Assembly (NCBI GenBank): GCA_033182465.1
Contig: CP137323.1
Span: 2,418,001 to 2,482,000 of the forward strand
Source: Sanghuangporus weigelae
Lineage: Eukaryota > Basidiomycota > Agaricomycetes > Hymenochaetales > Hymenochaetaceae
DNA length: 64,000 nt
Direction of reading: 5' to 3'
A program made the translations under genes and the position numbers. The notes under the pieces are model-generated. The model had not been told where the DNA came from, did no database searches, and worked only from the letters and a program-made list of their open reading frames with translations. Shown one piece after another: positions 1-64,000 of the stretch; positions within the stretch are counted from its first letter, which is position 1; every line of letters starts with the position of its first letter.

Positions 1-273
1 GTAGAGCGTACCACTTGTAGGTTGCAAAGTGAACGTACAAGTTTATGGTAAGGTCTGTCGTTCAATCCGGCATGGGGGCATGGGCTACTTTTACAAGTTG
101 TTTTGTCGGAGGTACATACAAGTTCTCATTTAATAGTTTTAAAACATTGAGCTTTTTGTCGCTAGCATATATACTTAGCTGGATAAGAAAGCACCTATAG
201 AAATAAAGGATACCTACACGAGGAGACGAGTACAGGAAGAATAAAATCATATCATAAACCTAAATAACGCTCG
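1..273. other. downstream flank of the pinin-like gene
   Basis: AT-leaning sequence after the stop of the minus-strand pinin-like gene. It presumably holds that gene's 3' untranslated region. No supported gene is seen. Confidence 0.4.
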
Positions 274-1345
274 TCAATACTCAACAGCATCGTCCTCGTC
301 AACCTGCTGCGTTCGGCTTTGGTTCTCCTTTTCACCCTCTCGTTCCTTGTCCGCTTCACTGTGTGACTCTCGAGACCCGTTCTCCTTCGCTCCATCATCC
401 ACGTCCATTTCCGCTTCCTTCCTCGTTTCTCCACGGTCAGCTGTAGGAGAACGAGCGTGGTCGGTATTCTCGTCTCCATTTTCCGTCCTGGACTCGGTGC
501 CCTGGACAGTTGCAACTTTTCGTCGGATGGTGATGATCTCCTCGATACCCGCTGTTCTATCGAGCTTAAATTGTTCCCATTCTTTTTCAGCGGCTTCTTT
601 CGCCTGATGCACGAAAAGTAATCGTAAGATTTCTAGACGCGGAAGAACCTATAGCGTCGATATGCCTACCAATTCCTTGCGTCTTGACAAAAAAGCTTCC
701 TGTTCTGGTGTTAAAATAGTTGGAAGGTAGTATAAAGGAGGTGGATGGGAACGAGGTGGTAGAATGGACGACAACTTGAAGTCGCCATCCATGTCTGTAT
801 CGGGGGGAGGAATGACATCGGCGGTAGACAAGAAATTTGAAAGATTTGGCAGATGTGTTCGGCGATACTTGTGCTAAAGAACGATGAGAGAGAGCTTACG
901 CATGAAACAGGAAAACGACGCACGATTGAGTCTTTAAGAAGTAGCTCTTCCTCCCTGCGATTCGCAGTCACCTTTTCCTTTTTGGCTTCTTCGATTTGCC
1001 TGACATGGTCAGTCTCTTTTTTCAGTTTGCTCTGTAACCTCTGTTCAATCATCTGTCTCTTTTTTGCCTGAAACGCATTATAGGGTCAGCATCATGCTCT
1101 TCACATGAAGATATGAAATGACGAGGACATACCGCTTCACTAGCATTCCGCTCCTTGTCCTCAGCCTTGGCTTTGTTCAACGTGTTCACAAGAACTCCAA
1201 ACATAGATTTGCCGCGCTTGCGTTCTCCACCGCCGCCACGCACGCCGAGAGCATCGAGGTTCAATCGAGGTCGTCTGCCGCCCTCAGGAGCGGGCGTCGT
1301 CCGTGATTCCTGCATTGGGGAATCGATGTCCGGTGTCGGGGCCAT
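274..1345 (-). CDS. Pinin/SDK/MemA-domain protein
   Basis: Pinin is a nuclear protein of the exon-junction and splicing machinery. Four exons (1345-1133, 1067-924, 873-670, 603-274) sum to 891 nt, or 296 residues. Introns are 50-66 nt. After an N-terminal Gly/Arg-rich stretch (RRPRLNLDALGVRGGGGERK) comes the helical pinin core: a run of Lys/Glu/Gln (KKRQMIEQRLQSKLKKE), then HKYRRTHLPNLSNFLSTAD, the aromatic stretch PPPLYYLPTILTPEQEAFL, and SRRKEL. The C-terminal exon is EKEWEQFKLDR followed by a long acidic, Ser/Lys-rich tail ending DEDDAVEY. This order matches the Pfam pinin/SDK/MemA region as I know it. The start is the first ATG on this strand and lies 208 bp from the SRP72 start, so the two genes probably share a bidirectional promoter. 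The family call is from recognition, not from a search. Confidence 0.8.
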
Positions 1346-1553
1346 CGCTCGTTGTGGACTGCGAAACCGTTTTCAGATTGCTTACGGACTATATGAATTA
1401 GCGACTTACTCTTCTGTCGACATTGTTACTGCGCTTTCGGAGTCGTGGACGACGATGAGAAACGTTGAAGCGGGCGAATCGACAATCGAGCTAATCACAC
1501 GTGACTTGCAATGCAACGTCTTCTTTCTGTTCTGAATCTCACTTCAGTCCGCC
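1346..1553. promoter_or_regulatory. bidirectional promoter between pinin-like and SRP72 genes
   Basis: A 208-bp gap separates the two divergently transcribed start codons. No TATA-like box is evident. The short divergent spacing suggests shared control of two housekeeping genes; this is inference from position only. Confidence 0.4.
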
Positions 1554-2683
1554 ATGCCTCCCAAACCCAAAACTCAGCCAACGCTGAAGACAACGCAAGC
1601 GAAGCAACCATCAAAGCCAAAGCAGAAGGAAATCAGCCCTGATGAGAAATTAAAGCGACTTTTTCGGTCGCTGTCTGCTCAGGTAGACGGTGGACACTTC
1701 AAGAACGCGTTGAAGACATGCGACAAGAGTGAGTTCCCTCACGCTAGCGTACATGCGGCGATAATGACTTTGATATTGCGACTGAACTATGAATTAGTCC
1801 TTCGAATTGATGCTGAGGATGCCGACGCCTTGCAGACGAAGTTCTTCCTGCTGCTTCAGACGGAACAATATAACGCAGCTCTTGATCTAGTGGCTTCACT
1901 AGCAGACCCGGCAGCGCGAGAATTCGATAAGGCATTTGTTTTATATCGACTTCATAAGGAAAAGGAAGCCGCGGAGCTACTACCCCGCCTAAAGGCTCTG
2001 GACTTGTTTGCCCGTGGTGTCACGCACCTTGAGGCTCAGCTAGTGCGTTGCGGGTCTTTTTGCTTTTTCACTCTTCACCATTCATATTGATATAATGAAC
2101 CTCAAGGCGTATCGACAATGTGCTTATCAGGAGGCTTTCGATCTCTATGCACAGTTGCTTGATTCGTCGCCTCCAGTGCGTGCTTTGATCGCGTGAAGTT
2201 GCTCATGCAGAGTATTGAAATGATTATCACTATTCGTACCCGCAGGACTCGGAGGAGCATGCAGACCTTGTGACCAATCTGAATGCAGCTCAAGCGCATC
2301 TGGATTTCCTAACAACGGGATACTTGCACTCGCTCGACGCTCTCCCTTCAAGCGTCACGAACAACTTGGAGACCGCTGCTCCTCCAGCTCCGCCGGGCAG
2401 CACCAATCTCTCCAACGTGCATGTTGCTCCATCACAGCCCCCAGCGCAGACCAAGGAGAAGAAGGTGAGGATGTCGCGGGTACCCAAGGGTGTCATCCCC
2501 GGCGTCACGCCTCCTCCGGATCCAGAAAGGTGGATCAAGAAGAGCGAAAGAAGTACATTTGGTCAAGGCATGGGCAGGCGTAGAAAAGCAGGTGGTGGTG
2601 CGACGCAAGGAAGCGTGGCCGAACCGGCTTCAGGTCAGCCCGCCAAGGCTACTGGCGGTGGAAAGAGTAAGAAAAAGAAGTAG
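1554..2683 (+). CDS. SRP72: Signal recognition particle subunit SRP72, compact form
   Basis: SRP72 is the large TPR subunit of the signal recognition particle; with SRP68 it binds 7S RNA and supports ER targeting. Exons 1554-2042, 2107-2175 and 2246-2683 give 996 nt, or 331 residues. The N-terminus has the basic low-complexity start and the first TPR helices (DEKLKRLFRSLSAQVDGGHF, FDKAFVLYRLHKEKEAAELL). The second and third exons continue with AYRQCAYQEAFDLYAQLL and VTNLNAAQAHLDFL. The C-terminus carries the SRP72 RNA-binding signature: a basic patch, then PPPDPERWIKKSERSTFGQG, and a Lys-rich tail. Yeast and animal SRP72 are about 600-670 residues. Here the TPR array stops after a few repeats and joins the C-terminal signature directly, so roughly 270 residues of the middle are absent. 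The frame is open throughout, so this does not look like simple decay. Confidence 0.8.
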
Positions 2684-3300
2684 TAGGTTCGAAATGTGTA
2701 CGTCCGGTGTTTTCTTTTCCGAAACCAATGATTAATCTTCGTTTACTAGATATCCATCCCATCAATTCATTAACATAGTTGACTCTTCCCTATCTGAGCT
2801 AGACGCGTGTGCGACGCAAGGACGATCCTTCACATAGCTCAACAAGATTAAGTTCGTGCTGCTCAAGCCGAACAACTTAAGGAATTTTATGATGCATAAT
2901 TACTGGCTTTGCCAGACATTGAGCTTGTTATGTAATCCACAGGTTACCTCCATAGTACGAGATATTAACTTAACACTGCTTGTGCAAACTGGGACGTGAT
3001 AACGGCTGAGCTTCAGTGCGAGAAGCTCTTTCCTAGTGGACTTGGTGTTTTGGACTGTGCATCTAGACTGGACAAATACTGAGAAATGGGATGCGCGTGC
3101 ACTCAGACGTGTACTTGGAACCTCCACACGTCATACGGGAGGTTGTGGTGTGTCTTCCGTTCTTGAGGAGCGGTAGCGCGTTATAAGAGCCGAATGGTAA
3201 GCGAGCTTTGTTCCCTCAAACAGCCTGCTGCACCTCTTTTCATCCCATTTGCCGTCTCCATTCGTCCGTTTGTCGAACTGCTTGAATCTTACTGATAAGA
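2684..3300 (+). promoter_or_regulatory. intergenic region with TATA box upstream of phosphatase-fold gene 1
   Basis: This 617-bp gap holds the presumed SRP72 3' end and the promoter of the next gene. A TATAAG box is at 3182-3187, 119 nt before the ATG, followed by a pyrimidine-rich stretch. The two downstream paralogues have the same arrangement. No other gene is supported here. Confidence 0.5.
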
Positions 3301-5306
3301 ATGTCCACTCCAGGCACGATTGGTGTTATTATTCTGGCACTTTACGGTGACCGCTCTAGTTACTTCCAGGACCCGGTTACTTACGAGCAGGGATACACGA
3401 GGCTTACGCCTCTTGGCCAGGTTAGCTCCTTTATCGTATTTACATCAACACCGACTTTGTATGTCTTTACTTGCCTCCAGACTCATGATACATGCCTTCG
3501 TATAGACACAAGAAGTTCAACTCGGCTCCTACCTTCGCTCAGAGTACCTCAACCCAAACTCGCCCAACTCGATATATGGCATAGCCCCGGATGTCGTTAA
3601 CGACAGACAAGTACTCGTCCGAGCTGATAATGGCGGCGAGGGCGGAGCAATTGTGGACTCTGCTGTCGCACTGCTGCAAGGATTATTCCCACCAACACCG
3701 AGATCGCGTGTGAGCCTTGCGAACGGGACGACTATTATCGGACCGATGCATGGATATCAGTACGTTCCTAGTGAGTTTGTTCCTTAAGTTCGTAGAGGAA
3801 GAGATGTTCACGAGTGATAATTTATACAGTCGAGTCCGTTGAGCCTGTGCAGAGCGTTGAACTTGAGGGTTGGTCATCGTGCCCTGTATGTGAAGAGATT
3901 CAAACACAGCTGCAATCCCACTCAATGATTCTCAGAACTTTGAGAAACATGTCAAGCGTTTCTACGATTCTCCTGACTTCAAGAAGAAGTCTGCTGATGC
4001 TGCACCATTCCTGAACGCCATCAAGCCTTATCTCTATGGTATCCCAAATACTCTGGAAAACATGGTATGCTCAAGTGTTCTTCTAGAAAGTTGTTTTTGC
4101 TGATCCTCTTTGGCCTGTAGTGGAATGTGAGATCTTACCTTAGTCGAGTCCTTTGACAGGTACTTAGAATTTTGAACATAGATCTACGACTATGTCTACA
4201 CACAGTACATCCATAACGAGACGTATGCTTTCCGCTTGCCACCAACTTTCCTCCAACAAGCACAATATTGGATCGACTACCACGAACATGGTATCTTTAC
4301 CGATCGTGACCCCAGAGGAATCGGAAATAGTGCGTTCTTACCAAGCCTCATGCGAATGACGGGATCTAAGACAAAGAATGATCTTAGTTGCTGGACGCAC
4401 CATTCTCCCGTCTATAATCTCGGGTTTACAACGCATTGACAACCCTAATGATCCTCTTTCGTTGGTCATCCAGGAAGTCAGTTACAAGCCGTTCATGTCG
4501 CTCTTCAACATTACCGAAGTTACTAGTCGGTATCCCCATCTTGACGGTCTTCGTACGTAACTCTTCAGTCTTGTGACCCTTACCCGACGTAATTGACCTG
4601 GTGTGTTTACTGAATTTCACAGCAACTTTCGCTTCTGCGCTTGCCTTCGAAGTACGTGATAACGAAGAAGGCGAGTCGATGATCCGGGCCAAGTTTAAGA
4701 ATGGAACGAGCGAGTTTGAACCGATCCATATGTTTGGACATAAGGATGACATCCCGCTCAACGAACTGTTGTACCGTCTTCAGGTTAGTACGCATCTCCC
4801 GCTGATGTCATTGTCGTTTCTTCTCACTCTTTCAACACCTGATTTGCTGAAATACCATCCTCAATACTGTAGCTCACGTCTATCAACTCGGTTCGCCACT
4901 GGTGCCGTGTCTGCGGTCAAAGTAACGAGCGCGGGTGTAATATCTGCAACACGGACGAGACTCCCATCCCGGATGACGAATTATTCACCTTCAATTCTGA
5001 CAACGACTCTCAGCGTGTCTTTGGATTCGTCACTTCCCCAGCAGCGCGATTAATCTCCGTCATCGGCTTCACACTTGCCGCACTCTTGGGACTGTTCAAG
5101 CTTTACACAACACGGAACAGGAAAGTGAAACTCGGGCAGGAGTACGACCCGCTCCCGACATCCGCACAGGTATTTGGACATTATCAACAGTATGACGAAG
5201 AGATTTGATGTGCTGATCTGACTATTTGATGTTTAACCCGCGTCATAGTACTCCGATGCTCCTGTCTCTGCTGAGGCGAGGGGTAAAGTACCGAATCGCT
5301 TTTGAG
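3301..5306 (+). CDS. histidine-phosphatase-fold membrane protein, paralogue 1 (active-site motif lost)
   Basis: Ten exons (3301-3420, 3506-3770, 3831-3885, 3936-4064, 4121-4126, 4182-4329, 4388-4552, 4623-4783, 4873-5169, 5249-5306) sum to 1404 nt, or 467 residues. The fold belongs to branch 2 of the histidine phosphatase superfamily: N-terminal strand and loop, LTPLGQ, then QLGSYLRSEYL, RADNGGEGGAI and LLQGLFPPT. The catalytic RHG of the family is replaced by LYG (ALYGDR), so both the nucleophilic His and its Arg are gone. The HD proton-donor motif is also absent (SYKPFMSLFN in its place), as in the two paralogues. A Cys cluster (WCRVCGQSNERGC) precedes one membrane segment (ISVIGFTLAALLGLF) and a short basic cytosolic tail. 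N-glycosylation sequons occur. The gene looks intact, so it is probably a pseudoenzyme or binding protein, not a phosphatase. It has one intron more than its paralogues. Confidence 0.75.
4121..4126 (+). other. 6-nt micro-exon (Trp-Asn) of paralogue 1
   Basis: The six bases encode Trp-Asn. They are flanked by a CTGTAG acceptor and a GTGAGA donor, between introns of 56 and 55 nt. The equivalent exon is 8 nt in the other two paralogues. Without it, the Met-Trp-Asn-Ile/Ile-Phe-Asp-Tyr context shared by all three copies is lost. Confidence 0.6.
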
Positions 5307-6190
5307 AAACCTTGATCTACTCATGGTTGACGAAGTCGAGTTTTAATCTGTGTCCGTTTTCTGAGCATTGTCGTATGTATTTAGCATTGTTCTCGTTCTC
5401 ATTGACTTTTCTTGTAAGCATTTTCTTCTTCCCAAAGACTCTTGCACTATTTCGAATTTGAAAAACGTATATGATATGTGTAACACGCTGGTCGTTTTTC
5501 TCTGAATGGTTATGATGGACGCCATTCTGACGGTGCTTTTATCGGAGCAAACTAAGTATGCACAAATCTTGCAGCATTATCAGCTACGGAAGGATGTTTG
5601 ATTTCGGCTTTCCTGATTCCGACGAACAAGGAAAGAGGTTATATTTGGCAAGTCTGTGGCTTCTCTTGCTTTCTTGGTCGACCTTCTCTTCCCGCGTTAT
5701 GTCGAACACCGGGCATCAAAGGTATCCTTGAGAAATAGAACAGGTCTATCAGTACTTCGCATTGATATCGTCCTCTCGCACAAGTACAAGATAATGACTA
5801 CGTCCAAGAAGTACCAGTACTTTGCAACTGTCGAGTCAACGATGAATGTCCCCACAATAGATCTGAGACACACACCCGCGGCCCTGCTCAGAAAGCCCCT
5901 CTGTTTCTCACAATCTGTCGCACGGGCGGGGAAAGTGAGGGCAGACGGCAGGAACACGTCCTGATTCTCGTGATTCCTTTTGGTAATGATAGTAGAGAAT
6001 CCATTTTCGAAGGCCTGGATGGCCATGTGCCACGAAATTTTATTAGTTCGACATTATCTGTGGATCGTTCGGAATTACGGGAAGCAGTGGAGGATATAAA
6101 GACAGAGATCTGTCATCTGCTCCCTCTTGAGACTCTTTGTCCCCGCCCTTAGCTCAGGTACTGTTGACTCTGTAGAGTAGAGGAACCGAA
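5307..6190 (+). promoter_or_regulatory. intergenic region with TATA box upstream of paralogue 2
   Basis: A TATAAA box at 6095-6100 lies 96 nt before the next start codon, followed by a CT-rich leader. Around 5626-5665 there is a short block resembling one at about 9896-9935 upstream of paralogue 3, possibly shared promoter ancestry. No gene is supported. Confidence 0.45.
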
Positions 6191-8017
6191 ATGTCGAGCG
6201 CAGATGCTGGACTCCTTGGTGTCGTCGTTCTGGCGCGTCACGGAGACCGCCAGGGTTTCTATCAAGACCCCCTCACATACGCAGCGTCTCAGACGACTAT
6301 CACTCCACTGGGAAACGTTCGTCCAGCCTTACTTCTGCGAAAAATACCTAATAAACTACACATATGATTAGCAACAAGAGTTTCAGCTCGGCCAGACGCT
6401 GCGATCCCTGTACATGGAGGATGTCTCTTCCTTTCTCATCCAAGGGATCAATACTACCTTGTTCGACGAGGAACAAGTCAAAGTCCGTGCAGACGCCGGA
6501 GATGAGGGAGGCGTTATATTTGCCTCTGCGGTATCGCTACTTCAAGGTCTCTTCCCGCCGACAGACAACCATAACACAACGCTGGCGGACGGGACGGTCA
6601 TCGAGGCTCCTTTAAATGGTTATCAGTATGTACCGAGTGGGTATTTATTTTGTTCTCGAATTTGTTTATCAGATAGCGCTGATTATCATTACGATCTAGT
6701 TGAGAGCGTGGAATCTGACGAGGACGTTTCGCTGGAGGCGTGGGTCGACTGTGACGTAAGCAGCAGATTTCCATCTCCGACTCGACTTTTTTCATGGCTG
6801 AATTTCTTTGCACTAGCCGTTCGATGATGCGACAGCGGCATTTTACAACTCATCCCTATTCCAGCAAGTCGCGAGCGAGAATGCTGAATTCTTGCAGTCT
6901 CTGCCACCGTTTCTCGATGGCCGAAGTGTCTCGCTAGTGAACAGTGAGTCACGCTCCGTTTATATCCGAGTCCCATATTTTGCAGTTTTTACTCAAACAT
7001 TCCTTACAGTGTGGAATGTAAGAACGTCTCATTTGGAATGTCATATGCAACTCACAATATATGCTTAGATATTCGACTATATGACTGTACAATCCGTACA
7101 CAATGCAACCTTTGCCAACAGCTTGCCAGATGGGTATCTCGCTCGTGCGCACGCTCTTGCGAACTTCCATGAATATGGCGTGTTCTCCTCACCGCAAATT
7201 GATGGAATAGGGAACAGTGCGCTCGATTTTGCTTCGTCATAGGGTTTCCTTTGATTCATGTTGTATAGTTGCCGGACGGGCGATTGTTCCGTCGATCATT
7301 GACGGCATGGAAAGAATAGCAAATAACTCGGACCCTCTCAAGTTCATGTACGAAGCGATAAGCTACAAACCGTTCTTGTCGCTTTTCAATATGACTGGAC
7401 TTGCGCAAACTTATCCTGAGCTTGCAGGTGTCGGTATGTGTATACCATCTTTCTTCCGCGCCTCTGGGAAGCTAAATCTGTGTTGCAGTCAATTACGCCG
7501 CTGCCACCGTCTTCGAGCTCCGTCCAAGTAACTCAAGTGATGATCCTGTGATCCGTTTCCGATTCAAGAATGGCACGGACACAGCCAACTTCACGACGTT
7601 CAACCTCTTCGGTGAATCTGGCGACGTCCCACTTTCTCTCTTCAGGTCCAAGCTCCAGCCCGCCGCCATCAACAGTACAGCGGACTGGTGTGCAGTATGC
7701 AATAATAATGCTGATCGTGGATGTGCGGCGTTAGCTGCTGCTGCTAGCGCCGCTGTCAAGGAGGAGAATGATGGAAGGTTGAGTCCGGCAGCTGCGGGTG
7801 CAGTAGGCGCGGCTGTCACAATTGGAGCATTCGCGGTTGCTCTCATTCTTTTGGCGTTCCTTGGATTGCTTTCTATTGGACCGAAGGCTAGGAGGAGAGC
7901 ACGAGCTAATGGTTCGGTACGTATTGCTTTTTCGTTCGCTTAGGTCGATAAAGCTGACGACTACCTCTGAAGCATTCATCAACGGAGAAATTTGACTTTG
8001 AAAGAGGTTCTCACTAA
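6191..8017 (+). CDS. histidine-phosphatase-fold membrane protein, paralogue 2
   Basis: Nine exons (6191-6316, 6372-6636, 6700-6755, 6817-6943, 7010-7017, 7069-7216, 7269-7433, 7489-7916, 7973-8017) sum to 1368 nt, or 455 residues. The N-terminus keeps the superfamily motif (VVLARHGDRQGFYQDP), then ITPLGN, EFQLGQTLRSLYM and GLFPPT. The second conserved Arg of the usual RSxxxxRxxxSA motif is not visible (RADAGDEGGVIFASA here), and the HD motif is replaced by ISYKPFLSLFNMTG. The C-terminal part has WCAVCNNNADRGC, an Ala-rich spacer, a hydrophobic membrane segment (AAVTIGAFAVALILLAFLGL) and a basic tail. Several sequons (NMT, NST, NGT) suggest a lumenal or extracellular ectodomain, yet no cleavable signal peptide is seen. 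Predictors often name such agaricomycete proteins phosphoglycerate mutase-like; the biochemical role is unknown to me. Confidence 0.78.
7010..7017 (+). other. 8-nt micro-exon of paralogue 2
   Basis: The bases TGTGGAAT complete a split Met codon and encode Trp-Asn. TTACAG and GTAAGA splice sites flank the exon. Skipping it would shift the frame by two. Confidence 0.6.
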
Positions 8018-10132
8018 GCGCGATCGCTTATTTCCTTGAAGGTATTTCTTGCCTTGCCTTTTAGTGGATGCAAATTGTATTATGTAGTAAATGCATGTAT
8101 GAATTTGATGTCCGAATGATAAGAAGCGCAACAATCACTGAGTCTGATAATCAAACTCGCCATTGAACCAGAGGGATCCATGCCTGCCTCATTTACTCGG
8201 ACATATGCATGTCCAGAATAATTAGATATGCGGTTTTTTTTCTGTATGTACAAATTTCCTCCGCGGATCAACTTGTGGTCGTCTGCTTTAGGTAATCAAG
8301 CCAAATATACGCAAATAAAGAGAACCTCGCTTGCGCTGTTGTTAAGTTTTTGTGTTGTGCCCTTGGCCCCTTGCTACTCTTTACCTCCTTCGTCTCAGTA
8401 CTCGTACAGACACTTCAATTTTTATTCTTCTATCTTCTATGACTTATTCCTGCTTGTGAACCACTAGGTGCTGATGCAGCTAAATTCTGTTGAGCATCTT
8501 CTTCTAGCCTTCTTGTACTTGCTAAAGCAAAGTAACCCACGTCTCCTTCGAGTGCTTCAACATGGCACCCATCCTGAATCCGTGACTGTTGACAACTTTC
8601 GTCAACGAGTATCGCTTCTAGACTCAAGCGTTCCTTTGGCATCTATTTCGCGGCGCGCCCACTGGTCCTGCTTTCAAGCCGTTCTGCTAAAATCGCTTCG
8701 TGGCATCACGTCAGGTGACTTGGATGTTCACGTCCTGGACTCATTCACGTTATGTCTCTGATTAAACGCGTTGGTAACTCATCTTTCACTCCGATGCTCA
8801 GTCGCTATGTGTCATTGATGAGCATTGGACGGGTCGGATCATTCTCCGAACAATATCAGAGCTCATCGATCGCCATTTGTTCTTGCCATGCATATCGATC
8901 ACCTCTCGTAATACTGAAACACTCGTCTTCCACTGAAGCACTTCCTGGAACTCGCGCTGCAAGGGATTTCGCAGACTGTGAGATCGATAAAGAACAGTTC
9001 TCCTTCGGGCCTTCATCGCATTCTGCAGCAATAGGGACGTCTAGAGAACTTGGTCCGGTAACTTCCCTTTTGTATTTGAACCTTCAACTATTCAAATTGC
9101 CCTCCATGCGGTTGAGGTCCCAAACATGTACTTTGCGCGCTCAACGTGTCGGTATTGACATGGACTTCTTCATCCACTCTTTATAGTCACTGCTGCTCGT
9201 CCACAAAGGACATCGTTGACGAATTGCTTCTTACCCCAATGTCGAAGGTGACGCTAGGGCGAAGATTTTTCTGAGCGATATATTCAATGCAAATCTTGTC
9301 AGCTGAACGTGAATGTCGTCCATCTCATATCAATATTTCCCTTCTGGCTTGCGAGTAATCGACGCATCCTTTCTCTCTCACTAAGAGGCTGAATTCTCCT
9401 CGGAGCAACTTATTTGCCTTTGTTACAGGATCAGCCGTTGTGATTCCAGAGAACATGCTATGGCTCCCAGTCCAGACAGATACTGTGCAGCTTAAGTAAC
9501 CCACCAACAGCATATACATGTACCTTCTAGTTCCTTCTCTGCTAGTTCTCTTATATCATTGGCTCAGAGACATGATATAACCAGGCGACCCAGCTGTTTA
9601 CCTCACTCCGCATTCATCTGATCTAATGCGCTAGTAACTCGACCTTCACGTCAACGCCCATATGCCGAGCGTCATGATTGAAGCATATCTACGAGCTGTC
9701 CGTCCCCGGGAATTTCGATTCCTCTCGAGATCCGCCTGCCATACACTCTGACCCAGTGTCGACAATGGCAGTCCCCCAAACCAATATATGCCCACCTCAC
9801 GTTCGTAAAGTACCAACTCTCTAACCACATTTTACTGTCTTCCATTAAAGCTTACCCTTAAAGTCCCTTGCTTTGATGAATATGAACATGACGCAGGGAA
9901 GAATACTATATTTAGCAAGCCCGTGGCTCGACTTGGATCGGAAATTTCCTTCCTTACTGGAGATAAAGTGACGACGCAGCATTGTGGTGACGGGAAGGTG
10001 ATGAGAATGCAAGGAGGCAACAATATTCCGAGATTGAAGGCATATAAGTACAAGCACTCCTACTCCTCTTTGCTGTCCCCTCTACCCCTCTCTTCGACTC
10101 TTCGATTCTTTTTCTCCTCGTGAAGAATAACG
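8018..10132 (+). promoter_or_regulatory. intergenic region between paralogues 2 and 3, with TATA box
   Basis: This 2.1-kb gap is far longer than the gap between paralogues 1 and 2 because it holds a decayed coding stretch (separate entry, about 8460-9860). Its right end is the paralogue 3 promoter: a TATAAG box at 10043-10048, 90 nt before the ATG, followed by a strongly CT-rich leader. Confidence 0.5.
8460..9860 (+). pseudogene. decayed F-box/LRR-like coding stretch
   Basis: Scattered short open stretches in changing frames read like the C-terminal part of large agaricomycete F-box proteins. Examples are SLRGITSGDLDVHVLDSFT, then (about 8810-8930) DEHWTGRIILRTISELIDRH, then VEVPNMYFARSTC near 9115 and IYAHLTFVKYQLSN near 9785. 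No frame stays open for more than about 145 codons and several stops lie between the pieces. The identification rests on style and spacing of these fragments and is an inference. It may instead be an unrelated relic. Confidence 0.3.
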
Positions 10133-11902
10133 ATGGCGAAAGCGAGCACTGGACTTCTAGGCATCGTACTTTTGGCTCGACATGGCGACCGGCTAGGGTT
10201 TTACCAGGATCCTTTCACTTACACAGCGTCGGATACGTCCATCACGCCCCTCGGGAGTGTACGTCCCACTTCCATTCACTACTGTTTATTATCTGATTGT
10301 GTTTGTTCTGCACCAGGTCCAAGAGTTCCAACTCGGCCAGCTGATTCGGTCGCTTTACATGGAAGATAACTCTCCTTTCCGTATTGAGGGTATAAGCACC
10401 GGCCTGTTTGACGAGGCGCAAGTCAAAGCTCGAGCGGACGCTGGCGGAGAAGGAAGCGTCATACTGGACTCGGCTGCGTCATTGCTTCAGGGACTTTTCC
10501 CACCGACGAGAAACCATAATATTACACTAGCAAATGGAACGCTGGTCGTTGCCCCGTTACATGGGTATCAGTATGTCCCGGGTATGTTGTCTCTGAACAT
10601 TCCATTTACTGTAAGGGCAATGCTTATGTTTTACTACTTAGTTGAAAGTGTTGAACCTGATTGCGACATCTCGCTTGAAGCATGGGTTAACTGCAAGGTG
10701 AATAAAAAAAAGCACAAAAAATTGATGGAACTGACAATTTGTATCCAGACGTTTGATGAAGCGACAGAAGCATTTTATAATTCATCGTTGTTCGTACAAG
10801 TCGAAGACGAGAATGCCGACTTTCTGCAATCGCTGAAGTCCTTTCTGGATGGTCGCAGCGTCTCTCTTGTGAATAGTGAGTTTTCATGAATTTTCGCACT
10901 CATACGTTGTTTGACTTGAAAGTCAATCTATGCAGTGTGGAATGTAAATACAGAAATTTTTCGATTTCACGTTATGGAAAAGCAACTAAAATTATCTATG
11001 TCCAGATCTTCGACTTCATGAATGTAGAATCCATCCACAACGCAAGTTTCGGCAAGAGACTTCCTCCCGGGGCTCTGGCCCATGCTCGCGCTCTTGCAAA
11101 CTTCCACGAGTATGGCGTATTTTCTTCTCCACGGGTCGATGGCATAGGAAACAGTGAGCTCGGAGTTGCTTGAATTGTCGAGGTTATTTTGACAAAACAT
11201 TTTTAGTTGCTGGACGTGCAATAGTACCAACGATAATCCAGGGCATGGAAAGAATTGCGAATAACTCGGATCCATTGAAGTTCTTCTACGAAGCTATAAG
11301 CTACAAGCCGTTTATATCGCTTTTCAACATGACAGGGCTTGCAAGCGAATACCCGGAGCTCGCGGGAGTAGGTGCGTAAATAAAACCATTTTCATTGATT
11401 CATACTAAAAGTATTACTTGACTTACAGTCAACTATGCTGCAGCAGTGGTTTTCGAGTTACGCGAGGGCTACGAGAAGAATGATCCTCTCATCCGCTTCA
11501 AGTTCAAAAATGAGACGGATTCCAAGGAATTCAAGACGTTCGACCTATTCGGAAGGCGAGGCGATGTTCCACTTTCTTTGTTTAAATCCAGGTTGCTGCC
11601 TGCAGCGATCAACAATACTGCTGAATGGTGCGCGGCATGCAATAATCACGAGAGTCGCGGATGCGAAGGATTAGGTGCTACCAAAGGCATTGGGCGGGGA
11701 ATAACACTCACTGCTATGGAATTCGGAGCACTGATAGTTGCGACTCTCGCTTGCATGTTCTTTGTATTTCTCTATCCTCTCTCGAGTAGGAAGACAGGAG
11801 CGAAGAGAGTGGACTCGGTATGTTGTATTCAGTTCGCTTTGTCAGGATTTCACTGACTGAAATCATTAGTCCTCGTCAATGGAGAAAGTCGTCTCAAAAT
11901 AG
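10133..11902 (+). CDS. histidine-phosphatase-fold membrane protein, paralogue 3
   Basis: Nine exons (10133-10258, 10317-10581, 10642-10697, 10749-10875, 10936-10943, 11006-11153, 11207-11371, 11429-11817, 11870-11902) sum to 1317 nt, or 438 residues. Exons 1-7 have exactly the same lengths as in paralogue 2, which shows recent tandem duplication of a whole gene. Motifs: LLARHGDRLGFYQDPFTY, SITPLGS, EFQLGQLIRSLYM, RADAGGEGSVILDSAASLLQ, GLFPPT, YEAISYKPFISLFNMTGL, EWCAACNNHESRGC, one membrane segment (EFGALIVATLACMFFVFLY), then a Lys/Arg-rich tail ending SSSMEKVVSK. The RHG triad is kept but the HD motif is not. No signal peptide precedes the first strand. It is probably a type of cell-surface or vacuolar membrane protein; catalytic activity is doubtful. 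Confidence 0.78.
10936..10943 (+). other. 8-nt micro-exon of paralogue 3
   Basis: The bases are identical to the paralogue 2 micro-exon (TGTGGAAT), with a TATGCAG acceptor and a GTAAAT donor. It completes the Met codon begun in the previous exon and adds Trp-Asn. Confidence 0.6.
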
Positions 11903-12348
11903 ACCAAATCTTATATCCTTTAAAGATCTGAAGATATCGTGGCTTTGTGTAGTTTTCGATCTCATGTGGAATAGTACGCGTACATAGTTTCGACGTTTTA
12001 TTTACACTGCGTGGAAACTACGTCATGATATCACACAAGCTGATGATGGTGCATGAATATATCTTGCAAAATATTTTGTTAAGTACGAGACTCACTATTT
12101 TATTCTCACTTCGCGCGTTTTTTGCGTTATTTCTAAATTTATTTTACTCCAAATTTGGACGGCAACTTTGGGGCACGTGACATGCGGTGTGGCGCGTCCG
12201 CTCGCTGGACCCATTGACCTTCAATCTTGCTTCGTTCTTTCATCTACTGAATACCTTGAAATCTGATCGGACGCACGAAAAGTCGTAAAGCTTTTCGAGA
12301 ATTAGATCCTTTTGACTTTGAAAATACAATTTGGCTTTGGGCGAAGAC
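11903..12348. other. intergenic region before the CFEM gene
   Basis: This is an AT-rich 446-bp stretch with T-runs around 12110-12160. It presumably holds the 3' end of paralogue 3 and the promoter of the CFEM gene. No clear TATA box or gene is seen. Confidence 0.4.
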
Positions 12349-13517
12349 ATGACCTTCAGAGTTTCGCGTTACGGTCGAGCTCGCTCAGCGCTTCACCTGT
12401 CCACCATCGTACTAGCAACGCTCGCTCGTGTATCGTACGCCCATGCTCCAGGAAGACCAGTACATGTAGCGCGACAAGCATCGCTTACATTTCCGACTGT
12501 GACGTTAACGGACTCAAGTAGTGGTAGTGCGAGTGCGAGCGGATCAGGAAGTGTGTCGATTCTACCTATTGCAACGACGACGACGGAGCTCACGACGAGC
12601 ATTGGTCCAGTGAGTATTAGGCTCGCTCTCTTCCGTTAAATTGCCCCCATATGCCGTCAATGCTGGCCGAATTGGGACTCCTATTGTCCGAGCTCCCATC
12701 GTACGGCATTGGCAGCTTCTTTTCGATACAATATTCATGTGCTCAATGCTTCTCTATTCAATTCAAAATTCGTCTATCTCGCCTTTTACCTTCGTCTTTA
12801 TTCGGATTCAGAGCTGACACGATTCATGGTATCTACTAGAACGGAACTTCATCGTTCTTAACCACAGTAACAACGCTAGTCGGTCCGAGCCCGTCGAATG
12901 CTTCTACTATATCTGAAAGCAATGTCTCCGCCACTGTGACGACAACATCCACGGCGTTCCCAAGCTTAAGCTCGTATTCGGCTTGCGGTAAGTATTCAAC
13001 TAGAGAAATGATGCTCATTGACCGATGCTTAAATGTTGAATAGTGGATAATTGCTTGCAAGTCGCCGTCTCTGCGTCAAATTGCTCGAGTGTAACGAATA
13101 CAGCTTGTTACTGCGCCAGGTATACGAAATAGTATCTTAACTGACATTTTTACTTGTTTATTCTAACGTACTCTTGTTGGAAATAGTTCGATTTTCCCCT
13201 TTGCACTCGTCCAATGCGCTTCTGATCAGTGCTCGAACGAACTCTCCACCGCCGAGGGCCTTGCGCAAGCATTCTGCAACCTCTCTTCACCCACCGTCTC
13301 GCTTGCCTTCCCGGCTCCCTCGTTCTCCGCAAACTCATCAACGTCCCTTTCTTCAGCGACATCGGCTTCTGCAAGTGCAAGTGCGAGTGCAAGCGCAACT
13401 GGGAACGCCGGAACAAGCCTTCGATTAGGTCTCTCACAAGACGATGTCTGGGGCTCGAGATTTGGACTGTTGAGCTTGGTTGGGATAGGAATCGCTTCGG
13501 GCTCATTGTTATGCTGA
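12349..13517 (+). CDS. CFEM-domain, probably GPI-anchored surface protein
   Basis: CFEM proteins are fungal eight-cysteine surface proteins; some bind haem, others act at host or wall interfaces. Exons 12349-12609, 12840-12987, 13044-13119 and 13187-13517 sum to 816 nt, or 271 residues. The N-terminus is a signal peptide (basic start, then LHLSTIVLATLARVSYA), followed by a Ser/Thr-rich linker. The CFEM domain spans roughly residues 130-195 and has all eight cysteines, spaced C-x3-C-x9-C-x7-C-x-C-x11-C-x4-C-x14-C (pieces: SACVDNC, TACYCASS, VQCASDQC). Then comes a Ser/Ala repeat tract and a hydrophobic C-terminal tail (FGLLSLVGIGIASGSLLC) of the GPI-signal kind. Unusually, the CFEM domain sits mid-protein after a Ser/Thr stalk instead of directly after the signal peptide. 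The first intron is 230 nt, long for this genome. Confidence 0.8.
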
Positions 13518-14413
13518 TGTTCATAGACATACCCCACTCTTCCATACCTCTCGTTATTCTTTTCCCGTTGCATTTCGATTTCTTTTTTTGGCTTGACCAT
13601 AGTCTTTTCCGCTCCTTTTTCGCGGCACGGACATCATGCACTTGCACGGCATTAATTAGATTTCGGTCTTTCTTGTGATATCGTTGGGGTGCATATGTAA
13701 GTAGTGGGTGAACGTATCTGGGTTCAAGCTTATAATCGCCTTGGCAGAAGCTCACTCCTCACACGAAGACAATGATGTATGAATGTATGAGCCGATCCGG
13801 GATTGATAAGTCAGTTCGCTATCTACTGTTACAGTATAAATGAGCACAGAGATGAAAATAGAACAGAGATGAAAGAACAAAGAAAGAGATAGAGAGAAAA
13901 CCAGATCAGATCCGTGATAAATTCTTGAGAGGAAAGGGAAAACAAAAGCGGAATGTACTGTAAAAGCCTCTCGCCACATCTAAGATAGACGTACATGAGC
14001 GGGAGGGGGGAAAGATTAGAAAGATCTGAATTCCGATGCGATTGCGATTGAAAAAGGGAGAAGGCATTTAGGAAGCGCGAGGATGATACACAGCGATGGG
14101 ACGAGACGATGAGACCGGGGATGCGTTAGGAAAGCAAGGTAAAAAGGAGATAGTGTTACAGTGAGATTTGGTTGAGACTGTATGAGATTTACTGTACACG
14201 GCGAAGGGCAGAGACGGAGAAAAGGCGAGGTGAGAAACAAGGCTTCGGATTCGGACATTGTCGACATGCAAGTGAAGCGATCGTCGCTGAAGTTCAAAAA
14301 ATCTTAAAGCGTTCGAAGGACATCTTGTGAGCGTTTCCGGTAGTAGGATATCGGAGGCTAAGGAAGGTTTCGCACGAGGAAGCAGTCAATATAGGAGTAG
14401 CAGAAAGGAGTCA
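13518..14413. other. intergenic region, convergent 3' ends
   Basis: This 896-bp gap lies between the convergent CFEM and Cys-rich protein genes. The stretch at about 13840-13960 is strongly purine-rich on the + strand (repeated GAGATGAAA and AAAGA words). No gene is supported; the open frames crossing it have no protein-like character. Confidence 0.4.
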
Positions 14414-17329
14414 CTAAACCTCCTCTCCCTCCAAGACAGACACATCGTCCATGACGTACAACCCATCATCCTCCAGACCACCAAGTTCTTCCCATGCCTC
14501 GATGACCACGCGTACAGGTTCCTTTCTCATCTCGCTTGGAGTATCACTTTCCGAACGGGGCGGCACGACAACCGGAGACATTGACATTCTGCTCGTCGCG
14601 TGGCTAGGTACAGGCGGAGGATCAATCTCATGCTTGCCGAGTCTTTGGCGTTTCTCCGGCGGTGTCTTGCTTCGGTGATTCCGTTCTTCCGTTCTGCAAT
14701 CTTCTTCGGGCTCGATCTCGACACCATTCGCGTCGACGATCTCCGCGGCCTCACATGATCGTTTTCTTCCTATTGGTGTCGCCTTCTCCTGAATTTGTCG
14801 ATCTTCCACTTCTTCCACTTCTTCTTCAGACTCAACGCCGTCCTCTACGTCTGCTTCCGCTCCTTCCTCGGCATCAATGTACGGTGGGTCCTTACCCACG
14901 AGGCTTATCGGGTCGATCATCACTTCAACGAGCGGAACCACAGTCTGCTTTTGTTGCGGCTCAACCTGGTATTGCTGGGAAGGGACGATATTCCCAGCTT
15001 CGATGTTGGCCCTTAATACTGCACGTTCACAGATCCTGCAGCGGCAATGGAATAGGGGAGCACAGGCATCACGCCATATCTGTAAAAGCGGAGCATCAAA
15101 TCAGACAATGAAAAGATATAAACTAAGTCCGAACAAAAAAAAACTTACAGTTTTGAATGTCTCAATTGTATACGGCGGCATCTCCGACATCGAATTTGGA
15201 ATGAAAGGAATCGATGGAATTTGCGTCGGTGACTCCAGTACGGGAGAAATGGCAATGGGAAGAGACAGAATCGGAGAGGATGGAGGCCGTGTCTGTACGG
15301 ACGAAGAGGATGGAGGTGGCGGCGGTGCCGTTGAACTAGGAGACGTCGAGCCTTCGATTTTTACATCAGACGCAGGTGGTGGTGAAGGCGTCGTTTGTAG
15401 TGTTGAAGTTGAAAGGACGGGGCTCGTCATGCCTGAGCCACTCTTCTCAGAGCCTGATGAATCTTCTGCATCCTTTGCTTCTCGCCGCCGTCGGTCTACC
15501 CAGTCGACACCGTTGAACCACACACCACCTTCATGCAGGGCATTTGCAACATCTTCAACGCCCATCTTTGCGATGCGCACAGATGCGTCCGTTCCGTCAA
15601 TCGCACATTCCATGACTACCTTGCGGACTACATTGGCCATCGCAGGTAGTAATATGGCGCGCAGTTGCCGGCGGAATGCCTCGTAAGCAGCGCTACACAT
15701 GGTTAAGCTTGGTGGCGGCGATGTACAGACGGCGTCCGGGTCAGGATGCTGTCTCTCTACAACAGATTGAGACAGGCTCCATGATACTGGGTGCGATGCC
15801 GGGACGTGAGGTATCGGCGCATGTGGACCTGGTGGTAACCTCGTCGCATTGGAATTAGGCGATCCCTGGATGTTGTACCAATGGTCCGCGGGACTAAACC
15901 AGAGCCCATCAAGTATTCGAGCTCTAGCCCAGTCATTCATCGCAAGCTCCCGTACACCTTGCGTCTCCTCGGTGATACTCATGAGCTCCGGGTCTTCATC
16001 TTCGTCGTCAAGATCACTGAGCTCTTCGTCGTCATCGTATTCGCCTACATTTCCGCCCACAATCCCTGCTTCTGTTGCATTCTCGGTCATCCGAGATTGC
16101 ATACGCGAGGTTGCAACTGCCAGTCGCAACATCTCCCCGAGTTTTGTATGCTTTCGTAGCCACCGTTTCTCCATGCAGAGATTGATGACATCACGAACGC
16201 AACCTTCGCCCATTTCGACGAATGCGTCCACTGTCTGGCGAGCTTCCCAGTCGTCCGCTTGGAATGATTGGCCACCTACTGCTTCAGCCTCCTTGGTTAA
16301 CGAGTTCCCAGGCTGGCTTTCCCCCTCGCAGCATGCTTTCCATAAGCATTCCGCTCGACAAGAGCGGCACGTCGCTTCAACAGATTGCCAGTATTCGCAT
16401 TCTTCGTTTTCGGCAATACAGTTCTCCCCATTGTTTGCATCGCGAAGACATACTCCACAGAAGCGTTCCTTTCGATGTTCCCTACAGCAAGGTACCCAGC
16501 CGAGGATGTGAGTGTAAGTGGCTCTCCTGGCGACTAAGAGCCCGGTGGTAGAGTTCGGATAGTTGATCCGGCAAGGGATACAGGAACGCTGGAATATGTG
16601 GAGACGGAAATGTTTGAACGGTGATACGCGCTGAGCGCGTGCAAATCCCAGAACGTGGTCGGCGGCATCAAGGACGGCAGCAGCTTGTTGCCAGAACAGA
16701 TGATATTCAACTAGAAATAGAAAGGAAAAAGACAAATTGTCAGTGTCACCGCCATAAAGTTAAATCCGTGATAGGGCAGAGCGGGAAGGGAAGAAGACGG
16801 AGAAAAGATCGTCGGCCCTTCTAACTTCGCAGTCGCGTAGAGGCTGTTGATATGATGCACGCGGTGATCTTCTTCTGGCGACACGCATATCGCCAGCAAA
16901 CTGCCGTTTCGAACGTGGGTGCTTCCGCGGGTTGTGGCTGAGGCACTGGCACTTACGTAGTGCATATGCGCGCCTCATAACGCGTCGACAAATACACCCG
17001 TGTCACGATTCGCGGCCGCTACCTCTTCATTGCTCACTGACCCGCCAGCTCGAGAGATAGACTATCTACCGACAACGGGACAAAGAGGAAGATAGATAAT
17101 ACTCACTAGCAGCTGCCCAAGCAGGCGAGACGCGCATGAGCTGGCGCAGCATCTCCGCGTCGCGGACTACCGTGAAGGCCATGCGACCTGGCCAGTTCTC
17201 GCGTTGCTGCCACACGGATGGCAGAGCGGCCGTTGTGGACATGGCAAGGAGGTAATGAGTTGTGATCAGGCGGATGACCTCGGGGGGTAATGTCGCCCAT
17301 GACCGCGTCGTCGATTTTCCTTTGAACAT
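14414..17329 (-). CDS. F-box-like, cysteine-rich protein of unknown function
   Basis: Three exons (17329-17107, 16710-15149, 15079-14414) sum to 2451 nt, or 816 residues. The first exon has an F-box-like helix pair (WATLPPEVIRLITTHYLLAM). Exon 2 starts IEYHLFWQQAAAVLDAADHV and then carries Cys/His pairs fit for zinc: CIPC, WVPCCREH, FCGVC, ATCRSC, and CLWKACC. A long acidic, then Pro/Ser-rich middle follows. Exon 3 opens with another compact cluster, WRDACAPLFHCRCRICERA, and ends in acidic and basic low-complexity with a possible nuclear signal (KRQR). The ATG chosen is the first in frame. The 396-nt first intron is much longer than usual and could hide an in-frame exon (an open stretch lies near 16711-16965). 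I do not know a characterised homologue; ubiquitin-ligase adaptor is only suggested by the N-terminus. Confidence 0.65.
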
Positions 17330-17712
17330 CGTCGTTACCTGTGACGTCGAGCGCTTTCTCTTCTCTTCTACAGCGACGACGTGTTCGCTATTGAAGACTG
17401 AGTCGATGGGCGGTCGTCGGCGTCGTTGTTGTCGTCGCTGTTGTGATTGAGCGTGGCTCTGAATGCTTCGGGATGTTGCACTCAATTTGGCGCCACAACC
17501 TGAAGGTGTGACAGAACAAAGTGACGCGTTTGGTTATCAACTTTCCCACGATTACCGATTTACGTACGTACATTCAATCAAGGTCTCCCACGGCCTCTTC
17601 AATACAAAGAAGAAAAGACAATTATTACACACAACTCTATTGATGATCGAACCATGAATTCGCTCGCTGATATCGCATAAAGAGAAGCCTCCGAAATGCT
17701 TCCGCTTTTTTA
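17330..17712 (-). promoter_or_regulatory. upstream region of the Cys-rich protein gene
   Basis: This 383-bp gap separates two minus-strand genes. It includes an open stretch rich in Arg/Gln codons just upstream of the chosen ATG, which could be translated from a non-ATG start but is treated as leader here. No TATA box stands out. Confidence 0.3.
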
Positions 17713-19104
17713 TTACCATCTCGCCAAGATCGCGCTCTTGTTTCGGTGGCTTAACGTTTCGCAGAGAGATTTGAGTGTAGTGGTGACACTCTCGTGTTCG
17801 CAGACAATCTCCACGTTCTTTGATTTGATGAGCTTCATAGCACCTTTAGATCTGGGGTCTGAAAGGACCCATTCCCACTCCTTTCCATACAGTGCCAATC
17901 TCTCAAGCTTGGAAAATCGACTGCGAGCCCCGAAGAGAGCTAAAAGATGACCGGCTAAATGAGCCCACTGGGAATCTGCATCATCTTCATCCTCAAAATC
18001 ATTTCGAAAGCCCACTGAACTCAACCCGACTTGCGTAATAAGATATATAATCTCTACAGCTTGTCTCCTTGTGTTCTTCCTCGTAGGTTTAGTGGTGAAC
18101 ACAGGGAAATTGAGCACCGTGGCGTTCGAACAGTTGAGTAGTAGCACACTGATAAAGTCATGTCTCAGAAATCGCGCGTCTGGTGCAATCTCGATCTCCT
18201 CGATGCGAGGTCCACATGCACGTAGAAATTGCTCGAAGAATAGTGTGTAGATTCCGTCAGGGAGGGAGAAGACGAGCTTCCGTAGCGCAGGGAGCCGGAC
18301 AGACTCTGGATCGATCACTCCTTCCTCGACATTTCCTGGAGTATGCATCGAGCGCAGACGAATCGTATGGAGCTTCGGCATGTCCACAATTGGAGACACG
18401 TTCAGCTGAAGTGGGAAGTGATCTGGACCAATGGTAAGCGTCTGCAGAGAGTTAGACTTCCATATGAACTTCGGCGTCGGTAGTGTCGACGGCAACGTGT
18501 CTATTGGACTGTTGAACCAATCGACTCGCCGTAAATTCGGAAGTCGCAAATCATCCAGGCTGATATCCGCTTCAGGGAAAATAGGTGTAGAGAAGCTATC
18601 GTCCTCCTGGTCTGCTGCTTCGACACGTAGATTCTGAGGACGAGTGAGGATAAGGACGTTTGGGCAACGCTGCAGGATTCGTCGTGTCCCGGTCGGATAG
18701 GAAGCAACCCAATGACCGCTTGCCTTGAATCCTTGCAGAGATACCGACACTCTCTTCACAAAAGTCCCAACTTCTTGCTCTCTTTTCATCGCCTCCGCGA
18801 GATGCTCCGAGCCGTATCGTATTCGAATATCCTCAAACAGGAACTTCAGGACAAGCCTTCTGAATAACTTACACGTCAGCGCCAGGGCTCGTTTTGCCTT
18901 CAACGGTTCGTCACATAGCGCGTCAACATCATCACTGTAATCCTTCTCAAACGGCCTGAGTTCAACGAGGGCATTAATCTCTCTTGCAGGGCCATACGTA
19001 GCTAAATCGAAGATGTACAGTAGGAGTTCTTCAGGCAGCGACGAAGGTAAAGGAGCGGTCTGAGAATGAGAATGGGCTGCTGGTGAACAGCCGCTAGAGG
19101 ACAT
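17713..19104 (-). CDS. F-box family protein, paralogue A
   Basis: F-box proteins are substrate adaptors of SCF ubiquitin ligases. This is a single intronless frame of 463 residues from a clean ATG. An N-terminal F-box-like segment (LPSSLPEELLLYIFDLATYG) is followed by ALTCKLFRRLVLKFLFEDIR, then a long leucine-patterned region typical of these agaricomycete proteins (CPNVLILTRPQNLR, LPNLRRVDWFNSP, LQTLTIGPDHFP) and the late signature RFLRHDF. It is divergent from paralogue B at 20278 across 1.17 kb, and related to a third copy at 61.7 kb. The substrate is unknown. Copy A is the most distant of the three by eye. Confidence 0.7.
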   Translation of the reverse strand: MSSSGCSPAAHSHSQTAPLPSSLPEELLLYIFDLATYGPAREINALVELRPFEKDYSDDVDALCDEPLKAKRALALTCKLFRRLVLKFLFEDIRIRYGSEHLAEAMKREQEVGTFVKRVSVSLQGFKASGHWVASYPTGTRRILQRCPNVLILTRPQNLRVEAADQEDDSFSTPIFPEADISLDDLRLPNLRRVDWFNSPIDTLPSTLPTPKFIWKSNSLQTLTIGPDHFPLQLNVSPIVDMPKLHTIRLRSMHTPGNVEEGVIDPESVRLPALRKLVFSLPDGIYTLFFEQFLRACGPRIEEIEIAPDARFLRHDFISVLLLNCSNATVLNFPVFTTKPTRKNTRRQAVEIIYLITQVGLSSVGFRNDFEDEDDADSQWAHLAGHLLALFGARSRFSKLERLALYGKEWEWVLSDPRSKGAMKLIKSKNVEIVCEHESVTTTLKSLCETLSHRNKSAILARW

Positions 19105-20277
19105 AGAACGGAAGGGTGTAGAGGATGGGTGCCGCTATGTCCGCTGAAGGGGACCAGCTAACGATCCTCCAGGTCTGGCATTTGAGAGCATAATATGAAA
19201 GAGATTGCATGCATGCAATGTCTTATGTAAACCATGCAGGCACCCAGACAAAGTTATTGCCTTTCTTTGCAGACCGAGCACCTATTGCACTGATGCCATT
19301 CAGTGTCGAGCAACTAATAAAAGTACATTCTGCGAGGAGCGCAAGTAGCGGTGTGCGAGATGCTGAGACAAGAGTAGAGGACGAGCCAGCCGACAGTAGC
19401 CCAGATGTCCGAGTCATCCAAGACTAGGTCACAAGCAAACTGGCAGCGCGACACAATAAGAAACAGACAGGAATACTACGTAGGTCCGTCGGACGACTGC
19501 ATCTGGCTTGAGCTCATCATATCCATCAAGTTCTCAATTTAGCTGAAGTGACAGCGCAGAGACGAGATCCCTCATCGCGGAAGTTGAAGATCGAGGCGAA
19601 CTTGAAGGCGCAAACTCGTTGCCAGACTTAGTCACCAATTCTCACGCATACAAGTTCCCTTATGCTTATGAAAACCTCGGCTCAGCATCATCATTAGCGA
19701 ACGCCACACCAATTGGATTCTCCCAAATCTTCCATGGTTCCTTGTGATATTCTTGCAGAGGAAGCCGATGGTTCTGGGACTTTGCAGGAAAGCGCAAGAG
19801 GAGGTAGAAAGTGACCGGTGAATTTTCGCCCATTCCTCCAGCCAGGACTCGGATTGCTACTCTGAAAGTTCCAATTCTGTCTACACTTGTACACTTGTCC
19901 GACTTCTTTTCTCGCCCATGCCTCTAATGGACCATGAGTTTGTACAAAAACTGCGTTTGCTGATGTCGCTTCCGCCTTGGGTACACAGATGCTGAGACAG
20001 CCTTGGATGTGCCACTTCACCCTCTTCGCTTTGCGCGATCGTTTGCTCTACTCACTGCTGATGTCCAAGTAATGTTCGGTTTGGAGCAATGCTTAAACAA
20101 CAGAATAACTGACCGTCACTATGGGCGAGCTGGACCCACATTGCTGCGCCTACCCGCCTGCCCCGCGCCATACCCTCCACACTTCGCATCTTGATTGAGG
20201 ATCCACTGGCCGACGCCACGGGCTCCTCTCATTGAAAAGAGGTCGTCAATCCGGTATCATAGTATGCTGATGCTGCT
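19105..20277. promoter_or_regulatory. divergent promoter region between F-box paralogues A and B
   Basis: This 1173-bp gap lies between two head-to-head F-box genes. Only short unconvincing open frames occur. It is long enough for two separate promoters. No repeated element is visible by eye. Confidence 0.35.
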
Positions 20278-21627
20278 ATGTCCTCCTATGAAAACAATAT
20301 ATGCTCCCTACCACACGAGCTGCTCACCGAGATCTTCCGAATCGCTACAGACAACCCAGTCCGCGATATCGGTTCGTTAGTGTTATGGACACCTTTCGAA
20401 GGGTCGTATGCTCCGCAAAAACTTGAAGAATCCAGAATTGCACTGAAGACGAAACATGCCCTAGCATCTGTTTGTCGCCTGTTCAGAGATCTTACACCTG
20501 AGTTCTTGTACGAAGATATCTGGATTCGGTATGGGTCTGATGGGCTACGGGAGGTTCTGGAGGATTCAAAGGTATGGGATGCTGATGGGGAAGGCTTCGG
20601 GTTTGGGAGATTTACGAGGAGAGTCTCGATCTATTCTGCAGTAGAGCTCTCCGATTCGTCTGTGCCGATGCCTCAGAACGCACGTGCGATTTTGTCTTGT
20701 TGTCCTAACGTTCGAGTCATCTCTCGGTCACCAATTCCGCAAGAAAATCTCCATACACAAGTCGAATTTATCGACGCGATACCTTCGCTAAACGACCTCG
20801 AGTTCCCGCATCTTCAACGTGTCGAATGGCACAACGTACCGAATGACACGATGCTTGCTGCAACACCGACGCCAACACCATTCTTCTTCTCTCAATCACT
20901 GCGCGTCCTAATTCTTGGTCCGGACAACTTCCCTCCTGCCCGCAGATCCTCAGCATCAGGCTTAGATGAAAATCAAGAACAAGAGGCTCCAGAAACAGTC
21001 ATATCTCTCCCTAATCTTCACACTCTTGGAATACAATCTATTGACGCATTCGGTGAACCTCTCAGACGGTACTCAATCTACCTTCCCTCTCTCAAACATC
21101 TCATCCTCAAGCGTCCTGAAGCGATCTACAACCTCTTCGACGGCGGACTGACTCCTCTCGCTCCACAAATCACATCGCTCGAGTTGGCTGCTGATTTCCG
21201 ATTCCTCCGACACGACTTCATTTCTACAGTCTTGGATTACTGCTCGCACGCAGAGGAGCTATACATCCCAGTATTTGCCACTAGAGCTCCGCATCAAAAT
21301 ATGATTCCGCGAGTTCTACTCGAGTTTAGTTCGGTCAAAAGAGTATATCTTCATGCGGGACTGCCGAATGGTTATGTATATGGTCAGCAGGCATGGTGGA
21401 CCATGCTTGAAGCGCATTTTGATGGCCTATGCGGACCGAACTCGAGGTTCATTACTCTCGAAAGAATCATACTTTCAGGACGGGAGTGGATTGAGAGTGT
21501 ACAAGACAAGGATAGATTTACTGTCGTATTGAGGATGGTCAGGAGGAAAGAAGTAGAGCTCGTTGCGGATGACAACAATGTTCAGAACGAGTTGAGTTTG
21601 GCGTTTCAAGAGTTAGATTATGCTTGA
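20278..21627 (+). CDS. F-box family protein, paralogue B
   Basis: An intronless 449-residue frame. The N-terminal F-box-like segment is ICSLPHELLTEIFRIATDNP, followed by VRDIGSLVLWTPFEGSY and LASVCRLFRDLTPEFLYEDI. The next block WIRYGSDGLREVLEDS matches WIRHGSEGLLEALERS in the 61.7-kb copy, so B and C are the closest pair. Shared later motifs are CCPNVRVI, HLQRVEWHNVPND, HTLGIQS, RPEAIYNLF and RFLRHDF. The conserved C-terminal region argues that all three are under selection. The likely role is SCF adaptor; the target is unknown. Confidence 0.72.
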   Translation: MSSYENNICSLPHELLTEIFRIATDNPVRDIGSLVLWTPFEGSYAPQKLEESRIALKTKHALASVCRLFRDLTPEFLYEDIWIRYGSDGLREVLEDSKVWDADGEGFGFGRFTRRVSIYSAVELSDSSVPMPQNARAILSCCPNVRVISRSPIPQENLHTQVEFIDAIPSLNDLEFPHLQRVEWHNVPNDTMLAATPTPTPFFFSQSLRVLILGPDNFPPARRSSASGLDENQEQEAPETVISLPNLHTLGIQSIDAFGEPLRRYSIYLPSLKHLILKRPEAIYNLFDGGLTPLAPQITSLELAADFRFLRHDFISTVLDYCSHAEELYIPVFATRAPHQNMIPRVLLEFSSVKRVYLHAGLPNGYVYGQQAWWTMLEAHFDGLCGPNSRFITLERIILSGREWIESVQDKDRFTVVLRMVRRKEVELVADDNNVQNELSLAFQELDYA

Positions 21628-22014
21628 ACGTTGGTAGATGATTCGTTGTTCCAGTTGAATGCGAATGGTTATCGACATAAAGGTTTTTTGCTCAAAGTTG
21701 CATATGTTCATCCTGGGAATTAGTCCATTCAGAGATCAGCATTCTAATTCGTCCAATGTATGCCGAGAATCAATCCGCAAAACGATTATTTGAGTAGGAT
21801 ATTCATCGATGATCTCGTTTATGTCTAGTCTTTTGTTTTACTCATTTGTTCTTCCACTTATATGAACTTTGTCTCAACGAAGGAAACATGCACCTGATGC
21901 ACAATAATGTCGTTCGAGTTCCGGCAAAAGGACGATTAATAATTTTCTTCAGTGAAGGCACCGCTTCTCTGTAAATAAATGAAGAATTGAAACTCTTTTT
22001 CAGAAAGAGAACTA
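21628..22014. other. convergent 3' gap
   Basis: A 387-bp AT-rich spacer between convergent F-box B and the aldo-keto reductase. It presumably contains both polyadenylation regions. No gene is seen. Confidence 0.4.
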
Positions 22015-22957
22015 TCAAGGTTCCGGACGTACTGAGAACCGATAATGCACCCCCTCCGTAGATTGTTCGATAGCATCTATCTCGTCCTGAGTCAAATCTG
22101 CAATGTTCTCAACGTCGAGATACTCCTTCAAATTCCATTCCTTGGTAGACGTCGTCACAGCAATAATATTCCTTGACTCGATCCATTTGAATAGCAACTG
22201 GTTCAATGTCACAGTCGCACTGCGCGCTTCAGCTATTGACTCGAGCACCGATTTGACTTTGGAACAGATTGGTAGGATGCTCGAGTGCGTTTCTGGGTCC
22301 GCAAAAAGAGGGCGCAAAGATCTGAATGCAGCTATCGTAATGCCGTGCTTCTGTGAGTAAGAGAGGAGTGGTTCAAGACGTTTCGCCACGAGAACGTGGT
22401 ATTCTATCTTTGAAATAGGAATACCGTCAGATCCGACGAAGAGAAATAAAAGGATTGTAACTTACCTGATTGACGACGGGCATCTCCAATCCAAGTTCAT
22501 TAATCTCCTCGAGATCCTTTACGTTAAAATTGCTAACTCCAATACTCCGCGTGAGACCCTTCTTCTTTGCATCAATCATTTCGATCCAGGCTTGCTTTAC
22601 ACCACCCGGACGGTCTCGTACAAGGTACGGAGCATGTATCAGATAAAGATCAACGTAATCCAAATGGAGCTTCTTCAGACTATCGCGAAGATTCGCTTCT
22701 ATAGTACCATCCGGCGGTATAGAGTCAAGCTTAGTAGTAACATAAAGCGATTCTCGTGGTACGCCCGAGGAGGCGATTGCATTTCCGACATCCTCTTCGT
22801 TCTCGTATATTGCAGCGGTATCGATGTGCGTGAATCCGAGCGATAGGGCTAAAGCGCAGGCGTCTTTGCAAGATTTGCGGTAGAATGCGGTCCCGGAACC
22901 GAAGGCGACCCAGGGGGCTCGAGTACCGTCTGAGAGTGCGAGTGTCTTGACTGGCAT
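22015..22957 (-). CDS. aldo-keto reductase
   Basis: NAD(P)H-dependent reduction of aldehydes or ketones in the cytosol. Two exons (22957-22466, 22407-22015) sum to 885 nt, or 294 residues, near the family's usual 300. The catalytic tetrad is visible: Asp in GFTHIDTAAIY, Tyr in AIYENEEDVG, Lys in YVTTKLDS and His in YLIHAPY. Substrate and cofactor loops follow: SIGVSNFNVKDLEE, MPVVNQIEYH, ITIAAFRSLRPL. The second half has the family's cofactor end (LFKWIESRNIIAVTTSTKEW) in place of the textbook IPKS motif, so cofactor preference cannot be read. Substrate is not predictable. It is oriented away from the TPR relic and convergent with F-box B. Confidence 0.85.
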
Positions 22958-23785
22958 GGTGAGGACAATTCGAACAAGGTACCAGGATTGAGGTTAACAA
23001 TCCGGGAGCTAGGAGGTTTTTATTCTCAAACAGAAGCCAGACTGAGTGGAGATCACAGGAAAGTAAATTGATAAATGTAAGTCACGGAGCTTTGAGGGCC
23101 AATCACTGCTCGACGTTTGGCACCCATGACCTGGAAATAAAGAAAGTCTGACATAATCTCTAGAGAAACCAACGAGAAAATATTTCGAAAGTCATGGCTT
23201 GCCTAATGGCCTGCGGATGGAATAATTGCTCTGCATTTTGTGCAAATATACCATCTTCTTGCCTGAAGGAGCTTGGCAGTAAGTTTAGTCAAACCATGAT
23301 ATGAAGGTTTCTGAGAATCCCCTGAGATCGAGAAGAACATCCAGTTATATATCCAAGCTGTCTGCGCCTACATATAAGGCCGATTCCTGTGGGTTTCTTT
23401 CGATGATAGGGCAATGCCTAAATGCTGACTTTATCCTTCAATTAGCTGCATGAGAATTATTTGAAGTGTTCTGTCCAAGAGTTGGCGTACCGACGTCGAC
23501 AGGAGGAGTTTTGCGATGACCAGGATCGTGAAAAAAAAAGAGAGAATAGTGCATACCCAGCGTCACGGTTTTGTACTAGCAGGGTAGAAAAGAGGACTAA
23601 TGCCAATGGGCAGGTGTGGTCGGTGAGGTATGACCGTGAGAAGTTGCTATCAGTGCACGATGCCAGCGACACTTCAAGCTTCAACTCTGATCTTCGGGAA
23701 CTTTTACTGTAACCTTGCAATGATGCATCCCAATGCACGTAAACTGCCTCGTTGCAAAGGTCTGATCATTGTTGTTAGGTAGAAC
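22958..23785. other. intergenic region upstream of the aldo-keto reductase
   Basis: An 828-bp gap with the reductase promoter at its left and the broken TPR gene at its right. No convincing gene or repeat is seen. Confidence 0.35.
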
Positions 23786-24860
23786 ATGGAAAATTACATG
23801 GTGATACAGTCGTTTACTGTCTATTACATTCATGAAGTGAAGCCTTACGATTCTCGGGTTCATGAGGAGCTCAGCGTGCTGCCCATGCTCTCTCACATCG
23901 GTGAGATTTTAAAGAGCCGTTTTCAACAGACCTGGGATTGGCGGGATCTCGAATGTGCCACTATGCTTGAGCGTCTCATACTTGACTCCTGTTCATGCGA
24001 TCATCCCGACTACTGGAAAAGAATGAGGAGCCTTGCAGCTTCACGTTACATCCGATGTAGAAGATGGGGACGCAAGTCAGATCAAGAAAGGTCGATCACG
24101 CTTTGGAGGGATTCCTTGTCTCTATGTCCAAAAGGTCATCAAGATCGTGCCGGATTGATTGATGAACTTTCGGACGCCTTAAGTACCCGGTTTGACCAAG
24201 GTGGAAAGGCTGATGACCTGCAGGAATCAATTGCTCTGCACCGTGCTGCCTTGGCTCTTCACCCCGATGGACACCAGGCTCGTTCCATGACACTGAATGA
24301 TCTCGCAAGCTGCTTGATGACTCGCTTCCTGCGAGGCGGAGACACTAATGGTTTCGAGGAATATCAATCATGTTACTTCGCGCTGCCCTGACACTTCTTC
24401 CAGAGGACCGTCCCAATCGTTATATATCACTGACCAATCTGGCGAATGCTTTGAGGGCACGGTTCCAAAGTGGCGGATCGACTGATGATCTTGAGGAGGC
24501 AATCATGTTGCGCCGTGAAGCCTTACTTCTGCGTGTAGAAGGGCATCCTGATCGTTCCACTTCCCTTAATAATCTTGCACATTCCTTGATGACTCGCTTC
24601 GAACAAGATGGAAGGACCAAGGACCTCGAGGAGTCGATCGGACTGTGTCATACTGCTTTGGATCTTCATCCCGAGGATCATGCGAACCGTACGACAGTCC
24701 TGAATGATCTTGCCGGTGCCTTGACCACCCGCTATGAACGAGATGCAAGGTGCAAGGAATGATGATCTTGAGGAGTCGATAGCACATGTACTTCGTCGTG
24801 CTTCCCATAACTTTCATGATTTATGTGCCTTTTCGGTTCTGCACTTATTACATCCCTACC
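23786..24860 (+). pseudogene. broken TPR gene of the CHAT-associated type
   Basis: The first frame (23786-24391) has TPR units with the spacing of fungal CHAT-linked tetratricopeptide proteins, such as LHRAALALHPDGHQARSMTL and NDLASCLMTRF. A frameshift near 24363 (about two extra bases) moves the array into a second frame (24370-24762) with ALLLRVEGHPDRSTSLNNLA, MTRFEQDGRTKDLEESIGL and LDLHPEDHANRTTVLNDLAG. A second shift near 24755 is followed by DDLEESIA before the similarity ends. No CHAT protease or NTPase domain is present. Family members often have dozens of repeats and a C-terminal CHAT domain, so this is a 5' or internal fragment. Decay looks recent because the codons remain clean. 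Confidence 0.7.
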
Positions 24861-25982
24861 TTACTATACGACTTCGGGATGGTCTCAGCCGTGACGAGGT
24901 TGGACAGCAAAAGATACGTGCAAGTTCCATATGTACCTCCGATAATACAAGTAACGAGAAGAATGATATGTCTACATATCTACGGATCGGATTGTGAGCG
25001 TAATTTTAGATACACGCTGTCTTAGCGTCCTTCAGATACCAGCCCAGACCGACCTTCAGTCTCAGAACTAAAAGTAAGAGTTCTTCAACCCGTCGAATAT
25101 CGGAGCAGAATCTACAGTATATCTCTAGATCTCGCCTCGAATGACGACGTGCACTTGCAGATTATTGCTGAGGCTCAGGAAAGTGAGTACGCATATACAA
25201 TATACTTTCAAGTTTCCTTAGACAATATACTTGTATTGCATCACAATAACTTGATTATAGCCCCCAGTCAAATGAATGTGGAATCGAGAAGAGCATCCAG
25301 TTTTTTTTAAAAACAAAATCCGCGCAGGTCGAGAGATACTGTACGCAATCTGCATACCAATACCAGTAATGGATCACTCGCTATAAAGCAGTGTTCATGA
25401 GGGGCATTTTATTTTCAACTCGTATCTAGCCGTACGTACAAGCAAACAGCCACAGCTATAGCATGTACAATACAACACAGCGACTTATTTACCTATTGTA
25501 CCAACTTACAAACGAAGGACAGGGAGAACTCAGACCAGAAGCGTCAGGGAATACAGACATCAAGAACACACTCGTGCAGATACATCTCGTGATAAAGAGA
25601 AAGAGCAAAAAGTGAAGATAGGAAGAGAGCAGGTCGAGGGTCAAAATATGCACACAGCAATATTACTATTTAGCATTTCAATGCAGAAAGTCCAGACAGG
25701 TACTAAGAGCGAAGGGCGAAGAGCAAAGACAGGGCAGCCGAGAAAGTATCCTGCATAAACGAGAACACCGACGACGCAAAAACAGAAAGCGAATCACACA
25801 GAAAACACGCAAGACAGAAGAAAAGGCAACTACGTAATATGTACGTAATGGTCATCAAGATATCGTGTCCACAACGGAGAAAGCTGGGTATGCAAGTTGA
25901 AGCGATCAACATCTCAGTTCTTTCAGCTCTCCCAAATCCCAGAAGGTATAGTAGGGAGGGAGAGGAGAAAGAGATAGGAGAC
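24861..25982. other. intergenic region beyond the TPR relic
   Basis: A 1.1-kb AT-rich stretch between the TPR relic and the ceramidase 3' end. A GAGA-type purine-rich stretch lies around 25540-25640. No gene is supported. Confidence 0.4.
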
Positions 25983-28900
25983 TTAAGAGACAGTAAAGCT
26001 ACTCGACGTCCCGACGAACGACGAGATCGCTCCGCCGAAAAGGGCCTTCGAGTCCCCAAAGTAACGAAGACGATACGTCCCTGATGGCGTGCCTGACTCA
26101 ATCGTCCTACAAAAAAAATGTAAAGCTACGAAAAGAAGGAAAGAAATAAAAGGAGCGTACCATGAAATCGTTACAGTGCTCGTCCCAAAGATCTGTTCGC
26201 ATCGAGGGTTAAATAATAATCAGCAACTCTCCCGAATACGGAGCAATAATAAGATGTGGAAGAGAGAAAATGCGTACCGTATCATTCCGTACCCACTGAT
26301 ACGTCGTCGACGGGTGCGAATCGCTCCTCACCGCCGTCCACTCTCCGGAGCTCGAGTCTTGACTGTCGACGCTGAGGAACGTTCCTTCTAAACGGAGGTT
26401 GTTCTGCAATGAATCCGGAAACGTAACTCAATTAGCGATTCAATTTCTTGATTACAGAAAAGCGTGGTTGAATGAGGGAAAATGAGCGGAGGCATGGACG
26501 TACCCTCGGATTCGCACCGATAAACCAAGCTTGCACAGTCTCACCCGCGGTGTACGGAGAGCTCGTGCGCACGTCGCTCTGTATGTCTCCAAAACGTCGG
26601 AATAGAGGCGGGTTGTCCTGTATAACACCGGTCTGCACATTCATTAATCAGATCGGGTGTCAGAATTTAAGGAGTGAGTTTGATGTAGATAAAGACTTGA
26701 AAAAAGGATGACATAGACGAACCTGGAGCGAAATTGCCTTGGAAGTCTGCTCCGTAGGCGCAGCGTCCGAGGCCGGCATTCCCGATACAGCATCGCCAAG
26801 GAACGGCACGAGACTCGTGTATTTATCGATGTACGCCTCCAGAGTGACTATATTGCAATCGGAAAATAAGTTCTAAACAAAACAAGAGAAGCAAAGGCAC
26901 AGGGAACTCACACGGCCCGTATAACGTCGACGCGCCCTCGTACCTCTGGACACTATACTCTTCCCGCGTAGCGACATAATGACCATACGTGTTCGCCGGA
27001 CCGGCGATGACGACGTACGCATCATCTCCGATCAGACCTTGCGAGATCAACTCTGCGCGCACGGCTTGCCTGTAAGTTTGGATTTGTCGTTAACCTTAGC
27101 GGAGAAAGGAAGAGAGCTTAAGCTTGAGATGGAACGTACCGAATTCGCCTCCCGGACATCGTCGTCAGCTCCCCGGGCATGATGAGCATTACGAACTGGC
27201 CTACTCTCAACATCTGGATGTCCACCGTCGAGGGACTCCATTCGTACGGGAAATGAGCAAAGCCCTATAAATACATGTATAAACTCTCAGAACGCTTGAT
27301 ACAAATGAGAGAATGGAGACGACATACAGTGTTGAGCAGGATAGGCTTAGGATCTTGACAAGCCGTTTGTTCTTCGTTGGGGGAAGGCGTGACGAAGCCT
27401 GTCAAACAGGACTCGTCAATAATCACGCCATTTATTTGAGCTTGCAACGAAATGAGCTGATCCGCACCTTTGACGACCTCCCAAAACGGATTCCTACACA
27501 AGAACGTAAACGAACGAAGTCATGGATCAGCATACAGATCCTCCGAATGTAATGGAAGAGAAGCTAAGAACGTACTGAGCATCCGAGGTATTATCACCCT
27601 GGATGAAATCGAACGCTCCCGGGCCATCACTAAAAGACCGCATATCAATCTCACCAGATCTAAAATAGATATATCAAGAGAAAGAGAAACGTACGTAGTC
27701 CCACCAGCAAAGCCGAATCCTAACAGCAGAAGCAATAAAAGCAACAAAAAAATATGATGAGCAAACTGGAGCGGAGAAGCACTGAAACGCGAAAGGGATC
27801 ACGGAGAGCGACGTACCGAGCGCAGGCGGGCAGGTCTGCACACTCATCCCATTCGGCAGCGTAAACTGGTGGAAAGACCTATTAAGACCCATCATATCTC
27901 AGCATCTTAATCATAAGAGATAGTAACAAGAAAAAAAGGCACGTACATGTTCAAATACGTATGCACACTCCTCACAGGTCCACTGATTGGCGTGAGCGAG
28001 GGAGAACTCATGATACTCTGAGCAGCCTCGAATTGGAGGTTTCCAATGATACGATTAGACTCGAAGTCCGAGATTCGGAAGCCAGGGCCTCTTATCGGAT
28101 GAATGTCAACAACCACAAAGTAAAAATAAAAGTAAAGTAAGAATAAAGAGTAAAAAGAAGTCAGTATAACCTTTGAATGGGAAGAGAAGAGATGGACGTA
28201 CCGCCCATGACAGTCCTCCGTCCTATTCCCACATGTCGAGTGCTCGAACTCGCAGGGCTGGCCGTCCCATGGCTCACCAGGACTCTCGCAGAAAGCGCCT
28301 TCGGTGTTGGGCGAAGTGTCTCCGACGTTTGCTAATAATCATACGTACGCAATTGAAGCGGTTTAGTTAGAAGATTGGGTGTAGGAAAATGCATGTATTT
28401 ACATTGAACGAAGCCAGCTACGAACGTCGTATTTCCCGGCATCGCATTCGGCTCTACAGAGTCTAATCAAAAGTAAAATAAAATTAGTCGATGAAATCGA
28501 GGAAAGGAGAATAGACCCACTCTCGTACAGAAACGCCGCCATGCCCTTATTATCCCCACTCACAAGCGTATTGTTCTCATAAAGACTCGTCCCATGAACA
28601 GCAAAGAAGCTCAAAAAGCCCCTCGCCTCGTCATCGTCACCAATAAACTTGACGAGCGTGAAGTCCTTATCCTGGTCAAACTCATACATCGCACGCTCCT
28701 CTTCCGGGTTCGCCAAATATGCAAAGGGACTACGATTGATATTCCCCTCGGGGATCGTGGTGTTCCCCACTTCCAATCTGCCCAACTGGAGCGAATCGTG
28801 CGCGCGCTGTGCGGCGAGGACACTCCCCTGGATGATAGCCTGTGCGGAGGCGTTGACGTATCCGAGCGCGGTAAGCTGTGGGAGGAGGTCCTCGAGGTAA

Positions 28901-29778
28901 CCCCCTACGCCGGAGTGCTGGTGCGTCCCGACGAAGGCGATGTTGGTGTTGGTATAGAGAGAAGGGTAGAGGGAGCTGAGGATCGAGACGATGGACCGCC
29001 GCACGCCTGTGTCTCCCATTGCGATATCTGAAGGATTGATGTCATTTGTGTAAGCGTAAGATCGGTATGGTAAGAGGAAATAAGAGTGAGATGAGATGAA
29101 GGCAAACACGTCCGAAATTGAATAAAATACAGCGAGACGAAACGATTCAGACTAAACGCGAACGTACCGGAGTTGATGAACAGGATCCTCGAAGATGGGT
29201 CGTCCGGGTCCGCGATGATGAATGCGCGACTTCGCTGACGCATGTGCAGCCCTGTGTCCGTCTGTGCGAGGTTCGCGTACCCCTATTCATCATCGAAGAC
29301 CAAAAATAATTAAAGATAAATAAGTGAGGTATTTGACGGCTGATTGGGAAATGTGAGACGGACCATCATATTGGTCTCAACGACTGGGCTGTATTCAGAT
29401 TGAGATATGTTAGCATTAGGATTAGCATTAGGATTTGAAACGAGACGAGACCGTGTTCAGCCAATGTCGCGTCGCGTCATCTCATCTCGTCAGCTCAACT
29501 CACCCAGTAACATCGCCAATACCGAGACCAAGGAGGTACTCTCCCGCCGCAACACCACCACTCTGCGCCTTCACTCTCGCAATACCAATACCACTACCGA
29601 CACCACCTCCTATCCAACCCCCTTTTAGATTGAACACGTCCTCACCAGGTGTGAGAGCAAGGAAACAGGTGAGGCCGAGGACGAGACGACGAGTGAGCTC
29701 GAGGAGGACCATCGTGAGTGCGATGCTCGCCACTAGCCGTAGCCTGGGCTGAGAGGATGAGGAGGGGGCGGGAGACAT
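25983..29778 (-). CDS. neutral/alkaline ceramidase
   Basis: Neutral ceramidase hydrolyses ceramide to sphingosine and fatty acid at the cell surface or in the secretory route. I read 18 exons: 29778-29504, 29388-29364, 29282-29168, 29027-28521, 28462-28403, 28331-28202, 28090-27947, 27878-27817, 27719-27695, 27629-27576, 27493-27328, 27264-27140, 27069-26912, 26847-26723, 26632-26504, 26403-26278, 26192-26161 and 26106-25983. They sum to 2382 nt, or 793 residues. An N-terminal hydrophobic segment (LVASIALTMVLLELTRRLVL) acts as signal or anchor. Family motifs: GIGDVTGPVVETNMMGYANL, GDTGVRRSIVSIL, the zinc-binding THQHSGVGGYLEDLLPQ, FFAVHGTSLYENN, and NVGDTSPNTEG, whose Ser is the family nucleophile. 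The C-terminal immunoglobulin-like part is GTYRLRYFGDSKALFGG. All hallmark motifs are present, so the enzyme is probably active. Length is normal. Two exons are only 25 nt. Confidence 0.88.
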
Positions 29779-30480
29779 TCTGGAGGGAAGAGAGAAGGGT
29801 ATTTTATAATATAATTTAATAATAAAGACATGACGTGGAATACGTCCGTGGCAAACATAAAAACGTCGATCATCCAATCACTTCACTTTGCATCTCGGCT
29901 CCGTTCTTATAGGACACGAGCTCAGGCATCCCTCCCCGACTTGCCCGTCTCAAATCTGCCTCTTTTTTATTGTTTATCTTACTTATCGTCGACAATACAC
30001 TCCGAAAGGTATATCTTTTGCAGAATGAATTACCTCAAAATAGTCTTTCCTCCGGATCGACTGTGCCCCTGTTAGTCGCTTCTCAATTTATATCCATCTT
30101 CTTTGCCCATGGAAGTATACCGCACCACGCTGTTCTGCTATACATGTGATTGAGCATGTGTGAATGCACTCGGACGGTCGTACGATTGTCCGATGACGGT
30201 TCATGGGCATCGCGAAAGGCGTACTGCGTACCTGTAGTCTGGATTAAACTTACAAATGCAATCCATTCGACTTTTCGCATTGCCATGCAACTCGCTGAAG
30301 GCGTCTGCTGTCGAACCTGGTCTCGACTATGACAAACATCCCGAAGCCAAAGCTAGTACTTTGATGCACCTCGGGGCAGGCGCAAAAGTTACTTGATTCA
30401 GTCTAATGATCGGTTCTCTGTTTGTATTTCAGTTACACGACCGTTCATCTAGTTCGACTTGTGCCCTTCATGACCGTCCG
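29779..30480. other. intergenic region upstream of the ceramidase gene
   Basis: The ceramidase promoter lies at the left end, with AT-rich sequence (about 29810-29830). The right part (about 30225-30330) is the first of three degenerate repeat copies described separately. No gene is seen. Confidence 0.4.
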
Positions 30481-31320
30481 CTATGCTTGTAATGGGTGCA
30501 TATGAAGTTCAAAAGCGTACGATCCAAAGAAGTTGACTCTTCGAGATCTTACGCCCGTCCGTCCTCTATGCTCGAACTTGATGTGTATGGATTCTGCAAA
30601 ATTGGTGAGTGCTGAAGCGCAGTCTGGATGCCCCTGTGGCCGAAGTACCAAAACTGCACGATACAAAGAAATTGACTCCTCGAAGTATTCCATCTGTCCA
30701 CCAAGCTCGAACCGGGAGCGGAGGGATATCGCAAGAGCGCTGATCCTGAAACTGCGGCCAAAATACCCTTCTGGCTGAAGATACAAAGCTGCACAATATA
30801 AAGATATCAAGTCCTATCTTGTCTTTTTGGGCTCATAGTCGTGGACCGTCGGACGTCACTGACAATGTGGATTGGATTGTGCATCTGTTCGAGGCCCGGA
30901 TCAAACTTACACTCGTAATCCATCAACAGGTATTACCTATGATTCTTGCATTGCTCAGAGTAGTTATGGAGAATTACTGCTTTCTTCTGCTGCCCGACCT
31001 CGTCTCAACTGCGACCATCGAGGTCGAGAGCCAGTGTTTGCTATACAATTACATCTCGATTATCTTCTTCTTTCCAGTTCCGCGTCCTGTTCCTATATGA
31101 GACAGCAAAACCACAATGTATGATCATGCATGATCTCGTACTGGTATCAATTGCCCCGCTCTCTTCTGCTTGGAAGCCCGGATATCAAAACTTACACTTA
31201 CACTCGTTTGCTATTTACAGATTTACTCGTATTAATGATTATTCGCATTGTTCAACTTGGTGCTTGTGTAGGTCACAGCTCTCTTCTATCGTCGACCCTC
31301 GTCCCAACTACTTCTTTTCA
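30225..31320 (+). repeat. three degenerate copies of a local repeat
   Basis: Copies lie at about 30225-30330, 30875-31020 and 31155-31320. Each has a block like GGAT-n-AAACTTACA, then a TTCGCATTG- or CTTGCATTG-like block, then a TCT(G/A)CTG-TCG-CC-CGTC-CAACT block, in the same order. Copy 2 to copy 3 spacing is about 280 bp; copy 1 is about 650 bp before copy 2. Divergence is high. The family is not identified; the parallel order argues for local duplication. Confidence 0.45.
30481..30810 (-). pseudogene. isolated TPR fragment of the CHAT-associated type
   Basis: A minus-strand open frame reads EESISLYRAVLVLRPQGHPD and SALTNFAESIHIKFEHRGRT, matching the unit pattern of the broken TPR gene at 23.8-24.9 kb. 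It has only about two units, preceded by a poorer one (FRISALAISLRSRFELGGQM). There is no start context and no rest of the gene. It is a scrap of the same gene family, either from a second insertion or from a rearranged parent. Confidence 0.55.
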
Positions 31321-31439
31321 TCCTGTATGAATACTGGAATATCGGAGATGGCCGGCTATACACTGATGAAGTATTGAAAAGAAAAGCGGTCAGCGTCAAC
31401 ATTGGAATTACTTGTAACTTACTTGTAGCGTATCTGGAG

Positions 31440-32075
31440 AGCAGAGAGCCTGGAAACTAGGTTCATTGTTCTCACTTCGCGATTCCGTACTTCTACTCCG
31501 TTATTGGGTGCTTTCAGCATGTCAGCCTTGGCTCGTCCTAGCATTTATTCATTCCACGTATATCATTCGTGGACCGAAACGCCAACGCCAAAGCAGAGCA
31601 CGACATATAAGGAACTTCAGTATCAGTACTCGCATAGCCATCGAATAGCCATCTCATTCGCCCACGAAGCTGAATATTCCGTTTCTGCATCTAGATCTTC
31701 CCTATCGTCAAGGATATTCAATTCATTGTGGGAGAGAAGGAGATTGTAAGATGATGGCACTAATATTGACGTCGATGCTGTATACTTGCCTTTCGTCTTT
31801 CATATTGTATTGTGTCAGGAAGTGAGAGGAAGCAAGATGGATTTTGGCGGGAAATAGGATCTTTGATGTCCATGTCGATTATCCATATCAAATCAACGTA
31901 ACGAAAGCACATGGACTTACCTAAACGTGTAGCAGCGAGAGATCTTGGCTTGGCAAAGTGGGTAGTTACATTCGCGATTCCGTATTCTCCGCTCCGTTGT
32001 TGGGAACTCTGTACACTTAATACTGTATACTGTATCGGTAATAGTCGGCCATACTCAGGTGAAGTATTGAAACTG
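31440..32075 (+). repeat. short duplicated block near the glucanase promoter
   Basis: GCGATTCCGTACTTCTACTC at about 31481 is repeated in diverged form at about 31974 (GCGATTCCGTATTCTCCGCT), both followed by CCGTT-TTGGG. A second shared block, GTATTGAAA preceded by a GGCC(G/A)-CTATAC-like run, occurs near 31345-31380 and 32045-32072. The copies are degenerate and the unit length is not constant. Confidence 0.4.
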
Positions 32076-32332
32076 ACTGTCTGCTTGAGCATCCCTTGAA
32101 GCGAGGAATGCAGCGGATAACGCGTCGATTCGCGCTTGACGGGACTTCGATTCCTCGATGCTGTTCGGAGCCGTGAATACGGGGCGCATGAACTCCATTT
32201 GAGGATGTTTGCGGAGGTAGCGCATGGAGACAGACACGCGACACTCGACCTCGAGGCGGCGAGCAAAGGCCGTTGCAGCGGCGCGTTTATTTGATTTTCT
32301 TGTCTTGATATAGGTTAGTGCTACTAGTATTT
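32073..32332 (-). other. unassigned minus-strand open frame upstream of the glucanase
   Basis: An open frame of about 85 codons reads AFARRLEVECRVSVSMRYLR and then KHPQMEFMRPVFTAPNSIEE before a stop. The first ATG in frame is at about 32225. It looks more protein-like than chance frames nearby, but it has no splice-linked upstream exon that I can support and no family I recognise. It lies in the divergent space close to the GH5 start. Confidence 0.25.
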
Positions 32333-32402
32333 AGTACTCGGCTCGCGCACAAGCACAAGCACAAGTATTGACTTTTCAGTAGCTAGTCGTCCCTCTTCCG
32401 CC

Positions 32403-35400
32403 ATGGCGTCCTATACCGCCCTCAACTCTTCAGCGCGGAACAGCGACTCGAACCTCGTGCCATCGCCGCAGCAGCAGCCGTCGTCGTCCACGTCCTCTCC
32501 TCCAGACGCAGGTCCGGGCGGCGAGTCAAACTCACTCCTGGAGCACATCGACATCGACGCAATCAACTTTGACCAACCGCTCTCCCCGCCCAACCCGAAT
32601 CGATTCTCGTCCTTCTCCCCCTCGATTGGCACGAATTATGGGAGTGGGAGTGGTGGAGGCTCGGTGCGCGATTCGGTCGTGTCGGAGAGTAATTCGGCTG
32701 TGCCCATCTCGGGTGCAGCGGGTGCGTTTGCTGGTGCGGCTGCGGCAAGAGAAGCAGCCGGTGGTAGTGGAGGAGCGGGAGAGGAGGCGTCGTTCCCCGC
32801 GTCGAAGGAAGCTGTACATGCGTATGACGTCTCCGGGGAACGCGGGAACGGTTATAGCCTCGCGGGCACGGGCACGGGCAAGTCCCGCCGCTTGTGGTGG
32901 GTCGTAGCCGGCGTAGCGGCGCTCATCGTCGTCGCAGCGATCGCCATACCCGTCGGTGTCGTCGTCGGGCGGAAAGACTCTCACAACCGCGCCGCGCAGA
33001 ACTCTCCTTCTAGCAACAATGGGAACGGGAACGGCAATAGCAACTCGACTGACCCGAATAGTGCGAACCCGCCGACGGTGGCGGTAACGACGGGCGGGGA
33101 CGGGTCGACGGTGACGACCGAGGACGGGTCCACGTTCACCTACACGAACAAGTTCGGCGGGTTCTGGGTGTCCGACCCGCGCGATCCGTTCAACAACGGC
33201 GCGCAACCCAACGCGTGGACGCCCCCGCTCAATACGAGCTGGCGCTGGGGGGTCGACAAGATCCACGGCGTGAACCTCGGGGGGCTGTTCGTCCTCGAGC
33301 CGTTCATCGTCCCCGCTCTATACCAGAAATACCAAACTGGCGCGATAATCGCAGAGGACGAGTGGACGTTATCCCAGGCGATGGCTGCCGACACGTCCGA
33401 AGGCGGGGGGCTGAGCCAGCTGGAGGAGCACTACGACACGTTCATCACGGAGGAGGACATCGCGCAGATCGCCGGGGCGGGGCTCAACTGGATCCGGCTG
33501 CCCATCCCCTTCTGGGCCATCGACGAGTGGGGCGAGGAGCCCTTCCTGACGCGCACCTGCTGGAAGTACATCCTGCGCGTCTTCCGCTGGTGCCGCAAGT
33601 ACGGCGTGCGCATCAAGATCGACCTGCACACCGCGCCCGGCAGCCAGAATGGGTACAACCACTCCGGGAAGCTGGGCCAGATCAACTTCTTGCGGGGCGT
33701 GATGGGGTATGCGAACGCGCAGCGCATGCTGGGGTATGTGAGGATTATCACGGAGTTCATCGCCCAGCCGGAGTATAGGGACCTCATACCGATGTTTGGG
33801 ATCATCAACGAGCCCCGCGCGTCGGATATTGGGAAGGACGTCCTCTCGAGTGTGAGTATCCGTGTCTTCTGATTAATTTACATGCATGATTCTAATGATT
33901 TGTAGTTGTACGTCGCTTTGCTTTATGTTTCTAGTTTAGATAGCTAACATCCAGATCGTGCTATATGCAGCTACGTGCAAGCATACGACACGATGCGCGG
34001 GATAACGGGCATCGGCGAGGGCAACGGGCCGTTCCTCAGCCTGCACGACGGCTTCCTGGGGCTCGCGGAGTGGGCGGACTTCCTCCCCGGCGCGGACCGC
34101 GTCAACCTCGACGTGCATCCGTACTTTGGTGAGCAATCACTCAAACAAATCTGGCGGTGCTGTTCTTCGTGGTTAATTAGTCGATATGTTAGCGTTCAAT
34201 GGACAGCCGAATACGGACCCGATTGACGAGTGGGTCGCGAGGCCGTGTACCGCGTGGGGTTCGATGGTGAACACAAGGTACGCAAGCGCAGTGCAGCGCA
34301 TTGCATTTCCTCCCCTTCTCACCGAATCTGATCCCCCTTTTTACTTTTTTTTTTTCCCCTCTTCTCCTTGTCCGTAGTCAATCGACGTTCGGCGTGACCG
34401 TCGCGGGCGAGTTCAGCAACGCGATCAACGACTGCGGGCTGTACCTCAACGGCGTGACGAACTCGCACTCCTACGGCGGGGACTGCAGCGCTTGGGAGGA
34501 CGCGAGTCGGTGGGACGACGCGACGAAGGAAGGCTTGAGGACGTTTGCGCTCGCGAGCTTCGACGCGTTGCAGAATTGGTTCTTCTGGACGTGGAAGGTC
34601 CGTCTCAGTCTCAGTCTCAGCTCTCTCTCCTTTTTCTCTCCCCGTTTTTTTTTTTTTCTTTTCTCTCTACCACATGTTAGGAAGGCGTTGACTGAACACG
34701 AAACGGATTTTTGTTGGGTCGCAGATCGGAAACTCGACAGCAGGACGCGTCGAAGCGCCCCTCTGGTCGTACAAAGCGGGGCTCGAAGGCGGGTGGATGC
34801 CGCGCGACCCGCGCTCCGCGGCGGGGACGTGCGCGCAGCTCGGTGCCGCCGCGGGCCCCGCGTTCGACGGGTCCTTCGAGTCCTGGCAGACGGGCGGGCC
34901 CGGCGCGGGCGCGATCCCCGCCTCGGAGCTCTCGCCCTACACTGCGTGGCCCCCCGCGAGCATGCGCGGCGTGACGGGGGACGAGGCGTTCTTGCCGACG
35001 TATACGCCCACGGGCACGGTGAGTACTCTCCCGCCGGATACGTTCACCGGTGCGCCGACGGGTGTGAGCGTGGGCGATGGGTGGGCGGATGCGAGTGATG
35101 CGGTTGGGGGGGTTACGGAGGTTGCGGGGTGTTCTTAGTGCGTTCTTTTCTTTTTATCTGGTTTCTTTGGTTTCTCTCTCCTCTTTTCTTCAAACCAAAA
35201 GGAAGAAAAGAGAGAGGGAGAGAGAGAGAAGAGAAACGCATTTACGCCTTTACCGCCGTCCCGAAAAAAACAGATCCACTAACACACTTCATTTTTATTT
35301 TTATTTCTATTTTCCTCGTGTCATACATACGATGTAGCCCGGACCCATGGGACTCGGCCGTGCAGACGATGCCGACGACGACGTGCACGGGCGCCGCGGG

Positions 35401-35440
35401 CGTGCGCTTCGCGCGGCGCACGCCCCCGCCTGTGCTGTGA
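32403..35440 (+). CDS. type II membrane GH5 exo-1,3-beta-glucanase
   Basis: Releases glucose from beta-1,3-glucan ends at the wall. Exons 32403-33851, 33906-33907, 33971-34128, 34193-34277, 34378-34597, 34725-35137 and 35338-35440 sum to 2430 nt, or 809 residues. A Ser/Pro/Gly-rich cytosolic region (1-160) precedes one membrane span (about 164-187: WWVVAGVAALIVVAAIAIPV) and a Ser/Asn linker. The GH5 domain starts near FGGFWVSDPRDPF. It has WGVDKIHGVNLGG, LNWIRLPIPFWAIDEW, RIKIDLHTAPGSQNGYNHSG, the acid/base Glu in FGIINEPRA (about residue 470) and the nucleophile Glu in TVAGEFSNAINDC (about residue 576), then ALQNWFFWTWKIGNS. The C-terminal extension is Gly/Ser/Thr-rich. Codons are markedly more GC-rich than in neighbouring genes. 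Both catalytic acids are present, so activity is likely. The 2-nt exon is discussed separately. Confidence 0.87.
33906..33907 (+). other. predicted 2-nt exon in the GH5 gene
   Basis: Between exon 1 (ending Ser-Ser, phase 0) and the next clear exon (first base C, then TAC GTG CAA) the frame needs two extra bases. TT at this site sits directly after a TTTGTAG acceptor with a CTAAT branch-like motif and directly before a consensus GTACGT donor. It gives a 54-nt intron, a 2-nt exon and a 63-nt intron, and it completes Phe (TT+C) in SSFYVQAYDT. No phase-2 donor exists nearby. A nested (stwintron-like) two-step splice is the main alternative. Confidence 0.5.
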
Positions 35441-35930
35441 TCATCTCGGTGTGCGAGGTGTGCGAATAATGGATTACTTGCTTTTGCTTTTGCTTTTGCT
35501 TTTGCTTGCTTGCTTTCTTCGATTGCCTCTGAAAAGTTCCGTAAAGTTCCTTTAAAAGCATCCCATCGTCGTCCCATCGCCCCATCGTCCCATCGTCCTT
35601 TCGTACTCGTCTGCGTAGAATCAAACATTAGCGTTGGCGGTGTCGGCGGTAGCACTAGTAGGCTCTCGTCATTTTCCTTCCTTCTGCCCTCAGACATCTT
35701 TCCTTCCTTGCCTTTTGGCTCATTGGTTGCCGGCCACTTCATCTTTACCTTCACTTTCATCTTCACCCCCCCCCCTCCCCCACGCCGGTTTATCTTCTAT
35801 CCGCTCTCTCGTTGGTCTAGCAGCTCAGAGGCGCTCCCGTATCATACCTCATATCCCATCCCGTTCCATTCCAACTCGCCACCAGGCACAGGGAGGCTCG
35901 CTCCCTGCCCGCTTGCTTGTGTGTTTGACG
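35441..35930. other. start of the 12-kb gene desert
   Basis: The stretch after the GH5 stop is pyrimidine-rich on the + strand. It includes a TTTTGC hexamer array at 35479-35515 and a C-run of ten at 35766-35775. No supported gene. Confidence 0.4.
35479..35515 (+). repeat. TTTTGC hexanucleotide microsatellite
   Basis: Four to five near-perfect TTTTGC units followed by TTGC tetramers. It lies just after the GH5 stop codon, probably within its 3' untranslated region. Confidence 0.7.
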
Positions 35931-36051
35931 CCTATTGGCTTTGTCGCTCCTTTTCTTCGCTATTGGCTAAAGAGACTCTCCCCTTCTCTTCTTCGCACAT
36001 TATTGGTTGACGTTAAGCTTTTTGGCTAGTACTTCCTAGTATTCGCCCTGC

Positions 36052-36072
36052 TTACATACATACATACATACT
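36052..36072 (+). repeat. CATA tetranucleotide array
   Basis: Five ACAT units inside copy 1 of the large duplication. The same position in copy 2 carries a different array (TTAC/TGAC). Confidence 0.75.
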
Positions 36073-36954
36073 TATTTCGTCGATTTTTGTTTGTGGTAGC
36101 TCCGTTTTCGTTTGCCCTCTCATCTCACTGGACTACATACGTGTTATTCAAGGACTTACTATACCTTACCTTACTTGATATTCATTCGACACTCGATAGT
36201 TTTGTATACACTTTTTTTTTTTTTGTTTTTTTTTTTTTGTTTCTTGATGTCAGACGTGTATCGTGTTGACACACTCGTGTCGTGTTTTTCTCTTTCGGTT
36301 CGTCTGTTCGTCGATCGATCCGTTATGTAGTAGGTGGCCTCTGACCACCCTTTCACTTCTTTTTTTTTTTTCGCCCCTTCTCTGGTTCAATACGCCGAGA
36401 GTTTGACTGACGAGTCGAGTGACGATATTTTTTTTGAGACTTGATGATGATGAAGATACCAATTTTTTCTTGATACATTACTTGACGTGTCATCCTTGTC
36501 CTGTCCTCTTCGCCTGGTCATAGGCCGCTAGCCTCAAATTCATTGGTCAATTATATATATACGTGTTCGTCGATTCGAGGGGACGACGACGAGTTTGAGA
36601 GCTCCCCTCTGTCTTTCCATTCCAATGCTCGTCATCGTCAAATCAGAATTCTCTTTCGGAAATCCCTCCAGTTCGTTGACCCACAAGTTTCGGCGGTCGG
36701 TCCGGTTATTGACTACATGTAGTACATGGCGTTCTCCGGGTTACTCGTACGTACGTATTTTTACCTCGGCACTTGTTGCTTACTTGGTCGCATTGCGTTG
36801 GGTACAAGGGCCGTATTGGCCTCTGTCGCTCCCGCTTCTTTTCTTTGCTACTATTGGCGGAAGACTCTGCTCTTCATCCCACTGGTTGACCTTTAGCTTC
36901 ATGTCGTCTACGGGTTCGGCCATTGACTAGTAAGTAGTACTTACTAGTATTCGT

Positions 36955-36987
36955 TTACTTACTTACTTACTTACTGACTGACTGACT
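36955..36987 (+). repeat. TTAC and TGAC tetranucleotide arrays
   Basis: Five TTAC units run directly into three TGAC units, at the place in copy 2 where copy 1 has the CATA array. The two copies therefore evolved different microsatellites from a shared seed. Confidence 0.75.
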
Positions 36988-37936
36988 TGTTTTGCTGGCT
37001 TCTGTTTGTGGGTTAGCTCGTCGCCTTTATCTCATTCGTCCCTTTCATCCTGTTCATCCCATCGGAATACGTAACTTATCATGCGGAGGACTTGCTATTA
37101 CCTTACTTGATATTCGACACCCAGTAGTTTTGTGAGATTTGCTGTCTTTCTTTGTCGATATGTACAGCATGTCGATCCTCGCGTTTTTTTTTTTTTTTTT
37201 TCCTTCTGTTCGGTCGGTGAGTTGGTTCGTTATACAGCTGGCCTACGATCACTGGTTTACTTGCTTGTTCTGTCCGACACGGCGAGGTTTTGACGAGTAA
37301 CGATATACTTTTTGATGCTTTTTTCTCTTTATGCATTCTTGACGGGTCACTTTGTCCCTCACCAGGTTATTGGCCGCTAGCCTCGGGTCCATTAGCTTTT
37401 CACGTTCGGCCGTCTGTTCGCGTCCATTCGAGGGTTCTTGTCCAGCCTCATTGCGGTACTGCGACCTACTGCGACAGAGTACCGCCATCACGCCATCGCG
37501 GTCATTTCACTCGAATTTATGGTATTTCTCTCTGAGTCTCTCCGGCTTGCCAGTATGCCTTGGCACTGAGTTCATTGGTTGTCGTTTTCTTGTGCCCTCT
37601 CCTCCCCTCCTCGCCAACCTCGGCGCTTTCTCGCGCTTCTCTTAGCTCTCGGGTGGACGCTGAGGAAAACAGCGTTTCGCGTGCGTGGTCTTGGTTGGTC
37701 GCTTGTTCGTTGGCACTTGGCAGGGGGGGAGAGAAGAACCAGAACCTGACAGGTTTGAAATGGGCGATCTCGGTCGACCACATATCGAAGTCGTCGGGGG
37801 AATTAATATCTGCGGACTGATGGAACTATGGTGTATGGTGAAGCACGCGAATGTGCTGCTACGGACTGACGGACCCGATTTGCAAGGGACCTGGACGGGA
37901 GAAAAGTGGGAGAAGTGAGCCAAAGGCTGCCTAAGG

Positions 37937-38125
37937 AGGTTGGTTTTGTCGTGTGCGCAGCGCCTTTTCGGAGTCCTTGGTCCTCATCCTGTCTTTGATT
38001 ATTCCTGGATGTTCTACTCGCTGCCCTAGAGAGGTTGATTTCGTCGCGTGCATGGTGCTCCTGATCCTCGCCCGTACCTCACCATTCCCGGAGCGTCTAC
38101 TTACTCGTCACCGACATGGCCGAAA
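37937..38125 (+). repeat. direct duplication of about 95 bp
   Basis: Copy 1 begins GGAGGTTGGTTTTGTCGTGT at about 37935; copy 2 begins GAGGTTGATTTCGTCGCGTG at about 38031. Both continue with a GC, CTCATCC/CTCGCCC and ATTCC-GGA block in the same order. They are adjacent, head to tail. Confidence 0.6.
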
Positions 38126-38494
38126 TCTCGACTCCTGCACCGCCTTCAAGCCACACGCCCTCCGAGTGGCTCCTGCTAGTTTCGATCAAGTGAGGTCGAA
38201 GGAAGGGAGCGTATGGTGGCCCGTGGCTGTTATTCACACGTTCATATAATTTCGTCTGCAGATCGAAAGGTGGATGTCAACTGTTGACGGTGCACCTTAC
38301 GGTCGACGTCGGGAGTTGCTTTTTCCTGCTCGGTTGATGCTTGATCGTATACGTCGGGGTGTTTTCAATTGCCCGGCTACACGGCCTATACGACCTCGAA
38401 GCTAGCTAGTTGGAGAGACTAAGGAGAGGTGGGGAGGAGGAGCTTTCGTGTCATGATGGGTGATGGGGCTTTTCGGTTGGACATATTCGAGTTT

Positions 38495-38990
38495 TTCTAT
38501 ATTCTGTCGCGTAAAGGAACCCGCTCGCTCACTGATATCCTAGTATCCTTGCTTGCACCACTTATATCTGGTGGCTTTGTCTTGGTTCGCATGGGTTTAT
38601 TCGTCTGACGTTCAAGTGACCGTTCTCGCTTCGATTCTCTTAGCTTAGCTTGCAAAACGTTTTCTTGTCCTATGTCGGTCCCTAGATGAAGACAATATAC
38701 CTCCCACCCCAATTTCTGTACTCCGCCGCTAGGATGTTTCGTACTCTCAATCGTTTTCGTAAAATAACCCGCCCGCTTTCTGACTTCACATACTATCCTT
38801 TCTTGCCCTATTTATGTCCTTCCGCTTTTCCCTGGTGATCTTGCCTAAGTCTGCAAATGTTTATACGTTTGACGTTCAAGTCACGTCTTCAATGCACATT
38901 TTCTTAGCTTATTTTATTTATACCATTTCCTTGCCCATTATTGTCGCTCGGATTAAGACTATATATTCTTCATTTTTGTACTTCGCTGTG
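38495..38990 (+). repeat. direct duplication of about 264 bp
   Basis: Copy 1 about 38495-38735, copy 2 about 38745-38990. Anchors in order: CGTAAA-AACCCG(C) at 38511/38758, TATCCT-TTGC, TTTATTCGTCTGACGTTCAA at 38595 versus TTTATACGTTTGACGTTCAA near 38860, TCTTAGCTTA, then TGTACT-CGC(C/T)G. The spacing of GACGTTCAAG is 264 bp. Confidence 0.7.
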
Positions 38991-41900
38991 AGTAGTGAAG
39001 AAAAAGGATATTTCGGACTCTCCGTTGATTTCGGTCCTCAAGAGAAAGCTCCTTTTTTTAGCTTCAAGCCTCTTCTTCCAACCACTTCAGCTCATGCCGT
39101 TTCCCTCCTCGGTCGAGTGTTGATTTTGTGTGAATTGGCGAGTGCTAGTAATTGCCTAGTTGTAGCGTCTGAACGATCGGGAAGCCAGATACTTAGATGA
39201 AACACTCCGAGAGGCGAGATGATTTTGTTCCTGACAGGATTTTGGTTAACTTCTGGGCTCGTAATGGCAATCTTCGTGCCTTTCTTAGCTCAACTGTGCT
39301 GCTGCGCACCTCATCGGTAAATATACCCCCATCTTGTACGGCCGCGAGGACTGTCTAAAAGGGAACCCGTCGCAATCGGTTTTCAAGATCAAGTTTCCTT
39401 TTGTGCTGGTTGGTACCGGAACATCAGTGCTTCCAGAGTTCCGAGTACTTCAAGGCTCATTAAACACCGCGCTAAACGGCGAGGAATGTGGTAATGGGGA
39501 CAGTACCAGCGGTACCGACGGAGGATGTCAAGTAGGTATGTATGTATGCGTGAACGCATGGATGGAAATGCTGAATGATTTGTCAAGTCGGAATGCGACG
39601 ACGGAATTCAAACTAACTAGAGAATATTTCCAAGAGGACTCAGAGTCTCTCCGGTCTGCTTTTTGAAAATGTATGTATTCCCGAGAGGTCGGAGTTGCGA
39701 AAGGAGGGAATTTCTAATTCAATGCTCGTTATCCAGAGCAGGCAGCGATCTTTCACTTAGCCGTTCGGCTCCGGGACAAAGAGTAAATAATTATGCAATT
39801 GAACAAAGAATTTTAAAACTTGCGGAATATGCTGATTTTTCTCTTCGATGAGATCTTCCTCGCCCACCTCGGAGGATGTGCGTTCGTCTTGTACCCCTTG
39901 ACCCTAGTATTACAGTGTTTCAGACACAGATATGACAATTCTCATGGCGAAGCTGTCATTGTTTGCTGCATCTTTCCCTCTTAGATTCTCCTCTGACTAA
40001 TCTTGGATGCGAAACGAAAGAGCTCTTGAAACTGTCGTAATAGACCCCTTTCGCCATGCGTGAAGACACACACTGGTTCCCGTCGAGTTGATGTTCCAAC
40101 TATTTCTGTTTGGAAGATGACCTCTATTTGCGTTCTCACGACTTAGGAGTCGAAAGAGTAGCTTTCATTTCCGCCTTGGAACCGATTTTATCATTGGAAA
40201 TTTGAAATTTGGTGAACCTGAAAGAAATATGTTTGAAAGCCGAGTGTAAAAGGAGGAGACAAAGAAGAGCGGGAATGTATAAGAAGCAGCAAAGGGCACT
40301 AGTTCATCCGAGAGACTTTCCGCATTATATTCGAGGTGGTCAGAAGTTGATATCATTGATCCATTCTTGCGATGATGCAAAGTCGCTTATTCAATTGGAG
40401 AAGGATCAAGATTCCCGGCACTCCTCTGCGGCACCAACGTCTCTAGCATCTGGAGAGAGATAGACGAATGCGTGCAGAGAGCCACCTCCATCTCCACCTA
40501 GCTTCTAGTGCAATCAATATTTGTTTATTATAAACAATGGTGGTCCCGCTAGCTTCTAATGCTTCGATGAGCCATGGCGTACACTAGAAGTCCAGACAAT
40601 ATTCTCAGCTCGAACCAATCGGCCACGCTCGGCGGATAAAGTTCCAAGCCTCTGCAGAGATCAAAACACAGGCGAGAAGTTGCAACAGAGAAAGGCCCGA
40701 TTCACGAATACTTCTGCCTGCAATGTACGAGAGACGATCATTCTTCATCTGAATGGCATCGTCTTCGCCTCTACTATGATTCTCGAGAAACTACGACGAG
40801 ATCGGGGTTCTCTTGACGAAAGACGTACCTTCGGCTGCAAGTTCTTAACATCTCTTCAATGGTGTGTTCTCTAGGCGAACTGAGTTTACATCGAGCCCGA
40901 GGGAATACCAGACCACAGGACACGATGGACTTTGCCGTGTGATCTTCAGTGTTTGTTTGAGGATGACTGGTGCCTTGGAATAGGGGTACGAAGCAATAGG
41001 ACAGAAAAGGTTTCAAATAGTAGAGCAATTGGACATCCTTGATGACTTTCGGAAGACGAGAGACGAGACTTTGTGTCTGACGGTGTTTTTTGACGAAAAC
41101 GACGACCCGACTCGGCCAAATGCGAACACGCACATGACCTGCTGCTGTTTGCCTTTTGATCGCCGACAACTTGAACTCTTGTCTTGTCCTCCTTCAACGC
41201 CCGAGACGGTTGGACTAGTCAACTCGACTTGTTCACAAGGGATTCTTTCGCGGTTAAGGTTCCGCGTGTTCCTTATTCCTGGTATCCCGATGAATGCGGT
41301 TGTCTAGCTGCTGGAATAGGATCTTCTTAAGCTTCTGGATGTCGATGGTTTTCTTCGCATGATGACAAGGTCAAATCTGCCACTTTGTCCGTCGCTTACC
41401 GCGTCCAGCGGTAGAACTACACCACTCCAGCACTGTATCGCGGGAGCTCAATATTTATACCGGTGAGAAAGGACTATTATCCGGTAGTCTTTGCACCGGG
41501 AAGCCCGCTTGACAACTCGGCATCTTCCTACCCATGTGCTTGATATCTAGGCGTAAACACAGTTAATTCTCCTGCCTTCTCAAATTGAGATACTTCGGGA
41601 TGTCTAACTTCGTGTAGCACTTTACATAGCTTCATCACCGCATCTACTGCGACGGGTGCCTGCCGCTCTGGTACAAACTAGGGATTGCGGCAATATATTC
41701 GTGGTGTCTTGTCTCCAAAAGTCTTTTGCGCACCGCTCTGGCGACCGGGACAATTATTGCCATTTCATATTTCCGAGCCCAGCTTCTACGACGAGTTTTT
41801 TTGTGTAAGGCTCCAATGCAGAACTGCCTTGCTTCGGAAACTGTCGGCGACTGGATCTGAACAGAAAGTTGCCAATGGACGCTGATTCCAATGATCGGAT

Positions 41901-44900
41901 ACTCATAACGTGATAGCTGGTGAGTAGCTTCAGCGTATGCTCCCGAAGCATTGACAATTCTCCGAATACACGCAGCAAAAATTCAGGCGTTAAAATTGCA
42001 CCGAGATCCTTCAATGACGTCCCCTCCGCCTGTAATTTGCGCGTACCTCCACGTCTGCCTTGAAACAGTCCAAGCAGCCGTAACCCTGCACGTCAAAGAT
42101 GTCTTCGCCGCCTCGAGTAAAGGCAAGATCGTTTACCCACCACCCTATTCGGTGTGCTAAGTCTGCGGTGCCAATATGCGCTCCATGTGGATTGGCGACT
42201 AGACCACTGTGACCAGATCTCTTTACGACCTGGTTCTGCACTTCGCTTGACGCAGAATTTTCTTCACGAGTCTCACCTCAGTTCATCAGGACATAACCAG
42301 TTATATCATGAGACGGAGCATATTGAATAGTCACCGCAATACAGTAATTTCAGGCGAGAATGCTGCCTCTTTCTGTGTTTCATGAGTTAAAGAATTGCAC
42401 TTCCACTTTCGCTTTCTGTTACAGGATAACTGATGACTTCGATCAATGACTTTGAATTTTGCCCGTGAAATATTTCTGTCGACTTTCCGCTGGATTCAGA
42501 AGATGATACTCTCATCCAACATTGCTATTCACTTGCAACGTTTCCATGGTTCATTCAATCAGGTCTAAGTCTTGCCTCATCCCATAAAAATGCGGCGGAA
42601 GAGACGTAAACGAAGCGTCCCTTGAGCTGTTTATCCACCGCTTCTATACCGGGTACACTTCATCCGGATCCGCATCATTCGTTCCGCCGCTCCGTTAGAA
42701 TCGTTTCACGTACTGCTTCTGTACATCCGATACTGCCGCGACTTTTGTTTCGTACCTCGCTCAACAGTACCGCTGTCTTCCTTCTGCTGCTATCTTCACG
42801 GGTCATAAGGTCTGAATCGTTGGTTCGGGATTGCGCTTCGCCGTAATAGAAGTCCGAGAGCATATTGATGTCAATACAGTCTCTCATATTGCCCAACATT
42901 TGCATTTCCCGTGATTTGAATTCGGCTATCTTCTTGATGGTGCGTCAGTTTAAATTGCTCCCGAATGACATTTATAGATATAACCTTTCGGAGTTCTCTA
43001 AGCCCACTTTAGGTTTTGCCTTCCAATCATTTGTCCCAGTGTCTGTGCTAAAGACGAAGGTAAATAGTTTATGACGCTAAGCGCATAAGTCGTAGCTCTT
43101 TTAGTTGCTGGAGCCTGCACAGCTTCACTGAAAGGATTGATAGAATCCTACAGGCGAGGAAATTTTTTCAATTTTTTGTGCTGGAATCAATTGAAGAAAT
43201 AAGGCGCTGATGATTATCGATAACGAACATCCAGTCTCGGACCGTGTCGGAGACAGAGGGGAGCTCCACCCCCTATTGACCTTGAAACATCTCCATAGCA
43301 CTCCGCAGCGAGTGGTGCATCCAGAAGTTCATGGGTGCAAAGAAGACAGAGTCGGAAGAACTCACAGTCTGGTCAAGAGATACACGTGCCCTTTCGTAGC
43401 TTCTCGTCGTCGGTAGGGGCCACCACCCGTTATATCCAGACCTTCTCTTCCTCCCGCTCTGTACGGTCTTGGTATCTGCGCTATACTTCAATGCTATATC
43501 CTCAGATGTAGAGCTCCGAGTGGTTTTTAATTACGACCGATAACTCCGGATATTCGCATCAAATGAGTTCCGGAGTGTTCACTAGGCTTGAATCCATGTC
43601 TATCGGAGAAACCGCGGATGTCTTGGTTTGCAAAGATACCACTCTTCATCGGACACGGGTAAACTGCCTCGCAAAATACAATAAAACATATCAAAGGGTT
43701 AGGTTTACTCAAGGGCTAATAAAATGATATATTGGAATGTCTTTCGGCGAAAACGGCTTACTTTCGCGGCAGGCGTGGCCCGTCACCGAATCACGGATCA
43801 GCCTGGCTTTAGCGGCAGTCAAATTCATCAAGTTGTATTGATATGCCACATCTTGTGGATACTCATTCGGTTTCCATATCGTGTTTTTCAAAATACCTTG
43901 TTTCGTAGAAAGTGTGAACATATGAGAAACTAGATGAACAGAATGAAATCAGAAGTCACAAACGTATGATGAATATGACTTACAAGCTCATGTTGAGTAT
44001 CATTGTCTTTGTTTGCGCCCTTAATTGCTCCTTATTCGACGGTTTCCTTGTTGGGTGCTTGTCTGGAATAGATGGTATCCCATATACTGTAGCGCGGGTC
44101 AGCAGATCGTCCGAGATATTGTCGTCCATTTGATTCAAGTCATAACGATGAAGCCAAATGTAAAGTTGCAGGGGACGATCAAAGCCATAGTTGGCGGACC
44201 GTTGCGCAAATTTATCAAGTCAGCGGATGGGAGAAGAGATACTGCTGTATGGTCTAGAACGACTGGTACAATCGCATAACGTTGTCGTCTGTTCTTCGCC
44301 TCATGCAAAGATATGGTACCAGTTTATCATACAACGAACTGCGAGAACATTACGGTGTGCGCACACGCGTACGTCTTCATAACAAAGGATATGGATGACA
44401 ACAGACGGCTAGGTAAGTAATCCAAATACTCACCGACCCGAAGACTCCATAGTCTCACACTAACGTTTTCATCTCTGAAATTCGTCAGTCACATTGCGAA
44501 GCTTCCCGCCTCTTATCTAACACAAGAGAAGAGTTCTCAAAGAACTCGGTTTGATTTTTGGAAAGTTAACTTACGAAAAGCATGACATCATGCAAGAGCT
44601 CGGAAAAAGCTCAAAAAAAGTGTGTCCATCATAGCTAACGAGACGGTCCTTCGATCTGGCTACATATGGGCCAAGTATCGCACGTGTGAATTGCTATTGG
44701 ATCCATGAATGAAAGATGATGAACCAGTCAATCTGCAACTCTAGTCCTGAACAATTGTAATGCTGGGCCGATGAATGCCGTTGGCCAATGAGGAATAGTG
44801 GCCAATGAGGACAGAGACATTCATATGCACAACGAGTATGGCAGATAGCAGAGACAGATCTTGAGAGAGTACGCGGTAATAAGACGCTATCTGCCGTCAA

Positions 44901-47156
44901 TCAATTTGCGATATTGGGCGCCAAAAGCAACAGATGAACGGACCTTGGACCCAAGCGTAAATAGTGGCTTTCGATCTGCATCCGAATAAAATAAGGCCGT
45001 AACGCTTCTTTTGTGGAGAGACGACGGTTCCAGACGCGATTCGCATTTGACGCGGAAGAAGATACAGCCAATCAATCGGAGCTGGCTGTTCTAGACATTT
45101 ATATGGGATATTATTGTGAGAGAGAGATAGAATGGTACGGGGGACAATCTCTCCATAGATCGATGAGTTATTACAGGAAAAGATGCCATTCGACGGAGGC
45201 TTCAAAAGCCAATAGGATGGGGACAACGTGTGTATGAGTTGTCTCGGGGAATCGATACCATTGGACGGTGGGCGGAGAGGCGTCCAGACCACGCGGGAAG
45301 GCACTTATTGATTTACTGAGACATCGCTTTAGGATTTGCCCGTATAACGGGTGCAAAATAATAACCCACTGCTTGAATTTCATTCGGTTTCGCTCGGGAG
45401 TCGGAGGGTCTATAAGTAAGTCTACCCCATTTCGAAGAGCGTTGAGCAGGGGAGTGCCAGGCAAGGACAAGCTCACGCTCATTAATCTTACCTTGCGTGT
45501 ATCCTAGATTTACATATACCCATCACGACCTTCTTTTTTCTTCGTCTATCCACGCATATTCTTTTTCTACGCACATTTCTCCACGGATCAATCGCGGCAT
45601 TTACAGCGAGTTTCCTCTCACGGATGTGGCTTGATGGGCGAAGACGATGATGGCGGGTGAACAATAAGCGGTCCCGGAAGCAAATCGGGACGTGCCATAT
45701 CCCAATCCGGAACCAATCGGAATCTATATCGTCACGCATGTGACAACATCACGCCTTGTTTATTTTTTTTTGCTTTGCTCAGTTTCGTGCCCACTTCTCA
45801 TATGCCATGGATTACTTTATGCCCAGCGGGTTTCTACGATTGAAAAACGAGCTCGACTTCGCGCGGCGCACTCTTCTTGCGTCTCCTGACAGGCAACCAG
45901 CTTCGGCCTTCAGAGGGTCGGAAACACAGAAAATAGGACGATTTATGAGCCGTGATGCAACTGAAATTGGAACGCCACGATAACGATCCTGGACCAATGT
46001 GCGCGATAGAAGGGTCATACAGTTGTGATACGCTTTTTTTTAATCTGCCAATTGGAACGTCCAGCGTGACTTGGCGAGTCCAAACCCGTTGTCAGATGCC
46101 GCCGCTCGTGGAAAGCGAAAATTCAGAAGGCAAAAACGCAATTTCTTACGCGTGACGGCTTCTCTTCATGGAAGGTGGCTAGAGACACGCGATGAGCAAG
46201 ACAAAAGGCTTTCAAAAAAGGACGGGAGGAATTCATCCATCTCGACAGTCAATCTAACGCGGACGAAATTAATCAATATTGATCTCGGCTTCGGTTCGGA
46301 GGGCAAGTATCGCCTGCGGAACATATCTAGCGTTAATCTCGCGCATGAAATACCATCAGTAGGTTGGATTTGCAATGAACACGGATTACCAAAGCATCGG
46401 CTTAGTGGAAGAAGAGACGGTACCTTAGGATGAGCGACGACCGACAATCTCGGGCATTGCTGTGGGTTGGCCGAGGCCCGTACGGAGGCTTTCAGAGACT
46501 CGGGGTGGCTATAGAATGTCGAGAGAGATCCGAACGGAGGACGGTGATCTGGCTGCACCGAGCATGAGAAGGCAGATCGCAGGACGACGGATCCCAAACT
46601 GTGTCTAGCGTGGACGGGTAAGGCTATGATGTGCCATGACTATTTTCGCTTTAATCTAATTGATTTTTCTTTAGCTTTTGTCAATTCTGATCGCTGACTG
46701 TGAGGGTCGCGCTGGAATTCTGGCCGGCTTTGCCCAAGGACTGTTTTGTAAATTTACGGCGTGCAAGCCGACGTCTGCTTCGCGCCTTTTCACTTCTTGT
46801 TCGGCTCATCAACCCTTCTCAAATACGGATTCGCTGCTTGACCCGAGCTGGCCCCCTTTCTGGACGCCGCCGACTCCCAGTCACCGTCACACATAAACAA
46901 CGTCACGGCTCCCGATATTTCACTATGCGGAAATGAGATGTCCAGTTGATGGAAGGATATTGAGATATTGTGCCGTCATCCCGAGCCAACCCCCTCTCGG
47001 GACCCTGAGTTCCTAAGACAGCCATTGCTTATGCACGGATTCACGCGTGGTGTCAGGCTCGTGCTGTGCCGACGAGGAGAGATCACTCTTCAGAGAAGCA
47101 TCCTCCGTGGTCAGAATGCAGGAGATCGGAACGAGCTATTGCGTCTTAGCTTTTTT
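38991..47156. other. gene desert upstream of the first TEA gene
   Basis: About 8 kb in which I can support no complete gene. Open frames are short, on both strands, and mostly without protein-like composition. One exception near 42.0-42.3 kb is listed separately. The region is moderately AT-rich with no long repeat visible by eye. It could hold the distal regulatory region of the TEA gene, non-coding RNAs or very old decayed genes. Confidence 0.4.
42028..42280 (-). pseudogene. protein-like fragment of unknown family
   Basis: A minus-strand open stretch has a strikingly protein-like reading: QNQVVKRSGHSGLVANPHGA, then HIGTADLAHRIGWWVNDLAF and TRGGEDIFDVQGYGCLDCFK. No ATG opens it and no convincing neighbouring exon continues it. 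Two more minus-strand stretches near 43540-43710 (SGIFANQDIRGFSDRHGF) and 43710-43920 could be parts of the same decayed gene. I do not recognise the family. Confidence 0.3.
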
Positions 47157-47452
47157 TATATAAGGGCGGCTGAGAAACTATCGTTGATGCCACCAAGTTG
47201 TCTCTGCACTACCACGACTGTCTCTCTAGGAGCTAGCGTCGACTTATTATCACCCGCTGCGCAGTGCTTATAATGCTATCGGGATTTTAGTGTCCGCATA
47301 CCGCATATCTCATCGTAGCCTTGCTCATTGTCTTTACCCATTGTCTTTACCGACATCCTCCTGCATCTTGCACTTTCTTCGCTCGTCATCCCAGGAAACA
47401 TCTCCTTTGACTAGTCCATTCCTCTTATCCCCTCACACAACATCATACCACC
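47157..47452 (+). promoter_or_regulatory. core promoter and leader of TEA gene 1
   Basis: A clear TATATAAG box at 47157-47164 lies 289 nt before the ATG. A CT-rich leader follows, with a small tandem duplication (CATTGTCTTTACC twice, about 47328-47353). The TATA-to-ATG distance is long for this window (the phosphatase-fold genes have 90-119 nt), so a long 5' leader is expected. Confidence 0.5.
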
Positions 47453-50400
47453 ATGAATCAGCAATACGCCTACCCGAACGTGTACGACGTTCCCTCTCCT
47501 GGTTCAATCTCCCCGCCAGAGTCTGTCTGTGCATTATCCACCGACTTCATGTTCGCTGACGACGTACCATCGCCCGACTTCAACAGCGACCTGGATATGC
47601 TCCACTCTCAGACTCTTGATGCACACCGTGCTCAAGCTCATGCAAACGCTAGTAGCTCACATATTGGGTCAAGCATGCAAGGTATCAGACATCAACATGA
47701 TACTGCCTTTTCGCCCAGCGATGACTCGAACCCGGGCAGCGACTTTCAGTTCATGAATTCACTTCTCTCCATACGCGGGACGCGAGACCAGGACGGCGGC
47801 GACCATGGAGGTGTAGGAGCTGACGGACCAACCGAATCTGAAGTGGCTGTTGCGGAGACGATCGTACGTGCCCGCAAAAGCTGGAAGACTGTCAAAGGCT
47901 GCTCTGAACCTGTTTGGCCGCCGCACCTTGAAAAAGCTCTTGTTCAGGGTAAGTACTGAAACCTGTGATCTCGCGAAAGCTTCGTCATTGCTGATTGCTA
48001 CTTCTGTGACACAGCCCTCCTTCAGTACAAACCACACGATTCTCGGTATGCACGTGCTTTGGGTCGTTTCCCAAAGCGCAATCGCTATATTTCCGACTAC
48101 ATTTTCGAGGCGACTGGTGTGAGGCGCACTCCGAAGCAAGTCGGAAGCCGCCTACAGCAGCTAAAGGACGTCAGCTGCGGAAAGATGCGTAAGTGGTGGA
48201 CCTTTTCGGCTTTTGGCTGTAAGAATAACTAGATAAACGACTGATTCTCGTTATCCAGTCCTTAATCATGTCGCGAGTTGGGCACTCCAATCTTCTCCCA
48301 AGCCTTCTACCGGTAATGACGCAGCTGTCTCCTCCACAAGTCTTCACCCCGATCTCAGTGTGATCATAAACGGCATGCATGGCTATGGTTCAGGTACGCA
48401 ACTTTTACGTATTTTGGTTACAAAAGGACTATATCCACTAAGGAGTTCTATCTCTGCTTTGCTTCGGGCAACTTCTTATACATCTCTGCGATAATAATTT
48501 CCGCCTTCGATGGATCTTTATCTGATACTACTCCGTCACCATGATTATTCCTCGGGTCGCACTGGGCCCTGGATTCACGACGGACATGAATACAACCGCG
48601 CGCTTCCCAAATCATCCCAAAACGTACTTTTTGCTCGCTATTCTGTTGCCAACTGGTCATTGTGGCAAACGACGCCACCCCCTCTCTTCTCTCGTCACCA
48701 TCCCACGTCGAACAATCCGCCTAATTTTGAACAAACCTAATCTTGTCCGGTACCCTGAATTTCGAAATCATGATCCTCCCGCACGCCGCCTAAACATTGT
48801 CATTACCATACAACCATGACCCGATAACCGGCGGTCCGAACGATCGAAACAAACGACGCAATTCGCTCTCCGGAAACGTTCTGCTCGATCTCTTCTCTCG
48901 ATCGTGCCACGTCCGTCTATTTTGCTACTCTTTAATTTCTTTTCGGTTCTCGTGATGCAACCCTTCAAAACTCCACTGTGTTGGGCCATCGGGCGCCACA
49001 ATAGACTCTCCGTCCCCCGTATCGCCGCTTGCAAGTGGAGGCACTGGTGCGCGAGAGGCTTCTTTGCCTGCAGGAGCGGCAATAAGCCCGTATCACACTC
49101 AACCATCACTTCATCCGGCGGCCCGCGGCGCGCCCGCCTCGGCGCCGAAATGGCTATTTGATTCTCCTCCGGTTACTCCCATCGTTCGGAAAATGGATGT
49201 CTTTGTGCCATTCAATCCCTCCGATATCTATGAAGGCAAATTAAAGTATGAAAACGGAAATGAGAGCGGTCGACCGTTGGTAAGCTTTGCTGGATGTCTC
49301 GCTCATCCTGAGACGGTGAACGCTCCCAAACCTGTCGATGCTGGGCAGACGTCTGGACGTCTGGATCCCTGCGTTACATTTTCCTCTCGAGATCCTATTG
49401 GTGCTCGGAGCATAGCTCGTGTTTGCTTCGACAACAGACCTATTTCCTCGTCGATGTCGTCGATGTCTGTTTCTAATCACTTAACCGCGCCGGCCGATAT
49501 GCGGACATGCGTAAAGTTAGAAAACCCCAGATTAGTGCAAGTACACCAGTACATCGACTCTCTCGTTTGTACACAGACACCAGCAGCTCGAGTGAGCGCA
49601 GCGCAGACATCCTTCTATTCGACCAACAATGTCGTCCTGAAGAAAGGAGAGGAAGATTACGAACGTTTTGTCTACGCGACGCGTCTTCTTGATGATGCGG
49701 TGTGGAGCGCAATGCGCCGAGAAGGAGGTACGTGACTGAATGTTTCTTCTGTATATCCTTGAGTCGTAATGTTCATACTCTGCTCGTAGTTGATCTGCGA
49801 CGATACACTATCGTACAGGAATTGATGCATAGCTTTGATAGTCCGACAACCAGGCGGGGCGAAGCATTTCTTGTTATCACTTATCGTTTCGTCCCAATAT
49901 CGAACCCAGCCAACTCTATGCATCTATCCTCGCATTCTATGCTTTCATCTTTGGATACCCGCGACCAAGGATGCTTGCGAGGCTCCGTGTCACCTGCATC
50001 CAGTGGGACACCCTCGCCAATCAGCGCAAGCCCTTCGTCCTTCGTGCAATCGCAAAGCTGGCAGTCCCACCATAGCGGTAGCTATCATGGACACGCCCAA
50101 AATACCTATAGAGAGCCGCATAGTGCACAAGTGTACTTACATTCCCATTCTCAGGCGCGTTTGCCTCAGTTTTCTGTGCAAGCTCCCATGCCGACCATCT
50201 CTCAGACTGGAGTTCTGATGCATCCTGTGAGTTACCTCTACGCGATATTCTAGCTATCAAAGAGTCTGACGGGATTATCATTACGCGCTAGTTTGTGCAG
50301 GAGGAGTGCTACAACACTTATAATGCTGATGTCGGCCATGGTGCATTTTCCAGTTATGATGCTGGATTTGGAGGGCTGGATATGGAGAACTTGCAATTAA

Positions 50401-50453
50401 CTACGAACCCGACAGTGACAGCAAGCTTTGACGACTCCTATTCCTTTTGCTAG
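47453..50453 (+). CDS. TEA/ATTS-domain transcription factor 1 (with TEAD-like C-terminal domain)
   Basis: TEA factors bind MCAT-type sites and control development (fungal AbaA and Tec1, animal TEAD). Exons 47453-47949, 48015-48188, 48259-48393, 49041-49727, 49790-50226 and 50302-50453 sum to 2082 nt, or 693 residues. The DNA-binding TEA domain covers about residues 150-225: SWKTVKGCSEPVWPPHLEKA, LGRFPKRNRYISDYIFEATG, VRRTPKQVGSRLQQLKDVSC. A Pro/Ser-rich linker follows. The region LLDDAVWSAMRREGG through YTIVQELMHSF to GEAFLVITYRFVPI resembles the beta-sandwich coactivator-binding domain of TEAD (where FTILQVVT-RDTQETLL-AYVFEV lies), an inference from pattern. The tail is Gln/Ser/Tyr-rich, as in an activation region, ending DDSYSFC. 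Intron 3 is 647 nt, about ten times the usual. Confidence 0.85.
48394..49040 (+). other. long intron 3 of TEA gene 1
   Basis: A 647-nt intron in a genome of 50-65-nt introns. It is CT-rich on the sense strand from about 48520 to 48960. It lies exactly at the junction between the DNA-binding part and the C-terminal half. No exon with sensible phase was found inside. It could allow alternative isoforms that stop after the TEA domain, like the short paralogue. Confidence 0.45.
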
Positions 50454-52325
50454 ACTTTTCCCCACTCCTCGGAACATCCTATTCTTGAAGTGAAATAATC
50501 TGGACCCATCTCACTGACATGGTTTTATGCATCTTAAAATGTACGTTCCGCGTTATCCGAGGACTATTTGTGAATATTATGTTTATCTGATTAGACCGCC
50601 TAACACTTTCACAGAGCTCTTAGCAATTTCGCCGTCCCCTACTTCTCTAATTCTGGTTACCTCAGTCCCCGCTGCAAGCTCCGGGTCTAAATGCAGCGTG
50701 CACCTCTCCACTTGCTCATCTCACATTCGCGTCTCCGCCGTACCCGCGAAGTTTATCCATCATTTTCCGCATTCTGTCGTTCCGCGACGATGATTGATCT
50801 CAGACTCACGGAGGGCGGTCCAGGAACGCGTGCAGAACCTTCGATCGACCCTACGCAAAGATCTTCTATCCTTTCATGTGTGTTTCGGAAACTCATCACG
50901 GGAGCAGGAAGGACTTTCCTTTACGTGCGTCAGCCACTTCTTCCATCCCAGTGGCCAGACACGCGCCTATGCTGTTATCGGCTTCATCTGAGTCTATCCA
51001 TCGTGACCTTTCCTTTATATCTATCGCCTTATTTACACCATTTCTTCGTTCCAATTTGTTCCCTTATACGACAAGATCTTGGCCTGTAGTCCCGATGTGT
51101 CATTTTATCCGCATTTGTTATTGCATCACTGTTGTCTAATTGCTCCGCTTGCATTACTTTTCACACATTATATATCTTGATCTTCCCGACTACTTTATCC
51201 GGCATTTCTTGTCTGTACAGTACACACCCTGTCGTTTACTTCACCGTCTCCTTCCCGCACATCTGATTTTGTATCGCCCTTGATGTCCACTTTCCGAGTA
51301 TATCACTCACATTGCCTTACATGTGTTTCATGCTATTTTCTGACCTGCTTCCATGCATCAATCTCGTGCAGTTTTAACTTTGCCAATCTCTGCTCTCTTT
51401 GATGGCTGTGTCACATTATCCAACTCTGCTGTTTATTTCTAGACTGAACCTTGTTTTGCGCTCCTATCCCTAAGAAAACCTTGCGGCCACCTGTATAGGT
51501 CGTTTGACGTATTGGAAAACTATTTGGAGCTATCGAACGCCATTCTATAATATAAATTTCAGGTCTAGTTATTCGGATAGTTCCTTATAATCTGTCGCCG
51601 GCCCGTTGCTGATGCCGATCCCACATGCGTCGCTACGTTCGTCTTGGTGAAGTCAGTTCCCCCAACTGAACCCATGCTTGTTTGGATGGAGAGTATATGA
51701 GTTAATATTTCCTTCCTCGTGCACCACACTGCGTGCGAATTGAATGGAAGAAAATTTAAATCATTTTCTACAGTGGATTCTTGGTTATTCCGCTACAATG
51801 GCTGTACACCTTCCTTTTCGCTATCCGGAGTTATGATACTGTCCTGTTTCACAGTCAGGCAATGATTTTTCGCCTCGTAACGCTGGCGAGACGCTCGCCG
51901 TCATTAAGCTATTCTAGCAGGTACTCTCCACCGGGCTGCCTGGCGAGCAGTTGAATTCATGCATGTAAGAAATATTTGACAGTCAGTTGCTTCGCCCATG
52001 TCGCAGTATAGCAGTCTTTCACTAGATGAAGGAAGAAGCTTTTTCCTTGAGTCACTGGCTACCGAGATAGATTGTGAGGGATGACTAAGAGGCGCGTTGA
52101 ACGGTCTAACGAACGGTTTTTTGGACCTTCCGGTGGTCACATTCTCTCGCGCTGCAGGCAATCCCACCTCGTATATCTCTGACTTGCTCGTGCTTGGTTA
52201 TCGCCTAGATGTTTAAAGAGATAGAGAGGACCGTCAGGATCGCTAAACAAATTCCACTGAGCAGAAGAAAGACTTCAGTTGAAGACGGCGAAATCTGTCA
52301 TTACCTCACTGCTTGCCTTTCCAAA

Positions 52326-52341
52326 CCCCCCCCCCCCCCCC
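52326..52341 (+). repeat. homopolymer C-run of 16
   Basis: Sixteen consecutive C bases. The G-rich complement could form a quadruplex-like structure. Such runs are hard to sequence, so length may be uncertain. Confidence 0.8.
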
Positions 52342-53304
52342 ATTCTCAAGGTCCCACCTCTCTTCCGTCATAAACACAGAGAATATCACTGTCAATCGAC
52401 GGTACAAGTGGGAATCAAGCGATGAACTTGCCTGGGAAGGATAAGCGTCTTGTATGGTGATAGATCGGAAATCAGGTGCTGGTTGGCAGATGTGTCTTCT
52501 CCTGATGACCGCAATCGCCAGGTGCAAGTGTGAGCGCCGCCGCCGAAACCAAGAGTCTAATTGCGTCTTCACTGTGTTTGGAGGTTAGTGAATAGTGTGG
52601 AGTTGTTTACGGCAAGGAGGCATAGATAACTACGACGTCCTCATGTGGAGAACGTGTCTGAGGCACCCCCTCGTTGTCTGCCCCAAATGATCACGAGTAA
52701 GAGATGAGAAAAGGGGAAGACATAAGGTCATGAAAGGTCCCGCCGACGTACGGCAAAGGTGTTGAACCATAGGAGAGAATATCATTACTCCTTAGGTGGA
52801 TATTTGACCCTACACGGCGGCGGTATGGATTTTTTGATGAGCTTGCGATCAAGATCAATAGGATGCCAGAGAGGCCGCGGTAACACGGTGTGCACATAAG
52901 GCATAATGAAAGCCAAGCCGACCCATTCGAATCTTTGCAAGAATGGAAACATCAGGGTCACCAACAGGAATACCGGCTCATCCACACCCTACATTGTGTG
53001 CTTACAGCAGGACTCTCAGATGCAAGATAAAGCGGCCGACACGACAAAAAAAGAGTAATTAGCAAAACCATCAAGCTTCCTTAGTAGAAGGCAGGGAATT
53101 ATGTCAGTAACACCGACCAAAAGTTAAGAACATCCTATGAGAATATGAGATACTGATATCCGTTACATTCAAAGTTGCGTGGAGGAGGCAGGAAGAACAT
53201 CTAGACCATGGCGGATCCGATTGCTTTCGTGAGGACAATCCAGATATAGAGACCGGTCGGCCGATATTCCTGATAGAAAGACAACACGAGTACTCCCTCT
53301 GAAT

Positions 53305-53315
53305 CCCCCCCCCCC
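53305..53315 (+). repeat. homopolymer C-run of 11
   Basis: Eleven consecutive C bases about 1 kb after the 16-C run, in otherwise unremarkable intergenic sequence. Confidence 0.8.
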
Positions 53316-56206
53316 TTCCCTCGTGCTCCCGGCAGATGCCAACTAAAAGACTCGTTTTTTAGGGCACTTTAGTGTTACAGCGTGTGACAGTCTGGCCGCT
53401 GTAGCGAGAAAGAGATTTTCCAGCAGGATCTCTGAGCTGTCATAGTCAAGCGGACTTTTCGCGAGTAGCAATAATAACGGCAAAATCTACCTTGTCGCCA
53501 GCGCGGCCAAGTTTCTCAAACCTCGGCAGAAAGAGTTCGATGTCCCAGAGGGTAAAATCCCAGGCGGGATGGCAAAGGAAACAGCCTGAGCTTCCACTGT
53601 GGTACGTACGAGAATTAATGGTGAAACGGTTGATATTTAAAGTTTTCTGGAAATATTTTCTTGCGACTTCAAGATGTCCGAACAAACACAATCATGAGCA
53701 TGCACATTCTCTAGCTTGAGTTGCATAAAGCAGATTTCAAGGAAGTTGAAACTCAGATGATGAGAAGGAAGCACGTTACTGAATTGGAGCCACAGAGAAG
53801 TCATTAGTCACATACCTTATTTACGTAATTTAGGTAAAGTGACGCCTCAGCTTCCTTATATGGAGATGCTAATCAGTATATGGTGAATCTGTTAGATAAT
53901 TTTGTAAATGTAATAAGGACAATCTCTATCTAATTTTCCTGATCTGGCATTCAGTACCCTGTTACCGCATTTTAAAAAATAGTCACGATACAAACGCAAA
54001 AGAATTTTTTCGGTACAAATCGCGAGGCCGAATCCACATCATGACATCGGGAAATCATTAGCTTTATTTCTTCGAGATTGCACTTCCAGCAGACCGGCGG
54101 AGATTTTCCATTCGGTCCAATTTCCTCGCTTCTGGTAAATGGCTATACGATTCTGAACTGAATCTGAAGAACGGAACGCTGACTTCTAACTTTCCTCGAG
54201 CACGTGTTAAGCCAGCCCCTGTTTCTCCAGAGCCTTTAGAGACGATACAGAGACCTCGGTGACGACTTTCGTCTTCAACTGTTCCCGCCGCTACTCGGTC
54301 GTCGTAAACGTAGCCTAGCTTCCTGAAGAAGGTGCATGTCCAATGTGCGGCGCATTAGAATACCGTGGCTCTTCTGATTAGTACTGAATGCGAAATATTA
54401 GAACTCCGCCATTCTAGGTCTCCGGATGGGGATACAAAGGTAGAGAGTCTCCTGTGGCGTCATGAAGAAGATCCATGCAATTTTCTCATGAAGGACAGCG
54501 GCCAGATTCCCCTGCATATAGGTGCGAAACTTATAGCCAGAGATTTTGTGTCGTTACATTACTTGCGATCAGTTCTAGATACGAGCTATTGGAGACCAGA
54601 CTTTATACTATCTGTAAGCTCCACAGAGGTTAAAACCAGGAAAATAGACATCTGTCTCCAAATGACAGAGTTCGACAGAAAATAGATGGATTTGGTTCGA
54701 GCTACGACGGTATTTTCAATGCTGAAGAGCAGAACCCGGATGCCAATAAGATAAGAGTTGCCTATCTAGAAAATGGCGCAACTTACCCTCACGACTTCCC
54801 CTTTTTTTGTGCATTGTTGATGTAATCGCACGGCTAACGTCGCTTAACAGATTCTTCAGTCTGAACTTGGGAGTACGAAGCAAATCCTGATTTGGAATAT
54901 GACAGAATTTAAATGGAACATAGACTAGAATAAATTCTGTGTAGTTATCTTAGACAGTGGAAACAAACGGCTTCCGAAACGTAAACATAATGATTTTAAT
55001 GTAATGACGACCACCGATCCATGCAATTTTTCTCCACTTTCTAGTAGTAGGCACACCATCCGAAAGTCCAGAATTGCTACCCGACAAATAAGTGTCCCGA
55101 TTTCTCATACCGTTCGACCACGCAGACGGGGAACAAGATACTTTCTCATGGCACACACTGCTATGTCATAGCGAGCACGAGGAACGTCCGTCATCAATCT
55201 TGCTTGCCTAAGTTTAGTCGAGTAGCCGCCAGACGGTAGAGTCCTACGACAACTCAACTGAAGTTCTTGCCTAATTCTTCCGCTCCACTGGCATAGTCCC
55301 TGTCGGGTTCTTCGAATCGGGAACTGTCCATACGCTTCTTGTGAGAGCATAGTCACAATAAGAAGCAGTTTGTTCCGGGAACCAATCCGGTCCCATCATA
55401 GAGCTCTGACGCGTTACGAGTGGTCTCTGACGCGAAAAGTGACTGATATCTGTTTTCCATGAGTGTTGCAGTATGCGTAGAAGATGTTTCATTAGAGTAT
55501 CGTTTAAGATTCGTATTAGTCGCGGATTCTATACGCTGGAGATCGTCTATTGCTCACAGACTGTGCCTAGTCTTCTGGCGCCTCTAATTTACTCTCCACT
55601 TTAAGGTTCAAGAAGCCTCAAGGAACTAAGCTGAGACTCCGTCTATCGTAATACGTTCCGACAGGCCAAGAACCCCGCTACTCAATGCAGCCAGTCCGCT
55701 TATCCAACTTCTTGGCGACACTCCGAAGATGTGTCCTGTCTCCGTACGAGAGTTCAACCAGTAAGGAGCGCATCGTCGGCAGAACATGCACTCATATTGC
55801 ATATCGCATTCTCCACTATGTATTCGAAGTACTATTTACAAACGAGACGCCGAATTCTGATTATCCTCGACCGCTTGATTCCGAGGACATGGGTATGAGA
55901 ATTCGGATGAACTATACATGCTTCGTCACACATTAATCCTTCCCGCATACTGCCTTCTTCCCTCTTATGACCTCCGCAGACTGAAGACCTATAGTTGAGA
56001 TAAGCAATGCTCATAAGCGAGCCACGTTGCTTGTGGATACGTGTTCTGTGTATTCTCCGGATATGAATGAAGGGCACCTGGCGATGCAGATGGAGCTGAG
56101 AATGGAGGACCCTGATCAATGACCGCCAGAGGTGTTACGGGTGATTGGGAGCCATCTGAGGTATGAACCATCCCACAGCCGAGGTATATGAAGGACGAAG
56201 GATGGG

Positions 56207-57620
56207 TTATATATTGGTCCGTAGAGTATCGACGACCGTATGATGAGCAGTTATTCCATCGATGTACAATTCCGTTGGAGACGTTGCGTTCGAAAAATGG
56301 ATGTTACAAACGCGCGTTGGGATTCGCATTAATATCCCGTTCGAGTCCGAGCATAAGCACGGTAATACGACGACCAACGCGCAGCAGAATAACAGTACAG
56401 AGTCGGTCCCGCGGAAATATAAATGCGTTCGCGAATAAGAGACGGTCGTCGATTTCATAAGTAGACCCGAAATTTGGAACAGAAAAAGCGGAGTAGCGCC
56501 AGCGAACGTGGCGGGCCGTAGTAGAAGACATCGGACATCGTCAGAGGTCATAATTGGTAGTACAGTTGTCGGCAAAGGGTCAGGGTAAGCTTCTGATCAG
56601 TACCAATATAACAAATGATATTGCGAACCTGATCCAGAAGCGAATTCATTTACATCATTGAGAATGGCACTGTAATCGAGTTGAGATTCTTCGGCAAGAG
56701 CGTCACCAGAGTTATTTGACGGTTCTGAAGTTGAGCTGGATGGAGCCTGAGCCCAGCTTGCGACGTGGTTTAAGACTGGGATTTGAAATACGATGATGTT
56801 AGTTCGATGAGTAACAGAATAGCAATATAGAAACAAGTCGATAAATGGAAAGATCTCGATTCTAGTTCGCGGCAGAGGCGAAATACCGGGAGGCGTAATT
56901 CTATAGACCATGCAAGGCTTATCCAAAAGAACTTACGCATCTTCCCGCAGCTCACGTCCTTCAATTGCTGCAGTCGGCTACCGACTTGCTTCGGAGTGCG
57001 TCGTATGCCAGTCATGGTGAATATGTAATCAGATATGTAGCGGTTACGCTTCGGGAATCGGCCTAGAGCGCGGGAGAACTGTGCATCGTCCGGTCTATAT
57101 GACAGAAGAGCTGCAACGTAGCCGATGAGAAACATAGAAGAAAGGAAGGCATTGGAGGATATTTTAAAGTTGGGATCATCAATGTACGACACATACCTTG
57201 AACGAGGACCTTCTCAAGCTCGGGAGGCCAGACAGGCTCATTACGACCTTTAACTGTCTTCCAGCTTTTGCGAGCGCGCACGATCGTCTCCGCAACCAAC
57301 GCCTCCGACTCTGTGGGGACACTCGATCCACCTAAGCGGCCCTGACCTGGACTCGGTTGAGTCGCTCTTATCGAGCGCAATGACTGTACAAAGTCAGGAT
57401 CAGGTCCAAAACCGCCTGCCAGAGAGTCGGATAGATTTGGTGTTTGCGTTGGGCTGCGATAGTGGCTATAGTTGTATTGCTCGTTCAGGTAGGCATGTAT
57501 GGAAGTGTCCAGGAGAGTCCTATGCCCATGTTGATTGGTATTGGGGGACAATGAGGCTCCGGAGGGACAGTTTCCTAGTGGAGGTCCATATGAATGGGGC
57601 GCTGCATAGTATCCTTCCAT
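56207..57620 (-). CDS. TEA/ATTS-domain transcription factor 2 (short paralogue)
   Basis: Exons 57620-57197, 57110-56937 and 56775-56629 are well supported and carry the TEA domain: SWKTVKGRNEPVWPPELEKV, LGRFPKRNRYISDYIFTMTG, IRRTPKQVGSRLQQLKDVSC. The third exon opens LLNHVASWAQ, matching LLNHVASWAL in TEA gene 1, and the intron positions and phases are identical, so the two genes are duplicates. A fourth exon (56592-56207) keeps the frame and gives 376 residues in total, but its content (Leu/Cys/Val-rich) is not transcription-factor-like and shows no match to the C-terminal half of gene 1. Another reading joins a later Ser/Pro/Tyr-rich frame ending at 55989. The C-terminal end is therefore uncertain. 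The protein may be a DNA-binding-only form that competes with TEA gene 1. Confidence 0.72.
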
Positions 57621-57850
57621 AGCCGGACCAGGACAACAATAATGTGCTGACGGAGGCGAATGTTCAACGGTGCGACGAAGACTGCACTGATACTCTGGCT
57701 CTGAGTAGTAAGATAGCAGTCGGGATGGTCAGATGAGATATTTGGTGTGCGTCAAACGCCTCGAGCTTTTCACTGAGTAACGGGCGGCTAAGCGGTGCGA
57801 GTACAGAAGAATAAATACGTCCTATCCTTATAGTCAGTTATAAATCATCT
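57621..57850 (-). promoter_or_regulatory. upstream region of TEA gene 2
   Basis: On the minus strand, CTATAAGG (57825-57832) and GATTTATAAC (about 57838-57847) are TATA-like, about 205-225 nt before the ATG. This resembles the long leader of TEA gene 1. Confidence 0.35.
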
Positions 57851-60800
57851 TCTTCGCACCCTCAGAGGCAGTGCGGAGTATGGCACGTTACGGCATGCCC
57901 AGGCGGCGAGGTCAGAAAGAGGAAGGAAAGGACAGCGAGAGCGTGATTACATATGCATTGGTCGGAGAAGTAGAGGAAGCGAAGAAAATAGGTTTCCACG
58001 GCAAAAGCAGGTAGAGTGGAACTAGCATGCAAAATTGGCTTTCTTACTCAAACGGGACGAAGTGCCGCCATAATTTTTAGCTCGGACAGACTATCCTGAA
58101 ACAAAGATGATAGAATCAATCCATCAACACACGACCGAAAACGTAAAATACCAATAATGACCCTCACCATACTACACAAGGTTTAGAACCACAATCCAAT
58201 GAGCAGTATATTTCCAGAGAAACACCCCTGTACTATCCTTCCTGAGCCCCTCGAACCTATGGGATTATGGCTCATTGCCTGTCTGTCCACGTCCGTCGCT
58301 GGTTGTGATCGGTCGCCATGAGGTGCCGCGCTTGGTCTCCTCTCCACGCGTGCTGAACATGAAGATTTCTCTTCTTTGCTGTAGGTCATCCGGACCGGAT
58401 TGTATACCAATACAACGATAGGCGCCGATCTTTCAGGTGTTTGCATCTGCCGAGGCTTAGATCTATCTCTTTCCCATCGTCATTACCTGCCTCTTCCAAA
58501 GCAGAGAAGCTATTCTAAAACCATGCATACCTCCTTTCATGTTTCGCAATGTCTCAAGCAACGTTTCCATGTCGGTCTCCGCTGATAGCGCATCAAAGGT
58601 TTATACGCAAGAGCCATGAAAACGAATCTTCGTACCACAAGACGCTCCACCTCAGACGAGATTAGAGCAGCATTATCCGCAAATCTGCACCAACGTCGCG
58701 CGAGAGAAGAACATCGATGATGGTGGCACTGTATATGATAGGTCAACGAAGAACGAGAAGTACAAGAGAAGAGGTCAGTCAACTACTGCCCCACGCGTGA
58801 GTCGAAAACTGCCAGTCCAATTGATTCCGGATCGGCTCTCCCATATGCACCCTAAACAGATTCACTGTCGAGTTTGTCCTCTGTCTGCCACCATCAGCTC
58901 TCTCATTCAAGTTTTATCACTCTCATCTTTCCGGCCTCGTGTCTGCTTGGCCTCCCTATCTAGTCGGAGAACAAGACTTCAGCAGCAATCGGGAAATGCT
59001 TCGTTCCAAAAGAATTGAAGGATCGGAGCGACGTCGCCGATTGCGAGGACTTTTGCTCAATGAGTAGTAGATGGCGACGTTTTTCAACAGAGCTCGTATC
59101 TCGTCGTTACATACAAATTCAAAGTCAAATTTCATCTTTCATTCCAACAATGGCAAGCGCCTTTCTCATACATCAACGTGATTACAATCTTCCCGCATTT
59201 CGGGAAGTTCTGCCGGCGCTTTAACGACTCGAATTAGATATTTCATAGCGCTTACAAGTATAAGCAGCTACAGGCGCGTCTTCATCCCTGACACCGTAAA
59301 ACTCGGACAACGGGCCTTGTAGGCTGATACAGGATCAGAGGGAAAAGAAGTGATGGTACGGCTGCGGAAGCATTCTAATCATAGCGCCTTGGCAGATCCT
59401 ACCGAAACGAGGCGAGAGGCAGTATAAACGTGGAGAAAGAAGAGCAATAGCAACAGTTGCGTTGGTCTGTGCCCCTTTCTACATTGAAACCTTTCGGGAT
59501 ACTCAGCCGAAACATTCAGAAAGCTCAAGTCTCGAAAATGTGAACTTTTCCCTGATACGAATATACCGAGGACGCCGCGCGCCATGCTTCCACAGCTCCG
59601 TGGAACTGAAACCTTCTTCTCATCAGAGCGTAACCTTCGTCTGAAAGCTACTGCCGTCTATGTATTGATTCGATGATGTATGCTCTTTGATGTAGGTCGC
59701 TCGCCTGGATGCGGATAGAAGTTCATTCTGAAGGCAGAACACATGGATAACACTTGTACAACTCATTTCGCGAAAATAACCTTGACATTAATCACTTGGA
59801 AAGTAAGTTTGACTCGTGCAAATTCAGCCGAAAGCTTTGAAATTGATAATCGTCATCTATAATCCAGATCGAGCGAATTTCAGAGATGCAAATAGCTGCA
59901 ACCAATGCTGTGGGCTATGCTACTGTACAATCCCGTAGAAAGGTTCCTAGCTTCAGCTCGTGTCGATTGATATCCATGCTTGATTTAACGCTGATCGTTT
60001 CCTACAGCTAAACACAACGATTGCCAAAAAGTCTTCGTTCGTCATGTAGATTGCCTCCACATGCATGTGCTGTTACTGGTGGTCCTGACATTCAATATAC
60101 CTTTACTTGGTTGAAATATTTCCATTTCACTACGCTTGTCTCTCATTTATCCGATCAATTGACCCACCGATGGTCCGATGATCTATATGTCTGGACGAAA
60201 AGAGGCGTTAACGAGGGTCATTGAAAGCCCGAATGACATCCGGGCTAGGAGTACTTGAGGACGATATCAGGTGTAAGATATTTCCGAGGAGTGCCCTCAC
60301 CTGGAGTGGTCACAAGACAGACATCTAGCAATATGAAGAATCCATAGGCATGTCCATCGTTTTCCCAATTTATTCCGGCGATGCGTCGCAGTTGCTTCTC
60401 AAGAGTTGAAAGCCATGTGGATATCTTAGTATGAAAGTCTCATCTATGGTTTTCTACCGCCTTTGCCGAATTAGTATGTACCAGAATCTTGGCCTCCATA
60501 CCTGAGAGGTACAGAACATTGCATCCGTGTAGCTCAACTACTTCGTGGATCATGTGGTTCTCATAATCTGCGTTCGCGTTCATTCAGACATCAAGAATGC
60601 TTTCGGGTCGCAAGTCCTCCTTTGGTCTGCCTTGTTCCCATATCTACGAGTCTATTATCTGGCTCGAGTTCGTCTTATTCTCTGGGGCATCTCTTTCGTA
60701 TTCCAGTGCCTGCGCAGCTTGAAAGGCGTAGTCGAAGCTTACACATCTCTTGCGCCCCATGCCTCGTGTCTTCCGCTAATCTGACAGTGGCAATCCCATG

Positions 60801-61690
60801 GAGACCGACTATAGATTGCTTCAGGTTTCCAGAGATGGAGCCGTCTTGTGCAGTACCGCTTGTTCTGATTCGCTGACCAAGCATACCTTTAAACATTGTC
60901 CTGCAGACCGATAAGCCCGACTGAGTATTTGGACTAGTACTCTGAGTAATGAATCGCAACGTAGACAACTTCGCACCCTATCTCGTACTGGCCGGAGAAT
61001 TGCTGGAAATAAAATCTTCAACATATTTCGACCATTGTGTACGTATTTGTCTAGTACACTACGTGTGTTGATGTGTATTGTGGTTCTGTTCAGGCTCCCG
61101 GCATTTTCGATGAATCGTAGAGAGTTGCTTTATTACTCATCTCTACAGGGATCGCACCATGCTGTAACTTCACAGATTGGGTTGATTTTGCGACTATCGC
61201 TGGTCAAGGTGTCACTTCGATTTTACATGCAGTGTTTTCTGGATTTTTCGGTCTCTCGAAGGCAAGCCGCAAATAACACTCGCAAACCACTTTCATCTTG
61301 TTCTTGCATCGACCATTCGTATATCCAATCGCTGATTGGAATCCTATAACGCGGAGTGCGGTGCTATACAGCGATTTTGAAGAAAATAGCATAATCGTGC
61401 GTAATGAATATTTGTAGACTGCAAGTTTACAATTGAGTTTACACGGTGCCATCGAGCCGAAAGGTAAATTATAGTGAGTAACTATGGGTCCTTAGACTCC
61501 GCGGATATGCAGTTTTATATTAACCTGCTTCTCCATTTATGCACGAGGTGTCTTTCCGCCCCTAGAATAATAGATTGCACATACGGCGAGAAGGCACAGT
61601 CTCCTGAAGACTTAAATTGCCTGGAGCACTTCATCTTCCGGCATCTCCACAGAGTATAGAGGAGCATGGATGCGTCCAAAACCACGTCTT
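57851..61690. other. intergenic region between TEA gene 2 and F-box paralogue C
   Basis: About 3.8 kb without a supported gene. Short open frames are present on both strands (for example around 58800-59220 and 60545-60970), but I can assign none. Possibly decayed coding DNA; no repeat was seen by eye. Confidence 0.35.
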
Positions 61691-62998
61691 TCAAGTTGCG
61701 CCATTTGGTGAAAGCTCTTGTATCCGTGTGGAAATCGTTCGTTGTAGCTGCTCATCCTCGCACTCTATGCGGACTCCCCTTGATGCCGCTAGACTTAGGA
61801 AACTAAGAAGCCGAGCGTCTTCGATTGTCTCTTTCCATTCTGATCCGCAGAGGACGATGCTTTCAAGATCCCTAAAACGAGATTCTGGAGCACAGAGAGA
61901 TTCGAAGTGTCCCCTAAGCAGTGCCCACCACAACAAATCATTCTGGTCCTTAGCTCCTGGAGATCCGAGAAACCCAGCATGTAGACAGACGCGCCGAATA
62001 GGAAAGTCCAACACAATCCTTGGAGATTCGTCGCGCCGGCTCGCAGGGCGCGTTGTATTAATTGGAATGCACAGGTCTGTAGTGTTGTTGCAGTAACCGA
62101 GGAGTGTTGTTACGAAATCATGGCGCAAGAATCGCGGCTCCGGTTCTAGCTCGATTTCCGAAATCTGGGAGCGCAGTGGTGCTAGGCATCCCGAGTAGAA
62201 GTTATAAATCGCTTCCGGCCTTCCCACTACCAGACGACGGAGTGACGGCATAAAGAGTTGATAGCGTCGCCACTCGCTGCCAAATGTGTTGAAAGACCGA
62301 ATACCGAGTGTGTGAACATTCGGTAGATAGACAACGGTCTCTGGATCGGTCTCCTTGAGTTGGTCCGGAAAATTATCAGCTCCCGCTATTAGGACGCGTA
62401 AGGAATCCGAGTTCCAGATGAACCGTGGTGATGATATACTCGCAAAAGGGCTATCGAGCGGAGTATTGTGCCAGTCAACACGGGTAAGGTGGCGAAACTC
62501 GAGGTCATCGATAGGCGATTCAGTCATCACCGTAGCTTGCTCCTGGTCTTCTTCGGTCACCTCCTGAGGTCGTTCTATAACGCGGACGTTGGGACAGCAC
62601 ATTAGTACTCTGCGCACATTCGCGTAAACGTCCGGTTTAGGCCGGCGTTCCTCTTCGCAGGCTAAGGCTAAGGAAACACGTTTTACGTAGTCACCGAATC
62701 CTGAATCGGGGCCATTTCTTGATCTTTCTAGGGCTTCCAACAGACCTTCTGAGCCATGCCTAATCCAGATGTCCTCGTACAGCAACCCTAGAGACAGTTT
62801 TCTGAACACAGTGCAGACTAAGGATAACGAATACTTTGTCTGAATGGCCAGCTTGGACTGCTCGCGTCGCTTACAGGTATAGATTGTTTCGAAGCGAGAC
62901 CATGATGCTAAGACTTCAATATCTCTGACTGGATTGACAGTCGCTAGCTTCATGATTTCGATCAATAACTCTGGAGGCAAGTCAAATATGTGGACCAT
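61691..62998 (-). CDS. F-box family protein, paralogue C
   Basis: An intronless 435-residue frame. The start is the ATG at 62998 (MVHIFDLPPELLIEIMKLAT), which aligns with the F-box start of paralogue B; the frame is open further upstream but without an ATG. Motifs shared with B in the same order are NPVRDIE, YEDIWIRHGSEGLLEALERS, CCPNVRVIERP, HLTRVDWHNTPLDSP, LPNVHTLGIRSFNTFGSEWR, RPEAIYNFYSGCLAPL and RFLRHDFVTTLLGYC. The copy lies about 40 kb from B and in the opposite orientation. Its role is presumably SCF substrate recognition; the substrate is unknown. The frame is fully open with no sign of decay. Confidence 0.72.
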   Translation of the reverse strand: MVHIFDLPPELLIEIMKLATVNPVRDIEVLASWSRFETIYTCKRREQSKLAIQTKYSLSLVCTVFRKLSLGLLYEDIWIRHGSEGLLEALERSRNGPDSGFGDYVKRVSLALACEEERRPKPDVYANVRRVLMCCPNVRVIERPQEVTEEDQEQATVMTESPIDDLEFRHLTRVDWHNTPLDSPFASISSPRFIWNSDSLRVLIAGADNFPDQLKETDPETVVYLPNVHTLGIRSFNTFGSEWRRYQLFMPSLRRLVVGRPEAIYNFYSGCLAPLRSQISEIELEPEPRFLRHDFVTTLLGYCNNTTDLCIPINTTRPASRRDESPRIVLDFPIRRVCLHAGFLGSPGAKDQNDLLWWALLRGHFESLCAPESRFRDLESIVLCGSEWKETIEDARLLSFLSLAASRGVRIECEDEQLQRTISTRIQELSPNGAT

Positions 62999-64000
62999 GT
63001 GCGGCAGGATGCCTACCCGACAGGGATACAATGAACTTGGTACATACGTTCAAAGATAGTCCGTGAATATGAACAGTCTCCATCTCCAGAAAGTGATGGT
63101 GGTTTCGCGCAAAGCAAGGGTTTCGTCGCAAAGTACATTGCAAAAGTAGGTGCATTTTCAGAGCATTGATCCGATTACGTAATAGTTTTGGGTAAATAAT
63201 AATTAACCAGCAACTCGCGTTTTCGGCTTCGCCGAAAACCCTGCTGGCCATAAATCCTAGTTTTCGTTACTGGTTATTCTATCTATCCAATTTGATATAA
63301 ATCCAACACATCAGTCGTACATTTGAAGTCAGGTGCACTGATTTGCTCATGTACAGAAATAAGAAAATAAAAGGAACTCCATTGAGCATATCTGGTCTGT
63401 TCATATGTAGCAGAAACTTTCACAGCTTTACCCAGATTAATCAGTTCAATGGGACACACTGAATTGGATTGTGCAAGGAGGAACAGAGTTTTTGGATGCT
63501 GATCACATTTATTCATTGCATACATGTCCGAAGTTTTCCTAGTATTTCTCCTTTTTCCCTGAAAGACTTGAATAGTGCTTTGGCTGATGAGCAACATCCA
63601 TATAATGCATACATACTTTAAGCTTCCCTGCTTTTTTTCTGATTTTTTTCCCTCAGGGAATGAATTAATGTTGATGAAGTAGTGTGGAGGCAGATCGATC
63701 TGCAGATCACTGACGATCAAATTCCTTAATGTAGTAGAATCACCATGGCATCACGCGGGAAATGAGAAAAGAAGCGCTCAAATTCAAGGTCCAAATTTAG
63801 TCAGCGGTGGCTGTGTAGAAATCGGCGTATTGTTTTAAATATTAAGATTGTAATTATTTCGCAAGGGAAGGTGAATGCTTCGTTGTTATGCAAGGCAAGA
63901 TGAAAATGGGAGATCGTTTTGAGGTAAAGTATTTTGCTTTTAAAGCGTCACTTCGACGGGATTGACCTGGTCAAAAAGCAACCTGGCCGTCTCGTCCTCG
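62999..64000. other. AT-rich right end of the window
   Basis: After the paralogue C start and its promoter, sequence becomes AT-rich from about 63240. One minus-strand open frame of 145 codons (63283-63720) begins only at a non-ATG codon and I cannot assign it. The hairpin at 63219-63239 marks the approximate change in composition. Confidence 0.4.
63219..63239. repeat. perfect short inverted repeat (hairpin)
   Basis: GTTTTCGGC, then TTC, then GCCGAAAAC: a 9-bp perfect stem with a 3-nt loop. It sits at the edge of the AT-rich terminal segment. It could be a chance palindrome, a terminator-like RNA hairpin or the end of an unrecognised element. Confidence 0.6.

Follow-up and report, generated by a model that had tools for sequence, protein, structure and literature searches.

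The glucanase gene and its exons

Within the window (the whole 64,000-nt stretch of DNA analysed) a gene at 32403-35138 (+) comprises six exons and five introns (Table 1), giving a coding sequence of 2328 nt and a product of 775 aa; no in-frame ATG other than 32403 occurs between 32328 and 32410. The total of 2430 nt proposed from an earlier sequence-only reading was thus corrected to 2328 nt, and its divisibility by three was retained. Exon 1 contains an N-terminal region with a hydrophobic segment (identified by eye), the start of the GH5 domain and the Glu of the NEP motif (both placed by alignment with a Candida enzyme).

Table 1. Exons and introns of the glucanase gene (window positions).
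Feature	Position	Strand	Description
Exon 1	32403..33851	+	1449 nt; ends ...GTC CTC TCG AGT, phase 0
Intron 1	33852..33905	+	54 nt, GTGAGT...TTGTAG
Exon 2	33906..33907	+	TT, bases 1-2 of a TTC (Phe) codon
Intron 2	33908..33970	+	63 nt, GTACGT...ATGCAG
Exon 3	33971..34128	+	Starts C TAC GTG CAA: third base of the Phe codon, then YVQAYDT
Intron 3	34129..34192	+	64 nt; from gene model and spliced alignment
Exon 4	34193..34277	+	From gene model and spliced alignment
Intron 4	34278..34377	+	100 nt, T run; from gene model and spliced alignment
Exon 5	34378..34597	+	Holds the Glu of AGEFS
Intron 5	34598..34724	+	127 nt, T run; from gene model and spliced alignment
Exon 6	34725..35138	+	Extends to the stop codon

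The domain matched Candida exo-1,3-beta-glucanase 3o6a (E 1.7e-51) over residues 2-372 of 383, and both Glu motifs (NEP and GEFS; test pattern GE[WF]S) were aligned with those of the Candida protein. We take the Glu residues of NEP and GE[WF]S to be the catalytic pair in such glucanases, and GH5_9 to be the appropriate subfamily label; as judged from its sequence, the gene encodes a putative GH5_9-type exo-beta-1,3-glucanase, a cutter of cell-wall sugar. The Pfam gathering score of PF00150, a model of GH5 at large, was missed (21.2 bits against 23.5), and a comparison of the whole protein with Pfam gave no family at E 0.001.

Several other features of the region were noted. By eye, positions 32403-33260 of the window encode a long low-complexity N-terminal part with a hydrophobic stretch (WWVVAGVAALIVVAAIAIPVGVVVG), which suggests that the glucanase may be membrane-anchored. 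Introns 4 and 5 (100 and 127 nt) are the two longest among 27 introns collected from the gene family (below), and contain runs of 11 and 13 T. Downstream of the gene, at 36100-37610 of the window, lie diverged direct copies spaced about 850-930 nt apart (36510-36544 and 37359-37393, 77%; 36184-36205 and 37112-37133, 86%); a 165-nt piece of this region matched only itself in a DNA-level search of the genome.

Splice sites and reading frame around TT

The region 33852-33970 and its borders read AGT/GTGAGT...TTGTAG/TT/GTACGT...ATGCAG/CTACGTG, and the splice sites that had been claimed around TT were found at the positions given for them. Both introns flanking TT have canonical borders and normal lengths. 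When TT is included no stop occurs before 35138 and the gene is otherwise intact, so that the frame is restored for 775 codons; the predicted mRNA junction is CTCTCGAGT-TT-CTACGTGCAAG, and the spliced product reads ...KDVLSS-F-YVQAYDT..., with AGT-TT-CTAC specifying Ser-Phe-Tyr. Direct joining of 33851 to 33971, skipping TT, shifts the frame to a stop at 34224, whereas retention of intron 1 leads to a stop at 33870 and retention of intron 2 to a stop at 33945. Without TT both the frame and a conserved aromatic residue are lost; the splice sites, the frame and the aromatic column can each be read directly from the DNA.

The strength of the sites was scored against a reference of 27 introns of GH5-family genes from the same genome, obtained by spliced alignment, three of which are introns 3, 4 and 5 of this gene; all 27 were retained, including doubtful ones (one in C3 at 1309-1354 and two of paralog L008). 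Donor 33852 scored 8.5, and acceptors 33905 and 33970 scored 5.7 each. Donor 33908 scored 5.1 when the exon bases were counted, above only 3 of the 27, whereas its intronic part (GTACGT) was at or above that of 15 of the 27. Branch-like motifs were seen in both introns: CTAAT in intron 1, whose A (33895) is 10 nt from the AG end (and CTGAT, with its A at 33872), and CTAAC in intron 2, where the distance between the A (33947) and the AG end is 23 nt. These add little, since motifs of the CTRAY type are carried by only 8 of the 27 family introns. A de novo intron training set from 264 kb (the window and a further 200 kb of genome) was tried and rejected: the coding model gave 31 doubtful candidates, and strict intron motifs were not enriched, numbering 237 compared to 277 in reversed sequence (137 compared to 78 with open joined flanks).

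Single-intron models were enumerated with donors at 33805-33959, acceptors at 33880-33999, introns of at least 38 nt, and the frame kept without a stop, and two-intron models with a middle exon of at most 60 nt. Seven single-intron models kept the frame, every one with a donor of 4.0 or less and the best with a two-site sum of 9.1; among 19 frame-keeping two-intron models the one with TT led, its four sites summing to 25.0 versus 17.0 for the next. Expressed per site, the TT model scored 6.3 and the best single-intron model 4.6. The argument that frame arithmetic requires two bases is sound provided that splicing uses the strong sites 33852 and 33970, and does not hold otherwise, since the seven single-intron models keep the frame; nor is TT the sole frame-keeping solution, in view of the 19 two-intron models that it leads.

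The best of the single-intron models removes one longer intron with other sites, 33850-33954 (105 nt), and yields ...VLS-NRAICS-YVQAY..., a four-residue insertion in which Ser replaces the conserved aromatic residue. It reads in frame as far as the natural stop (779 aa), its acceptor is ordinary (5.1), and a gene caller unable to make 2-nt exons might select it. Its donor GTGTGA, however, scored 4.0, above 2 of the 27, when GTGAGT two bases further on scored 8.5; its acceptor ends 7 nt from the A of CTAAC, and the four-residue insertion was found in none of seven homologs. We consider this model very unlikely.

Intron length bears upon a different explanation, namely that a single 119-nt intron occupies 33852-33970 and that the assembly has lost two bases beside its junction. 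A single intron with these outer sites needs only TT before CTAC, such errors do occur, and an intron of 119 nt would not be out of character for the gene, since introns 4 and 5 are of comparable or greater size. Against it, only 1 of the 27 family introns is at least 119 nt long (intron 5 of this gene), whereas 23 of the 27 are 40-70 nt, a range that includes both introns 1 and 2; and the junction GCAG/CTAC is not a homopolymer. The coincidence that this explanation demands was estimated from 40,000 shuffles of the 119-nt stretch, in which the outer six and four bases were fixed and the remainder was shuffled keeping the dinucleotide content. An AG-NN-GT flanked by parts of 45 nt or more arose in 3810 shuffles. 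The 2-nt exon had sites exceeding the 10% quantile of known introns in 341 (71 with TT), but sites as good as those observed in only 5, of which 2 had TT. A frame-restoring exon of 2, 5, 8, 11 or 14 nt appeared in 1363 of the 40,000 with sites above the 10% quantile, and in 29 with sites as good. The loss of two bases in assembly is, in our judgement, highly improbable. RNA folding of the 119-nt stretch revealed nothing unusual (z 1.27).

Homologs and spliced alignment

The genome compared was 33.87 Mb in 13 contigs. The closest paralog, on C5 (78% over domain residues 1-186, 57% over 189-248), has unbroken DNA across the TT site (GQDNIGHFYLQAHD, reading HFYLQAH), its own intron splitting the Pro codon of the NEP motif. 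The C3 paralog (58% over 102-345) is also without an intron at the TT site (GADPLQRFYFEAYN, reading RFYFEAY), and three C1 paralogs and one C7 paralog are likewise unbroken at the aromatic column. That TT completes the Phe of SSFYVQAYDT, as the sequence-only reading had it, was borne out, both the C3 and C5 paralogs having Phe exactly there. The column was examined in an alignment of 8 sequences in which X replaced the residue of the window gene; the seven homologs (six paralogs and Candida) all have an aromatic residue there (F, F, Y, Y, Y, F, F). L008 was left out because it aligned poorly at the TT site, and the weaker matches on C8 and C11 lay outside the comparison. When the Phe residue was omitted, the aligner opened a one-residue gap exactly at that column.

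L008 (G000:C3:1898019-1901693) is a distant GH5 paralog with a 60-nt intron (GTGAGT...AAG) at 1946-2005, near the position matching the TT exon, where its alignment is poor. Three other GH5 paralogs (L010, L013 and L018) lie within 17 kb (G000:C1:780322-797291), and in each of them an intron interrupts the Glu codon of NEP; the intron of the C5 paralog is two bases past this position, in the Pro codon, and neither the gene in the window nor the C3 paralog has one there. The NEP introns of the C1 and C5 paralogs are a further case of nearly, but not quite, the same intron position. A search for orthologs in viral contigs gave no relatives, and a search for a fungal ortholog in genome contigs gave none, the 3 bacterial partial matches all ending before the junction.

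Spliced alignment was undertaken with a dynamic programme of our own, restricted to GT-AG introns and without site preferences, at intron penalties of 10, 14 and 20, and also with frameshifts allowed. For the C5 and C3 queries the free optimum included 33852-33905 together with 33908-33970 at every penalty and when frameshifts were allowed. Banning exons of less than 6 nt (an approximate ban, as it follows the best path only) reduced the score of the best GT-AG path from 1387 to 1368 for C5 and from 951 to 935 for C3, a cost of 19 and 16 points despite the saving of one intron penalty. Under the ban the C5 query took 33850-33981 and the C3 query took 33850-33954, so that the best single-intron model lies 16 below the TT path for the latter query. 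When GC donors were allowed as well, the same ban led to a 14-nt exon with a GC donor (introns 33840-33905 and 33920-33970), scoring 1380 for C5 and 943 for C3. Both values are under those of the TT model; donor 33840 scored 0.5, below all 27 reference donors (a GC donor being outside the scoring), and VLSS is lost. The probability of this exon, or of some other frame-keeping intron pair, appears negligible.

The Candida query never selected the TT exon at any setting and consequently gives it no support. Its path was 33856-33981, with 34254-34377 as the next-but-one intron; we read this as misalignment by a distant query, since donor 33856 (0.9) and acceptor 33981 (1.5) scored below all 27 reference introns. 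Homology, splice-site strength and the shuffle controls together back the reading of a 2-nt exon, and we conclude that the gene very probably has a real, constitutive exon TT between two ordinary short GT-AG introns.

Splicing, origin and comparison with known exons

The size of the splicing machinery would preclude joint use of an acceptor and a donor that are so close. Acceptor 33905 and donor 33908, two bases apart, would not be occupied together, and because of this closeness we infer that the introns are removed one at a time. One intron would leave first; after either first step TT would sit within an exon of normal length, and the second intron would then be removed. Under intron definition a short intron in fungi is recognised as a unit, so the tiny exon should be no obstacle. 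Mis-spliced RNA, whether from skipping or retention, would probably be degraded because of the early stops at 34224, 33870 and 33945. It is doubtful that the TT exon serves as an on/off frame switch, in which the introns would compete for overlapping sites in a fixed order and skipping (stop at 34224) would tune the amount of glucanase.

Splicing of the TT flanks one intron at a time, rather than by nesting, is likely. The sequence-only reading had allowed for a nested intron spliced in two steps, i.e., a stwintron, in which one intron lies inside a splice site of another and 33852-33970 is wholly removed. Two GT-AG units do lie almost back to back, as in the stwintrons described in the excerpted PMC9024468, but no intervening bases remain from a stwintron, TT is not supplied by the sequence at either edge of 33852-33970, and removal of the block drops TT and shifts the frame to the stop at 34224; the nested alternative is thus not supported and is extremely unlikely.

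Since the paralogs examined have no intron at the TT site, the two introns would have been either gained by this copy or lost from the others. For Fusarium, Nelson and Syed (PMC12940212) proposed that loss of an exon-edge base was rescued by a cryptic tiny exon; loss of TT from the start of exon 3, rescued by the upstream TT, would fit that proposed route, but the resemblance of the two places falls short of significance (148 of 2000 shuffles). An origin by tandem duplication was considered and rejected: the likeness around the two acceptors (TGTAGTTGTACGT / TGCAGCTACGT) was not significant, 148 of 2000 shuffles scoring as high. The similarity of intron 1 to intron 2 was weak (23 of 500 shuffles as high). 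There was no sign of a spreading intron element, since the 119 nt matched only themselves in the genome.

A microexon is reportedly present in Trichoderma Xlr2 (PMC11121469). The TT exon is near the lower size limit for exons, and the earlier statement that it would be among the shortest known holds; it is not the shortest, and ultra-short exons are already known in kind, because 1-nt exons have been published for Arabidopsis APC11 (PMC4674806), plant VPS55 (PMC8831610) and Fusarium CYP621A (Nelson and Syed 2026, PMC12940212), each paper being drawn upon in part. Like the TT exon, those of APC11 (PMC4674806) and VPS55 (PMC8831610) are ultra-short and needed for the proper protein; they differ in being 1-nt plant exons, for which RNA-seq and RT-PCR evidence and conservation across land plants are reported. 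For Arabidopsis, Drosophila and human, PMC12940212 cites exons of 2-5 bp, which are of the size class of TT in other kingdoms. Among fungi, the P450 genes of Phanerochaete chrysosporium also combine short introns with very small exons, the shortest being 6 bp in the portion of PMC1184071 consulted, compared to 2 nt here. The Hypoxylaceae stwintrons (PMC9024468, in excerpt) resemble the TT locus in that adjacent short fungal introns are removed successively, and differ in having no exon between, one intron splitting the donor of the other. In the excerpts of PMC3990503 and PMC4014442 microexons appear only as a read-mapping setting, and those of PMC8042270 and PMC12409088 contain no 2-nt exon; among the matches listed from open-licence PMC papers, none that names a 2-nt exon in a fungus was found, and a direct search for the phrase gave two papers on unrelated matters.

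The closest parallel is CYP621A (PMC12940212, in excerpt), also a fungal nuclear gene with a tiny exon between two GT-AG introns in a conserved motif; there too the inference began with a frame that did not match, a relative lacking introns and an intron that was too long. Its exon is 1 nt, the central base of a Gly codon, whereas that described here is 2 nt; it is known from 20 orthologs and from SRA reads (18 listed), whereas the TT exon is known from the DNA of one species (comparison with the same excerpt of PMC12940212). The TT exon is easy to test, because paralogs in the same genome are unbroken at that place. Exons of one or two bases illustrate the reach of intron-by-intron recognition, and gene callers overlook them and then mis-annotate the protein; the TT exon, if true, would join that of Fusarium CYP621A as a fungal example, the two genes being unrelated.
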